In this document: piece by piece, positions 1 through 64,000 of the stretch
How the letters are laid out: every line of letters begins with the position of its first letter
How positions within the stretch are numbered: the first letter of the stretch is position 1
Source of the DNA: Cavenderia fasciculata
Taxonomy: Eukaryota > Evosea > Eumycetozoa > Acytosteliales > Cavenderiaceae
NCBI RefSeq assembly: GCF_000203815.1
Contig: NW_004457723.1
Span: forward strand, 434,001 to 498,000
Length of the DNA stretch: 64,000 bases
Direction of reading: 5' to 3'
Notes under the pieces: model-generated
Seen by the model: only the letters and a program-made list of their open reading frames with translations
Told to the model about the DNA's origin: nothing
Database searches by the model: none
Program-made: the position numbers and the translations under genes

Positions 1-1016
1 CATGTGATGTAAAGGGTCATTGTCAATGTGACAGTGGTTATAATCCACTTGATAATTGTTTGACTAAGTGTATGTAGAAAAAAAATATTTATTAAAAATT
101 AAAAACAACAAACTAATTATTATTTTTATTTAATCCAATAATAGTTACCAACACAACACCTACTACCAATTCAACAGCACCAACATCATCATTTGAAATT
201 GATGGAACTAAATTTGATTTTGAATTGGTTGCTATTCAAGAAATTGATAATGATGGTAATGTAGTTGCAGAGTTGATGACAAACAGTTGGAATGCAACAA
301 TCAACAGTGACAGCTCAACAACTCTAGTAAACTATCAACTTGTCAATATTAGTAATGTATTGTACATTGACACTATAGTTGAAGCAATGATATCATTCTC
401 ATCACAAGCAAGAGATATCCAATTTGGAGATCAACTGCTCCACATCAACCCAAACTCAATCAAATTAGCATTGAATATCACCAATTGGCAATACAGCAAT
501 CTAATATCAACACTTCGAGTTGTATTTAGAACCGATGTCAATATGAATCAAACGATTGAATATGACTGCAAACAACAATCGATATCGACATTTTCATATG
601 ATCAACTATCATCAACCATTCAATATCTTAGAGTAATCAAAGATAACGTCCAATACAATGGTCGATTCATTGATTATGTATTATCAGATGGTAGACCAAC
701 ATTCTCTAAAACAACATTAATCAATCAAACAACCAGTCAACAGTCATCAACAACAATGTCAACATTGATTGGAGTATCACTACCTCAATGTCAATCATGT
801 CTTCTTGACCCTGATTTCACACCACTTTTCATCGACAACTCTCAAAGTGAATGTGATTCAACCAACAGTAAAACATGGAAGATTATTGTTGGTGTTGTTG
901 TTGGTGGAAGTGTCTTGCTAGCAGCCATAGTTGGATGTGCTATCTATCTCAAAAATTCAAATTTCAAATACTCTAAACCTATCATATTTATGAAAGCACT
1001 TAAAAACAAGGTGTGA
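1..1016 (+). CDS. ComC-like EGF adhesion protein, 3' part (5' end outside window)
   Basis: Two exons are visible: 1-69 and 145-1016, with a 75-base intron (GTATGT...AATAG). Exon 1 encodes the end of a Cys-rich EGF-like repeat (C..GHCQCDSGY..DNC). Exon 2 encodes about 240 residues matching what I know as the ComC beta-supersandwich region of dictyostelid EGF/TIG proteins, then a Cys pair, a single membrane helix (GVVVGGSVLLAAIVGCAIYL) and a short basic cytoplasmic tail. It should be a type I cell-surface protein. The ectodomain is almost identical to that of the next gene (4,504-5,384), so the two are recent tandem duplicates. They differ mainly in the membrane helix and tail. Family assignment rests on domain order and is fairly good; the ligand is unknown. 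Confidence 0.75.
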
Positions 1017-1406
1017 ACAGTAGACATACAAATAACCTGACTACTTGTACAATAAAAATTAATCACTCCTTTTTTTTTTTTAAATACATTAGCAAATTCC
1101 AATCCTTCTAATGTTGTTGTATACCTTCATTCTTATTTATTGTTATTTGTTACTACTAACTAGTAGATCGATAGTCCATCCTTTGGTAATATTTAAAAAA
1201 AGGAAAAAAAACCTGGGCGGCACCAACAAAATTTTTAGTGATTCTGTTCTATGATAGTTTGTATTCACGCGTGATATGATACAGATATCTAGATCTTTGT
1301 TGTGTTGCGGTGTGACAATGAAGAAGCGAGCGACCATGGTCATGTTCATTGCATTCGGTCGAAATGGAGAAGGATGGATGGACAATTTCTTTTCTAATCA
1401 TCAACA
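1017..1406. other. intergenic region between tandem ComC-like genes
   Basis: AT-rich spacer of 390 bases with poly-T runs. It must hold the 3' end of the upstream gene and the promoter of the downstream one. I see no RNA gene or convincing ORF. Confidence 0.5.
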
Positions 1407-4400
1407 ATGAAAGATAGAATCAAACAGATAACAACAACATTTGTTATTCTATTTTATTTATTATTTATCAGTCAGAGTACAACAATCACCACAGCCCAGG
1501 GTATCCCTGCCTCTGAATGTAAGTTTTTTTGTTCAACTGGGCAATAAATATAATATGATTATAGTTTCTAACAATGATTATTTGTGATGGTCTTTCTTTT
1601 AATATTTATTCTTTAGTAAACTCTGCAATATGGATCATTCGACAATACGGTAGCACCATTGTACAAGAAGAAGCGATCATATGTGCATCTCCAGCATTCA
1701 TATGTTCAGGTGGTCATATCGTTAATGTGTGAGTATTTATTCTTTGTACAAAATTTGATTGAATCATTATTATTATTATTATTATACATATTTTGAGTTT
1801 GTTTGTTTGATATTAAAACTACTATCTATCTTTGTTCACTATATAGTTTAGTGAATGCCGCAACCACTACATATTCTGCATCTGGAGGGACGGGAATGCC
1901 TGACCCACTCTTGACGGTCATTGATTTACCGCAATGCACTAGATTCGACGTTCAACAAACCATCCCTTATATCGCTGATCGTAAGCAATCCCTTCTCGAT
2001 AAATTAACTGGCCTTCCAAACCTTGCTACTTCATCGTACGTTATTATAATAATTTTATAGACTCTTATATTTTAATTTTTGTTAACAGTTGGTTGACCAC
2101 TCCTATCATTTCCCATTTCACATATCCAGAATATATGAACAATCAATTCCAAATATTCCAGTTGGTTACCTTAGATACTTTCCTAAAATGACATCTATGA
2201 CTTTGATCCTTCCAAACGTGACTGCATTCCACGAGAGTTCATTTGAAATAACAAGTCCTTCAATCGCTTCAATGACTCTCCAACTTTCCAATTTAAAAAA
2301 TTTTCCATCGTTTACCAACAGTTCTACATCGTTGGTTTGGAGTTCATTAAAGACCTTTGTGTGGGGCATTAACCCTTCATTTGCCGTTGCCCCCATTTCA
2401 TTGGATATGCCACCAACCGTTTTCGCACAATTGCAAACCCTTCAAATTGATATGATCACCGCCGGATTAGTTACCATCGCTGTCAGTTGTAAAACAATGT
2501 ATGTCATTGATTGAATACATTATTATTATTATTATTATTAATATTTTGGTTTATTTATTAATTCATCCATCATCATATAGGAATTTTAATGGACTTGCAA
2601 CTAATCGATATAATCTTACTGTTCAAAGACCAGAGGTTGTTGAAACACTGTATGTATTCTTTTTAAAAGTAAATTAAATTACTAATTAATTAATCTACAA
2701 CCTATCTACTCTTCATTCTATAGAATATTGAGTGGTATTTCTACAGTTTCACCTCCGTTACACCTTTTTACAAATTTATTGACTCTGACCACCAATTATC
2801 CAAATACCATCACTTACCCTTTTTCAATATTTCCTCCAAAATTACAAAAAATGTTTGTATACATCATTTAGTTTGTTCTAATATTAATATCAAATCACTA
2901 ACCATAAATTACTAGTACCAAATTCGATGACTTTATGACGACACTTCCAACTACTCCATTACCAACCTCTAATTTTAAATGGTGGCAATATCGTTCCTTG
3001 ACAGAACTGACTATCATTCCATGGGAGGGATTGGCACCAGACAATACAACAAGATTACTCGATATAAACTACAACAATAAGGTTGCTGGTTCAGTTCCAG
3101 ATAGTTTTTGTGTCAACAAACTCTGGATAACATCAACTAATATATCTAGTGTTCCAAGTAAGCAAGACAAGTTTAGTTTATTAATGACTATAATTATAAC
3201 ATTTGTTTAAACAAATATTTAATTCAATTTTTTTTTATTAGATTGTTTCTGGTGTTATAGGCAAGATACAACTATATTCCAAACAAGTTTGTCACTGCCT
3301 ACTGGATTTACATGTACACCTACTATTGACCAAACAATCGTTTATACAAAGAAATATAGGGGAATTTTAACAGGTAACCTTCTAGGCTGGGGGAATGGTA
3401 TCGATAGTCCTGCTCTTATTCCTATCATTCCACACAAAATGTTTGAGTAACTATTAATAGTAGATTCATAGTATTTTTTGAAAATATTATTAATATTAAT
3501 TCATTTATTTAATTATTTTATTTAGATTGTATTATCCTACAAATGGGTTTATAACCAATACAACTATTCAATTGAACTCCAAGGCTCCTTATTTGGTCAA
3601 TGTCAATGTTTTAGAGGTTGGAATTACAGTGTCGACTGCCAATGTCACTCAACTATTAAATCAAAAGGTTCAATTTATTTGGTTGTTTTATTATTACAAT
3701 AGCCAGCTTGTTCACCAATTCCAATCGGTATCTGGGTTGTTGAATAGTACTTGTGTTATTGTTGCTTCACAATACACCCCCATTGAATTGATTCAAGCAA
3801 CTATTACTTGTCAAATGGATTTCAATCCATCTATACATTCTGGTTCATCTTTTGGATTTGAAATATCAAATGATCACAACAAAGAATTTTACTCTATTCC
3901 TTTTACATGTATGTTAACTTTAATTCTATACCGATTTACAAAATTGTAATTATTAATTCCCTTTATGAATTCTAAGACTATCCAAGATTATTATCAGGAC
4001 AAGTTGATTCGAATAATCAAAGCTTGATTTATTTATTTGGTGATTTCAGACAAAACCATTCTTTGGCAAATATTACAATCAACGATAAAATACAATGTAG
4101 TGTTTTATCATCGACCGTGGATTCAATTAATTGTACATTATCAGAGAATGCTAATTATGGTCCTGCAAGTGTTAGAATCTTGGTAGATGGGTATCCATTT
4201 GAAGCAAAAGACTTTTTATATTTTAAAAATAATAACAATAATGGTTCAACAACTACTGGTTCAACAACTACAACTACTGGAACAACAACAAGTGGAGGTG
4301 GACCAACACCTCAATCACAATGTCAAGTATCGACATCAAATTGTTATGGACATGGATCATGTGATGTAAACGGCCATTGTCAATGTGACAGTGGTTATAA

Positions 4401-5384
4401 TCCACTTGATAATTGTTTGACTAAATGTATGTTTGAAAAATATTAGAGAATAATTATAAAGTTTGTGATTCTTTGCTAATTTATTTTTATTTTTGTCTAA
4501 TAGTTACCAATTCAACACCTACTACCAATTCAACAGCACCAACATCATCATTTGAAATTGATGGAACTAAATTTGATTTTGAATTGGTTGCTATTCAGGA
4601 ATTGGATACTGATGGTATGGTCATTGCAGAGTTGATGACAAACAGTTGGAATACAACAATCAACAGTGACAGCTCAACAACTCTAGTAAACTATCAACTT
4701 GTCAATATTAGTAATGTATTGTACATTGATACGATAGTTGAAGCAATGATATCATTCTCATCACAAGCAAGAGATATCCAATTTGGAGATCAACTGCTCC
4801 ACATCAACCCAAACTCAATCAAATTATCATTGAATATCACCAACTGGCAATACAGCAATCTAATATCAACACTTCGAGTTGTATTTAGGACTGATGTCAA
4901 TATGAATCAAACGATTGAATATGACTGCAAACAACAATCGATATCAACATTTTCATATGATCAACTATCATCAACCATTCAATATCTTAGAGTAATCAAA
5001 GATAACGTCCAATACAATGGTCGATTCATTGATTATGTATTATCAGATGGCAGACCAACATTCTCTAAAACAACATTAATCAACCAAACAACCAGTCAAC
5101 AGTCATCAACAACAATGTCAACATTGATTGGAGTATCACTACCTCAATGTCAATCATGTCTTCTTGACCCTGATTTCACACCACTTTTAATCGATAAATC
5201 CGAAAGTGATTGTGGTTCCAGCAGCAGTAATAGTACAACATGGAAGATTATTGTTGGTGTTGTTGTTGGTGGATTCGCAGCCATTGCCATTGCTCTTGGT
5301 ACTGTAATGCTCATTAAAAAGAATAGAATCATCTCTCGTCAAAACAAAAAAATGCAAAACAAATTAAAGAATATGGATATGTAA
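1407..5384 (+). CDS. ComC-like EGF/IPT adhesion protein, full length
   Basis: Proposed exons: 1407-1518, 1617-1728, 1847-2035, 2130-2498, 2581-2649, 2724-2852, 2916-3157, 3242-3446, 3526-3908, 3977-4426, 4504-5384. All join in frame with GT-AG borders. The start gives a signal peptide (MKDRIKQ then a hydrophobic run FVILFYLLFI). The N-terminal half, cut into many small exons, reads like degenerate leucine-rich segments. An IPT/TIG-like stretch follows in exon 10 (about 3,977-4,240), then a Ser/Thr linker, an EGF-like repeat (CYGHGSCDVNGHCQC), the ComC-type C-terminal domain, one membrane helix and a basic tail. It is probably a surface recognition or adhesion protein acting in aggregation. 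The start of exon 4 is the least certain border: the CAG at 2,129 keeps the frame, whereas the CAG at 2,088 would not. Confidence 0.75.
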
Positions 5385-5464
5385 CAGAAAGAAATAAAAG
5401 GGACAAGATACAAACAAGAATAAAATTATTTATTCTTTTGTTTTTAAAAAAAATTAACCTTTTT

Positions 5465-6637
5465 TTATAAAATGGTAAATTTATTTGAAGTAGCAGTTAC
5501 AGATTCACCATGAACAATACGTCTAATAGCTTCAGCAAACATTGGAGCAACATTGATTACTTTAATCTTTGGACATTGTTTTACTTTATCATTGGTTGGA
5601 ATGGAATTGGTAATGACCAACTCTTTCAACTCTGATTGATTTAAAGTTTCAATGGCTGATCCACTCAATTCTCCATGTGATACCAATGCATAAACTTCCA
5701 AAGCTCCTCTTTTCTTTAAAACTTTTGCTCCCAATGCCAATGTTTCTAAAAAAAAAAAAAGGAAAATAATAATAAGTAAAAGACTCTTTCTTACTTTCTT
5801 TTTTGTTTTTTTACATACCACAAGTATCAGCAATACTACCAATGATAATAGCAACTTTGTTTGAAACATCACCAACAAGAACCATATCATCAAGAGATTC
5901 TTTAGATTGTCTATCTAAAATGGCTAGATCACAATTTAATTTATCTGAAACCAATTTGGCTCTCTTTACCCCATCGACTGCTGGACTGACTACGACACGT
6001 TCACCTTTTATATGTTTTTCAATATACTTTACAATCAATGGTTCAGCATATAAATTATCAACTGGGATTGAAAAGAAACCTGATATTTGTGGTGCCTCTA
6101 AATCCATTGATATTACACGTTGTACTCCACATTTTTCTAAAAAGTTTGCTAAACCAAAATAAAACAAAACAATAATTAATTAAAATGTATATATATATTA
6201 TTTGTTATTTATAATTTTACCAATTAATTTACTAACGATTGGTTGACGACCAGCCTCTTTTTTACATTGTTTACCATATGACCAAAATGGAATGACGGCT
6301 GTAATATGTTTTGCTGAAGCACGTCTAACAGCATCGACAATCACCAACAACTCCATTATATTGTCATTTATATTATTACAAGTTGGTTGAACAATATATA
6401 CATCTTTTGATCTTATAGATTCATCAACTATTACTCTTGTCTCTCCATTTGAAAATTTACCTAAAACAAAAAAGAAAGAGATAGAGAATTAATCTCGAGC
6501 TATCATTATTGTTATGTACATAACAACAATCACATACCACAATCACATTTTCCTAATTCTATATTCAACTGTTTACATAATTGTTCTGCAAATTCTTTAT
6601 GAGCTGTACCACTCAATACTTTAACTTGATCTATCAT
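5465..6637 (-). CDS. PRPP synthetase-like protein, catalytically divergent
   Basis: Four exons on the minus strand: 6637-6538, 6460-6221, 6148-5819, 5745-5465, giving 316 residues, the normal length for ribose-phosphate pyrophosphokinase. The fold is clearly this family (GKFSNGET, NDNIMELLVIVDA, ISMDLEAPQISGFF, DNLYAEP, EAIRRIVHGES). The family makes PRPP from ribose 5-phosphate and ATP for nucleotide and His/Trp synthesis. Several residues that are near-invariant in active enzymes are changed: the catalytic His of MDLHA is Glu, YARQDKK is YGKQCKK, SPDAGG is SPAVDG, and the ribose-phosphate loop DDMADTCGT reads GSIADTCET. That pattern resembles the non-catalytic PRPP-synthetase-associated proteins of animals. 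I infer a regulatory partner of an active paralog elsewhere. Confidence 0.85.
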
Positions 6638-6988
6638 TATTATTATGTATTTAAAAAAAAAAAAGAAAACGAGAAATAAAAAGAAGAAGAAAGAGATTGA
6701 TTGTATGTATGTATTTAGTTTATATATATATTTATGTACAAAAAGGAGAAAGAAAAAGAATAATGTTAATTAGTTTTAGTAGCACCAGGGGTGGTTATGC
6801 AAAATGGTAAAACGAATGAAAATGGTGGTGAAAATTTTGTTGTTCACCTCATGATCATGCAAAGACATTATTCAATTTCCCGTTGATCGGGTCGGGTATT
6901 TGGTCTCTATTTGATATTTTTAGTAACTACTTTTTTATTATTTTATTTATCTATCTATTTATTTACTATAATCAATTCTTTCTACTAT
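6638..6988. promoter_or_regulatory. upstream region of the PRPP-synthetase-like gene / 3' end of the SOD-like gene
   Basis: Intergenic stretch of about 350 bases with oligo-A and pyrimidine runs. It must carry the promoter of the minus-strand gene at 6,637 and the 3' end of the minus-strand gene ending at 6,989. No specific site was recognised. Confidence 0.35.
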
Positions 6989-8419
6989 TTAGAATAAAAT
7001 ACTAATAACAATAAAGATGATAGCAAAAGTTGGTAAGATGATTGATGAGGCAGCAGAATCAACTGGGAAAGTGATGGAAGCGCATTGTGGGGTAGTTTCA
7101 AAGTTGATGTTGGCAGGGGTAGCGAAATAGTCGGTTGGTTGCTTGGTGTTTGGTACGTAACCAATGACACATTGACCGATTCTATCACCAAAAGAGTTGG
7201 CAGTACCATTATCACGGAGGGCGTGGACAACGACAGAGTGACCTACAAACGAGGATGGGGCAGCAGTGCTGGTTGAGTTGATTTCACCAAAGTTACCAAA
7301 ATAGTTGGTAGTCCAGTTGTAATAGGCGTTGCCAGAGGCGTCGTAGGCACAAATGTTACCCAAATCACCCAATTCACGAGAGGCGTCGTTGGGGAGGTTG
7401 TGAGTTTGGGTGGTGAGCTTCCAGTGACCACCGGTTTGAGAGGCAACGGTTGGGTTAATATCACCATAGGTGTGGATATGGAGACCGTGAGCAATGGTGG
7501 CGTTGAGACCTTCAATCTTGGAGGTGATACGGATAGAACCATCGGTTTGTTGTTGGAAAAAGACGGATCCGCTGACATTGTTGGTACCAATGGCAGAGAG
7601 TTGGCAAACACCAGTCAATCCAGTCAAGAGTGAGTTGGCAACATTGGTGACGAGTGATGCGTTGTAACCGGCAGTCGATGGGTTACCGATACCCAAAACA
7701 CATTGTGATACAATAGCTCCAGATGAACCCTCAGTGCAAGTATCTTCGGCATTATGGATGGCAAAGCTATGACCAATAAGAGAGTTGTTACCAGTCAAAA
7801 CAAATTGACCACCAGCAATGGTAGTTGAATAGTTTCCAGATGCATCAGTGGCATCAATATTACCAAGGGCACCATCAAAAATTGATGCTGTTGGTGGACA
7901 TCCATAAGACTTTCCTGTTCCAGTTGAAAAAATACCTCCTGTTGATGTTGCACTTGAAATGTCTGCAAACTAAAAATGAATAAATTTGATTAAATTTGAT
8001 AAATTAATTTCTTCTTATTTGATTTTTCTTCTTTTTTCTTTTCTTTTTGATTATTTACTTGTTGAACTGAAATACCATGCTTTCCAGTAAGTCCAGTAGC
8101 ATTTACAACTACAATAAAAGTTCCCTTTATTTTGAGAAGAAAAAAAAAAAAAAAAATTAAAATTAAAAAAAAAAAGAGTTAGCATTTTTGATGATGTTCA
8201 CACAATCAAAGATTGTCTATCTATTTATCTATATATCTTTTTTTTTAGAGTATTTGTTGTTATTTTTACCTCTGTTTCAGTTGAAATAATGCGAACATAA
8301 CCAGAGACGGTTGAACCGGCGAGTGGTTTCAAAGCACATGAAGCAAGTTGAATGGTAGTTTGAGCTGATACAAAGCCTAACAAGGCAATCAATAAAAGAA
8401 TTGAATTGATAATCTTCAT
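6989..8419 (-). CDS. extracellular Cu/Zn superoxide dismutase-like protein, two SOD domains, probable GPI anchor
   Basis: Exons 8419-8270, 8124-8059 and 7969-6989 give 398 residues. The start (MKIINSILLLIALLGFVSA) is a clean signal peptide. Two SODC domains follow. In the first (residues about 25-190) the copper-site HxH is replaced (KHGISVQ) and most ligands are gone. The second (about 200-350) keeps LHIHTYGD, GGHW, THNLP, the GDLGN Asp and VVVHALRD, but the zinc-ligand His before LGDLGN is Glu (RELGDLGN). The C-terminus is a hydrophobic tail after a small-residue stretch (DSAASSIILP), typical of a GPI signal. Dictyostelids are known to have surface SodC-type proteins of this layout, and this is likely one. 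Activity would depend on the second domain. Confidence 0.85.
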
Positions 8420-8805
8420 TTTTAATTTATATATATATATGTAATATAAATGTGTATATATGTCTTGTTTGAACAATGAATCAAACAAGAGTGATATCGA
8501 GGGTATGTGGTTTGTTGGGAGGGAGATGGCCTTTTGAAAATAAAAAAATAAAAATAAAAAATTAATCATGATGCAAACTATTGGGGGGGGGTACCAAAAT
8601 TCACATAACCCAACGGTTGCCCATTTGTGATTGGGGGTTGTACCGATAAAAGATATGTGGTGGTTTCACAAAGTAAAGAAGTTCTACTTTTAGGTCTGAC
8701 GTTTAAAAAAATTTTTTTTATAACCAACTAAAAAACAAAAACCCATCAAACAATGAAATGAGAAGTTCACATCATAATAATTTGTTATACTAGTATCTAG
8801 ATATC
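8420..8805. promoter_or_regulatory. divergent intergenic region
   Basis: 386 bases between the start of the minus-strand SOD-like gene and the plus-strand TPR gene. It contains a G run followed by a short GC-richer patch (8,583-8,660) and T/A runs. It should contain both promoters; no defined motif was recognised. Confidence 0.4.
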
Positions 8806-11800
8806 ATGACAAGTAAAATCGAACAACTAAGAACAGAAGGAAACAAGGTAAAGAAGATCTTCTTTAATATTCTCTCTCTTTATAGTTTTTTGTTTTAACA
8901 CATAACTACTTTCTTTTACTTTACTACTACTTAGAGATATAGTTTAAAAAAATTTAATGAAGCAATTGAAATATATAAAGAAGCAATTGAATTGGTAAAG
9001 GATGATGCAACCTTTCCATCAAACATGTCTGCATGTTGTTTTGAATTGGGTCAATATGATAGATCAATGGAACTGTCAAAACAAGTGATAGAAATGATTA
9101 GACTAGGAGGAGGAGATGATCCAAAACAATTGAGGAAAAAGAATCTTGCTCGTATTGCAAGAATCGTTCATTTACAAGGTTCAAAAGAAGATTTACCGAT
9201 TGACGAGTCAATTTACAGAGGAAGATTTAAAAGATAAATCATTTGATTTTGAAAAGATTAAAAATCAACTAGTAGAAAATAATAATATTAAAGAGGAAGA
9301 TTGGAAAAATAGAAAAGACCAAGTCATTGATGTTTTGAAATTACCAACTATATTGCCATCACGAGTATCAAATGTATTTGAATATTATGTTGTTGGACAT
9401 GATTTTGCAAAGAGTGCAATCTATCCAAACAAGGATGGAGAAGAAGAGGAACCGGTAGATGAAACATTGATGATTGGTAGAATCAAAGAAATTGAAGAGG
9501 ATCGTATCTTTTTGGACAAGCATCCTCAACTATCTTACTTTTATGGTGGTGTTGGAGATTGTCGTCATCCCATTTTTACATTGGCCGATTTAAATAGACA
9601 ACTTGGTGGTAATGGTATACCTCCTCCTAATTGCAAGATACATTTTACATTGAATGATATTGTATCATCGGCACTTGCTAGAGCAACTATTGTCTATTTA
9701 TTATTGGAAGAGGTTGGAAGATTTGATACGATTGAACAATTGTATAGTAACCCAACTGCTGCCAATGCAGCTGCTCTACTTTATTATGTGTATATTGGTA
9801 CTGCCATCCCAACACCATTACACAGTATGTTGGTACAAAGATTAAAACAACTCGTTAAACTTGGTGATAGTGGTCAATTGCCAGAATGGTTATCGATTGA
9901 CAAGAAAATATCATGGCCAAAGATTAGAGATGCTTTGGTTTATTGGTGTCAAGAAATGCCAGCTTCACTAGCCAACATTATTCCAATATCTAATCGTGAC
10001 GCCTCAATGGATGATATTGATACTGGTAATGAAACTGTAACCAATTTACCACATGGTTTGACATCTCTATCATTACCAAAGAAAAATCTGCAACTAGAAG
10101 AACAAGTTAAAAAGGCATTGATGGATCCAGCCATGTTGGAACAGTTTGGTATCACCAATGAACAACAGAAAAATGAAATGTTGGATATGTTGATGAATAG
10201 TGGTCTTATTGGTGATGCATCTGCTGCTGCTGAAAGTCAAAGAACACTTTTACAACTAGTTCACGAGACTCAATGGTTTTTCGTCCTTGGGAATTTACCA
10301 TTTCCACGCGTTGCAGCCGATTATGGTAATGAATTGTCACTTGAAATGGCTATAAAGTGTCAAGATATTTTACACACAATTGCTAAAAGGACTAAAGAGG
10401 ACAGTGAACTTGTTCAAAAGTTTAATGTCACTATTCGAGACGAGGAAAATCCACATTTCAAGATTAATCCAACCTTTTTCGATGTTGAATTTGGTAAAAC
10501 GGGTGCAGAAACTTCTAGTTTGGAATTTAAAGCATTGGATGTTGTAGCAAGTTTTTATCGTTATCAATGGATTGGTTTACCATCAACGACAACAACAACA
10601 AACAAAAATACCCTTTCATCATTTGATTATTTTATTCATGTATTTTATCAAGCTGCTCGTGGTTTTAATCTTTTGGCTTGCAACAATTCTTTGATGATTG
10701 AAATGTGTGGAGGAGATTATCAATCAGTTCTAGACAATGTACGTGACAATAAGGAAAAGAGAAAAGAATCTGGTATGGCTGTTGAATATGATGGTATCTA
10801 TCTTAGTAATGTACCAGATTATACTGGTTATTTGGGTATATTTTCAGATGCCATTGAAATGTTAAAACCACTGGTTCAACATTCATATATTGGATTCAAT
10901 ATTCTTTTAAATACTGGACTGTGGAAATCATTGGATGATGTATTTTATACCTATCTTGGTATACCTAGCCTCGAAGATTTACCTCGTTATATTGGTGCGA
11001 GATCAGTTGGTAGTAATAGTGTTTGGGATGTAGTATGCGTTTCTCTGGAATGAATCTACCAATTCCTTTGGAGCAGCTTCTAACTCGTGATGAATTCATT
11101 GCTTGGTTGTCAAGATTATTTATTTTCATTGTCACTCCATCGGCAATTGATTCTAATCAACTATGTGTCATCAATTATCCAAATACATTGGCAACCTATT
11201 TCAAGTTTTTAGGTAGATTACTAAGAGTTGGGTATCCTGCACATTGGATTTCTGGTATGATTGAACTATTACTTGGTGGATCATTGTTTGCTCCAGAACC
11301 ACCAAAAAACAAACGTGTCATCCCATCTGAAAAAAATCCAACCACCAAAAAAATGTCCATCACTCCTTGGTTGATTGAAATTCGTACACAAGCTGCATTA
11401 TGGTTGGATAAATATCAAATTAGATTGTTGGATTATAAATTACCAAGTGTGGTCAGTGTCAAAAAATACAATTTTACTGTGGCACCTTATGATCTCCTCA
11501 ACCTACCAAAATTGCATTGCGAATCTGGCTCGGTATTTACAAATGTACTCATGGTGGCCATAGAGTTTCCTCCCTATCAAGTTCACATTCCTAGAGCCAT
11601 GGACAAGATAAATGATAACTTTAGACTCTCACTATTACATCCAGGCTATAACAAGATTGTCATTGTCACCTCGATTTTGTTTAATAGTACAACCAATGTT
11701 TTGTCTTTTTGGATGGCTGAATCGGATTATAATCATCTCAAAGCTCAAAATGCTACATTGTCAATATTTAGAAGTGATAATTGGAAAACTTTGACTCCAA

Positions 11801-11814
11801 TTAATAAACTTTAA
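8806..11814 (+). CDS. TPR / DUF4470-like protein (frame changes needed)
   Basis: Exon 1 is 8806-8847 and exon 2 starts at 8935 after a clear intron. The N-terminus holds TPR-like helices (RYSLKKFNEAIEIYKEAIEL, CCFELGQYDRSMELSKQVIEM). A long central part contains a segment resembling DUF4470 (FYGGVGDCRHPIFTL...CKIHFTLNDIVSSALARATIVYLLLEE), which is common in dictyostelid and fungal multidomain proteins of unknown function. Two frame changes are needed: one near 9,150-9,220, which a 67-base GTATTG...TTTACAG intron (9152-9218) could explain, and one near 11,025-11,050 with no convincing intron. Either the assembly has indels or the gene is decaying. The reading beyond both points (to 11,814) still looks fully coding. 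Function unknown. Confidence 0.65.
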
Positions 11815-11875
11815 AGTTAATATTAAATAATTAAAAATAATTAAATAAAAAGAAAATAAAATAATTATTTTTAAA

Positions 11876-11887
11876 TTTTTGGGCTGG
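11876..11887. repeat. left target-site duplication of element copy 1
   Basis: The 12 bases TTTTTGGGCTGG are repeated exactly at 12,821-12,832. The two copies bracket the poly-T-headed element between them, as expected for a retrotransposed insertion. Confidence 0.75.
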
Positions 11888-12820
11888 CGTTTTTTTTTTT
11901 TTTAAGCATCTCATTTCGTGGCATCTACCTGTAGGGTGGAGCACTACTCTTTCGATTGCGAAGTTTTATTGATTGAAGTCTTTGTTTGACCAGCAATGGG
12001 AACTGAGTTTCCAAAGAAGAAACAAGTCCAATCTGTTTTTTGGGGTGCCAAATGTCTGTTCTATTTCCATCCAAGCAAAAATGGCAAGTCTTGGTGGGAG
12101 CTATTAGTTCTATCTGTTCATCAATACGACGGGAAGCTTCTTTACCTGTTGAATCGAGGGGGGGCTGAACGGTTCTGTGAGTTACGATCCATAGTTCTTT
12201 TGTCAGATTAGTGACCAGATCGTGACTGTTGGGGGGAGTGCCCAGTGTCACCATCCATATGTATGTGTGTGTCGGGTAATGGTTGGTGGTTGTGTCTACA
12301 CCATGATTATCTATCTTGTATCGTTCTGTTGTTCGTATTGTTATGTTGTTGATTGATGTTTTGATGGGATGTTGATGATGTTCATTTCCAATTGTAATAG
12401 TAATGTGAATACTGTTTTCAAACTGTATTGACTTGTTGTATAGATAATTAAATTCCACCTAAATTATTATTCCTATTGTTTCGATACTGTTTTACTGTTG
12501 TATTGTGTTGATTAGAGAAGGAGATGGAGGAAGGAGCGAGATATTTTTTTTTTTTTATTTTTTGTTTTTTTTTTCTTGTTGGTGATCTTTGATATAGGCA
12601 CTGCTTGTGCTCGCTCGCGCCCCTTATTTATAATAATGATAATGATATAAATAATTGAACAAGGGGGCACACTCGGGCAATTAGTTGTGGCTTTTAGTGA
12701 GTGTGAAAAGAAATAGTAATGTTGATAAAAGATAGTTGATGATTGAGTGAAGTTCTATAGTACTCTATACGTAATTCTCTGTTTCTATCTTTCTCTCTAT
12801 TACAGAAAAATTCCAAACTC
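11888..12820 (-). mobile_element. poly(A)-tailed non-LTR-type retroelement, copy 1
   Basis: The element of about 930 bases starts on the plus strand with a long T run, which is a poly(A) tail on the minus strand, and ends at AAACTC. It is bracketed by 12-base target duplications. A near-identical copy lies at 39,026-39,961 with different target duplications. The sense (minus) strand of this copy has one open reading frame of about 177 codons (within 11,925-12,458), containing a CHFC...H cluster and a basic end; I do not recognise it. Copy 1 looks whole for what it is, but I see no reverse transcriptase, so it is either a SINE-like/non-autonomous unit or a 5'-truncated LINE. It lies about 47 bases upstream of tRNA-Val, the position favoured by dictyostelid TRE5 elements. 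Confidence 0.75.
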
Positions 12821-12832
12821 TTTTTGGGCTGG
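12821..12832. repeat. right target-site duplication of element copy 1
   Basis: Exact repeat of 11,876-11,887 at the opposite end of the element. Confidence 0.75.
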
Positions 12833-12879
12833 GGGCAGGGGTATTTTTGCGCTGCGCGGGTAATTGAGAACATCTTAAA

Positions 12880-12953
12880 GTCAGGATGGTGTAGTTGGTT
12901 ATCACAAAACCTTAACACGGTTTGGGTCATGGGTTCGATTCCCATTCTTGATA
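12880..12953 (+). tRNA. tRNA-Val(AAC)
   Basis: 74 bases, cloverleaf by eye: acceptor GTCAGGA pairs with TCTTGAT (two G-T pairs), D stem GTG/CAC, anticodon stem AAACC/GGTTT around loop TTAACAC (anticodon AAC at 12,914-12,916), T stem ATGGG/CCCAT with loop TTCGATT, discriminator A. There is no intron. A T-rich terminator follows from 12,958. An identical gene lies at 40,021-40,094. Confidence 0.95.
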
Positions 12954-12957
12954 AACC

Positions 12958-12972
12958 TTTTTGTTTTTTTTT
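12958..12972 (+). terminator. pol III oligo-T terminator of tRNA-Val
   Basis: T5, one G, then a run of T9, starting four bases after the mature 3' end of the tRNA. Confidence 0.7.
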
Positions 12973-13004
12973 GCTGCGGCTAGATCGAGTTTTATCTCGG
13001 TTTC
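12973..13004 (+). promoter_or_regulatory. conserved tRNA 3'-flank box (GCTGCGGCT...)
   Basis: GCTGCGGCTAGATCGAG follows the terminator. Closely similar sequence follows the terminators of tRNA-Val at 40,115 and, reversed, tRNA-Tyr (14,185-14,230). Its core resembles a B box (GGCTCGATC against GGTTCGANTCC). It may be the external B box reported downstream of dictyostelid tRNA genes; that identification is inference. Confidence 0.45.
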
Positions 13005-13020
13005 TTCGATTTTGAACAAA

Positions 13021-13790
13021 ACTGTACCAACAATAAACACGAGCCCATTAAATCTCTTTCTCTCTTCATCAACCTTCTCCTCCTCCTCATCCTCTTCACT
13101 CCTACTCTACCATATCTCATACAATGTATGCACAAACTTTGTAGGATGGTTGACAGGTGTCACGATTCATGGTTAACAAATCTATCTATCTTTTATGAAT
13201 AGATTTTTGTCTATAGAGGGATAATAATAATAATATTATTATTATTATCCAATCATTTTTATGATCCATTTAAAATGATTGGTTAATACGATAGATACCT
13301 CATTTACCTTTTATCATGTGAATTGGAAAAATAAATAAAAGGTTTATTTATATAAACCTCCATCTCCTTTAGTTTACAACTATTTAAATATTATTTATAT
13401 TCTATTTATTTATTCTATTTTAGTTGGTAACACCTAAAAGTACCAAAAGTGAAGGTGATTTGGAACCTTCTTCGATCCATTCCTTCTTGGTAATCGTTTT
13501 GCTGTGATCCTTGTCAATCTTTTCGAAAAAAAAAAAGATCTCCTAATTGATATTTAAAGTTCCTAAATTTTCATACATTAATTCCCATTATTAAAAATAA
13601 AACTGACCATTTGATTTTTTTGAGTTACCAAGATCTGAATTCATTTGAATGTATTTTAATAGATTGGTCCTACTAAAAAAAAAAGAGAGAGCCCTTTTAG
13701 TTTTAGGTGGTAAGGTATATTTTGATAAAAATGAGAATAGCCCTATTTTGTACAGGATAAATTTTTTTTCTTGGGCATGATCTTTTTTTT
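13021..13790. other. gene-free AT-rich stretch
   Basis: No convincing ORF or RNA gene. It has a short pyrimidine-rich patch (13,060-13,100), an ATT/AAT run near 13,215-13,250, and scattered poly-A/T. Confidence 0.4.
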
Positions 13791-14212
13791 TTCAATTTCT
13801 CAATGTGGTTTTGATGGAAATCTATAAAAATTGTGTTGAAATATAGCCAATAGTCTCCAATATAAGAATATCATGAAAAAATACCTCTTCTTGTCGGCAT
13901 CAGCAAAAAGTTAAGGCCCTTATTTTTTTTACAGTAATTGTATTTTCTCGACGATGTTTTGATGGCGTTATTTTACTGAAAATCAAGAAAATATGGATGG
14001 GAATGTAGAAAATAACGAGTGATATAAGAATATCTTGAAAAAATTCCACCTGATGGTTAAAATAGGCAAAAAAGCTCATACCGGATCTTTTTGTCCAAAT
14101 GATTGTTTGTCCCAATGATGTTTTGGTGGTGCGGTTATGATGGAAATGAATAAAAAGTGGTTATAAATGTAGAGAATAACGAGTACTATAAGAATATGAT
14201 AAAAAAACTCGG
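13790..14212. repeat. three diverged direct repeats of about 165 bp
   Basis: Units at roughly 13,790-13,880, 13,950-14,040 and 14,118-14,210 share a G-T-T-T-TGATGG/GGTGG start, a GAAAATNANNAAAA middle and the end ATATAAGAATAT.NTGAAAAAA. The last unit is directly downstream of the minus-strand tRNA-Tyr. Divergence is substantial, so they are old. Confidence 0.55.
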
Positions 14213-14248
14213 ATCGGAGCCAGCCGCAGCAAAAAAATACAAAAGATA

Positions 14249-14332
14249 TCCGGTTTGCCAGGATTGAACTAGCGACCAGCTGATGACTTTTTAATACTAC
14301 AGTCAGCTGCTCTACCACTGAGCTAAAACCGG
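14249..14332 (-). tRNA. tRNA-Tyr(GTA) with a 12-base intron
   Basis: 84 bases on the minus strand: acceptor CCGGTTT pairs with AAACCGG, then TAGCTCAGTGGTAGAGC D arm, anticodon stem GCTGA/TCAGC, anticodon GTA (14,298-14,300), T arm GCTAG-TTCAATC-CTGGC, discriminator A. The anticodon loop is 19 bases long, implying an intron of about 12 bases just 3' of the anticodon, as is usual for eukaryotic tRNA-Tyr. A T7 run follows at 14,237-14,231. Confidence 0.93.
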
Positions 14333-14348
14333 AATGGATGCCCCCTGC

Positions 14349-14634
14349 TAAAGCAAAATCCAAAAGATATTTTAAAAGTAAAAATAAATTAAATATTTAT
14401 TATGATCTCGACCTTTTTGTTTTTGATATAAATCACACGTCATGTGCAAAGGTTTAAACTATTATTATTAAATTTGTCTTGAAACAAATGGAGGATGTAG
14501 TTGGACCAATGCAAGCAATTGGGAAGGAGGATATGCACCAGACCCCAATGATATTATCGACTTTTCAAACAATGAATTTGAAGGTCCACAATTAATCTCT
14601 TCAGACGTTGACTCGCCCACATTCTACCTATACC
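14349..14634 (+). pseudogene. truncated duplicate of the promoter and 5' coding part of the secreted-protein gene at 20,884
   Basis: Matches 20,733-21,142 nearly base for base, including about 125 bases of promoter. A block of about 120 bases covering the start codon and signal peptide is missing, there is a further 6-base deletion, and the match stops abruptly at TATACC. It cannot make a product. The copy begins 17 bases from the 5' end of tRNA-Tyr. Confidence 0.85.
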
Positions 14635-15241
14635 CACACACACTTGATCCGTCCATCACTCGCAGGCTCGCTTTGGGAATTTATTGAAGCATTGGATCGG
14701 ATTCCGCTTCGCGTCCTCCTATGAGTGATTTAATTCTTATATTTATTACAACATTTATTCTCTCATTTATTTCTTTCCAATTATTCCTTATTATATTATA
14801 TTATTCTTTCTTTCAAAAAAGTAGAGAAATAGAGTAGTAGAATAAAAATAAAATAAATAAAATAATAAATGTAATAATAAAAGTAATGTTTAATGAAAAT
14901 ATCTATTGTTCAATTAATCAAGGAAAACGGATAAGCATCATATCTTTGGGACTGTTGACCGATCAAATGGTGTAGCAACTTAGAAACGGATAAGCATAAG
15001 ATATTTGTGTATTGTTGACGGATCTAATGTAACTAACTGATAAACGGTGTGTTTATCTTATTTGTCATGAAAAAATCAGAGAATGAAAATAATAAAAGTG
15101 GAAATGTTTAATGAAAACATCTATTGTTCAATTAATCGAGGAAAACAGATAAACATCAGATCTTTGGGGAATGTTGACGGATCAAATGTGTAATTAACTA
15201 AGAAATGGTGGAAGAGATTTTATTGATGCAAAGGAAATATA
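14635..15241. repeat. intergenic with imperfect direct repeats
   Basis: A GC-richer patch of about 90 bases (14,635-14,725) is followed by AT-rich DNA. Segments at 14,886-14,975 and 15,103-15,205 are imperfect copies (ATGTTTAATGAAAA.ATCTA, TTGTTCAATTAATC.AGG, GTTGACGGATC). A third, weaker copy lies at 14,985-15,050. Confidence 0.6.
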
Positions 15242-17144
15242 TTATTGGTTGGAAGCTAAAGTAAAGAGGAGAACATATTGTGTAACAGTTTGAACTTGTT
15301 TGGAAAGTTTTGTTGCAGATTGTTTAAAATCCGAGTACATGTCTTCAGGAACAACAAAATAGAGATCAACATTGGGTGGATTGCCGAGTTGATCGACAAT
15401 GTTTGACAGCTCTTGCATCAATGGAGGATGAGTTGAGGAAACTGTAACTTGAAACAATTGTGTTGGTTTGATCAAGCTGTCGACCACTGGGAAGTTGGAG
15501 TAGGTTGGGAGGAGATAGGCACCAGTCGCAGAAGATGGTTTTGAAATATCGTTGATGGATTTGATATCTACAGAAGGGAGAGGCTTGGGGATAACAACAT
15601 CGCTCTCTTTGCCAGTATTGTTGTTGTTCAGTAGTCTTCTTTTGAAAGTGCCGCCTACTTGAAGCTTTCGATGCACAACACCTTCAAAGAAAGATCCGCC
15701 AAGTGGAGAATGAAGAAAGCGTGGGACCGTCAGCTCTTTTGTGATTCTGTCCATGTGCAGCTTCTCTGTCTCACGCACTACAATTCGAGCCACGTACTTT
15801 GATGAGAACCGCAACTCCATCTGAGAGTATTTGGCAAACCCTGGTACATCTCGTGGAATGATTTGGATGACCTTGTGGCTACCTGGTGCCTGTGTATCCT
15901 CTTGACCTACACTCTTGACGCACAAGTCCAAATCCAATGTTGGTATGACTTGGTCAAGTGTTCTTTGGAACTCTTGATCATGTGCTTTCTCCAAAACGAA
16001 ACGGGGGATTCCGCCCCACTTGTTCCAAAGCTGATCAAGCTCAACCTACAAAATTGTGGTGTGAGAAAAACAAAGATATTGAAATGAGAACTGAACATAC
16101 CTGTGTTACCGATGGGTATAACAATGGTCTGACAGTATCAAGTTCACGCTTCTTCCAAGGAGGGAGATATCTTCTTGTTGAGTCGGCATCCTTGAGGAAT
16201 TCTTTGTACTTGCTTGGATCTGGTGACGAGACAACGATAGTTTTGGCAGCATGGTTTGACACATCGAGACTATCGACCAAGTAAAAAGTCTTTTTGTCCT
16301 TGAGGTGGGGAAGAACGTCACTGTGCGAGAGAGTTCTCAAGACCACAGGCTTCACATGTTGGTCGTAAGTGTAAACATAGTATGCATCCTTGGTGTCAGA
16401 ATGATACGAGCGAACTACGATTGTGGCCTTCATTTGCGAGATGACCCACATCATATAGTAGATGAATACCGACTTGCCGATACCAGGGTTTCCTGTAACA
16501 ACAAATGCACTGTTGATTGAGCTTGTAGCAGGGGGTGAGGTTGGTGTTGATGGTGTTGTAGAAGGAGATAAAGTGGATTCATATCTTGTAAAGTCAGCAA
16601 ATATAAGTTCCTTTAACTTTACATAACATTTTCGAATAAACAATGACGATCTCTTCTTCTCATTACCCAAAAAATGAACACCACTGGGAAGTCGAAGAAT
16701 CGAGTTGGGATCAACTTTTAAAGTTTGAAGGTGCTCCCAGAATACCTGTGCAGATGGCTCGGCTCGTTGGAAGACACTATAAATATATAAAAGAAAAGAA
16801 AAGAAAAAAAGAAACAATAAATGATTAGTAAATGAACATTTTGTAAATTACTATGTGAGTGAGTGTTGTGTCATACCTTGTTGAGCGGGTTGGGGTTGTT
16901 GTTGATTGGGTTGTTTAAAGTAGTCTTTGAGCTTAGTAATATCGGCGGGGGCAAATCCAATTTGTATGAGCAGATTAATCAAACTGGCATCATTTACAGC
17001 ACTATTAATAGAAGCTATAGTATTATAACCACTGTTTAACAGAGATGTGGCTGTAATAGAGGTGCAGCCAGCCTTGGACAGTATTAAAGCAAGTGATTGT
17101 TCTGTTTCTATTACGAGTTGGTCTGTTGGTGCAGAGGATGACAT
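15242..17144 (-). CDS. Crinkler (CRN)-like P-loop NTPase protein
   Basis: Exons about 17144-16877, 16762-16101 and 16045-15242 (the start of exon 2 could be elsewhere within 16,762-16,776). The N-terminal 90 residues form small helices with a Pro/Gln tail. The middle has a Walker A motif VTGNPGIGKSVFIYYMMW, then a Walker B-like FYLVDSLD. The third exon opens with LWNKWGGIPRFVLEKA, the WGG-PR signature typical of Crinkler/RHS-like proteins, and ends with a segment containing FQVTVSSTHP, where such proteins often carry a PD-(D/E)XK-like nuclease fold. CRN-like proteins occur in oomycetes, chytrids and amoebae, and many act in the nucleus or in conflicts. Role here unknown. The start at MSSSAPTD was chosen over an upstream in-frame ATG because of context. 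Confidence 0.75.
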
Positions 17145-17257
17145 TATTGCTCTTCTATCTCTATAACTAACAACAAATAATAATAACAAATAAAAAATAA
17201 CAAGAACATGAACTTAAATGATATAAAAATTAAATTCTTTTGTATTAATATAATTAA

Positions 17258-18378
17258 AATGTCTAATAAGCATCAGATGTCAAAGGTTGAGCAGTTAAAG
17301 ATACAACTATTTGAAGCACAAAGAGAAGAATCAATGAAAAAAGCAGCAGAAATATCGCAATTAGGTTCCTGTGGGTCATCAAACGACAACTTTTCATGCC
17401 GTTTATTAAACAAATGATGAGTAAGTGCAACTCACAGCACGCTATAAATGATATCAAGAAATATATTCTAACCTACTTCCTCAAGTTAGCTGATTCACAA
17501 TGTGTATTGATGTGGGATCCAATGAGCAAGAAACACAAGTCATTTAAGTACAACGAGATTCAATCAATGTATTTCATCAAATCTTTGGTTGTAAAATATG
17601 AAGGTAATACATTTAATATCAGAAAATGGTTCTTTGAAGACTATGACTATTTCTTCTACACCACAATGGAACGAATGGGATGCTGCTGCGACACCAACTA
17701 CATATTATCCATTGTCAAAGATACTCGAACGGTCTCAACAGGATGGTGGGTATGCTCAATGGAGTACAACAATGGTGCAAGCTGCTTTCAATGCCGGTTC
17801 ATTACCATGTGCAACTCTACTTTTTAATAGATGGATCAACTTTGCTGCACTGTGGTGTTGATCCTCTCTATCGTCATCCAAGCCATCAAATCATTTGCAG
17901 CTTGTAAACGATCGTCAGAGATGTTAATGAATATAACTGTACCATCTCTACCACAAAGGATATCCTTCGTAGTGCTCATTTCAACCTCTTTGTTGATTTG
18001 TTTACTACTCTATTCAACACCAATAACATCTCTTCCAACTCTTCATCCTCCTCCTCTTCGGACCATCAAAGATATTTCATGGATCAATATTTAGAATGGT
18101 TAAATACAATTGAAATGATTGATTTTATTGAATCAAAAATTAGTACACAACAACAACAACAACAACAAGATAATAATAATAATAATAATAATAATAATAT
18201 TAAACAATTTCTTTTACCCAATTCCTCTTCATCCTCATCCTCTTCTTCGTCCTCTTATCAATGGATTTATTTAAAATGGATTTATTTAAAATGGATTTTA
18301 AAATCAAATAGGATCAATCGAATATCTTTTGATAAGGGACATTCATACAACATTTTAAAGGAGTTTATAATCAATTGA
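17258..18378 (+). pseudogene. degenerate coding fragments, origin not recognised
   Basis: Several short overlapping reading frames of coding character follow one another here, for example a Trp/Phe/Tyr-rich stretch about 17,396-17,700 and a Gln/Asn/Ser-homopolymer stretch about 17,908-18,378. No single model joins them and I do not recognise a family. It looks broken at more than one place; it could be a decayed host gene or a fossil element. Confidence 0.35.
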
Positions 18379-19272
18379 CATCTATCACCAACTAGACACA
18401 AAAGTTATAATGATTTCTATATGTTAAATTATATATTGAATATTGTACTAGTTAACAACAATACAAGAGCATTGACATTTATGAGCAAATTTAGATGATG
18501 ATGCTCATAAATGTCTAAATTGATTTTGTTAAACTTTCAAATAGTACTTCACCAACGTCGACGACAACATTGAGTATAGATTGTACTTTACAAAAATATG
18601 GTCGAGTATATAGTACCAATCCATCATACTCTTTAGCATGCTATTCTTCCATCATCCCAATTTGATCCATTTTCATCTAATTGGAAATCTAAAAAAGAAA
18701 AAATAAATTAAATAAATTTAAATTAATCCATTAGTTGATTTGTAATTTGTTGATTTGATTTGTTTTGTTTTTTTTGGTTAAAATAAATTTTTGTTTTTTA
18801 TGAATTTGTCTTCAAAGGAAAATTTGACTAGTTGTTGACACATTTTATAAAATGTTCTTCGCACTCTCCTTTCGACATGGTTAATCAAACATAAACAATC
18901 ATTTTCCTCTACCCGTCATGCACACAGAGATGCACATCTCTCACCATGGATAGTGACCCAGCGGTCATCCCTCTCTCTCTATCATCAATCCCAATCACCG
19001 ACAACTTTGATTGCCTACCAAAATACTATTATAAATATAGCTCAAGAGGATGATCACTATTTATCAAATATCATTAATTTAAAAAATTATCTCACCAACC
19101 AAAGATAACTACATTAATTGATAATATTATCTCTCCATCTACTCTAATTTATAATTACTATCTGTCTATACCATTAATATTATCACTCCATCTACAATTT
19201 ATTCAATCAACAATATATAATTAACAAAAATATTATTATCTCTACCATTCTACATCAATCCAATCAACAACA
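18379..19272. other. gene-free AT-rich stretch and promoter of the next gene
   Basis: No ORF with coding character. The last 250 bases are rich in short AT words and lead into the ATG at 19,273. Confidence 0.4.
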
Positions 19273-20425
19273 ATGGTGAGACCATACTTTTCTAGCTATA
19301 GAAGAAAAAAAGGTTATGTTCCTTCGTCTCTAGCTCTTCCCCCTCCCCCTCTACCTCTACCTCCATCGCCACCTCCATCGCCACCTCCACCGCCATCTCC
19401 ATCACCATCTAGTCGCCGTCGTGTAGCCTTGAGTTCACAAGACAAACATTTGAACAAGCTACTCCATTCTTCACGTGGACGATCCTCGAAAGCAAGTTTT
19501 ACAAAGAAAAAGACTGGAGACAATGAATTGGACCTCCCCTTTTTGGTCGCAACCACTCAAAACCAAAAAGAATTGTGTCTAATCCTCGGTGTTAGACTAC
19601 GTTTTGAACCCAAGACCAACTTTAAGAGTAGTGCCGACAGAAGAGCCGACTCTGTCAGCTATGAAAAGACCAACACTCATCTGGTTTGCCTGGAAGTGAA
19701 CACTGCCGCCAAATGGCGTCCATCTGACATTAGCCGCTTGATCCAAGAGTTTCATGAACCAGACCATCCAACGGAACAACTCGAATCTCTCTTTTATCGT
19801 AATGGAATGCAATTCCAATTGGATAGAATATTTATGTCTACAAAAAGCATAAAGGATAGAAAGAGTGACAAAAGAGTATTGTTAGGAGAGCACGAAGTCA
19901 GTTACAACTTTTTTGTACTCCTCTTTTACTTCCAACGTGGTCGTAGTTGGTACACTCGTGCTATTCTCGGACCAAATCGAAAATGGTCCAGCAGATGTCT
20001 ATACCCAACCATCGGGAGTATCACCTGAGAGACTCAACGTCCTCCACAACTACACGCTTGAGAACACTGTCTTGATCGACAGTCGTTGCCAATCGACCAA
20101 TTGCCGCTCCATTTATAGTGATCCAGAGGATTACACTTGTGGAGACGGCAATTGGACAAAGCTCAAGTTTTACTATGTCATCTATTGTCAACGTTGTCTC
20201 AAATCAAGTCCACCAACCATTCCAATGTATTACGAAGACTGGCTCAATGTCAACCAAAAGTTGGAAGACAAGGTTCTTCAAGAAGAGGCAACCCGTATCA
20301 GGTTTGTAAATTATGCCAGAGTACTCTTGGAGGAGATCAGAGTTGGTCGTATCACATTGAAACAAGCTATCAGATTGGTCATCAAAAACATTGAATCAAT
20401 GTCCTTTTATCAAGATAATGAATAA
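19273..20425 (+). CDS. unrecognised protein with Pro/Ser-rich N-terminus (one frame change)
   Basis: The reading starts at 19,273 with a basic leader, a Pro/Ser run (PPPPLPLPPSPPP) and an Arg/Lys-rich stretch that could be a nuclear signal. A mixed-charge domain follows. To reach the C-terminal part (reading to 20,425) the frame must shift by one near 19,908-19,915, where the DNA has a run of six T. No splice pair fits there, so a sequencing indel is the simplest explanation. The C-terminal part has several Cys (CQSTNCRSIYS, YTCGDGNW, YCQRCLKS) that might bind a metal, and a helical end. I do not recognise the family. Confidence 0.55.
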
Positions 20426-20883
20426 TTTGGTATATTAAAAGTAGAAGAGTTGGTTTTTAAAATAAATAAATTATAAATATTTTTTAAATGTACCAAAGTT
20501 TTGTTTAATTTATTTCAATATCTTTTTATTTTATTTAATTTTTACAAATTTAATATTTAATATTCATTCTTTATTAAATAAACATCTCTATAAAATCATT
20601 GATCTTGACTAGTTCTCATTTATCTATTTTTCTTTAGCTAAGAGGATTAAAATAGATATTTATTTATAACGCAAGAAGGTCTTTGCCCAACAAGCGAATT
20701 AATACCGAAAAAGTTAAAATCAATGAGATATTTAAAGCAAAATCCAAAAGATATTTTAAAAGTAAAAATAAATTAAATATTTATTATGATCTCGACCTTT
20801 TTGTTTTTGATATAAATCACACGTCATGTACAAAGGTTTAAATTATTATTATTAAACAAATCTTATCACACTTTTATACAAGA
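20426..20883 (+). promoter_or_regulatory. promoter region of the secreted-protein gene
   Basis: AT-rich 458 bases. The segment 20,733-20,860, with CGACCTTTTTG and CACACGTCATGT words, is duplicated at 14,349-14,490. Confidence 0.45.
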
Positions 20884-22539
20884 ATGAAATTAATATCAAA
20901 TTTATTTATTATTTATCTATTTGTAATCTTTAAAGTTTCAAGTCAAACCATAGTAAGATTCAAAGAAAATATCAATTGTCTTGAAACAAATGGAGGATGT
21001 AGTTGGACCAATGCAAGCAATTGGGAAGGAGGATATGCACCAGACCCCAATGATATTGTCATTATCGACTTTTCAAACAATGAATTTGAAGGTCCACAAT
21101 TAATCTCTTCAGACGTTGACTCGCCCACATTCTACCTATACCAACTCAACATGACCTGTGCATTTGGTCAGACCAACGGACTCACCCTAGCCCTCTACAA
21201 CCAAGACATTCAATTTACCAATGTTGTATCACTCATCCAAGGAGCTTCCATTCATTTCAAACAAAACACAGTCGTTCGTTTTTTGGATGATCTCTCTGTC
21301 GATGGAAGATTACAAGCCGATCAAAATGTCTCCATCTCTTTGTTTAATCTAGATTCAACCTATAGATCTACCTTTTACTTGGGTTGGGATACATCTCTGA
21401 CTGCAGCTGGTTATGTCAATTTGGCAGGTAACTTTAAAGCCTCTGGAAGTACCATTTCATTTGGTTCTGGTATTGTTTTCTTGTCTGGTGCCGTTGTTTT
21501 TACTGGTGGCAACTTTGTGGCCAATGGAACCATCAATATCGAGCAAGGATCAACCGTCGAAGTGGAAGGAGACTTTAGCGTACCAGTTGGTTTGGTTAGT
21601 CTCTTGTCTGGATCCCAACTATTGATTGAAGGAAGCGTCCTAGTTGATAGAATGGAGATTGAAACCTTGTCAACGTTTGATGCAACTGCCGATTCTAGAC
21701 CCATCATGGTATTCAATAGTATAGAGTCTGCTCCAGGTTCAAGTATCTACATTTCAGAGTATCGTTTGATCAATGCCAAATCATGTGACATTCAAGGAGC
21801 CATCAACATTTTTGGTTCATCTGCCATATTCTCTCAAGGTAGAATATCGGATCTGACAGTTACCAATCCAGTCAGCTACGTAGTCCTAACATCGATATCA
21901 CTCGATTCATTCTCTGCCAACAAGACCTATGCCACCAAAGACCTCTATACCCTATTCATCGAGGGTAGCTCCAGACTTGGCGCCATCAATGCAACCAATG
22001 GTATCATTCAAGTCAATAGTGCCAGTCTAGACTTGTACAATGCCGAAATCATTGCAACTTCAATCTCTATTGGTGCAGGTACCAATGTCTCCCTTGGCAA
22101 TACCTATATTGAATCCAATGATATTTCATTTTCAGGTGCATCCATTCTCCTAACCCAAGATTCAACATTGGTCGGTACAGTTGATATTTCCACCTCTCTC
22201 CTAAGTATTGGTACTAGTAATCAATTAGAGGTTCGTGGTGATTTACTTTTTGGTCCACAATCCATTGTAGATATTGTCGTAACAGCTCCCAATACCAATC
22301 CATCACTCTCTTCCATCAATGTTCAAGGCAACTTTGAATTTACTGGTACTAGTTTTAATATTCAAAGTTTATCTGCTGTCAGTAGATTACAAACTATCAA
22401 TTATGCCATTCAAGCTACTGGTGATATCTCTATTGACCCTACCATCTGTACTTTTAAACCAACAGATAGTGATTATAAATCTTATTTCTCTTTAAAATCA
22501 ATTCAACTTTTAAATTATTTAACTTATACTTTAAAATAA
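20884..22539 (+). CDS. secreted repeat-rich beta protein of unknown function
   Basis: Single exon, 551 residues. The signal peptide is clear (MKLISNLFIIYLFVIFKVSS). After it comes a Cys/Trp segment (CLETNGGCSW, NASNWEGGYAPDPNDIVII) of the kind found at the start of large dictyostelid secreted proteins. The rest is rich in short alternating strands with recurring Gly, Asn and Ser (GNFKASGSTISFGSG, GNFVANGTINIEQGS, GDFSVPVG), which suggests a right-handed beta-helix or pectate-lyase-like solenoid. There is no membrane helix or GPI signal at the C-terminus, so it is probably an extracellular or vesicle protein. No catalytic motif is visible. A broken copy of its 5' end lies at 14,349-14,634. Confidence 0.85.
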   Translation: MKLISNLFIIYLFVIFKVSSQTIVRFKENINCLETNGGCSWTNASNWEGGYAPDPNDIVIIDFSNNEFEGPQLISSDVDSPTFYLYQLNMTCAFGQTNGLTLALYNQDIQFTNVVSLIQGASIHFKQNTVVRFLDDLSVDGRLQADQNVSISLFNLDSTYRSTFYLGWDTSLTAAGYVNLAGNFKASGSTISFGSGIVFLSGAVVFTGGNFVANGTINIEQGSTVEVEGDFSVPVGLVSLLSGSQLLIEGSVLVDRMEIETLSTFDATADSRPIMVFNSIESAPGSSIYISEYRLINAKSCDIQGAINIFGSSAIFSQGRISDLTVTNPVSYVVLTSISLDSFSANKTYATKDLYTLFIEGSSRLGAINATNGIIQVNSASLDLYNAEIIATSISIGAGTNVSLGNTYIESNDISFSGASILLTQDSTLVGTVDISTSLLSIGTSNQLEVRGDLLFGPQSIVDIVVTAPNTNPSLSSINVQGNFEFTGTSFNIQSLSAVSRLQTINYAIQATGDISIDPTICTFKPTDSDYKSYFSLKSIQLLNYLTYTLK

Positions 22540-22598
22540 AAAAGAGTAAATAAAAATGATTACATAGAATAATATATGGTATTTACATTTGTTTATTA

Positions 22599-25092
22599 TT
22601 ATTTTGGAGTTTGAATTGATTTTGATGAACCAATAATAGGTTGACCTAATTTTCTTTCCAATGTTGGTCTACTTGGTGGGAATGAAGAGGTAGAAATAAA
22701 TGATGTTGATTGGTTATTATTATTTAAAGATGATTTTGGTGATACTGCTGGTGATCCACCACTACCACCATTTCCGCTACCACCAGTCTTTAAACTAATT
22801 TCTTCATATTTTCTAATAATATCTCTAGCTGATGAAATTAATGATCCACTACCATTTGTACCAGTACTTCTACCATTTGGTGATGTTGGAGGTGAAGATA
22901 CACCTACTAAATTACTTGATTGATGTCCATTACCAATAGAGGACGAAGAGGAAATGGATAAATCTGATTGTGTTGTTTTTTTTTTACTATCTACATTGTT
23001 GTTATTTTGTTGTTGTTGTTGAATTACACTTTTTCTACGACTAATAGTTGGTGATTCCTTTTTCACTTCAATTCTATTATTTTGATGTAATAATTTTTTG
23101 ATTCTATCTTGTAATGTTTTTGGTGGTGGTGAATTTGAAATGTCTTGTACAATATTTGTTGTTGATGTTGATGATGACGTCGTGGTTGGTATTGAAACAG
23201 ATAAAGTTGCACATAATTTTGTTGGTTTTTTATCAACTATAGTTGTTGTAGTTGATGATACTATAAACTTGTCTTGTCTTGATAGATTAGGTGATTTTGG
23301 TTTATATGGTTTTTCCTCTTCTATTATTATTAGTGTTGTTGTTGTTGTTGTTGTTGGTTCATTATTGGTTGTTGCTTTTAATTTATCCTGTACATTTGAA
23401 TCTTTAAAATTACTTAGATTACCATCGATTTCAGGATTCCAAGGTCTTGGAAAACTATAATCTGTTTGTAAAAGTAATTTTTTTGGTTCTCCCATTTGCC
23501 TATGTCTTTCAATTTCCTCTTCCGATTGATATGGTCTTGGAAAGGAAAGTAATTCAGAATCTTGGAAATTTACAATTGAATTTATAAAATTATCAGGTTC
23601 TTGATCTATTTGTAATTCTTGATATGGAGTTGGGAATGATAAATTTGATATTGATTCATTATTATTATTATTATTATCTATATGTGTATCTATTTCTATT
23701 TCATCATCATCACCTTGATATGGACGTGGGAATGAAAAATTTGATACCTTGTTATTATTTATATTATTATTATTATCTTGATCATTTTCAGGAATGTATG
23801 GTCTTGGAAAAGAAAATTTATCTGAATTATTATTACTATTATTATTACTGTTATTATTATTACTGTTATTATTAATACTTTCAACATAAGGTCTTGGAAA
23901 TGAAAATTTATCTGAATTATTATTACTATTATTATTATTATTATTTAATTGATTATTTTTAATGACAGTAGCAACATAAGGTCTTGGAAAAGAAAATTGA
24001 CCATTTTCTGATAGATGATGAAGAGTTAATTCTGGTGGTTTAAAAGTTCGGAGAGGTGGTAGATCAGGTTCACCCAAATCTGGTAAATGATCCAATAAAT
24101 AATTTAAAAGTTGTTCTACCTGTGAAAAGGTTGGTCTTAGAGAAGGTTTGGTTCGACAACAATGAAATACCAAATCCAAAAAATCATTTGGACAATCTCG
24201 TGGTACCTTTGTTTTGATAAATGCTTGATCAATACCTAGATTTTCATCACGTATACGTGGTGACAAACTAATTCTTGTAATTAATTCAATCAATACTACT
24301 CCAAATGAAAATACATCACATGATTTATCATATTCTTCTCCAATTAATACTTCTGGTGCCTAAAAAAACAAATAAATAAATAAATAAATAATATTTTCTT
24401 TTTTTTTTTTTGTTTAAAGTTTCATTTACCATCCAATCATCAGTACCACAAATAGTCATTTTACTTTTACTTTTTGTCATTTTTCTAGCCAAACCAAAAT
24501 CACAAACTTTGATTGTCCAATTTTCAGAGACCAAAAGATTGGTAGATTTTAGGTCACGATGAATGACATTATTGGCATGTAAATAATCCATTGCCGATGC
24601 AATATCACGTGCAACCAATAATTTTAATCTCCATGTCATTTGAATGGATTGATTCTTTATATACCAATGTAAATCACCTCCATTTACCAATTCAGTAAGT
24701 AGAAATAATGATCTCTCCTTTTCTGCAATTCCATAAAATTGTATTACATTTGGATGTGAAAACCTAGAGAAAAAAAAAAAAAAAAAAGTAAATTATTATT
24801 ATTATTATTATTATTAATTTGATACTCTATCATTTCTCTCTCTCTCTCTTTCTACTTACATTTTTAAAGTATAAATCTCTCTTTCAATAAATTTTAATAA
24901 TTTATCCTTATTTGGATCATTTTCATGAATGGTCATTTTCTTGATACCAATCTTTTTGCCATTGAGGAATCCAGCAAATACTTTACCAAAGCCACCACTA
25001 CCAACTTGATCATGATCATCAAACTTTAATTCTGAATAATCAATCGTTCTTGATAGTCTCTTTCCATCTTTACTTGATAAAAGTAATGACAT
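22599..25092 (-). CDS. TKL-type protein kinase with repeated SFPRPY motifs
   Basis: Exons 25092-24860, 24763-24430 and 24359-22599, 775 residues. The kinase domain (residues about 20-290) has every key motif: GSGGFGKVFAG loop, the Lys in GIKKM, HRDLKSTN catalytic loop, DFGLA, APE, and CDVFSFGVVLIEL. HRDLKSTN and the helix F form are those of tyrosine-kinase-like Ser/Thr kinases, so it should be active. The C-terminal half is low complexity but carries seven copies of a motif close to F/L-SFPRPY (six spaced by polyN/acidic linkers, about 23,430-23,990), then Thr/Ser/Gln-rich sequence with several SP sites. The repeats look like docking sites. No signal peptide or membrane helix. Confidence 0.92.
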
Positions 25093-25762
25093 TCTTTTGT
25101 AAAAGTAAAAAAAAAAGAAAGAAGTTTATTTAACTAAATGAATGAATGAAATGTTAGTGTAAGTATATATATTGAATTGAATTGAATGATGATTAATAAT
25201 GATGATGTTGATTAATGATGATGATGATGTTGAATCATAATTCTAATTATAGGTTCAAAGATTTTCACTCTCTATCTTCTTCTTCTTCTTCTTCTTTGCT
25301 TGCTCACACGCATATAACACACATAGTGTATGTAATGAATGAATGTAATGTATTATCTATCTATTTATCAATACACTCAAGTGTATATGCTCGTTTTTAA
25401 AAAAAAAACAATCTACAACCTGTTTGCTAGCTAACCTAATTATTGTATGAATATATAAAGTAATATGATCATACCTATTATTCTCTCTAACTGTATTGTC
25501 TTCTTATTATTATTATTATTTAATAAAGTATGAGGTATGATTAATGAATTGTGAACTCCCTCCAAAGTTCTAAAATTCTTTGTTTGTGTCTATTTTTTAT
25601 TTGTTTGTTTGTTTTTAAATCTAAAGAATGGTGAAGGGCGGGCAGCTGGTGTAAATCGGTGGTTTTTTTTGCAATGCAGTGTTTTTTGTTGTTTTTTGAG
25701 CACAAACACGTGATTGATCGTGACAATGATCGATCGCAAGAGTAGTTATATTATATTTGTGT
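25093..25762. promoter_or_regulatory. upstream region of the kinase gene
   Basis: About 670 bases with GATGAT, CTT and ATT microsatellites and poly-A. It holds the promoter of the kinase and the 3' end of the decarboxylase region, both transcribed on the minus strand. No ORF of coding character. Confidence 0.4.
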
Positions 25763-27316
25763 TTATTGATTTTGAGATTGATCTTTTGATAATTGTAATC
25801 TACAATATTTCAATGATTCGATTGCAATGGAGAGATCGGTAGATTGAGTCATCCAATTGACAAATGCTGCACGGATACCGGGTTGCCCATTATACATGGT
25901 TGGTGTACAACGAACTTTACCGTGTCGGTCGAGAAGCTCGAGGAATCTATTTCTAAAGTGTACTAGTTGTTTGGTGTCATAATGCTCTCCCAATCCATCC
26001 AATGCAAAACATACAACATTGAGATGTACAGGTGATAATAGTTTAAATAATATCTGACTTGGTGATGACGATGATGATATATTACTACTACTAGAGTCAC
26101 TAACCCATTTACCAAGAGATTGAGCAAGTTCAACATTTCTTTCAACTATATTGACCATTCCACGACGACCATATGCTTTGAGTGCCATCCATAAAGGGAG
26201 AGCTCTGAAGCGACGTGAATTCTCGGGTGTCAGATGAAGATAGTTGTCGGGTCGACAGATGGGATCGGCGAGGTAGGGAGACTGGTTCTTGAATACTTGT
26301 ATTTGGAGTGGGAGATGTTTTCGTTTGACAATTTGACATGCACTGTCGTACGGTGTGTTTAGGTATTTGTGACAATCGATAGTGATAGAGTCAGAGAGAT
26401 CCCAGCAATCTAGGTAATGTCTGAATCGCGGTGAGCATGCTGCCACGCCACCAAATGCCGCGTCCAAGTGCACCCAAAACCCAAATCTCTCACGCAGTCT
26501 AAACAACTCGCGTAAATTGTCAAAGCAGACCGTGTTGACTGTGCCAGCCGACGCTAGTACAATGGTCGGTGTGGAGGGATCGCGTAACAACGCCTGTTCG
26601 AGTTGCACCATATCAAGCTCTTCAGAGTCATGTTTGGTTGGTATGGTCTCTAATTTATTTCTTCCAATACCGAGCATACTCAATGCTTTGACACTACTAC
26701 TGTGGGCGTTGGCAGTCAACAGACGTATCTTGACACCGTCCATTCCATTCTCTGCTACATCGATCGACTGTTTCTCGCCAACCCATTGACGTGCAATAGC
26801 CAACCCAACAAAATTAGCCATCGTAGCGCCACTGACAAAGCTGCCTGTAAAAGATTCATTGTCACTCTCTTGTAAACGATGGTCTTGTAACCCTAGCAAT
26901 TCCAGTAACTGTCGAATGGTTAGATGCTCGATGGCAGCAGACACAGTGTCACCCGATAACTGTGCATTCTGATCGATTGTACTGCATGTCCAATCTCCAA
27001 CCAATGAAGCAGGTGTCACACCACCCACTACAAACCCAAGGTACCGCGGACCAGCACTTCCCGACACACCATCACCAAATCTCTTCCAAAAGTATTCCAA
27101 TGCCCTCGTTGCTCCTATTCCCTCTTCCGATAATGATAAAGAGGAGGAGTCATGATTATCATCAGCAGTATTTATCTGTTGTTTGTCATAAGGTGCACAA
27201 ACAGGTCTATCACCAATCGTCTCTATAAAATGTTGATTCAACTCTTTTGCTCTTTCCAATATCGATCCTATATTATCTAAATCTTCTTTTAATTGTTTAT
27301 CTAAAAATGATATCAT
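25763..27316 (-). CDS. PLP-dependent decarboxylase (group II, AADC/GAD-like)
   Basis: Single exon, 517 residues, the normal length for this group. Motifs: HLTIRQLLELLG, GSFVSGATMANFVGL (PLP phosphate site), NAHSSSVKALSMLGIG (ring-stacking His), VLASAGTVNT, HLDAAFGG (Asp that pairs with the pyridine nitrogen) and DCHKYLNTPYDSA, whose Lys forms the Schiff base. It should decarboxylate an amino acid, but the substrate cannot be read from this. The gene is intronless and its GC content is visibly above that of its neighbours. LxxPYD(S/C)A around the Lys is common in bacterial members. A polyS insertion near the C-terminus is dictyostelid in style, so the gene is long resident. Confidence 0.9.
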   Translation of the reverse strand: MISFLDKQLKEDLDNIGSILERAKELNQHFIETIGDRPVCAPYDKQQINTADDNHDSSSLSLSEEGIGATRALEYFWKRFGDGVSGSAGPRYLGFVVGGVTPASLVGDWTCSTIDQNAQLSGDTVSAAIEHLTIRQLLELLGLQDHRLQESDNESFTGSFVSGATMANFVGLAIARQWVGEKQSIDVAENGMDGVKIRLLTANAHSSSVKALSMLGIGRNKLETIPTKHDSEELDMVQLEQALLRDPSTPTIVLASAGTVNTVCFDNLRELFRLRERFGFWVHLDAAFGGVAACSPRFRHYLDCWDLSDSITIDCHKYLNTPYDSACQIVKRKHLPLQIQVFKNQSPYLADPICRPDNYLHLTPENSRRFRALPLWMALKAYGRRGMVNIVERNVELAQSLGKWVSDSSSSNISSSSSPSQILFKLLSPVHLNVVCFALDGLGEHYDTKQLVHFRNRFLELLDRHGKVRCTPTMYNGQPGIRAAFVNWMTQSTDLSIAIESLKYCRLQLSKDQSQNQ

Positions 27317-29166
27317 CCTATTACTCTACAACTAAATATACTAAATATAATTCAACTAGTTCATCTTTTCATCATAATAATGATGATGAACATTCAAAAA
27401 GTTTCATTAATGAAAAAAAATAAATATTAATATTAATTCACACCTTTTGATATTTAATTTCTTTGGATTTATTGTATCCTACATCTCTAGAAAACAAGAA
27501 ATCAAATCATTATCATAAGGATAAAAGTCAAGGACTTTTGTTGCAGTACGAGTATTGATGATAATATCTTTTTTTGGCTACCGTGCAAGGTCGCTCCTAT
27601 GCCCAAATCGGTGAAAGACGCACCTCCAAATCTTGTCACGACACGTTTTTTGGTCTGATTTTTCGATGATCGGAGTATCAATACTGTCACTGATTGATTC
27701 ATTCACATGCTAGTGGCCACCCTGTTTATTTTTATCCAACCCATTCAACGAAGAACACCTCCTCAGGTGCCTCTAAACACCACTCAACAAACATAAAGAA
27801 GATTCTTCTTATCTATTACTTTTATTTAATCTCTTTCACACATAGCATAGCCTTCAACTAGATAATCCCTCTAAGATTTTATCTATTCTATTTATTTATT
27901 TGAAAAAAAGGTAAAGAGATCTCTCGAGTAAAACAAACAAACAAACAAACAATAATAACAATAATAACAAATAGTCAGATGTATCTGTGTTGTGTTCAAA
28001 AAAAACACTCTGTTCGTAACACATATATTGATATGTGTATCTCACCACCCACCCACCCCTCCTCTACACTCTCTTGAATTACCACACCATAAAAAGACAG
28101 ATAGATATATAGATAGATTGGATGGATGTTTGATATTTTGTACTCACACCACATGATGTGTATCGTCGCCGACGAACTACAACTTGTCATTATTGTTATT
28201 TACACTCTTTTCTTTCTTTTTGTTCACTTTTTATTATTAATGTTGGTTGCTGGTTTGGTGTTTGTATTCCAATAGAAGGTTTTGTATTTTTAGAATATAT
28301 ATATTCATATATATAAAGAAGAAGTAAACAACACCAACAACATATAATAATAAGGAGGGAGAGAGAGTTTATATATATAACAAACAGGTTGTGACGTATG
28401 TACTTTACTTTACTTTTTGTGCAATTTTAAAGTGTCTATTGTTTTTTTTTTTATTTTCCCCTTCATACACACGCACACACACTCACACTTTGGATAGTTA
28501 GTTCAACATGTTGAAGATAGATGTATATATAGAGGTAGAGGATGGACAGATTTATAACACAGTGGTCAAAGAAGGGTTGGTAACAACATCATCATCATCA
28601 TCATCAACAACATCACTATTAATCAATCAATCAATCATTTAAAAGATTGAAAGAAAGAGGAGGGATTGGATTAACAAGGTGGTGTAGTTGATGATGATGA
28701 TGATGATGATGATAATAATGGATGGATGATGATTATTGGATATTAAGAGATTGGAAAAAGATGTAAAGATGGAATAGATAGTATTTTAATTCATGCATCA
28801 AGTCATTTATCTCTCTCTTGGACACAATGTGAAGAGAACAGAACAGTGGTCTACTACAATCTACCCGCATATTTACAACATTCAATTGACATGATGGATG
28901 ATTGGGTTTGGATTTGGAAGATCATAACATAACATCACCAGAACCTATTATTTATTTCCTTGGAAATTTATTGTATTCTACATCTCTAGCCAACAAGGAA
29001 TCATTATCATTAATTGAACCATTTTAAAATATTATTATTATTGTTATTATTATTGTGTTGTTGTTCCTTATTATTACACACTCTCATTTGATATTTATCT
29101 ATCTATATTCATTATAATATATTTCTAACTTTTTATTATTATTATTATTTCTCCAAAAACTCTAAA
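27317..29166. other. long gene-free region upstream of the CH-RasGAP gene
   Basis: About 1.85 kb of AT-rich DNA with microsatellites (ATC, GAT, TTA runs at 28,590-28,725). A pair of related segments of about 50 bases lies at 27,465-27,520 and 28,957-29,010 (sharing TTTATTGTAT.CTACATCTC). No coding frame was convincing; the small ORF at 27,502-27,702 (minus) has no recognisable feature. It contains the promoters of the divergent genes on both sides. Confidence 0.4.
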
Positions 29167-32100
29167 ATGTTTGTCCAAAAGTCCCCAAACTTTTTTTATA
29201 ACCAACAACAACAACAACAACAACAATCGCCATTGTTTTTTGGAGCAAGTAACTCGACGACCAGTAGCAACCACAGTACTCCGCCAAGTCTCAAACAAGG
29301 ATTCCAGCCGCCCAGTAACAGTAGCAGTCCAACCTACCAACTCAAACCACATCCAAGACAAGTCCAACAAGAACAACAAGAACAAATCCAACAATTACAA
29401 CAACAAAAATTACAACAACAACAAAAACAACAGCAACAACAACAAAGACATTCACAAAGCTTCCAAGCATACCAACCACCACCAACACCACCACAACAAT
29501 ACTATAGTAACTCTTTGAAAAGTAGTTCTGGAAGTAATAGTAGTAAAAGTAGTAGTAGAAGTAACGTTTCCAGTAGTTCACTTGCCGATAATAGTTACCG
29601 TGTAAATAATAATAGTAATAGTAGTAGTCGTGGTAATAGTAGACCTGTTAGTCAAACTTATCAACAAAAACAAATCAATCAATACTTTAATCAACAACAA
29701 CGATCACAATCTCAAATCCAACTTCCTGTTCATCAACAACAACCCAAAAGGTTCCAAAGATACAGTAATCAATTTGAATTTGTTTACGACTCTGATCATC
29801 AAGATTATCAACAACCACAATACTCTTATTATCAACCAAGACAACAAAAACAACATCAATCATCTTTAAAGTTAACTCAAACTTTATCTCCTCCTCAACA
29901 ACAACAACAACAAACATTTAAACAACAATCATCTTTAAAACAAACTCAATATCTATCTCCTCCTCAACAACAATATCGTCAAGAAGAAGAAGAAGAGGAA
30001 TATTATCAACAAGAGGAAGAAGAAGAATTTGAACAAGAATTTGAGGAAGAAGAAGAAGAAGAAGATTTTGAACAAGAGGATTTTGAGATAGTACAATCAA
30101 ATCAATATCGTCAAAATCAACAAGACTTTGAACAAGAAGAAGAGTTTGAAGAACAAGAAGAGTATCAACAAGATCAAGAATTTGAAGAGGAAGAGGAAAG
30201 AGAATATTACGACGACGACGAAGAAGATAGAGAATATTACGACGAAGACGAAGATATGGAACCAACAATAGTAGAAGTTATTGCACCAAAGATTAATCAC
30301 AAGGAGGTATCTTTGATTAATACACAAGCAGAAGATGGTAGTGTTCATAAATATTCTGAAGAAGAAAAAGGTAAATTCATTCATTTTTTAAACTCATTCA
30401 TTATTTTCCAAGTTTATGTCAAATTATTAACAATACAAATCTTTCTTTTATTTTTTTTTTTCTTCATATTTTTAGTTGCTTATTCTAAATTTATATCTGA
30501 AAGATTAAGTGATAAAATTGTAGAATTAAAGAATTATATCCCAATTGATCCAACATCTGATCAATTATTTACAAATTGTAATGATGGTGTTTTATTAAAG
30601 TAAGGAAAATATAATATATAATATAATATATAATATAATATATAATATATATTAATTATTAATATCTATTTAATTTATTTATTATTTTCATACCTATTAG
30701 TAAATTGATGGAATCATTATTCCCAAGTCAAGTAGAATTAAAAGGATTAGTTATAAAGATTAAAATGAATCCATTTGAAAAAGTACAAAATCAAAATATT
30801 GTTATCAAGAATGCAACCAAGGTTGGATGTATTATTGTTAATATTGGTGCTGAAGATTTAGTCAATGCAACACCCTACCTTGTACTTGGTATCATTTGGC
30901 AAATTATTAAATCTGGTCTACTTTCACAGGTCAATCAAAATGCCAATGAAATTTTAGAGATTCTTTTCGATGAAGAGGAACAGACCGATCACACTGACGG
31001 TGAGAATGACCAAAAGGTTGAATTACACGCCAAAGAGGAGCACTCGGCCGAACAAATTCTCATTCGTTGGGTCAATTATCATTTGGAAAAGGCTGGTATC
31101 GAGAGAAGAATTTCCAACTTTTCAGAAGACATTCAAGACAGTATTGTATATTCACATTTGTTTTCACAATTGGTACCAACCGACTTTCAAGATTTGGTTC
31201 AACGTGCTCAAAATGAACCAAACCTTTTTGTTCGTGCTGAATTAATCACCTCTGCTTGTGAAAAAATTGGTGTCAAATGTTTCCTTACTCCTTCTGATAT
31301 TGCTCTTGTAAGAATGAATACAAATAAGGATAAGAAAAAGAAAAAAGAATATATTTATTAACTTTTTGATTTATTTTTTATTTATTTTGTTAGGGACATC
31401 CAAAATTAAATTTAGCATTAGTAGCATCATTATTTAATTCTGAAGCAGCTATTACCAATTTAAGAAAGGAAAGAGAGGATAAACAAAGATCGGAACAAGA
31501 AAGAGCTGAAAAGGAAAGATTGGAACGTGAAAGATTGGAGCGTGAAAAAGATGAAGCCGAAAGAGTTGAACGTGAAAGAATGGAACGTGAAAGACTGGAT
31601 CGTGAACATGAAGAGATGTTAAGAGTGGAGAGAGAGATTGCAGAACGTGAACGTGTGGAACGTGAACGTATTGAACGTGAACATGAAGAAGCTGAAAGAG
31701 CCGAACATGAACGTTTGGAACGTGAACGTTTGGAACGCGAACACGAAGAAGCTGAAAGAGCCGAGCGTGAACGTATTGATCGTGAACGTTTGGAAAGAGA
31801 ATTGGCAGAACGTGAAATGGCCGAACGCGAACGTTTGGAAAACCAAAAAGAGTATCGTATTGCCACTAGAATCCAAAAGATCGTCGTCGACAATCCAGAC
31901 ATGACACCAACCGAAAATGTCAAGCTCGTCGGTGATATCCAAGAACTCAAGAGAAACATTGTCGGTGAACTACGTAACACTCGTCATCTTCAATCTGAAC
32001 TCTCCAAAATCACAAAATCGATCGATCGTGTCTTGGAAAACAAAAATGAAGGAAAGAAATTAAAGAAATCCTCTTCCATCAAAAAGAAAATTAAACCTGT

Positions 32101-34292
32101 CAAAGGTGCTCCAAATGGTTTAAATCCAACTAAAATGAAGGTAAACATAAAACAAACAAAAACAACAAATATTATATTTAATTATTTTATTAATTTCTAC
32201 TTTTTTCCTTTTACTTTTTTTATAGAATTATCAATGTTTATTTTATTATTTACAAAATCAACCACAAGTATTTGGTAAATTAATGTATTTGATGGTACCA
32301 AGTCAATTGTCAAAGACATTTAACAATTTGATTTTGAGTATTTTCCCATACGAGATTTCACCAAGAGAAGAGGACTTGTTCTTGCGTGCTATATCGATGG
32401 CATTGGAGTACCAGATGAACGACGTTGCTACATTGACCGAGTTTATGACATTGGACTCTGTACCCAACAAATTGTTGAATGACTATTTCAAAAAGAAGGG
32501 TCTCAAGTATTTACAAGAAGTTGTACGTCCCATGGTATTGCAGGTACTCGACAACAAGGATTTAAATCTAAATATTGACCCTGTTTGGATTCACAAACAA
32601 ATCCAAAATGAAAAGGCAATCAAAGAAGGTAAAAAGTCGGAAAAGAATAGTCTTACCCCACAACAATGTCTCGAGAATGCTCAAGTCAAGGAGCTGTACG
32701 AGTCACGTCTTGCATCACTACTCGATATTGGAAATGACTTTGTTAATCGTATTGCTCGTTCCATTGACCATATTCCAGTTCAACTGCGTTTCTTGACCCG
32801 TGTCATTATTGAAAAGTCAGAGGCTGGTGGTGTACGTCGTGGTGCAGAGGACCCCAAGAGCTACGTACCTTATTTCCTCATTGTCTACCGTTACATTGTG
32901 TCGGTGATTGCTTCACCCGACCTTTTGCACGAGCTAGTGTTGTTGCAACACCCTCTCATCTCGCGTGACCAACGTACCAACCTGTCAATGATTGCACGTC
33001 TCTTGCAAGCCACCTTTACCAACAAGATGTGGGAGCAACCGGTCGCAAGTACCAAGTTGGCTGCCTGGATCGAGCAACACCACATTGTCGCCAACAAGTT
33101 TGTCACCTCGCTTCCCCAAGTCGGCGAGCTCGACGATCTCATCCACTACCGCGACTATAACGAGGTCATGACCGAGAATGCAATTGGTTTTAGCACTGTC
33201 ATTAATCTTAGTGAGGTTATTTGGTTGCACGACACTTTACTCGACTCTTATTTCGGTCTTGAAGATGTTGGTCGTATCCCAGGTTATGAATTCCAAAAAT
33301 CACTCAACAGCGCACACAATAACAATCGTTTGTCGATGCAAGTTGGGTCGTCACCCTTTGGTCATGGTGATCGTCGTCGCTACCAAGCACACACCAACCA
33401 CAACAACAGTGGTCCCAACAAGGGATGGTGGATGTCATGGTGTTTGGATCTTTTAGAAGCACCACTCGAGTTGCCCGAGCAAGGAGACCGTTCCATCCAA
33501 CTCACCTTTATCAACCGTATCGAGAACCCAGACGACGGTCTCTACGCACCCGACCTTTTCCGTGAGGCCAAGCTTTGGATGATTGAAATCCTGGCCAAGA
33601 TCCCACCACCCAAAAAGGACATCAACTCGATTCAAATCCTTCGCGACGCCATCCAATTTTGCAAGACCTCTAATCACAACCACGAAAACATGGCCATTAT
33701 CGCAAAGTGTGACCAACTCATCGAACGTATCAAATCGTTCCGTGCCGAGCAAGTATCGAGTCAACCCGAAGTCTATGACTTGTTCTTACTCGAATGTGAA
33801 AAGGAAGTTGAAACTGTACTCCGCAAGAACCGTCTCATGCGTACTGAACTCAACCGTCTCCACGCTCTTCTCAAGCAGATCCGTATCGACGCTGCCCCAC
33901 TCTCCAAGCTCGTTCAACTTCAAAGTGAACAACTTTCAAAGGCCATTGCCAAAAAGGAACTCAAAAACGTTGTCAAAAAACTCAAAGACACCAAATTGGA
34001 CAACAACAAACCAGTCAAGTTTGCATTCTCTGACCTCGTTAAAAAGGGTATGATTGTCAATTCTGAACTACCAGAAACATCCTTTTCAAAGACCACCGTC
34101 GTCATTAAACCAATTGGAGGTGGTGTCTATGAAATTGAAGCCAAGATTGGTCCCATCTCTAAAACTGTCACTCTCGAACTTGACAGTCTATTGGAATTCT
34201 CAAAGAATCATGTTGATGAATATCCACTTGAAGGTATTACTCTTGATGTAAATTTAACTATTCATACTTTAATGAAAACTTTTAATCTTTAA
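29167..34292 (+). CDS. CH-domain, coiled-coil, RasGAP protein (IQGAP-related)
   Basis: Exons 29167-30370, 30476-30599, 30701-31307, 31394-32140 and 32226-34292 join in frame to 1,582 residues. The N-terminus (1-400) is Gln/Ser-rich then Glu-rich, probably disordered. Residues about 403-660 hold tandem calponin-homology segments of fimbrin type (NKLMESLFP, IKNATKVGCIIVNIGAEDL, ILIRWVNYHLEKAG, GHPKLNLALVASLFN), implying actin binding. Residues about 667-800 are an Arg/Glu coiled coil (ERERLEREH repeats). Residues about 900-1,250 are a RasGAP domain with the FLR motif in EEDLFLRAISMALEYQMND, LKYLQEVVRPM and later NRIARSIDHIP. The end matches the RasGAP C-terminal domain of IQGAPs. There is no IQ motif. 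It should link Ras-family GTPase control to actin. Confidence 0.9.
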
Positions 34293-34383
34293 AAAAAACA
34301 AAACTTAAATCAAAATCAAATTAAATAAATAATATTAAATCTTTTTTTAAATATAATAATAATAATAATAGTTTGTTATCTTT

Positions 34384-35089
34384 TTAATTGAATAATTTTT
34401 TAAATCTATCTGTAAAAGTTTGGAAATCATCGATTGCAGGACGAACATCTAAATAGATACCGATTGGCTTATTATTTTCCTTGTCTGCCTTGCCTTCGTA
34501 AAAGTCGATAACATAACGTACTTGTTTACCACAACGATCAATGATCCAATCATGACGATCAAATGGTAAAGTATATCCAAAAAAGTTTAAGATTCTTGCC
34601 TTTGGACTAAAATCTTTTGCTCTTCCTCTAAATTTTACTAATTTTGGTTTATCACATCTAAAACAATAGAAAATTAGAAATTAGATTTTAGATTTGCTTG
34701 TTACTTTTCTTTCTTTCTTTCTTTCTCTTTACATACTCTGAGGAATATTCTTTTTCCCAATCTAAAACATGTTCCCAACACTTTTCATTGACAGTATTGT
34801 GAATGGCTACTACCATGTCCATATCCTTTTCGCTTGGTTGATATTGTTTTCTCTTCATTGCATTGAAAAACATCTGTGGTGAAGGGTATTCCCATTGATC
34901 TTGTTCGGTTCTAGGGATTGATGATTTTACTCTACTTGTATCTAGTGGTAATGTTTGATCTACATGTGGCTTTTGATTTGGTCTATACATATTGTTGTTT
35001 GGGTTAATATCTTTTGGTGTAGCTGTAGTAGGTTCATGTGCAACAGGACATCCACCTGCTAATGCATTCTTTCTTGTTTCTTCATCCAT
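34384..35089 (-). CDS. cchl: holocytochrome c synthase (cytochrome c heme lyase)
   Basis: Exons 35089-34737 and 34657-34384, 208 residues. It attaches heme to apocytochrome c in the mitochondrial intermembrane space. Hallmarks: a CP heme-regulatory motif near the N-terminus (GGCPVAHE), NMYRPNQ, the [16 protein letters not shown] box, [16 protein letters not shown] (with the heme-binding His region) and, in exon 2, [37 protein letters not shown]. All regions expected of an active enzyme are present. It lacks a classic presequence, as is usual for this family. Confidence 0.95.
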
Positions 35090-35254
35090 CTCCTTTTTGT
35101 TTGTTTGTAGTAAACGAATAATGATAACAAACTACTAACTAAATAACTAAAAATGATCAAAAGGAAAAAAGACGACGAATCATGATCTCAGAGACACTTT
35201 AGTTTTACAAAACATTTTCATCAGTATATTAATACTAAATATATATTGATAATC

Positions 35255-35896
35255 ATGATTAGATCAATCATTTCTAAATCACTAAAGAGTGGCCATTTCA
35301 TATATTCACCAAGATATTATAGTTCAACTATATCTTCAACTTTATCCTCTACTACTACTAGTAGTAGTAGTACTACTACCGCTGCTGCTGCTTCACCATT
35401 ACCAACAACAACAACACCAGATATAATAGGAGTAGAAGATTTCTTTAAAGTTGATTTACGTATAGCTCGTGTCATCAATGCAGAACATGTTAAAGGAGCT
35501 AAAAAATTAATTAAACTAACTTTGGATCTTGGTGAAAAGAAACAGAAACCAACTCTAGTCATTGATCAACCAACTACAACTACAACTACTATAAACGAAC
35601 CAATAATTGAAAATCAAGAACCAATATCTCCTCCTCCTCCTCCACCTTCTCCTGCTCCTGCTACTAGAGATATTAGAACAGTATTTAGTGGAGTTAAAGC
35701 ATATTATGAACCAGAACAATTATTAAACAAGAATGTTATAGTGGTTGCCAACTTGGCACCAAAGAAAACTAAATTTGGTGTATCAGAGGCAATGGTATTA
35801 TTTGCATCCGACGATGATTCCAAAAATGTCATTTACTCTACATTGGACCCGACTGTCGCATCGGATGCCATCCAACCTGGTTGGAGAGTTTTATAA
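35255..35896 (+). CDS. mitochondrial-looking tRNA-binding OB-fold protein (Trbp111/EMAPII-like)
   Basis: Single exon, 213 residues from the ATG at 35,255. The first 25 residues are basic and Ser-rich (MIRSIISKSLKSGHF), as in a mitochondrial presequence. A Thr/Ser/Ala-rich linker follows. The domain then reads VEDFFKVDLRIARVINAEHV...KLIKLTLDLGEK, a long Thr/Pro insertion, then RDIRTVFSGVKAYYEPEQLLNKNVIVVANLAPKKTKFGVSEAMVLFASD, clearly the tRNA-binding domain shared by Trbp111, EMAPII and methionyl-tRNA synthetase C-termini. The insertion of roughly 35-40 residues lies within the domain. It probably binds tRNA as a synthetase cofactor. Confidence 0.85.
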   Translation: MIRSIISKSLKSGHFIYSPRYYSSTISSTLSSTTTSSSSTTTAAAASPLPTTTTPDIIGVEDFFKVDLRIARVINAEHVKGAKKLIKLTLDLGEKKQKPTLVIDQPTTTTTTINEPIIENQEPISPPPPPPSPAPATRDIRTVFSGVKAYYEPEQLLNKNVIVVANLAPKKTKFGVSEAMVLFASDDDSKNVIYSTLDPTVASDAIQPGWRVL

Positions 35897-36174
35897 ATTA
35901 AATATATAAAATATAAAAAACAAACTCTATTTCAAATAATATGATAATAATAATACCTCTAAAATAAGAGTAGAGAGTAGAGTACTCTTCTATTATAATA
36001 AAACTTTTAGAAATTTAATTTAATTTAATTTTTTTTTTCTCTCTCTTTCTCTCTCATCCAAACCCTCGGGTTAGTTATTTATTATCTCTTTCATTTTTGA
36101 TTTTTTAGTATTAATTACTATCTATTCTTTTTATTATACTCTTTTACAAGACAGTATTCTATTGTATTTAAATC
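35897..36174. other. intergenic spacer
   Basis: 278 AT-rich bases with pyrimidine runs, between two plus-strand genes; nothing else seen. Confidence 0.3.
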
Positions 36175-36552
36175 ATGGTTACTAGAGTTAAAAAATCATC
36201 TTCACCATCATCAAACACTTCTTCTTCTTCTTCTTCTTCTTCTGCAAATACCAATACTACAACAATCACTCGATCAAGAAGAAATGGTAAATTATTGGAT
36301 GAGTCGGCACAAAGAGAAGTTGACTCTTTACCAAATGTAGTTATTATAATCCCTGTATTTAGAACAGACGATGAAATGTATAGATATTATTCTCGTCTTT
36401 CAAATACTACTCAGAGATATTCTATTACTGTAAATATTGAGAGAGAAAAAAAATTAATACATAACATAAAATCATCATGACTAACACTTTTTTGATTTAT
36501 TTATATATTTCTATAGAAAAGTGGAAGAAGAGTTAAATATTTTCATCGTTAG
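36175..36552 (+). CDS. small basic protein, unrecognised
   Basis: Exons 36175-36429 and 36517-36552 (GTAAAT...TATAG) give about 96 residues. The N-terminus has a Lys/Ser/Thr-rich low-complexity stretch with TRSRRNGK, then VDSLPNVVIIIPVFRTDDEMYRYYSRLSNTTQRYSIT, and the short second exon adds KSGRRVKYFHR. Basic patches suggest a nuclear or RNA-associated protein. Without splicing the first exon would run on to 36,480. No family recognised. Confidence 0.5.
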
Positions 36553-36766
36553 ATACATTTATTATTATTATTTATTTATCTAAAAAGGAGGAGCGAGGTG
36601 ATGTTACCATTAATTGGAGCAAAAGGTACAACAAAACAATTTTTTTTTTAATTTCTTTTTTTTTTTTAATTTTCGCGGGTTAACTTTGCAAGTTCACAGT
36701 TGTCTTTACACCCAATTAATTTAACAAAAGAGACATACAACAAATATATATATATCTATAGTCAAG

Positions 36767-37277
36767 ATGATCAAGAGATTCGCAACAGCATTATGGAAGG
36801 GCAGCATTAAAGATGGATCAGGTGTGATTACTACTCAAAGCAAGGTCATTTCATCCTTGCCATACAACGTACCATCAAGATTTGGTGGTGATCAAGGTAT
36901 GTATTATGTAGTAACAGCGCAGTATATGTATAAATATATTTAATATTAATTATATCATTTCTATTTTAGTTGATAAACATACCAACCCAGAAGAATTGAT
37001 TGCTTCAGCTCATGCTGGATGTTATTCTATGGCCTTGTCTGCTCAACTCAGTGGAGCAGAACTCACTCCAACCTCGATCAACACTACCGCCACACTCTCA
37101 ATGCTCAAGGATGATAAGGGTTGGACAATTACCCAAGTCGACCTCAAGTGTGAAGCAGTCGTTCCAAATGCCACCAAGGAATTGTTCCTTGAAAAGGCAA
37201 AGGCTGCCAAGGAAGGTTGTCCAGTCTCAAAGGTCTTAAATTGCAAGATCACTTTGGATGCTACACTTAAAAATTAA
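36767..37277 (+). CDS. OsmC/Ohr-family thiol peroxidase
   Basis: Exons 36767-36896 and 36970-37277, 145 residues. The family reduces organic hydroperoxides with two conserved Cys, both visible here: AHAGCYSMALSAQL and AKEGCPVSKVL. NPEELIASAHAGC is the family signature. The first exon (MIKRFATALWKGSIKDGSGVITT) is the usual start; it is also weakly basic, so mitochondrial import is possible. Family members are mostly bacterial. The gene ends inside a tandem duplication of 31 bases. Confidence 0.92.
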
Positions 37278-37306
37278 ATTGCAAGATCACTTTGGATGCT
37301 ACACTT
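37238..37306. repeat. tandem duplication across the OsmC stop codon
   Basis: A 31-base unit (AAATTGCAAGATC...CTACACTT) occurs at 37,238-37,268 and again at 37,276-37,306. The second copy lies in the 3' untranslated region. Confidence 0.9.
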
Positions 37307-37555
37307 TAAAATTTTTTTTTTTTAAAATGTCAATCAACAATAAGTATTTACTCTTTATTTCATGTTTAGTAGTTTTATATTTCTTTCTTTTATATGAATA
37401 CAGTCAGGATTCAACTCTGCATGCAGTGAGAGGTTGGTGCAGTGGTATATATATTTTAAATATATATAGATCTTGGTGGTGATGGTTTAATTAATAGAAT
37501 AGAGGACGAATATCTTGGATGATCATTGGTTGAAAATTGATATTCAATCTCGTAT

Positions 37556-37560
<5 letters not shown>

Positions 37561-37628
<68 letters not shown>
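37561..37628. repeat. (TA)n microsatellite
   Basis: About 33 uninterrupted TA units. Confidence 0.95.
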
Positions 37629-37629
<1 letters not shown>

Positions 37630-38066
37630 TATATAAAAATAGACAAAATGTGGCTTTATCTTGGTAAAGATAGATTTCTGACAACAGGGTCATCAAATAT
37701 CACCAAGGACGATGCTAAAAGCGTGGGTAACAAATGATCTCTGATTTTTGCTTTATTTCTCTTTGCTTGAGCATATTGTGAGACTCCAACACTAACTGGC
37801 TAGGCGACCTATGCCGTTTCTTGTCATGCTGGTTCAGTCTGTCTTCTAGTGGTTGACGATAACCGATGGACACAAATATTTCTATAATTCACAAACTAAA
37901 AGACAGAGTATCTTTACTGAATATCATCATTACAAAAGCAAGAGTCTAGTTGTGTATATCTAAACTGTGTTTTCAAAAACAAAAACAATTAAAACTTTGT
38001 AACTTCTGTGTGTTAGTAATATAATAATTTACTAAATAATAATAACACAGCAATTATATCAACACA
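37629..38066. other. gene-free stretch
   Basis: AT-rich with a few moderately complex patches, but no convincing frame or RNA gene. Confidence 0.35.
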
Positions 38067-38380
38067 ATATTATAGCCTATTGTGCTAGCGAGACAAAAAA
38101 AATAACTTAAAATAAGAAAATAGCGATATCTTTAACCAATTTATTTTTAGAACAAGCAACAATCCAACATGCTTATTACTATATACAAAATGATACATGA
38201 TCAAAGTCCATTTAACATATAGACATCGACAACCTCGAGATAATCTTTATTTCTTGCTATAATGAATAAAACTGAAACCCTCATTTAATTCAATATTCCA
38301 GCGACAATATCGATGGTTAATTTTAGAGATGTGTTATTGATAGGTAATATTGAATAAAGATATAGCTCCTCTATTACTTA

Positions 38381-38395
38381 AAATTATGCGTGCCG
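38381..38395. repeat. target-site duplication variant 1
   Basis: AAATTATGCGTGCCG, the leftmost of four related 15-16 base words (others at 38,544, 39,011 and 39,962). Confidence 0.6.
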
Positions 38396-38543
38396 CTTTT
38401 TTTTTAAAGTAATTCTTTTCCTGTTCTCTCCCATCGGGATGAGTAGTACTCAGAAGTTACAAAGTTTAATTAATTATACTTTTTAATTGACCAACAAGAA
38501 ATAAAGATAATCTCGAGAAGAATTATAGGTAATTTGTTTGTGT
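38396..38543 (-). mobile_element. 5'-truncated poly(A)-tailed element fragment A
   Basis: Poly-T on the plus strand, then AAAGTAATTC..., about 148 bases, the 3' end of a non-LTR-type element on the minus strand. It is homologous to the first part of fragments B and C. Target-like words lie on both sides. It has no coding capacity. Confidence 0.65.
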
Positions 38544-38559
38544 AAAATTAGGCGGGCGG
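38544..38559. repeat. target-site duplication variant 2
   Basis: AAAATTAGGCGGGCGG, between fragments A and B. Confidence 0.6.
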
Positions 38560-39010
38560 TTTTTTTTTTTAAAGTAATTCTTTCCCTGTTCTCTCCTATC
38601 GGGAAGAGTACTCAGAAGTTACAAAGTTTTATTAATTATACTTTTTAATTGACCAGCAAGAAATAAAGATTATCTCAAGAAGAATTAAAGTTAATTTGTT
38701 CTGGGGGTTTGTCCATGTCTATGATACATGTTTTATGGACGTTGATCATGTATCTTATTGTATAGTATCAAGCATGTTGGATTGTTTTAGATTGTTGCTT
38801 GTTCTAAAAATAAATTGGTTAAAGATATCGCTAATTTTTTTTTTTTTTTCTCACTAGCACAAAAGGCTATAATATCTTGTAGTATAATTATTATTGTTAT
38901 TATTATATAGTAAATTATTATATTATTAATATTATTATTGATAGATGAAGAGAGAGTAGAGGGAGATGAAGGTGTTGAGGAGGATAAGAAGAATGAGGTT
39001 GAGGTGATCG
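38560..39010 (-). mobile_element. 5'-truncated poly(A)-tailed element fragment B
   Basis: Poly-T then the same 3' end as fragment A, extending further (about 450 bases). The first 160 bases match fragment C at 41,519-41,689 almost exactly. It is bracketed by target-like words and has no clear reading frame. Confidence 0.65.
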
Positions 39011-39025
39011 AAATTAGGCGTGCGG
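39011..39025. repeat. left target-site duplication of element copy 2
   Basis: AAATTAGGCGTGCGG, matching 39,962-39,976 at 14 of 15 positions. Confidence 0.8.
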
Positions 39026-39961
39026 TTTTTTTTTTTTAAGCATCTCATTTCGTGGCATCCACCTGTAGGGTGGAGCACTACTCTTTCGATTGCGAAGTTT
39101 TATTGATTGAAGTCTTTGTTTGACCAGCAATGGGAACTGAGTTTCCAAAGAAGAAACAAGTCCAATCTGTTTTTTGGGGTGCCAAATGTCTGTTCTATTT
39201 CCATCCAAGCAAAAATGGCAAGTCTTGGTGGGAGCTATTAGTTCTATTTGTTCATCAATACGACGGGAAGCTTGTTTACCTGTTGAATCGAGGGGGGCTG
39301 AACGGTTCTGTGAGTTGCGATCCATAGTTCTTTTGTCAGATTAGTGACCAGATCGTGACTGTTGGAGGGAGTGCCCAGTGTCACCATCCATATGTATGTG
39401 TGTGTCGAGTAATGGTTGGTGGTTGTGTCTACACCATGATTATCTATCTTATATCGTTCTGTTGTTCGTATTGTTATGTTGTTGATTGATGTTTTGATGA
39501 GATGTTGATGATGTTCATTTCCAATTGTAATAGTAATGTGAATACTGTTTTCAAACTGTATTGACTTGTTGTAATGATAATTAAATTCCACCTAAATTAT
39601 TATTCCTATTGTTCGATACTGTTCTACTATTGTATTGTGTTGATTAGAGAAGGAGATGGAGGAAGGAGCGAGATATTTTTTTTTTATTATTTTTTTTATT
39701 TTTTGTTTTTTTTCTTGTTGGTGATCTTTGATATAGGCAGTGCTTGTGCTCGCTCACGCCCCTTATTTATAATAATGATAATGATATAAATAATTGAACA
39801 AGGGGGCACACTAGGGCAATTAGTTGTGGCTTTTAGTGAGTGTGAAAAGAAATAGTAATGTTGATAAAAGATAGTTGATGATTGAGTGAAGTTCTATAGT
39901 ACTCTATACGTAATTCTCTGTTTCTATCTCTTTCTCTCTATTACAGAAAAATTCCAAACTC
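39026..39961 (-). mobile_element. poly(A)-tailed non-LTR-type retroelement, copy 2
   Basis: Near-identical to copy 1 (11,888-12,820), with the same poly-T head and the same AAACTC end, but in a different target. The long reading frame seen in copy 1 looks broken here. Few differences separate the copies, so both insertions are recent. It ends 59 bases before tRNA-Val, exactly as copy 1 does. Confidence 0.78.
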
Positions 39962-39976
39962 AAAGTAGGCGTGCGG
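39962..39976. repeat. right target-site duplication of element copy 2
   Basis: AAAGTAGGCGTGCGG, 44 bases upstream of the tRNA gene. Confidence 0.8.
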
Positions 39977-40020
39977 TAGGGGTATTTTTGCGCCGAGCGG
40001 GAAATTCAGCACATCTTAAA

Positions 40021-40094
40021 GTCAGGATGGTGTAGTTGGTTATCACAAAACCTTAACACGGTTTGGGTCATGGGTTCGATTCCCATTCTTGATA
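40021..40094 (+). tRNA. tRNA-Val(AAC)
   Basis: Identical to the gene at 12,880-12,953; anticodon AAC at 40,055-40,057, no intron. T5 and T10 terminator runs follow. Confidence 0.95.
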
Positions 40095-40098
40095 AACC

Positions 40099-40114
40099 TT
40101 TTTGTTTTTTTTTT
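40099..40114 (+). terminator. pol III oligo-T terminator of tRNA-Val
   Basis: T5, G, T10 beginning five bases after the mature end. Confidence 0.7.
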
Positions 40115-40195
40115 GCTGCGGCTGGCTCGATCGGAGTTTTTTTTATCATATTCTTGTAGTACTCTCTAATTCCTACATTTTTATCTCGGTTTCAT
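40115..40195 (+). repeat. conserved tRNA 3'-flank sequence
   Basis: GCTGCGGCTGGCTCGATC then GAGTTTTTT, ATCATATTCTTGTAGTACTC and CTACATTT. This matches, in order, the sequence downstream of tRNA-Tyr (14,230 down to 14,155 on the minus strand), and its first and last parts match the flank of the other tRNA-Val (12,973-13,015). Confidence 0.7.
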
Positions 40196-41253
40196 AAATT
40201 TTGAACAAAACCATACCAACAAAACATTTACTAAAAAAAAAAAAAAAAATTGACATCCCCAAAATATTGTACATAAAAAGTTGAAAATTATAATCCAAAA
40301 TAATCCCCAATGAATATTTATATTAAATTTATTTAGAACGATCAAATCCCTTCTTTTTATTATCTTATTTTTATTAGTTTTCATTAAAACTACAATGAAA
40401 AAAAAAACAGTCCAAAAATAAAGGTATTGATGGAATTTTATTTCCTACCCATTCCAAATTCTAGCCCCCTGAAAATTAAAATCGGTAAAATCTTAAAGAA
40501 TGGTATAGTTAACCAAAAAAAAAAAAGAGAAAATTTTATCCTTTTATCTCACAAAAAATATAGTTCTTGAAAATAGTGGATTTCATTCATTTTTTTCGTG
40601 TGTATTGTGAAGAGGCAGCTCTCCAAAAATACAACAGTCCAAAGAGAAATCAATATTGAAAAAGATTTTCTTTTTTGTCTCACAACTTAAAACAACACAT
40701 ATATGTTGAGAGTTTTTCATTGAACTGTTTGTTGAGGATCAATTGAGGAGTCCCATGTTTAAGTGTGTCCAATGTTGCATTTTGATGTACATAGTATCGA
40801 GAGATTGTTTATCAGCACCATCAAAATTCTGGGGTGGTGGAAGATAATGTCCATGGCATTGATAATCTTGAAATCATTTCAAATCGAGTTAACTTTAAGA
40901 TATCCTTTCCATTTAACGATATATTGATTATACTTTTATTGTTTTATTAAACGAGGTTATTCCCTTTTAAATGACAACAATGCCATTTTCAGAATTCGGG
41001 CGATACCATAAATCAATTTTTCGCCAAAAATTTTCGATAAAGTAGTCGATTTTGAAATGTCATCGTCTTACGGATTTATATTGGTGGGAACAATTAAAAA
41101 AGTTGTTTTATCAATAGATAATATAATACATCAAAATAGAGGTACAACAGTTTTAATACATACACATAGAATATCACCATTTTCAATTAAACATTGTTAT
41201 TTGCGTCAACCCTGAAAACAATTTAGGATGTTGATCAATTTTTTTTTTATGCT
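40196..41253. other. gene-free AT-rich stretch
   Basis: More than 1 kb without a convincing reading frame. The sequence has mid-complexity words and may be decayed repeat DNA. Confidence 0.35.
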
Positions 41254-41518
41254 TTAAGATCCCAAATTTCTCAAGCCTGCATTGATTGCCTGTATGTACA
41301 AACTGTTGAGATTATAGAAATAACATTTATCAAAAAATAAGTAGGCTTTTTCGGAATTGGGGACATCAGTGGATTCTTTGGTCGAGGGGTCTAAGATGTC
41401 AGTTATAGGAACTGATCCTCCGGGACGGACCAATATATATTGGTTTAGAGACTGATGTTTGTCATTATCTATGCTATTAAAGTCAGTAAAAACACATTTC
41501 ATCCAAAATAGAGGCAAA
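41254..41518 (-). pseudogene. coding-like fragment of unknown origin
   Basis: A minus-strand frame of 87 codons with ordinary amino-acid use (SLNQYILVRPGGSVPITDIL, KAYLFFDKCYFYNLNSLY) abuts the poly-T of fragment C. It may be the remnant of a gene or element; no family recognised. Confidence 0.3.
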
Positions 41519-41689
41519 TTTTTTTTTTAAAGTAATTCTTTTCCTGTTCTCTCCTATCGGGAAGAGTAGTACTCAGAAGTTACAAAGTTTTATTAATTTT
41601 ACTTTTTAATTGACCAGCAAGAAATAAAGATTATCTCAAGAAGAATTAAAGTTAATTTGTTCTGGGGGTTTGTCCATGTCTATGATACA
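41519..41689 (-). mobile_element. poly(A)-tailed element fragment C, runs into assembly gap
   Basis: Almost identical to the start of fragment B (poly-T, AAAGTAATTC, CAGAAGTTACAAAG, GACCAGCAAGAAATAAAG) up to GTCTATGATACA, where the N block begins. The repeat probably caused the gap. Confidence 0.8.
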
Positions 41690-41789
41690 NNNNNNNNNNN
41701 NNNNNNNNNNNNNNNNNNNNNNNNNNNNNNNNNNNNNNNNNNNNNNNNNNNNNNNNNNNNNNNNNNNNNNNNNNNNNNNNNNNNNNNNN
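41690..41789. other. assembly gap (100 N)
   Basis: Exactly 100 N, the conventional length for a gap of unknown size. Confidence 0.99.
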
Positions 41790-42120
41790 CCTCCTTTCCC
41801 TCCTTTCCCTCCTTTCCTTTCCCCTCTTTCCCCTCCCCTCCTCCTCCATTCCTCTCCATTCCTCCTCCTCCATTCCTCCTCCATTCCTCCTCCTCCATTC
41901 CTCCATTCCTCCTCCATTCCTCCTCCATTCCTCCTCCCCTCCTCCCTTCCTTTCCCCTCTTTCCCCTCTTTCCCCTCTTTCCCCTTTCCCTCCTTTCCCC
42001 TCTTTCCCCTCTTTCCCCCCTTTCCCCTTTCCCCTTTCCCCTTTCCCTCCTCTCCCTCCCTTCCTTCCTTTCCATTTTTTCCTCTCCATTCCTCCTCTCC
42101 CTCCCTTCCTTCCTTTCCAT
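41790..42120. repeat. C/T-only satellite tract
   Basis: About 330 bases made almost entirely of C and T (CCTCCTTTCCCCTCTTTCC-type units with a few CCATT). It is C-rich in an AT-rich genome. Long open frames through it are artefacts of composition. Confidence 0.95.
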
Positions 42121-42460
42121 TTCTTGCATCAGACATTAAATTTCTTCTTGATGGTGTTGATGTCGATGTTGAATCTGTCGCCATGGATTCCATCAAAACA
42201 CGAATACAGAGACAACCCAAACTTTTGAGAGTTGGGCCAATTATCAATCATTCAACAATGTGGTCAGTATTTTCATCCTTGTTGAATAAAAGGAACACCA
42301 AGAAATGAGAGGAACTGGACCGTCGATGGCCACTCCTATAGACAAAGGGTTCTGGCGTGGTCTATAGAAAAAAAAAGAAAAAAAAACATTAACATTAAGT
42401 TGGTTCAGTTTTGTGCAGAGATAATAAAACATACATTTGATAATAAAATATTAAAACATA
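42121..42460 (-). other. possible 3' or internal exon of a gene cut by the gap
   Basis: Between the satellite and about 42,365 the minus strand has coding-like text (PLSIGVAIDGPVPLISWCSFYSTRMKIL, then ESMATDSTSTSTPSRRN) in two frames. A gene may extend into the gap. Too little remains to assign. Confidence 0.25.
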
Positions 42461-42750
42461 GAAAGAGATAAAAAGACATGAAATATTTGTATGCTTTTGT
42501 ATGAAAGCAATGTTTTGAAAAAATATATAAAAGTAAATAATATTGTGTCACACTCCACAAGTTCAAGAGGGTGTGAAAAATTTTAAATTATTTAAATTTT
42601 TGTTGTTGTCTCTACCTATTTTAACAAACATAAACACAACAAAAAAGAAAGAACATTTTCTCTGTGTTTAGTCGATTCATCAAAAGCAAACGAAGAAAAG
42701 AATCATACAGCAAACAAAAAGTAGTAGAACCTCAACAAAACAACAACATC

Positions 42751-42822
<72 letters not shown>
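42751..42822. repeat. (ATC)n microsatellite
   Basis: About 24 perfect ATC units in the region upstream of the small gene at 42,914. Confidence 0.95.
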
Positions 42823-42824
<2 letters not shown>

Positions 42825-42913
42825 AGATAGATCCTCTCTTCCTTTCCTCTTTTGGTCAATATAGATACATAGATACATAGATATAATATAGATAATATAC
42901 ATATATATATAGA

Positions 42914-43297
42914 ATGTTCAAGTTAACATCAAATACAACTACTAGTAGCAGCGGCGGCGGCGGTCAAGCTTCAACACCAGATAGACCTCTTACCGAGGCG
43001 TCGCTTCGACAATTGCGATACCAACGTGAACGATACTGGAGTGAAAAGGGCATACAAGCATGGATCGACAGATTATACGAAGAAGCCGATGTATATATAA
43101 GGTTACAAAAAGAAAAGGAAGAGGCTGAAGCAGCTGCAAACGCATCTGGCAACATTGAATCATCATCATCAGATACATCGACTACTACCACTACCAATAA
43201 TAACATTACGACTGAAGATCGCAGTAATATTATCGAATACAATAATACTGACAAAAATGTAAATAGTAAAGCTCATATGGATATTGATAATCAATAA
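42914..43297 (+). CDS. small Ser/Thr/Asn-rich protein with a central helix
   Basis: Single exon, 127 residues. The centre (TEASLRQLRYQRERYWSEKGIQAWIDRLYEEADVYIRLQKEKEEAEAA) is a charged amphipathic helical stretch and could be a coiled coil. Both ends are low complexity. No family recognised. The context around the ATG (AGAATG after AT-rich leader) suits a dictyostelid start. Confidence 0.6.
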   Translation: MFKLTSNTTTSSSGGGGQASTPDRPLTEASLRQLRYQRERYWSEKGIQAWIDRLYEEADVYIRLQKEKEEAEAAANASGNIESSSSDTSTTTTTNNNITTEDRSNIIEYNNTDKNVNSKAHMDIDNQ

Positions 43298-43880
43298 TAT
43301 TAATAGTAGTAATAGTAGTATTGATAGATAGATAGAAATAGTTAATAACAAAACAAAACAAAACAACATCACGTGCGGGGAATTGAAACTTTATAATATA
43401 CAACTTGGGAAATAATTCAAACAAAACAAATAAACAAATAATAATATTAATTAATAATAATAATAGTAATAGTCACATACAACAACAATAATAAAAAGAA
43501 AAAAGAATTTTTAAACTTTGTTGTTGTTGTTGTTGAATGGGTAGACATGTCTACGCAAACAAAACATACAGACAGACAAAAACAAAAAGAATAGCAACAA
43601 TATACTATTAACAATAATAATACTGGAATTTGATCCATCATCAAATTGTCTGTCAAATTTTTTTACAAGATCAAAATAATTAATTAATGATTAATTATTG
43701 ATTAAATAAATCACAATAAAAAACAAGTAATTAATTACCTATCTATCTATCTATTTTAAATGATCTTTTTATTATTGTTATTATTATTATTATTATTTCT
43801 ACCATAGGATTAATCAAGATCCAAGCTATACATTACTTTAAGTAAATACGTGTTTGATTGTGTGTGTGAGTAGTTTGTTT
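43298..43880. other. convergent intergenic region
   Basis: 583 AT-rich bases between the 3' ends of two convergent genes, with TAG, GTT and ATT microsatellites. Nothing else seen. Confidence 0.4.
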
Positions 43881-45943
43881 TTAATGATTATTATTAATAT
43901 TATTAATATTAGATTGAAAGGATGATGCCTCATTTAATGCTATTGATGATAATGCATCCAATGATTTCGATTGTTGAAAATTATTATTATTATTATTATT
44001 ATTAATATTGTTGTTGATGTTTTCCATATCCAGAGATGAATCATGACTTGATTTTAAAACTTTTTGTTGTGAAAAGTGAGGTGAAATTGAAGATGAATTG
44101 TTGTTGTTGTTGGATTGAGAAAAAATATTTTTTACTATAGTCGATGATGATGAACCTTGTTTTCTTTTTAAATTTTGTTGTGGTTGTTGAAGATTATTAT
44201 TATTATTATTAATAAATGGTGGCAGTGGATTTTGAATATTAGTTGGTTGTTGTGGTTTGAAATTATTATTATTTTGAATTCGGGTTGATTTAAAATTTGC
44301 CATACTTGTAGGAGATGGTGGTCTTGATCCTGAAAATTTAATAGATGTAGTAGTTGTTGGATCCATAGTTTGTTTGGTTGTAGTGGTAGGATCAGGAGGA
44401 GAGTTTAAAATAGTCGTAGGAGCAATTGAAAAAAACATATCTTCATCCATATTGTCATTGTTGAAAGGTTTGGAATCATTCAATATACAATTGATTGAAT
44501 TATCTTTTGGTTCAGTTACCATAATCTTTTCCTTGTTTACAATGTTTGCATATCTAATACCACAAGCATTACAAAGAGATTTACAGCCATCAGGACCTCT
44601 TCTCCATTGAGATGTTCTAGTTTCACCACAAGCACGACACATTAAAATATCCAAAACGGGAGCTGGTGCTCTTGGTCTTCTCTTTTTCTTTACATTTCCA
44701 TCATTTGGTTGTTGAACGAGATTCCCAGATGTTGGACTTGTAGATGTTGTAGATGTCATTGCAAAAGAAGAAGAAGAAGAGGAAATCAAAGGAGTTGGTG
44801 AGGAATTACCTTGTTGATATCCACCTGGATCAGAATTTTCATCTTCATAATCATCATTAATTGGACTATTATCTTGTTGTTGATGTTGGTCTTGTTGTTG
44901 ATGATGTTGGATTTTAGAGGATGTAGGGGAAATTGGATTTGATGATTTATTCTCCAATATACTTGTTGGAATAAGAATTGGTTGAACATTATTATATTTA
45001 ATATTTGGTTGATTTAAAGTTGGATCTGGAAGAGGTTCATTTTTACCAACAATAAATGATGTTGGAACTATTGAACTTTGTGATCGATATATTGGAATTA
45101 GATTGGATTTTTGAACAAAGTGTTGAAATGTCAATTGTTGAGGTTAATATCAATAGTTGATTTAATAATTCATGTGACCTATTATTATTATTATTTCAAT
45201 CGTTTGGGTCATCTGATTTACTAGTATTGGCATATTTTGAAAAAAGTAATTGATGGTTGACTTTTATCGATTTGAATTTTATCAATCAATTGTTGTAATG
45301 GAGATTGTTGTTGATTTAAATTTTTAGTTATAAACTCTATCAATAACAACAAGATAAAAGATAATTCAAACAAATCATAAAAGTTTATAGGTTGTTGTTG
45401 TTGTATTTGTTTGATTTCAGATAGAATTGAAAATATATCACTGGAACAGCTTCCAGTTGGTATTCTATCCAATATTGATGATATTCCTATATAAATATCC
45501 TCGCTGGATAGTTTAATCTAAAAAAATTGATTAAATAAATGTACATTAGTTATATTTTGGAAAAAGTTGAGTTGAGTTGAGAGGTAAAAAAAAAAAAATC
45601 CAATTTTGGATCTCCACGCCCATCAAATTTGGAGGTGAACTTTTTCATGAGTATTATTATTGCGATGAGAGAATGATGATGACCACATTGTTTTAAAGGT
45701 GTATATACTTGTTCTTCTTACCTTTTTTAGACATGACAAGACATTTGCACCAAGAGTAAGACCAGTTTCATTGGAACTAGCAATATGATGACTTGTTTGT
45801 GAAAGAGTTGAGATTGGTAAAATTGGTAGATCTGAAGAGGTGGTCGAGAATGGAGAAAATGATAAAGAAGTAGGGTCTAAGTTTTTAATTCTATTGTCAC
45901 TGTTGGAAATCCCTTCTTTAGAAAGGGACTCTTTCATCTCCAT
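43881..45943 (-). CDS. GATA-type zinc-finger transcription factor
   Basis: Proposed exons 45943-45722, 45517-45222 and 45075-43881 join in frame to about 570 residues; the border into exon 3 is the least certain. Exon 3 carries one GATA finger, CRACGETRTSQWRRGPDGC then KSLCNACGIRYA (C-x2-C-x18-C-x2-C), followed by a short basic tail. This is the DNA-binding unit that reads GATA sites. The basic run KKKRRPRAPAP just before it is a likely nuclear signal. Exons 1-2 encode a Ser-rich and then helical region (DIFSILSEIKQIQQQQP). The C-terminal 200 residues are Asn/Gln/Ser/Pro-rich. Dictyostelids have many GATA factors in cell-type choice (for example stalky-type); I cannot assign the orthologue. 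Confidence 0.8.
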
Positions 45944-47355
45944 AATACTTTGTGTTTTATCTACTCTATACTTGTCTTCTCTTTCTCTCTCCCAATCTCT
46001 CTATCTCTTAAGCCTTATCTTTTTTTACTTTTTTTTACAAATTTGATCGAGTTGCTATTGAATAATGAAAAGGTTTAAATGAAAAAAAGTCCTCTCTCTC
46101 TCTTTAATTTGATTGATTATATAAATTGTTGACTAGTAGTTGATGTTCAAAAACAAAAAGGTGTAAAGAATTAAAAAGATGTGGTTGGGGGTGGTGTCTA
46201 CATCAAAGGTGTTGAGTTGAGCTTTGTGTGATGGTTTGAGAAAAAAAAAAAATGTTGATAACAATATCTCTCGAATTAACTCTTTTTTTTTTTTTTTTCT
46301 TTTATCTAATACGATCTAAATAATGATAATGATGTCAGTGTCTTTGTCAAAGGTTGAAACTTGTTGAAAATATGGTTGGTTGTTGATTTTTTTTTTTAAT
46401 CTGGTATTTGGAAATCCCTCCTCTTTGAGATGCAGTGAAATATTATATTGTATTTGTTGTTTGCGGTTTGTTGAATCGTTGGTAATGGATGGATGTTCAA
46501 AATCTTGTCAACCTTGACCCAAGTTCCACAGACTTTTTGTTTTTTTTTTTGTTGAAATCGCTCGTCGTCAGTTGATGATGATCTTGGCAAGATCAAAGAT
46601 ATAAAAGATAAAAAAAGTGAGGATGGTCAAAAGTGCGGAGAAGACCTAGGTCGTTTGACGACAAAAAGTAGATTGAACAAAGAAAACTGATTTGTCTTTT
46701 CAATGTCTTTTTGTTTGTTTCTATCTCTCTTTCTTTCTTTCTTTCTTTCTGTCTCTCTCTTTTAAATAAAGTTTTGTTGTTTGTTGAGTGGAATTGGTTC
46801 CCAAATGGTGATTAAACTCAATTCTCGTTCATAGTCTATGTTGTGTTGAGGAGGAACTTGCTATGTTTGTCTATGTACTGTTGTTTTCAAACGTTTCAAA
46901 ACAAGATGTAAAGTCGAAAATTGAATCTTAATCAAAAAAGTAATAAATCGCCCTGACGCGACAAGGGATTCCATTTGAGAGACAACACTCATTAAGTACG
47001 TAAAAGCCATTGCTCACTTGGGCCACACCAATTAAAAGGGGGCCAAAGTCTCTCCCTAATCTCTTTGTAGGACAAAATTGGTACAAGAGGGTGGGTTTTT
47101 AAAAGAATATCTGGGTCGACTCAATGTGAGTCAGGGAGGGGCGGGTCCCGGGTTTGTCACGAAAATCGTCGAGAAAAAAAAAAAAAAAACCAAAATTCTT
47201 TTGTCGGGGGGTGGTGGTAACCGAAAAGTTGAGGATGTTTGCACCACCCTAAAGGTTGGGGGGGCGTCGGTCTCGAGACATCAAGCGCAAAGGGTTTAGG
47301 CTTGGTAACCAACACCCACAAAATGTCGTCAAATTGAATTGCAAAAGGAGATTGC
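45944..47355. promoter_or_regulatory. long upstream region of the GATA gene with a GC-rich island
   Basis: About 1.4 kb. The first kilobase is AT-rich with CT and GT runs. From about 47,080 to 47,290 the DNA becomes G-rich (GGGAGGGGCGGGTCCCGGG; GGGGGGTGGTGG), very unlike its surroundings. No convincing gene. It lies between the GATA promoter and the 3' end of the next minus-strand gene. Confidence 0.45.
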
Positions 47356-48560
47356 TTAGAAGCAATCTGATATTTTATAGTAAGATAAAGACGAGTCTTG
47401 ATCCAATATGCACATCATAATTATGTTTTTTGTCGTCGTTGTCGTTGTTGTCGACGGGTTGAACGAAGAAAAGTCAGAGTTTGTAGTGTTTGAAAATGAA
47501 AAGGTTAAACCTTTGTCTTGCATTCCAGCAGCAGCAGGGGGTGGTATCAGTGTACCAGCTGCACTGGTCGTTGAGTTGTTGTTGTCGACAACAACAGTAC
47601 TAGTGATGGTGTCTTGGTGGTGGTATTCAGTGGTGGCTATTGATTTTGGTTTGTGTGGAGCTGGCCCTTTGCGGGCTTCTTTTTCTTGATTGATATTATT
47701 GGTAAGCGAGTTTGTGAACGGAACTAGTGCAGCTCCTGTAGTCATCAAGGCCGTCACAAAAGAAAGAGGCAAATAGGAGCACGAAAAACTATTGTTACTG
47801 ATCGATGTGTGCAATTGGGAGCTTTTATCCCCACCATCACCACTGCGAGTGTCTTTTGGTTTATGAAAAGATTGTACTATTGAGTCAAATCTAGATAAAT
47901 ATTATAAAAAAATTAGATAAAAAAGAATCGATTAGCAGCCAAAGAGTGATCGGTAGAGTCATCGAGAGGTGAACAAAGTCTTTCAAATAAGACGATCATC
48001 GTTTTTTTTTTTTGTGAGATGATGGATTGGGAAACGTTCTAGACGATAAACAAATTTCCGACCAAAGACTATTATCCAAAAATAGAAATTTGTCGAGGTA
48101 AAGGATGAATGTAATAAATATTTCTTACTTTTCAAAGCTCCAATTCTCTGTTATTAAAAATGGTAATATAATATGTTTATCTTTTTTCTACAAAAAAAAA
48201 GAAAAGAGTGTTATAAAAAAGACAATTAAGATTTCTTTAGGTATCGGGTGGTATATTTACATTTTCTAAATCTGTTCCTTTTAAAATTAATATATTATCT
48301 TTTTTACTATTACTATTACTATTGTTTATATCTTTATTTTGGTCAAAGGGTAGATGAAAAACTTGAAAATTCAAATCAAACCATTTCTTTACAATCTTGA
48401 GATCTACATAGACCTGATAAGCTAAATGAATCTTATCAATTGAACATTCATTATTATATTTCTTTACTAATGATTCTATTGATATAATATCATTACTACT
48501 AATATTACTATTATTACTAATGTTACTACTAATACTTATATTATCTACTTGTTTATTCAT
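47356..48560 (-). CDS. unrecognised three-exon protein
   Basis: Exons 48560-48261, 48187-48129 and 47890-47356 join in frame to 297 residues. Exon 1 opens with Ser/Asn-rich sequence and then a helical segment (SIDKIHLAYQVYVDLKIVKKWFDLNFQVFHLPFDQ). Exon 2 adds KKDKHIILPFLITENWSFEK. Exon 3 has a short hydrophobic stretch (SYLPLSFVTALMTTGAALVPF), a Thr/Ser-rich part and a plain C-terminus. No family recognised. The splice sites (GTAAAT, GTAAGA; TTTTGTAG, ATCTAG) are typical of the genome, which supports a real gene. Confidence 0.6.
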
Positions 48561-48924
48561 TTTCTAGTTTTATTTATGATAAAAATAAAAATGACAAAAG
48601 GATCGATCATCATAGCTTCTTGTTTATCCCTTCTTCCCAAAAAAGGTAATAAAATATTTTTATTTATTGAAAAAAGTTTTATTTTTATATATAAAATATA
48701 AATCATTCATTAGTACTAACAAACAAACACTTAAACCAACTACATATTTTATTTTTATTATAACTATTATTAGTAAACTACAAAATAATATCAAAAATCG
48801 AATCGAATCATTTTTTTTTTATTTTTAATTTTTTTTTTTTTTAGTTGTCTTGTTGTCCTCTTGCATTGTCATCTTTGTGAAGAGCTCATTTCTTCTATTT
48901 AATTTAAAAAAAAAAACTTGAAAG
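48561..48924. promoter_or_regulatory. divergent promoter region
   Basis: 364 AT-rich bases shared by the minus-strand gene at 48,560 and glucosidase II at 48,925. Confidence 0.4.
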
Positions 48925-51889
48925 ATGACCTCCTCCTCCTCTTCAAAGTTGAAGAGTTTGATTGGTTCTTCTTCTTCTAGTTATTCTAATTATATAATAT
49001 TTGTATCATTATTTATTATATGTATTATATCAATCAATATGATGGAAGTAGCCCAAGCAGTAGATGCTAGCAAGTTCAAGACATGTAATGACTTGTCATT
49101 CTGTCGTCGTAATAGAAACCTCGACACTGCAGCACACAAATACAGAGTGGTGGACGGCACGTTGACTGTCACAGCCGCCGGTATTGTACAGGGTGACGTT
49201 GTCGACCAGTCGACAGTCGATCTCTACCCCGAGCACGTCTTGCGTCTCGAGATTATGGCCGTCAAGGGTTCAAACATTGTACGTATGCGTGTCAATGAAA
49301 AGAACCCATTGCCCAACAAAAAGAGATACCAAGTACAAGACGTCCTATTAGAGACGATCGAGTACGAGCCATTCAGCGCATCGTCCATCAAACAAATCCA
49401 CACTGACAAGCAACTTGGCCAATACGTCGATTTGGCATTTGGTGTCAATGCAAAGGCCCGTCTATACCTCTCTCCCATCCGTCTCGATGTCTTTGTCGAC
49501 GGTCGTCTAGCAATTGTTGCAAACTCTAAAAACCTCTTCAACTTTGAACATATGCGTACTCGTCCACTTCCTCCTCAACCAATCCCAAATCCAAATCCAA
49601 TGCAAAACCCTTCAATTGAAGGAGTTGATCAAGTTGAACAAATCGAACAACAAGTAGAACAACCAACAACAACAACAATAGTTGAAGATGGTACTTGGGA
49701 AGAAAAATTCAAAGAACATCATGACTCTAAACCACATGGTCCAATGTCTATTGGTTTAGATATTAGTTTTATTGGTACAACCAATGTTTATGGTATTCCA
49801 GAGCATTCGACTGCTCTTTCTTTAAGATCAACAAAGTATGTAGAAAAAATAGATAAAAAAAAAACATTTATATTTACTTCTTTTATTTATTTGTTTTTAA
49901 AGAGGAGAAAATATAAATGAAGGACCATATAGATTATATAATTTAGATGTATTTGAATTTGAATTGGACAAGACAACAGCATTGTATGGTTCAATTCCAT
50001 TTATGATTTCACACGATCAACAAAAGACTGTTGGTGTATTATGGTTGAATGCAGCAGAGACATTTATTGATATTTCTGACGGCAAGTATGAAGATGGACA
50101 ACCAACCAAGGACACCCACTGGATCAGTGAGACTGGTGTGATGGACGTGTTCTTTTTGGTCGGTCCCTCGGTTGCCGAGTTTTACAAGCAGTATGCCGTG
50201 TTGACAGGTACCACTGCGTTGCCCCAACTCTTTGCGTTGGCATACCACCAATGTCGTTGGAATTACCGTGACGAGGCCGATGTCAAGGCTGTCGACCAGG
50301 GATTCGACGACAATAGCATTCCATACGATGTCTTGTGGTTGGATATCGAGCACACTGACGGCAAGCGATACTTTACCTGGGACAAGTCCAACTTCCCCAC
50401 ACCAGAAGAGATGCAGCGTCGTCTGGCCGACAAGAAGCGCAAGATGGTGACGATTGTCGATCCACACATCAAGCGTGACTCTAATTACTACATCCACAGC
50501 GAGGCCACCTCCAAGGGCTACTATGTCAAGAACAAGGATGGCAACGACTATGAAGGTTGGTGCTGGCCTGGTTCGTCGAGCTATTTGGACTTTACCAACA
50601 AGGAGGTGCGTGACTGGTGGGCACAACAGTTTGCATACGACAAGTACCAAGGATCGACCAACTCGTTGTACATTTGGAACGATATGAATGAACCATCCGT
50701 ATTCAACGGTCCAGAAGTATCGATGCACAAGGACGCCCTTCACGGCGGCGGTGTTGAGCATCGTGACGTCCACAATCTCTACGGATACTACTATCATATG
50801 GCTACCACCCAAGGTATCATTGAGCGTAACGCAGACAAGAACGACCGTCCGTTTGTACTGTCACGTGCATTCTTTGCCGGTACACAACGTATCGGTGCCA
50901 TTTGGACCGGTGATAATGCCGGTCAATGGAGTCATCTCGAGTCGGCACAGCCAATGCTCTTGTCACTCGCCGTTGCCGGTCTCTCGTTTACAGGTGCCGA
51001 CGTTGGCGGTTTCTTTGGTAACCCCGATGGTGAGCTCATGACTAGATGGTTCCAAGCGGGTGCGTTCCAGCCCTTCTTCCGAGGTCACGCTCATCTCGAT
51101 GCCAAGCGTCGTGAACCCTGGTTGTTTGGCGAGCCATACACCTCGGCCATCCGCGATGCCATCGTCAAGCGTTACACATATCTACCTCTCTGGTACACAC
51201 TCTTCCACGAGAACAGTCTCACCGGTTTACCCGTCATGCGTCCACTATGGGTCGAGTTCCCCACCCAACAATCACTCTTTGCCGTAGACAATGAGTTTAT
51301 GGTCGGTTCATCACTCCTTGTTCGTCCCGTCACCCAAGCTGGCCAATCCTCGGTCAAGGTCGTCTTGCCAGGCACTGAAAACAAGCAAACTTGGTTTGAC
51401 ATTGACTCTGACAAGAAATATTTCGCATCTGAAGCTGGCGTGCAAGTTGATACTCCACTCGACAAGATGCCAGTCTACCAAAAGGGTGGTTCTATCGTAC
51501 CCCGCAAGGAACGTCAACGTCGTTCATCCCCTCAGATGAAGGCTGACCCCTACACACTCCGTATCGCCTTGTCCGACGACCAAAAGGCATCGGGTACACT
51601 CTACACTGACGATGAGTCATCATTCAACTATCAAAAGGGTGATTACAGCTATCGTCAATTTGAGTTTGCCGCCAACCAATTGACCAACACCAACCTCGCA
51701 CCACGTTCAACCTACCAACCAAACAACACCATCGAACGTATCGTCATTGTTGGTCTCAAACAAAAACCTTCCTCCATCACAGTAAACAATCAACCATTAA
51801 CCTTTGAATATGAAAAGGATCTTGAAAGATTAACAATTAGAAAACCAGATCTTCAAATTAAAAATGATTGGTCAATTAAATTAAACTAA
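48925..51889 (+). CDS. modA: glucosidase II alpha subunit (GH31)
   Basis: Exons 48925-49835 and 49903-51889, 965 residues, the usual size. The enzyme trims the inner glucose residues from N-glycans in the ER and so controls calnexin-type quality control. The N-terminus has a Ser-rich lead and a hydrophobic segment (YIIFVSLFIICIISINMM) that acts as signal. FKTCNDLSFCRRNR is the conserved start of mature glucosidase II. GH31 motifs: YDVLWLDIEHTDGKRYFTWD, WCWPGSSSYLDF, the nucleophile Asp of LYIWNDMNEPSVF (about residue 563), GAIWTGDNAGQW with the acid/base Asp, and FFRGHAHLD. A Pro/Gln/Thr-rich insert lies before the intron. There is no KDEL; the family is held by its beta subunit. Confidence 0.95.
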
Positions 51890-52079
51890 AAAAGAAATTA
51901 ATAATAAAAGAAGAAGAATATATATATATAAACAAAAAAAAAAAAAAGAAAAGGAGATATTATTCCAATTAATTTCCTCCTCAGTAACCAAAGGTTTTTG
52001 ATCGTTCACGTCAAAGATTTATTATTATTATTGATAAACATAGATTAAAGAGATATATATATTTATATATATAGGTTAG

Positions 52080-53997
52080 ATGTTTAATATTTATATAACA
52101 AGGAATATACATAAATACATTAATATAATAGATCATGCAAATTTAAAATTAGTTTCTAAACAGTGGTATCATTCACTAAACTCTAATCATCAATGGTTAA
52201 TCTATATCTTGAATGAATTGAAACAAGATGATCAGGAAGAACAAGAAGAGTCATCATCATTATCATTATCATTCCCAAGAGTAAATATTAAATTTACAAT
52301 TCAAGATGATGTATCATGTGGATTTAAAGATGGCTACTTTAAACAACTTTATATCAATCTTTTTGGATCAAGATATCAATCAAGATTATTATTTATCAAA
52401 TTATTAAATTCTTCAAAAGAATATAATGAAATGATGATGATGGTTCAAGGTGGAGGAGATAATAATAATAATAATAATATATTATTAGATTTCTATAGAC
52501 TTCAAAGTCAAAGATCATCTATTATTATTGATGCTTTAAATACTCAATTCTACTATCCATTGGTAGAATCAAAAGTGATTGTACCAATCAAGACAATACT
52601 ATTTACTCCAAGATTTATAGAGGGTAATCAAAAGACGATTAAATCTCTACAACAATCAACAGAGGTAAAAGGATTGGTCATGTTGGAACATGATTTCTAT
52701 TCATTTACTACATCTGGTACAATCGATGGTGTCTACCAACCAAAAGATACAATGTCTACAAAGAATCCATCTAGTATGTCAACTCGTGTACGACTAGTCA
52801 TTCATAACCCTCATCAACGTCAACAACCACCACAAACGTTATTGTCACTCCGATTCCTAGAGATGAATTATAGTTATGAATTCTTGGCGTTTCTCATTCA
52901 CTATGGCTTCTGTTCTTGTTGTTTTCAAGATGCACCTCATCAAAACACTTTGATTCCAGATAAACACAATATCCTAAATGTGTATCTTCAATTCAACCTG
53001 CTCGATGTGTTTAATCGTAGTCATCCAGTGACATGTCTCACAGTCCTAGAGGGTCGGTACCACAACACCTCTCAGGAGGATTTCAAGGATAACCAAGATG
53101 ACGACACCTACTACAAGATAAGATATGGTAACTTTCTTCTTGCCAAATTGTCCAGACGTGATATCGATCAAGCTGCATCATTTATCGATATTCCAAGTTG
53201 GCAACTACTCGAGATCATCGGTCAATATGATCAAGCCATCTTTAGAGATCACAACTTTTATAATTGTTCAAAAAATATTCCAAGATTAAAACAACAACAA
53301 GATGATAAGGATTCTTTTAACAATCAGCCATCTCCATCCAACTTATCATTTTCTCCTGTTCAACCATCACTTTATAAATATTTATTGGATTTTAATTGTA
53401 AATTAAATACTTGGTTATTATTGGTAAGAAAAAAAAGAAAAAAGAAACAAATAATTAAATATTAACTTTTTCTTTTCTTTTAAATATTTAAATTAGAATG
53501 AAAATAATGCAAGTAAAGAAATGAAAGAAATTTATATGAATTTATGGAGTAATAATTTAATTAGATATATTGGTTTAAAGAATTCAACATTCAAGTCTAG
53601 TAGTAGCGGTAGCGGTGGTGGATCTTTATCTGGATATGGAAATCCAAAAAGAGTTCGTTGTCAATTTGTGATACATCCTCCTGGTCAACCAGTTGACTAC
53701 TTGGTGATTTTTGTCGTCTCGACTAAAAAGCTTATAAGTCTGACCGTTGAACACTCCATACCCTATCAAACAGATGTCTTGGTAAGAGAGACCTATTTTG
53801 ACAAGGAACTAGCTCCAACTGAATTTAAACTTGCTATGGAACCTTTCAACAAGGCCTTGGTAGACATTTTCAAATTCCAAAATCTATCAACCATTGATTT
53901 TATTAAATTCCTATTACATCTATCAAATGCATCATCATTTTTAAAGGTTCAATCCTATACTAGTGATTTTGTAACTTTGGCAATTTCAAATGTTTAA
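52080..53997 (+). CDS. dictyostelid-type protein of unknown function (F-box-like start)
   Basis: Exons 52080-53423 and 53497-53997, 614 residues. The beginning (YINIIDHANLKLVSKQWYHSL) resembles the second half of an F-box (KLVSKQWY), so a role as a ubiquitin-ligase adaptor is possible but weakly supported. The rest is a mixed alpha/beta protein with polyN, Gln and Ser insertions and no signal or membrane helix. The C-terminal exon (RCQFVIHPPGQPVDYLVIFVV) looks like a folded beta domain. I recognise no family. Confidence 0.7.
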
Positions 53998-54255
53998 ATT
54001 AATTCAAAAAAAAACATGGATGGAAATAAATAAATATTTGTTGTATTGTCACAAATATTCCAGTTGATAGTGGTGGTGTACACAGAGTTGTTCCTTGTTT
54101 TTTTAAAGAATGTGGTGATTAAAATTTTATTTAACGTCAGTGGTTTGAACGACCGTATTTTCCACGCGTTTACTAGAAGAGTGTCTATTTTTGTTTTCCA
54201 TCTCTCTCAGTTATCAATCAATTTTATTTATTTACATTTAGAGAAAATAGAGAAA

Positions 54256-55217
54256 ATGCAAAAGGAAGAAGACAAGGATGAAATTCAATTTCAATTTAAA
54301 AGGTTGATGATTGCTTCAAGTTTAGGTGATATAGATTCGGTATACGATATATTAAATCTATATTGTACATCTAGATGTCATCATACCAACAATAATGCAC
54401 AATTGGTGTTGATAGATCAAGCAGATTCTTCAAATAATGGTCAAAATAGATATTGTACTTGTATAAAGGAATTGATTAATAGAGTTGATCAGGATGATCA
54501 AGATGGAATGACATGTTTACATTTAGCATCTCAAAATCATCATAATCAAGTTGTAAAATTATTATTGAAATATGTATCAGATATAAATGTATGTTTGTTT
54601 TTAAAATATAACAATATTCTATAATTGATTTAAGACTGATTCATGTTAATATTATTAAAATTTAGGTAATTAATAATCAAGGACAAACAGCATTACATTT
54701 GGCAATGAATATGGATAGAGATATTTGTGGAGCAGAGAATTTGGAATTGATACAATTGTTGGTGATCAATGGTGCCGATGTTTCAATGTTGGATGGATTT
54801 GGAAATACCCCTGTATATTATGCGTCAAGAAATGGTAGAATTCAAATCATTCAATGGTTATTAACAAATCAATTAAATCATTCAATTAATCTTGATGTAT
54901 TTAATAATCAAAATATAAATAATGTAAATAATAATAATAATCATTATCAAGGGTCATCATCATTAGTTTATTACCCATTAAAATATATATTATCCGTATC
55001 ATATCCATTATTATCAATTGTATCAGATGTCATATGTTGTTTGCCTGCAATTAGTACATCTACTACAACAACCACTTTAAACAATAATAATAATAATAAT
55101 AATATAAATGGACCAATACCAATTTATCATCCAGAAAATACATTAACCATAACTAGTGGTGGAGGTCAAGATAGATCTATTATGGATTCGTCAACTTTGA
55201 CGAGTAGATTTCGATGA
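54256..55217 (+). CDS. ankyrin-repeat protein
   Basis: Exons 54256-54588 and 54666-55217, 294 residues. Ankyrin consensus is visible in DGMTCLHLASQNHHNQVVKLLLKY, then GQTALHLAMN...LIQLLVINGADVSMLDGFGNTPVYYASRNGRIQIIQWLL, giving about three repeats plus a degenerate first one (KRLMIASSLGDIDSVYDILN). The C-terminal part has Asn/Thr homopolymers and a short hydrophobic stretch (YILSVSYPLLSIVSDVICCLP). Probably a protein-binding adaptor. Confidence 0.8.
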
Positions 55218-55265
55218 CATGTTGAAATAAATAGAAAATGTTGTTGTTGATTATTATTTATTATT

Positions 55266-57150
55266 TCAATCACTATCGCTTTCTTCATCGTCACTCTTTT
55301 CTCTTCTTCTTCTATCGAATCTTCCACCTTCGTTGCCGCCACTACTATTAAAAGTGATGGTTGAGCTACTATTTCTGCTTGGTTTACGAGTATCCATATC
55401 AACAGGGGTTTCTCCATCCTCCAAATCACTTAGATCATCCCTTGATATGTTTGTAGAGGTTGTCGTGGTAGTGGTCGAAGTGGATGGAGTAAAGGTAGAA
55501 GCATTTGTTGAACTACTACTACTATAGTCAACCTCTGAATAATTTCTTTTATCTCTTGATATTGATATTTTTTCCTCTTGATGTTGAACTTGTTTTTTTT
55601 CTCCTTCTTTTTCTTCATTGTCTTGGTATTTCCTTCTTGAGTTGTTGTTATCATCGTTATGATGGTGACGATCACGATCATCTCTATTATCACGTCTATC
55701 TCTATTATTATAACCTCCTCCATAATGATCTCTATCTCTTTCTCCTCGACCATCTCTGTCTCGATAATTTCCACCATCTCTGTCTCTATCCCTATTATAA
55801 TTATCTCTATCTCTATAATGTCCACCATCTCTATCTCTATCTCTATAACTTTCTCTATCTCTACTATAGTTTCCACCTTCTCTATTTGGATTATATTTGA
55901 CAGCACCTCTTCCTTTGAATGTTTTACCCTCACCAATTACGCCATTGCCTCCTCCAGGTGTAAAAGTTAGTACTTCAGTAGTTTTAGGAATATATCTATC
56001 TCTTAGCTTATCGACTGATGGACTTCTTGAACGATCTCTTTTACCGTCGTTCCTCTTGTCACCACTTCTTTCCTTTTCTCTTCCTCTTGATTTCTTTTTC
56101 TTTCTATCATCTTCAGAATCACTACTACTGCTGCCTGTCGAATCGTCACTATCTCTTGATTTCTTTTTCTTTCTCTTTTTATCCTTTTTCTCTCTTCTTT
56201 TTCTTTCTCTTTCCTTTCTTTTCTCCTTTCTTTTCTTTCTTTCCTCTTCTGAATCTGATGAAGAAGAAGAATCACTATCGCTATCACTATCAGATGATGA
56301 TGAAGATACATCTTTTGATTTTTTAGGTTCAACAACTAACAAAATTAATTTGATTGATTAGAATTAACGATACATTATGTTATATATGTGATGGGTAATT
56401 ATAATTACTTGATTTCTTTAAAACCAATTCTCCACAATGACCAATCTTTACTTCGGCATATGGTTTATCATTTTGATCGACTAGGACAGTATTTAAAATA
56501 TCCAATACTTGTTTTCCACTAATCACTTTACCAAATACAACATGTTTACTAAAGTATATAGATAGATGAATATATTAGTGTTCATTATTATTATTCTTAT
56601 TACTTTATCTTGTTTGTTTGTTTGTTTTACATACCCATCTAAATGAGGAGTTGGTACAGTTGTTATAAAGAATTGTGAACCATTTGTGTTTGGACCGGCA
56701 TTGGCCATACTCAATAGGTATGGTTCAGTATGTTTATATTTAAAGTTCTCATCTTCGAATCGTCTACCGTAGATTGATTCACCACCAGTACCATTCTTGT
56801 TACCAAAGTCACCACCTTGTACCATAAAGTCTTTGATGATTCTATGAAATGGTGATCCTTTATAATGCAATCTAAGGTTAGTCTTTTCAGACAACCCCTT
56901 CTCTCCAGTACACAATGCTCTAAAGTTCTCTGCTGTCTTTGGTACTACATCTGCATATAATTCAAATATTACTCTACCAACTAAAGAAGAAGAAAAGAGA
57001 TAGTGATGATGATGAAGAAGAAGTAGGTTTGAACAAACAAACAAATAGATTAGTAACAGATTGATTAAATGATCATAATGAAGAAATGAATGATAACATA
57101 CTCGCTTTTCCATCGATTTCTATATCAAAGAAAGTTCTTGGGTTTACCAT
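55266..57150 (-). CDS. SR-cyclophilin (peptidyl-prolyl isomerase with RS-rich tail)
   Basis: Exons 57150-57102, 56980-56635, 56548-56409 and 56335-55266, 534 residues. The first 175 residues are a cyclophilin domain: [30 protein letters not shown] with the catalytic Arg, Phe and Gln, [29 protein letters not shown]. The Trp that contacts cyclosporin in CypA is His here (PTPHLDG), as in several nuclear cyclophilins. The tail is Ser/Asp-rich, then Lys/Arg/Glu-rich, then RDRD/SRD repeats, typical of splicing-associated cyclophilins (PPIG type). Expected to act in the nucleus on spliceosomal or RNA polymerase II partners. The intron pattern is clean. Confidence 0.93.
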
Positions 57151-57435
57151 TCTTTTGATTCTTTAAATGAACAATCCAAAATGACCAATTAAGTTCACAC
57201 CATCTCTCATTCGTATTGCTTCCTCTAAAAAACTTTTTTTTTTATATACTAATTTTTGGTAAATTCATAAAGTATAATAAAAGTCTAATATTCAATGTTA
57301 ATATTATATTGTATTGTATTAAATTTAAAACTTCATCATCATTATCATCATAAATTTTGGTAATTATTGGTATGAATCAAAAGATAATATTTATTTAAAA
57401 ATATTAATATTCTCTTTTTCTTTTTTTCATCAAAG
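57151..57435. promoter_or_regulatory. intergenic region, includes possible first exon of the next gene
   Basis: AT-rich region upstream of the cyclophilin start (minus) and of the small plus-strand gene. A short first exon for that gene must lie here, but I could not settle which ATG is used. Confidence 0.3.
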
Positions 57436-57650
57436 AAATTATTTCAAATATTGGAAATGTTTCCTCATCGATTAAACAAGGAAATCATATTGTAACATTT
57501 GGATCAAACCATCTAGGTGATTCCAATTTTAATAGTACTGTTGCATTGAGATCAACCTCTTCTACAAGAGGAATGACTGGTTTTATGAATGCATTTGGAG
57601 TTGGTATCCAAATTTTGGGAATTGTATTCAATATGATTGGCTCACCATAA
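57436..57650 (+). CDS. small dictyostelid protein, C-terminal exon (start not located)
   Basis: A pyrimidine-rich stretch ending CAAAG precedes a 70-codon frame (ISNIGNVSSSIKQGNHIVTF ... MNAFGVGIQILGIVFNMIGSP) that ends in TAA. A Ser-rich start, then a small hydrophobic C-terminus, is the layout of short multigene-family proteins in dictyostelids whose first exon is only a few codons long. The frame opens with two leftover bases from an upstream exon. The function of such proteins is not known. Confidence 0.55.
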
Positions 57651-57805
57651 ATAAATAAATAAATATTAAATAATAATAATATAAATTAATAATAATTGAA
57701 TAAATCAATCCAACTATCATCTATTCGTTGTAATATGTTAATATTTTATTTATATCAATCGGTCGATATATATATATACTATTATTATATTCTATTTTTT
57801 TGTTT

Positions 57806-58501
57806 TTATGGCTTTGGTACAACATCATGCCAATCTAAAACAGATTTAACTGGAGCAGCAGTTTCAATTCTATTTAATAAATCAACTGGATCGTCAGAGA
57901 ATACAATGCTAGTGACAAATCTTTCGTCGATGAATCCCTTCTTTGAGGCATCCTCTAAAAACAATTTTAAGTGGTCATAGTATCCATTAATATTTAAAAT
58001 ACCAACTGGCTTGGCATGAATACCAAGTTGAATCCATGTTAAACATTCGAATAATTCATCTAAACCAAAATAAATAAATAAATATTAGTATTAGTCTGAC
58101 TGATTGAAAACAATTATATTTTGATTGTTTGATTGTTCTCGTCACTTACCAAAAGTACCAAAACCACCTGGAAGAGCGATAAAAGCATTAGACAACTTAT
58201 ACATGAGATTCTTTCTAGTATGCATATCTTCGACAAACTCTACTTCGCCTACAGTGACACCAGACACTTCACGTTGTGAGAGAGCGTGGGGAATGATACC
58301 CTTGACGGAAGCACCACCGTTAAAGACGGCGTGTGAGATGGCACCCATCAAACCGACGTTTCCACCACCATAGACAAGACCGTAGCCACGCTTGGCCATC
58401 TCTTGTCCGAGTTGTTCAGTCTTTGTTACAAACAATGGGTCTGTACCTGTTCTAGATCCACAAAAAATACAAATGTTTTTAATATCTTGATTGCTGATCA
58501 T
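57806..58501 (-). CDS. LOG-family cytokinin riboside 5'-monophosphate phosphoribohydrolase
   Basis: Exons 58501-58150 and 58059-57806, 201 residues. LOG enzymes release active cytokinin bases from their nucleotides in one step. The signature PGGxGTxxE is present across the intron (LPGGFGTF then DELFE), as are [38 protein letters not shown] and [14 protein letters not shown]. Length and motifs are those of the whole family, including members once labelled lysine decarboxylases. Social amoebae make cytokinins and discadenine in sporulation, so a role in spore maturation or germination control is plausible. Confidence 0.93.
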
Positions 58502-59258
58502 CTTTTATAATTGTAATAGTAATAATAAAGTAAGTAAATAAATAAATAAATGTAGGTTGTACAATAGATATAGATAAATCTAAAATGAATAATAATGATT
58601 CAAACGAAACAAGTTTTTCAATTTCGTCCCCGTCCCGTATCGTTCAAGATTTTTTTAATAATTAGTGTCTAAAAGTCAGATTTGATAAAAAATAAAGTAT
58701 TCCTAGTTTCTTTTTAATCTTTGTTAAAACATTCACCAAATATAAAAAGAAGATGAACCCTCTACAAACATTCCTACAAACATGTTTATGTGTGACAAAT
58801 TTAATTTTAATAATAAAATATAAATATTTTTATTGATATTGAAAGAATCGTCTCGGTCTCCATTAATAATAATAATAATAATAATAGATTATTAATTTAT
58901 TTAAAAATCCTCATCTACATCAAGATCTTTGAAATACTAGTATGTGATTAAATTAAATTAAATACATTGTATTTAAATATTTAATAATAAAATGTCTTTT
59001 GAAATTCATCCAGCAAGTTGCAGCTGCACCGTCACCAAAAAAAAAGACAGAAGATGAAAGTTTTATTTCATTTTTTGAACCTCCCCACAACATTAATTTA
59101 TTTATATTATTTATTTGTATTTTTAAGAGACACACTACTACTTCTACTACTCACACTAAAGATATAGAGTTGTACAACATCACAACAACTTCACTTCAAC
59201 TACAACTACTATATTTATTTATTCTACACATATATATATATAATATACTTTAAGAAAT
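58502..59258. promoter_or_regulatory. divergent intergenic region
   Basis: 757 AT-rich bases between the LOG gene (minus) and the HERP-like gene (plus). A short coding-like patch occurs around 58,992-59,090, and a possible minus-strand terminal exon (DLDVDEDF, about 58,903-58,938), but neither could be built into a gene. Confidence 0.35.
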
Positions 59259-59903
59259 ATGTCGACTACAGATAGCGATACACCAATCAACATAAAGGTT
59301 GTAGTGTTTGGTGAAGATGTACCATTGTCAATGACAATGATGCCAAAAGACGATGTGATGGCACTTAAAAAGAAGTTACAGGAAGAGTATGTCACGCATC
59401 CTGAACCATCGACACAGAAGCTCATCTTTTCGGGCAGATGTCTTGAAAACAACCAACAACTCAAAGAAGTCTTTAAACAAAGAGACGCTGAACTTCCACA
59501 GATCATACATTTGGTCATTCGAAAACCATTCTCCATGTCTGTCTCCAATTCCGTTTGCAATACACCATTATTCAAACCAACAGAGTATCCTGAAACTCTT
59601 GTAAATAATTTTAATCGTCAAAATAATCAAAATAACAATAATAATAATAATAGTAATGAAACTACCAATGGAATATCACCAATGACATTATCAAGAGCTT
59701 CAACACCTCCTCCTGCTCCTTCTTCTTCTTCATCATCTTCTTCTTCTATGCTTCCTCCACCAGCTCCATCAGTCACATCAACCTCATTTACTTCATCAAG
59801 ATTACCAAATGTCATTGTACCTATCCCTACGACAAATACTCTTCCTGCTACATTTAACTTTTTATCTCCTCCTCAACAAAACCAGAATATATTCTCTCCA
59901 ATC

Positions 59904-59956
<53 letters not shown>

Positions 59957-61021
59957 TAATATTGGATTAAATAATAATAATAATAACAAACAACAACAAC
60001 AACCATATCCATTCTCTTTCTATGGACCATCTCCTCAATCTTGGTATTCACCATATATTAATGTAAGTAAAGTTAGTTGTTATCTCTTGCTTTGTATTTT
60101 TATTTAATAATAACCTAAAATCAATTTATTCTATTTATATAGTCAATGAATAATAATAATATACAACAAGATCAACATTTTAACACTGCATTATTACAAA
60201 TGATGTTTCAAATGCAAACTCAAATTCAAACAATGCAATTACAAATATCAAATAATCAAAATAATATTAATGGCGATCCAGCAATCATTCAAGATAATTT
60301 TGCACCTGGATTGGGTGCGAATGTTATACATCAAAGACCAGTAGCAGCAGCACAACAACAACCTGCAAATGGTGCAGCACCAGCTGTCGCACAACCAATA
60401 AGAAGAAGAAGAAGAATCGATGCAGCAACCATTATTGCATTTGTATTTAATAATGCCTTAAAACTTATACTGTTTTATCTTCTTGTTCGAGTTGGATCAC
60501 TTGAACGTATTGCGACCATTTTAGGAATAATCGTTCTCTATTTTATAATTAGTAGACTATCATCTGCTAGACCTCAAATTAGACCCCAAACTCCTCCTCC
60601 TCCTATTCCTCAAAATGGTGAAAATCAACAAAATCAACAAAATAATAATAATCCTGCTGCCGCAGTTACTGGGCAACAACAACAACAACAACAAGGTGGA
60701 CTATGGTTTGAGGTCTCCCAATTCTTTACAATTTTAATAATGTCAATGGTACCTCATTATGTACCTCCACCTCAACCAGCAGCAGCTGTAGTAGCACCAG
60801 TAGCAGAAGTTGTTGAACAACCTGTAGAACCTGTTGTTGCAGAAGATAATAATATTAACGACGACGACGAAGTTGATAATCTTGGCAATAACGATACAAC
60901 AACCCCAAATACTGATATTAACGTTCATCATAATAATAATAATGACAATGACGAAAATGATGTCAATCACAACAACAGACTCCCTTTGGTTGTAGAACCC
61001 ATTGCTGCAAATGAGTTGTAA
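59259..61021 (+). CDS. ubiquitin-like domain membrane protein, HERP/HERPUD-like
   Basis: Exons 59259-60062 and 60143-61021, 560 residues. The N-terminal 90 residues are a ubiquitin-like fold (INIKVVVFGEDVPLSM, LKKKLQEEYVTHPEPSTQKLIFSGRCLENNQQLKEV, IIHLVIRKP). A long Asn/Ser/Pro/Gln linker follows. A basic stretch (RRRRRID) precedes a hydrophobic hairpin (IIAFVFNNALKLILFYLLVRVG and IATILGIIVLYFIISRL). The C-terminus is acidic and Asn-rich. Domain order matches HERP proteins, ER-membrane organisers of the Hrd1 retrotranslocation machinery in ERAD, with the N- and C-termini in the cytosol. Confidence 0.85.
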
Positions 61022-63909
61022 AAAGGTCGGAAACGTGCATTGTGTCAAAAAAAAACAGTCAGACTTATCCTCAAGACACCCCCAGTGCCCTGAGGCCACC
61101 AAACATTGTTACACAATAAACACACGTTGAAAACGAACGGAGTTAAAAAACTCTCATCTTGGATATTTTGGATTTTCATTGTCCCAGTGCAAACGAAATT
61201 CGAGCGAAAAATGTTTTTTTTAGTTTTTTGTCACAACAACCTCTGTTTTTTTCTACTGTTTTGTTGTTGGTACCCTCAACAACCCCATCCATTTATTAAA
61301 CAACGACGTAGTACCGTGTAATAATATCATACAAAAAAACAATCATATTATACCTTTTTTAAAAACAAGTAACAGACAGATAGAGTTAGAGTTGATAGTA
61401 CTATAGTTAACTACTACTATTATATATCACCCAAATACCCATTTTATTTAAAGGTTTTGTGCTGTACCTTTCCTCTTGAAACAGTGACCCTCTCATCTTC
61501 ATCATCCTCTTCATCCCCTTCCTTAGTAGCAACCAATTAACCAATTAACCAAGTAATCAGAAAAAAGAGTCATCCCTCCTTTCCTTTGTAGTATTAGTAT
61601 TAGCAGTACCATCAACAACACAACAATCAACTTATTATTATTATTAGTTTAAAAAAAAGGTTAGTATTTATCTTTTAAAAACTATTATTTGTATCCGTCG
61701 ACAAAAAATAATCAATCAGATGATCAATCTCGGGCAAAGACTATCTTTAGGCTCATGAGCCTTCACCCCCCCCTATTTTTGTGTGTGTTTTAAAAAAAAA
61801 ATAACAATAATTATTCAAAAAGTAACAATAATTATTCAAAGCCCCCCTTTTATTACATCTATATTATCTCTCTCTCTCTACTTTGTCACTTTTACTCTGT
61901 TGTTCTCAAAGTACACATAGGGGAATGAGATCTATCTTTTTAATGTTCGATCTACAAAACGTTGTCATGATCGCGAACCACTTTTATGAATATCTAATGT
62001 TTTATGGGCAGGGCAGCAGCTCTGCTGAAAAACAGATATTAATTAATTGACGGTTCTGTTGTGTCTGCACACCCACATCCACCATCGTTGGATTTGATTT
62101 TTAATTTTTTCCCACCACACGATGCTCTGTCCCACACTGTTTCATTCATTATTATTATTATCTAACAACACCAAACAAACAAAATACCACACAATACAAC
62201 AATACAACAGTTGTTGTATACTTTTTACTAGTCTATCAGATAACAAAGCATTCATCCATCCTGTCTACCTTAATAATAATAATAATAACCAGGATCGCTC
62301 GGCTAGCCAACAACACACAAACACACATCCCTTCCAACAACACAGTGTATTGTTGAACAAAACACTAACTGCTTGATCAAAAGGGGATTAAATTGTTGTT
62401 GTTGTTGGGAATACCGTCAATTAGTCAATCAGTCAAACTCAACTAAACACTCAACTACTATAGAGCATAGATCAAAGATCATTTATATGTGATTGAAATT
62501 AATTAATCAACTGAAAAGGGTATGATAAACAAAGATATTATACAATACCTCTTCCACTCTCTGCTCTCCCCTCTTTTCTATTCTATTCCATTTTCACACA
62601 ACAATGACGGTGATTTGGGGGTTTCAATCAACCAAAAGAAGTGTCTTTTTTAAGGATCTATTACTGGTACCCCGACTGGATTTGCGGTTTAAACAGTGTG
62701 TGTTGTTGTTAATTAATTAACAACACTCACACACATACACATATTTATGTTACCCCCTTCACCTCCTTTCCTTTTTGTTTAAACTTTTTCATCATCATCG
62801 TTCATCTATCCTATCATCACATCTTCCTTAATATTATTTTTATACTACACATCAATCAAATCAATCAAACAAACAATCAAACAATCAATCAATCAAACAA
62901 TCAAACAATCAATCAGCAAACAGAGCAGTATTGGAAACATCATCAATAGTCAAAGACACATACCCAACAGTAGGGACAGGGTACAGACAGACAACAAGAT
63001 AGTTAGATATCCAAGGGTTTGGGTGACATGACAATACCGTTGCAGTTCACTCACACCCACACACTAAACTGGACTGACTGAGAAGGAAAAAATAATATTA
63101 TATGTACATATAAAGAAGACACACCCTACCCCACACATATACACACACACTGTTTAAACATAATATTGCCATCTCATCTCGTTGTTGTTGTTGTTGTTGT
63201 AGTAGTAGGAGGTTGATTTTCAAACAATTGAGAAGCACAAAATGATATTGAAGGGTAGTCAAACAATCAAACAACAACAACAACATCCTCTACTCAAACT
63301 ACTTTGTTCATCCTTCTTAGCTTTGCTTGTTGTTGATTTCGATTTAACCTACAAAAAAAGAAAACCAACCAAACCAAAGAGGAAGGAAGGAAACAAGCAC
63401 AGCAAAACAAAGCAGCAGCTGTAGCATTGACGAGAGTGCTATGCATATTGCACTCAAAAAGTGCATCTATTTAATATTGTGTATAATTGCATTTTCAACA
63501 ATTTATATCTTTTATTTATCTTGTTCCATCCACTCCATCTATCATCCATTCACCCAACTTACTATCCTCCCTATTATAATATTTCCATTTGATAGATATC
63601 TATCAAACTAGCTAGCCAAAAGCTTTTCATCACCCATTGTGTATATTTATTATATTATATTTAATTTGTACTTCACTTTTTTTTTTGTTTTTTTTGGTTT
63701 AAAAAAAAGATTGATCTCTATACTTTGTTGATTATGTACATAATCTTCCGATATCATGGTACCATTTATAAAAGTTTTAAAAAACTTTATATTAATCCAC
63801 CCCTTTGATTCCCCTCCCCTCTTCCCCTCTTCTCCTCTCCCCTTCCTCTTTTAATTTATAGCATATATCATAATTATTTATCTCGCCCGCTCTTTTTTTT
63901 TCTTTCAAG
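61022..63909. promoter_or_regulatory. 2.9 kb gene-free region upstream of the terminal gene
   Basis: The longest region without a supported gene. It is AT-rich but contains C-runs (61,767-61,776), GTTGTT/CAACAA runs, CAAT-repeats (62,870-62,920) and CACACA runs. ORFs inside it have no coding character. The length suggests an extended regulatory region or a 5' leader with introns for the gene at 63,910. Confidence 0.45.
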
Positions 63910-64000
63910 ATGACGGACCAACAAAAATTACAACAACAAATTATCAACGAGGTTAATAATTTGATGGTGATGGACTATGAAATAGTACAGGCCAAGACCA
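63910..64000 (+). CDS. start of a gene that leaves the window
   Basis: ATG at 63,910 after a pyrimidine-rich and AAG context opens MTDQQKLQQQIINEVNNLMV and continues open to the last base. The start is polar and helical. Thirty codons are too few to name a family. Confidence 0.6.
   Translation, partial: MTDQQKLQQQIINEVNNLMVMDYEIVQAKT

Follow-up and report, generated by a model that had tools for sequence, protein, structure and literature searches.

The window analysed here, a 64,000-nucleotide stretch of a Cavenderia fasciculata contig, carries copies of a short retroelement, termed S, next to tRNA-Val genes. S copy 1 occupies positions 11888–12820 of the minus strand (933 bp), with its 5′ end at 12820 and its poly(A), read as poly-T on the forward strand, at 11890–11903. 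The left end of the element consists of CG followed by 14 T and is read as a minus-strand 3′ poly(A), so that the 5′ end of S faces the targeted tRNA-Val (AAC) gene at 12880–12953 on the plus strand. The element is bracketed by the target-site duplication TTTTTGGGCTGG, found at 11876–11887 on its 3′ side and repeated exactly at 12821–12832 on its 5′ side, and the tRNA gene begins 47 bases beyond the right duplication. The first-pass annotation, which had described a unit of about 930 bp with a poly-T head, an intact 12-bp duplication and a tRNA-Val some 47 bp away, was thus accurate on all of these points. The 3′ tail region of S, about 154 nt at 11904–12057 of the minus strand, is homologous to the 3′ ends of two other elements, X and Y, described below; its edges are S coordinates 764–917 of the local alignment, converted to window positions. 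Elsewhere in the window, a tRNA with the odd anticodon call gtag at 14248–14333 of the minus strand is probably an intron-containing tRNA.

S copy 2 lies at 39026–39961 of the minus strand, is 97% identical, shows a 12-bp flank match (TAGGCGTGCGGT) and adjoins its targeted tRNA-Val (AAC) gene at 40021–40094 on the plus strand. An X/Y-family copy at 38560–39011 of the minus strand lies beyond S copy 2 as seen from the tRNA. Since S copy 2 sits between this X/Y copy and the tRNA, it was probably inserted later. The X/Y copy itself belongs to a stack of X/Y-type pieces that extends over 38013–39011, in which 38013–38240 is inverted relative to the others. A further 171-nt X tail in the 41519–41789 region, 100% identical to the X copy at locus L033, directly abuts a 100-N assembly gap (41690–41789), so that its tRNA, if any, is hidden.

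A BLAST search of S against its own genome (30,995,898 bases, or 31.0 Mb, in 21 contigs) returned 56 pieces, including 11 further full-length or nearly full-length copies at 92–97% identity. Together with the query, these 12 copies are 96.4–99.5% identical in pairwise comparison, with a mean of 98.3% (66 pairs, gaps ignored), and S is a family beyond chance. The insertion counts given below rest on the 30 of the 56 pieces that were fetched (loci designated L001 onwards), which merge into 27 insertions; the remaining 26 pieces were not taken as loci of their own, and a few of them lie inside fetched stretches. Flanking duplications of 11–17 bp accompany 16 of the 27 insertions, against a single case among 702 mismatched pairs of left and right flanks. 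The 11 insertions without a duplication of at least 11 bp are L006, L013–L016, L019, L020, L022, L026, L027 and L030, a 9-base A-run match at the flanks of L006 having been left out of the count. Duplications are therefore present around other copies, as the initial reading of copy 1 as a retroelement insertion had demanded. S copies that retain their 3′ end terminate in poly(A), and those that keep the 5′ end begin at, or a few bases from, GAGTTTGG. Six insertions are 5′-truncated, and a duplication is found at the truncation point in three of them (L018, L023 and L028) and not seen there in L013, L014 and L019. Thus, S displays the features of non-LTR retroposition, namely poly(A), duplications of variable length and 5′ truncation. 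Internal deletions occur in L017, L020 and L029. Six other insertions (L015, L016, L022, L026, L027 and L030) keep the 5′ end and lack the 3′ part, none of them with a duplication of at least 11 bp, and we take them to be later deletions. A longer parent extending past these 3′-deleted copies was considered and discarded, as comparison of 1500 bases of flank from each of the six detected no common sequence. Two rearranged copies deserve description in their own right. At L019:1501–2227 the 5′ part of S is inverted at 441/442 and the inverted segment is surrounded by a repeat of some 28 bp, an arrangement that resembles twin priming. At L034:8296–8345 only some 16 nt of S and the poly(A) remain, seemingly bracketed by CGTTTTGCC duplications, as in an extreme 5′ truncation. 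Single-sequence folds of S were also viewed for a conserved 3′ hairpin, and none is claimed.

The insertion sites of S are dominated by tRNA genes. In 16 of the 27 insertions, ARAGORN places a tRNA 39–67 bp past the point where the BLAST match to S ends, and in all 16 of these directly adjacent cases the 5′ end of S points toward the 5′ end of the tRNA. The adjacent genes specify Val, Lys, Asn, Asp, Arg, Glu, Phe and Pro. In nine further insertions (L007, L012, L014, L022, L023, L026, L028, L029 and L030) S is separated from a tRNA of the same orientation by another element (X, Y, W or V); the nested placement of L023, L029 and L030 comes from contig coordinates combined from separate searches. 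By a rough arithmetic that assumes all 1670 first-look tRNA candidates to be real, a tRNA would be expected within 70 bp downstream of about 0.4% of random sites, or for 0.1 of 27 insertions. S therefore integrates within the range of roughly 37–90 bp upstream of tRNA genes that characterizes TRE5-type elements. The suggestion in the first-pass annotation that the family has the same targeting as TRE5 is borne out by this survey of the assembly, in which the copies are not scattered regardless of tRNA genes but for the most part either adjoin one in the same orientation or are nested behind a TRE-family element. As for the other insertions, L008 has a 14-bp duplication and faces, 57 bp away, a sequence that resembles A and B boxes by eye (L008:2438–2515). 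It was accepted as a tRNA by neither ARAGORN nor Rfam and may be a tRNA in decay or a different target of the Pol III type. At L019 the nearest placeable tRNA of the same orientation is about 3.3 kb away, with a Y copy between.

The 3′ tail connects S to X, an element that encodes a reverse transcriptase (RT). The three RT-bearing copies of X (L033, L043 and L044) are all 5′-truncated and begin close to tRNA genes, and the L044 frame matches the Pfam family RVT_1 (E 2.8e-32) and, weakly and below the cut-off, zf-RVT (E 0.0018). X is classed as TRE5 because it carries an RT and lies beside tRNA genes, not from a phylogeny. The 3′ ends of S and X can be aligned along some 154 nt, as far as the poly(A), with a local score of 38, compared with maxima of 22 in 300 dinucleotide shuffles and 25 in a single-base shuffle. 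S may descend from TRE5 in this 3′ segment of about 154 nt, to which its homology to X is confined. The true helper of S may be an element other than X, because the two 3′ ends are only about 66–72% identical, the best BLAST stretch covering about 107 nt with 72% identity. Searches with PF00078, PF03372, PF14529 and a 101-amino-acid N-terminal piece of X recognised no full-length X with an endonuclease domain. PF14529 gave no endonuclease match in the genome, while PF03372 gave eight matches, known at profile level only and without a tie to X. One copy contains the complete N-terminal piece at 100%, a second has a 32-amino-acid part of it, and two others match it at 27–28%. The longer relative with the 3′ end of S that the first-pass annotation had called for is thus present as an RT-encoding element, although in 5′-truncated copies and not in a full-length autonomous form.

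The X tail is also carried by a second short family, Y. A genome search yielded 53 pieces that match the X tail; in 14 of them, which belong to Y, the match begins at the identical X position 207. Y combines a tRNA-like B-box head with the X 3′ tail, as exemplified by L031:1877–2763 and L059:632–1920, both on the minus strand, and its 5′ end reads GGGCATGGCGTGGCAAGTGAGTCGG...GGTTCGAATCC. Among the 20 Y heads fetched (L045–L064, from 32 head pieces), all contain a B box and all have a tRNA on the same strand past the 5′ end, at 56–70 bp in 18 cases, at 146 bp in one and at 12 bp in one; 15 of the 20 display a duplication of at least 9 bp in an exact search made without a mismatched control. The B-box pattern matches both subtypes, Y1 and Y2, and the strict A-box pattern matches neither, an A-box-like stretch being visible by eye; Rfam did not call the one Y head submitted to it (L046) a tRNA. 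Judged from coordinates, the X tail in Y1 begins immediately behind the stop codon of ORF2; Y2 also includes the final stretch of X ORF2. The Y2 sequence cut from L059, tail included, measures 1289 bp, and from the similar length of 1275 bp listed in Table 1 of PMC5006619 we take Y2 to be Df_TRE5-A.2. Y may be a LINE-tailed SINE or may represent the 5′ UTR of the helper itself following an internal deletion. S lies closer to the tRNA than an X/Y copy in S copy 2 and in L013, and farther from it than X, Y or W in L007, L012, L022, L026, L028, L029 and others. The insertion times of S and of X, Y and W interleave, as expected with one machinery. Two further observations concern other elements. 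A tail type, V, is located between S and X to the right of the S end in L030, where it reads AATAAATCTGGACTCTAGTCG in T-head orientation. Six RT matches of equal score with open frames of 1410–1424 amino acids, on contigs C2, C7, C15 (two), C16 and C20, are possibly the tRNA-downstream Df_Skipper-2 of Table 1 of PMC5006619.

How S acquired this tail can be read in two ways that imply the same mobilisation and a different origin. S could be a composite of a foreign 5′ sequence and a TRE5 tail, or an internal-deletion derivative, comparable to TRE5-A.2 or to a 'SIDE', of a full-length TRE5 element whose 5′ end has been lost from the assembly. The deletion origin is a serious contender, on which our judgement falls a little short of even. 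It draws strength from the D. discoideum precedent, as excerpts of PMC5391098 describe TRE5-A.2 as lacking ORF2, and from the structure of Y2, where a Y head is fused to the end portion of X ORF2 followed by the X 3′ UTR, which has the look of an internal deletion; moreover, no full-length X was found with which the 5′ end of S could be compared. Against it, the first 640 nt of S do not resemble the Y head (score 14, shuffle maximum 15), and S contains no ORF1 remnant recognisable by Pfam. In addition, the genome search with the whole of S gave S copies, some of them diverged, X tails and short A-rich matches, and no longer parent.

A different TRE family could also have moved S through its poly(A) alone, which is enough for some LINE/SINE pairs. 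One candidate is W, located at L034:460–1558 of the minus strand and in the right flanks of L023 and L029. W occurs in tRNA-linked piles, where it is nested with S, and its ORF resembles X ORF2 (29% over 83 amino acids). Its 3′ end (TCAAAGATTTTATT-poly(A)) differs from that of X. The last 600 nt of the W piece, without its final 15 nt or so, reach a score of 18 with S, less than the highest shuffle score of 22, whereas X scores 38 against 25. W was not supported as donor of the S tail, and mobilisation of S by such a family is improbable.

The coding capacity of S provides little to suggest a protein-encoding element. The first-pass annotation had noted, beside the absence of an RT, a single ORF of about 177 codons with a CHFC..H cluster. 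This frame exists in L001, but it opens with GTG, reaches that length in only one of the 12 full-length copies and has no match in Pfam. From the same GTG the frame extends for 115 codons in eight of the 12 copies and for 70–84 codons in three, and the CHFC cluster is absent from these 11 other frames. The longest ATG frames of L001–L012 measure 109, 75, 82, 47, 82, 34, 82, 47, 48, 47, 47 and 95 amino acids, with no long ATG frame common to the 12 full-length copies, and the longest frames allowing GTG, ATG or TTG starts span 70–177 codons. The indels between copies fall in C-runs, A-runs and a CA repeat. By ATG frames, GTG/ATG/TTG frames and Pfam, S contains no recognisable ORF1, and at 933 bp it lacks the ORF1 and the ORF2 with APE, RT and zinc finger of an autonomous TRE5. 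The 177-codon ORF is thus unlikely to be a gene. That S might be a decayed autonomous or otherwise protein-coding element, with the GTG-started frame as its ORF remnant, is suggested by the recurrence of the frame in most full copies, and yet copies that are 96.4–99.5% identical would have such frames in common by descent anyway, the frame lacks an ATG and three of the 12 are broken; we regard this origin as very improbable. As an identity of about 98% predicts sharing by descent, the 115-codon frame is not read as a gene, although a small product from it is conceivable. A Pol III promoter in S was likewise rejected, as the strict pattern finds no A or B box on either strand and Rfam gives no match for window positions 11800–12870 up to E=1. 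Finally, a spread of S by segmental or tRNA-gene duplication, which might be imagined from four tRNA-Val (AAC) targets (L001, L004, L009 and L013) with some similar flanks, is hardly credible given the eight kinds of adjacent tRNA, the poly(A) and 5′ truncations, and target duplications that vary by copy and contradict it for the bulk of them.

Very probably, S is a non-autonomous, apparently coding-empty non-LTR retroelement that is moved in trans by TRE5-type machinery, and its structural features support a TRE5-type enzyme that works in trans by target-primed reverse transcription. In the mechanism we propose, S RNA, polyadenylated and starting at a fixed 5′ position, would be picked up by the reverse transcriptase/endonuclease that a TRE5-A-like element encodes, the helper presumably being X or its lost full-length form. 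Recognition of the S RNA would occur through the common 3′ end of about 154 nt together with the poly(A), the common tail being the putative recognition signal. Target-primed reverse transcription would then proceed at a nick about 50 bp upstream of the tRNA gene, leaving the S 5′ end toward the tRNA. Targeting would derive from helper proteins in trans, which presumably touch TFIIIB, a Pol III factor, in the way suggested for D. discoideum. ORF1 as well as ORF2 would be supplied from elsewhere than S; for ORF1 this is suggested because S has the address and orientation of TRE5-A without a recognisable ORF1.

A broader proposition is that tRNA-targeted integration is open to any RNA with a TRE5-like tail of about 150 nt, target choice being wholly in trans and requiring no ORF1 in cis. 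S and Y have unrelated 5′ parts and a common position (about 50–60 bp) and orientation, with neither a recognisable ORF1 nor a complete ORF2, and on this evidence we hold the proposition to be evenly poised between true and false. If it is true, dictyostelids have a LINE/SINE-like partnership plus site-specific integration. Whether ORF1 must come from the moving RNA was left open by the laboratory element TRE5-A-bsr, which is modelled on TRE5-A.2 and carries ORF1, the presumed target finder (excerpts of PMC5391098). A natural passenger such as S, without a recognisable ORF1 at the same site, argues that targeting is entirely in trans. S also offers a minimal tail as candidate recognition signal, and a coding-empty passenger that aims at such a site would be a useful clue to arranging harmless targeted insertion.

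Among known systems, S invites comparison with tRNA-derived SINEs that carry LINE 3′ tails. Similarly to these, S is short and apparently non-coding, has a LINE-type 3′ end and poly(A), and is presumably moved in trans. In contrast, S displays no A or B box by pattern and no Rfam match, and has a defined insertion site. The description of S as SINE-like in the first-pass annotation therefore holds for its size, apparent lack of coding and LINE tail and not for a Pol III head, and in the strict sense, which asks for an internal Pol III promoter or a tRNA, 5S or 7SL head, S is not a SINE. Y resembles this class of tRNA-derived SINEs with LINE 3′ tails. S belongs to the same guild as the TRE5-like elements of Dictyostelium fasciculatum, which lie 31–98 bp upstream of tRNA genes according to Table 1 of PMC5006619. 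The consensus lengths given there for Df_TRE5-A.1, Df_TRE5-A.2, Df_TRE5-A.3 and Df_TRE5-B are 2587, 1275, 2941 and 1534 bp, none of which fits the 933 bp of S, a separation that is drawn from the listed lengths only. The titles and abstract openings among the literature matches listed describe no S-like element in dictyostelids. The view of S as an undescribed short passenger stands to that extent, although TRE5-A.2 is a described non-autonomous precedent (excerpts of PMC5391098). In D. discoideum, TRE5-A inserts with its 5′ end always toward the 5′ end of the tRNA, mostly 47±3 bp upstream (PMC5391098, in part). In vitro, its ORF1 protein binds TBP, a subunit of TFIIIB, and TRE5-A.2, a form without ORF2, is apparently mobilised in trans by TRE5-A.1 (excerpts of PMC5391098; see also PMC5633606). 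Thus, TRE5-A.2 resembles S in having no ORF2, in being moved in trans and in its target duplications of variable length (PMC5391098 and PMC5633606, in excerpts). In contrast, TRE5-A.2 as described there keeps ORF1, thought to find the target via TFIIIB, whereas S has no recognisable ORF1. TRE5-A.2 is a derivative of TRE5-A.1; S has only its tail in common with the RT-bearing X. By analogy, and within these excerpts, TRE5-A.2 is the closest described analogue of S.
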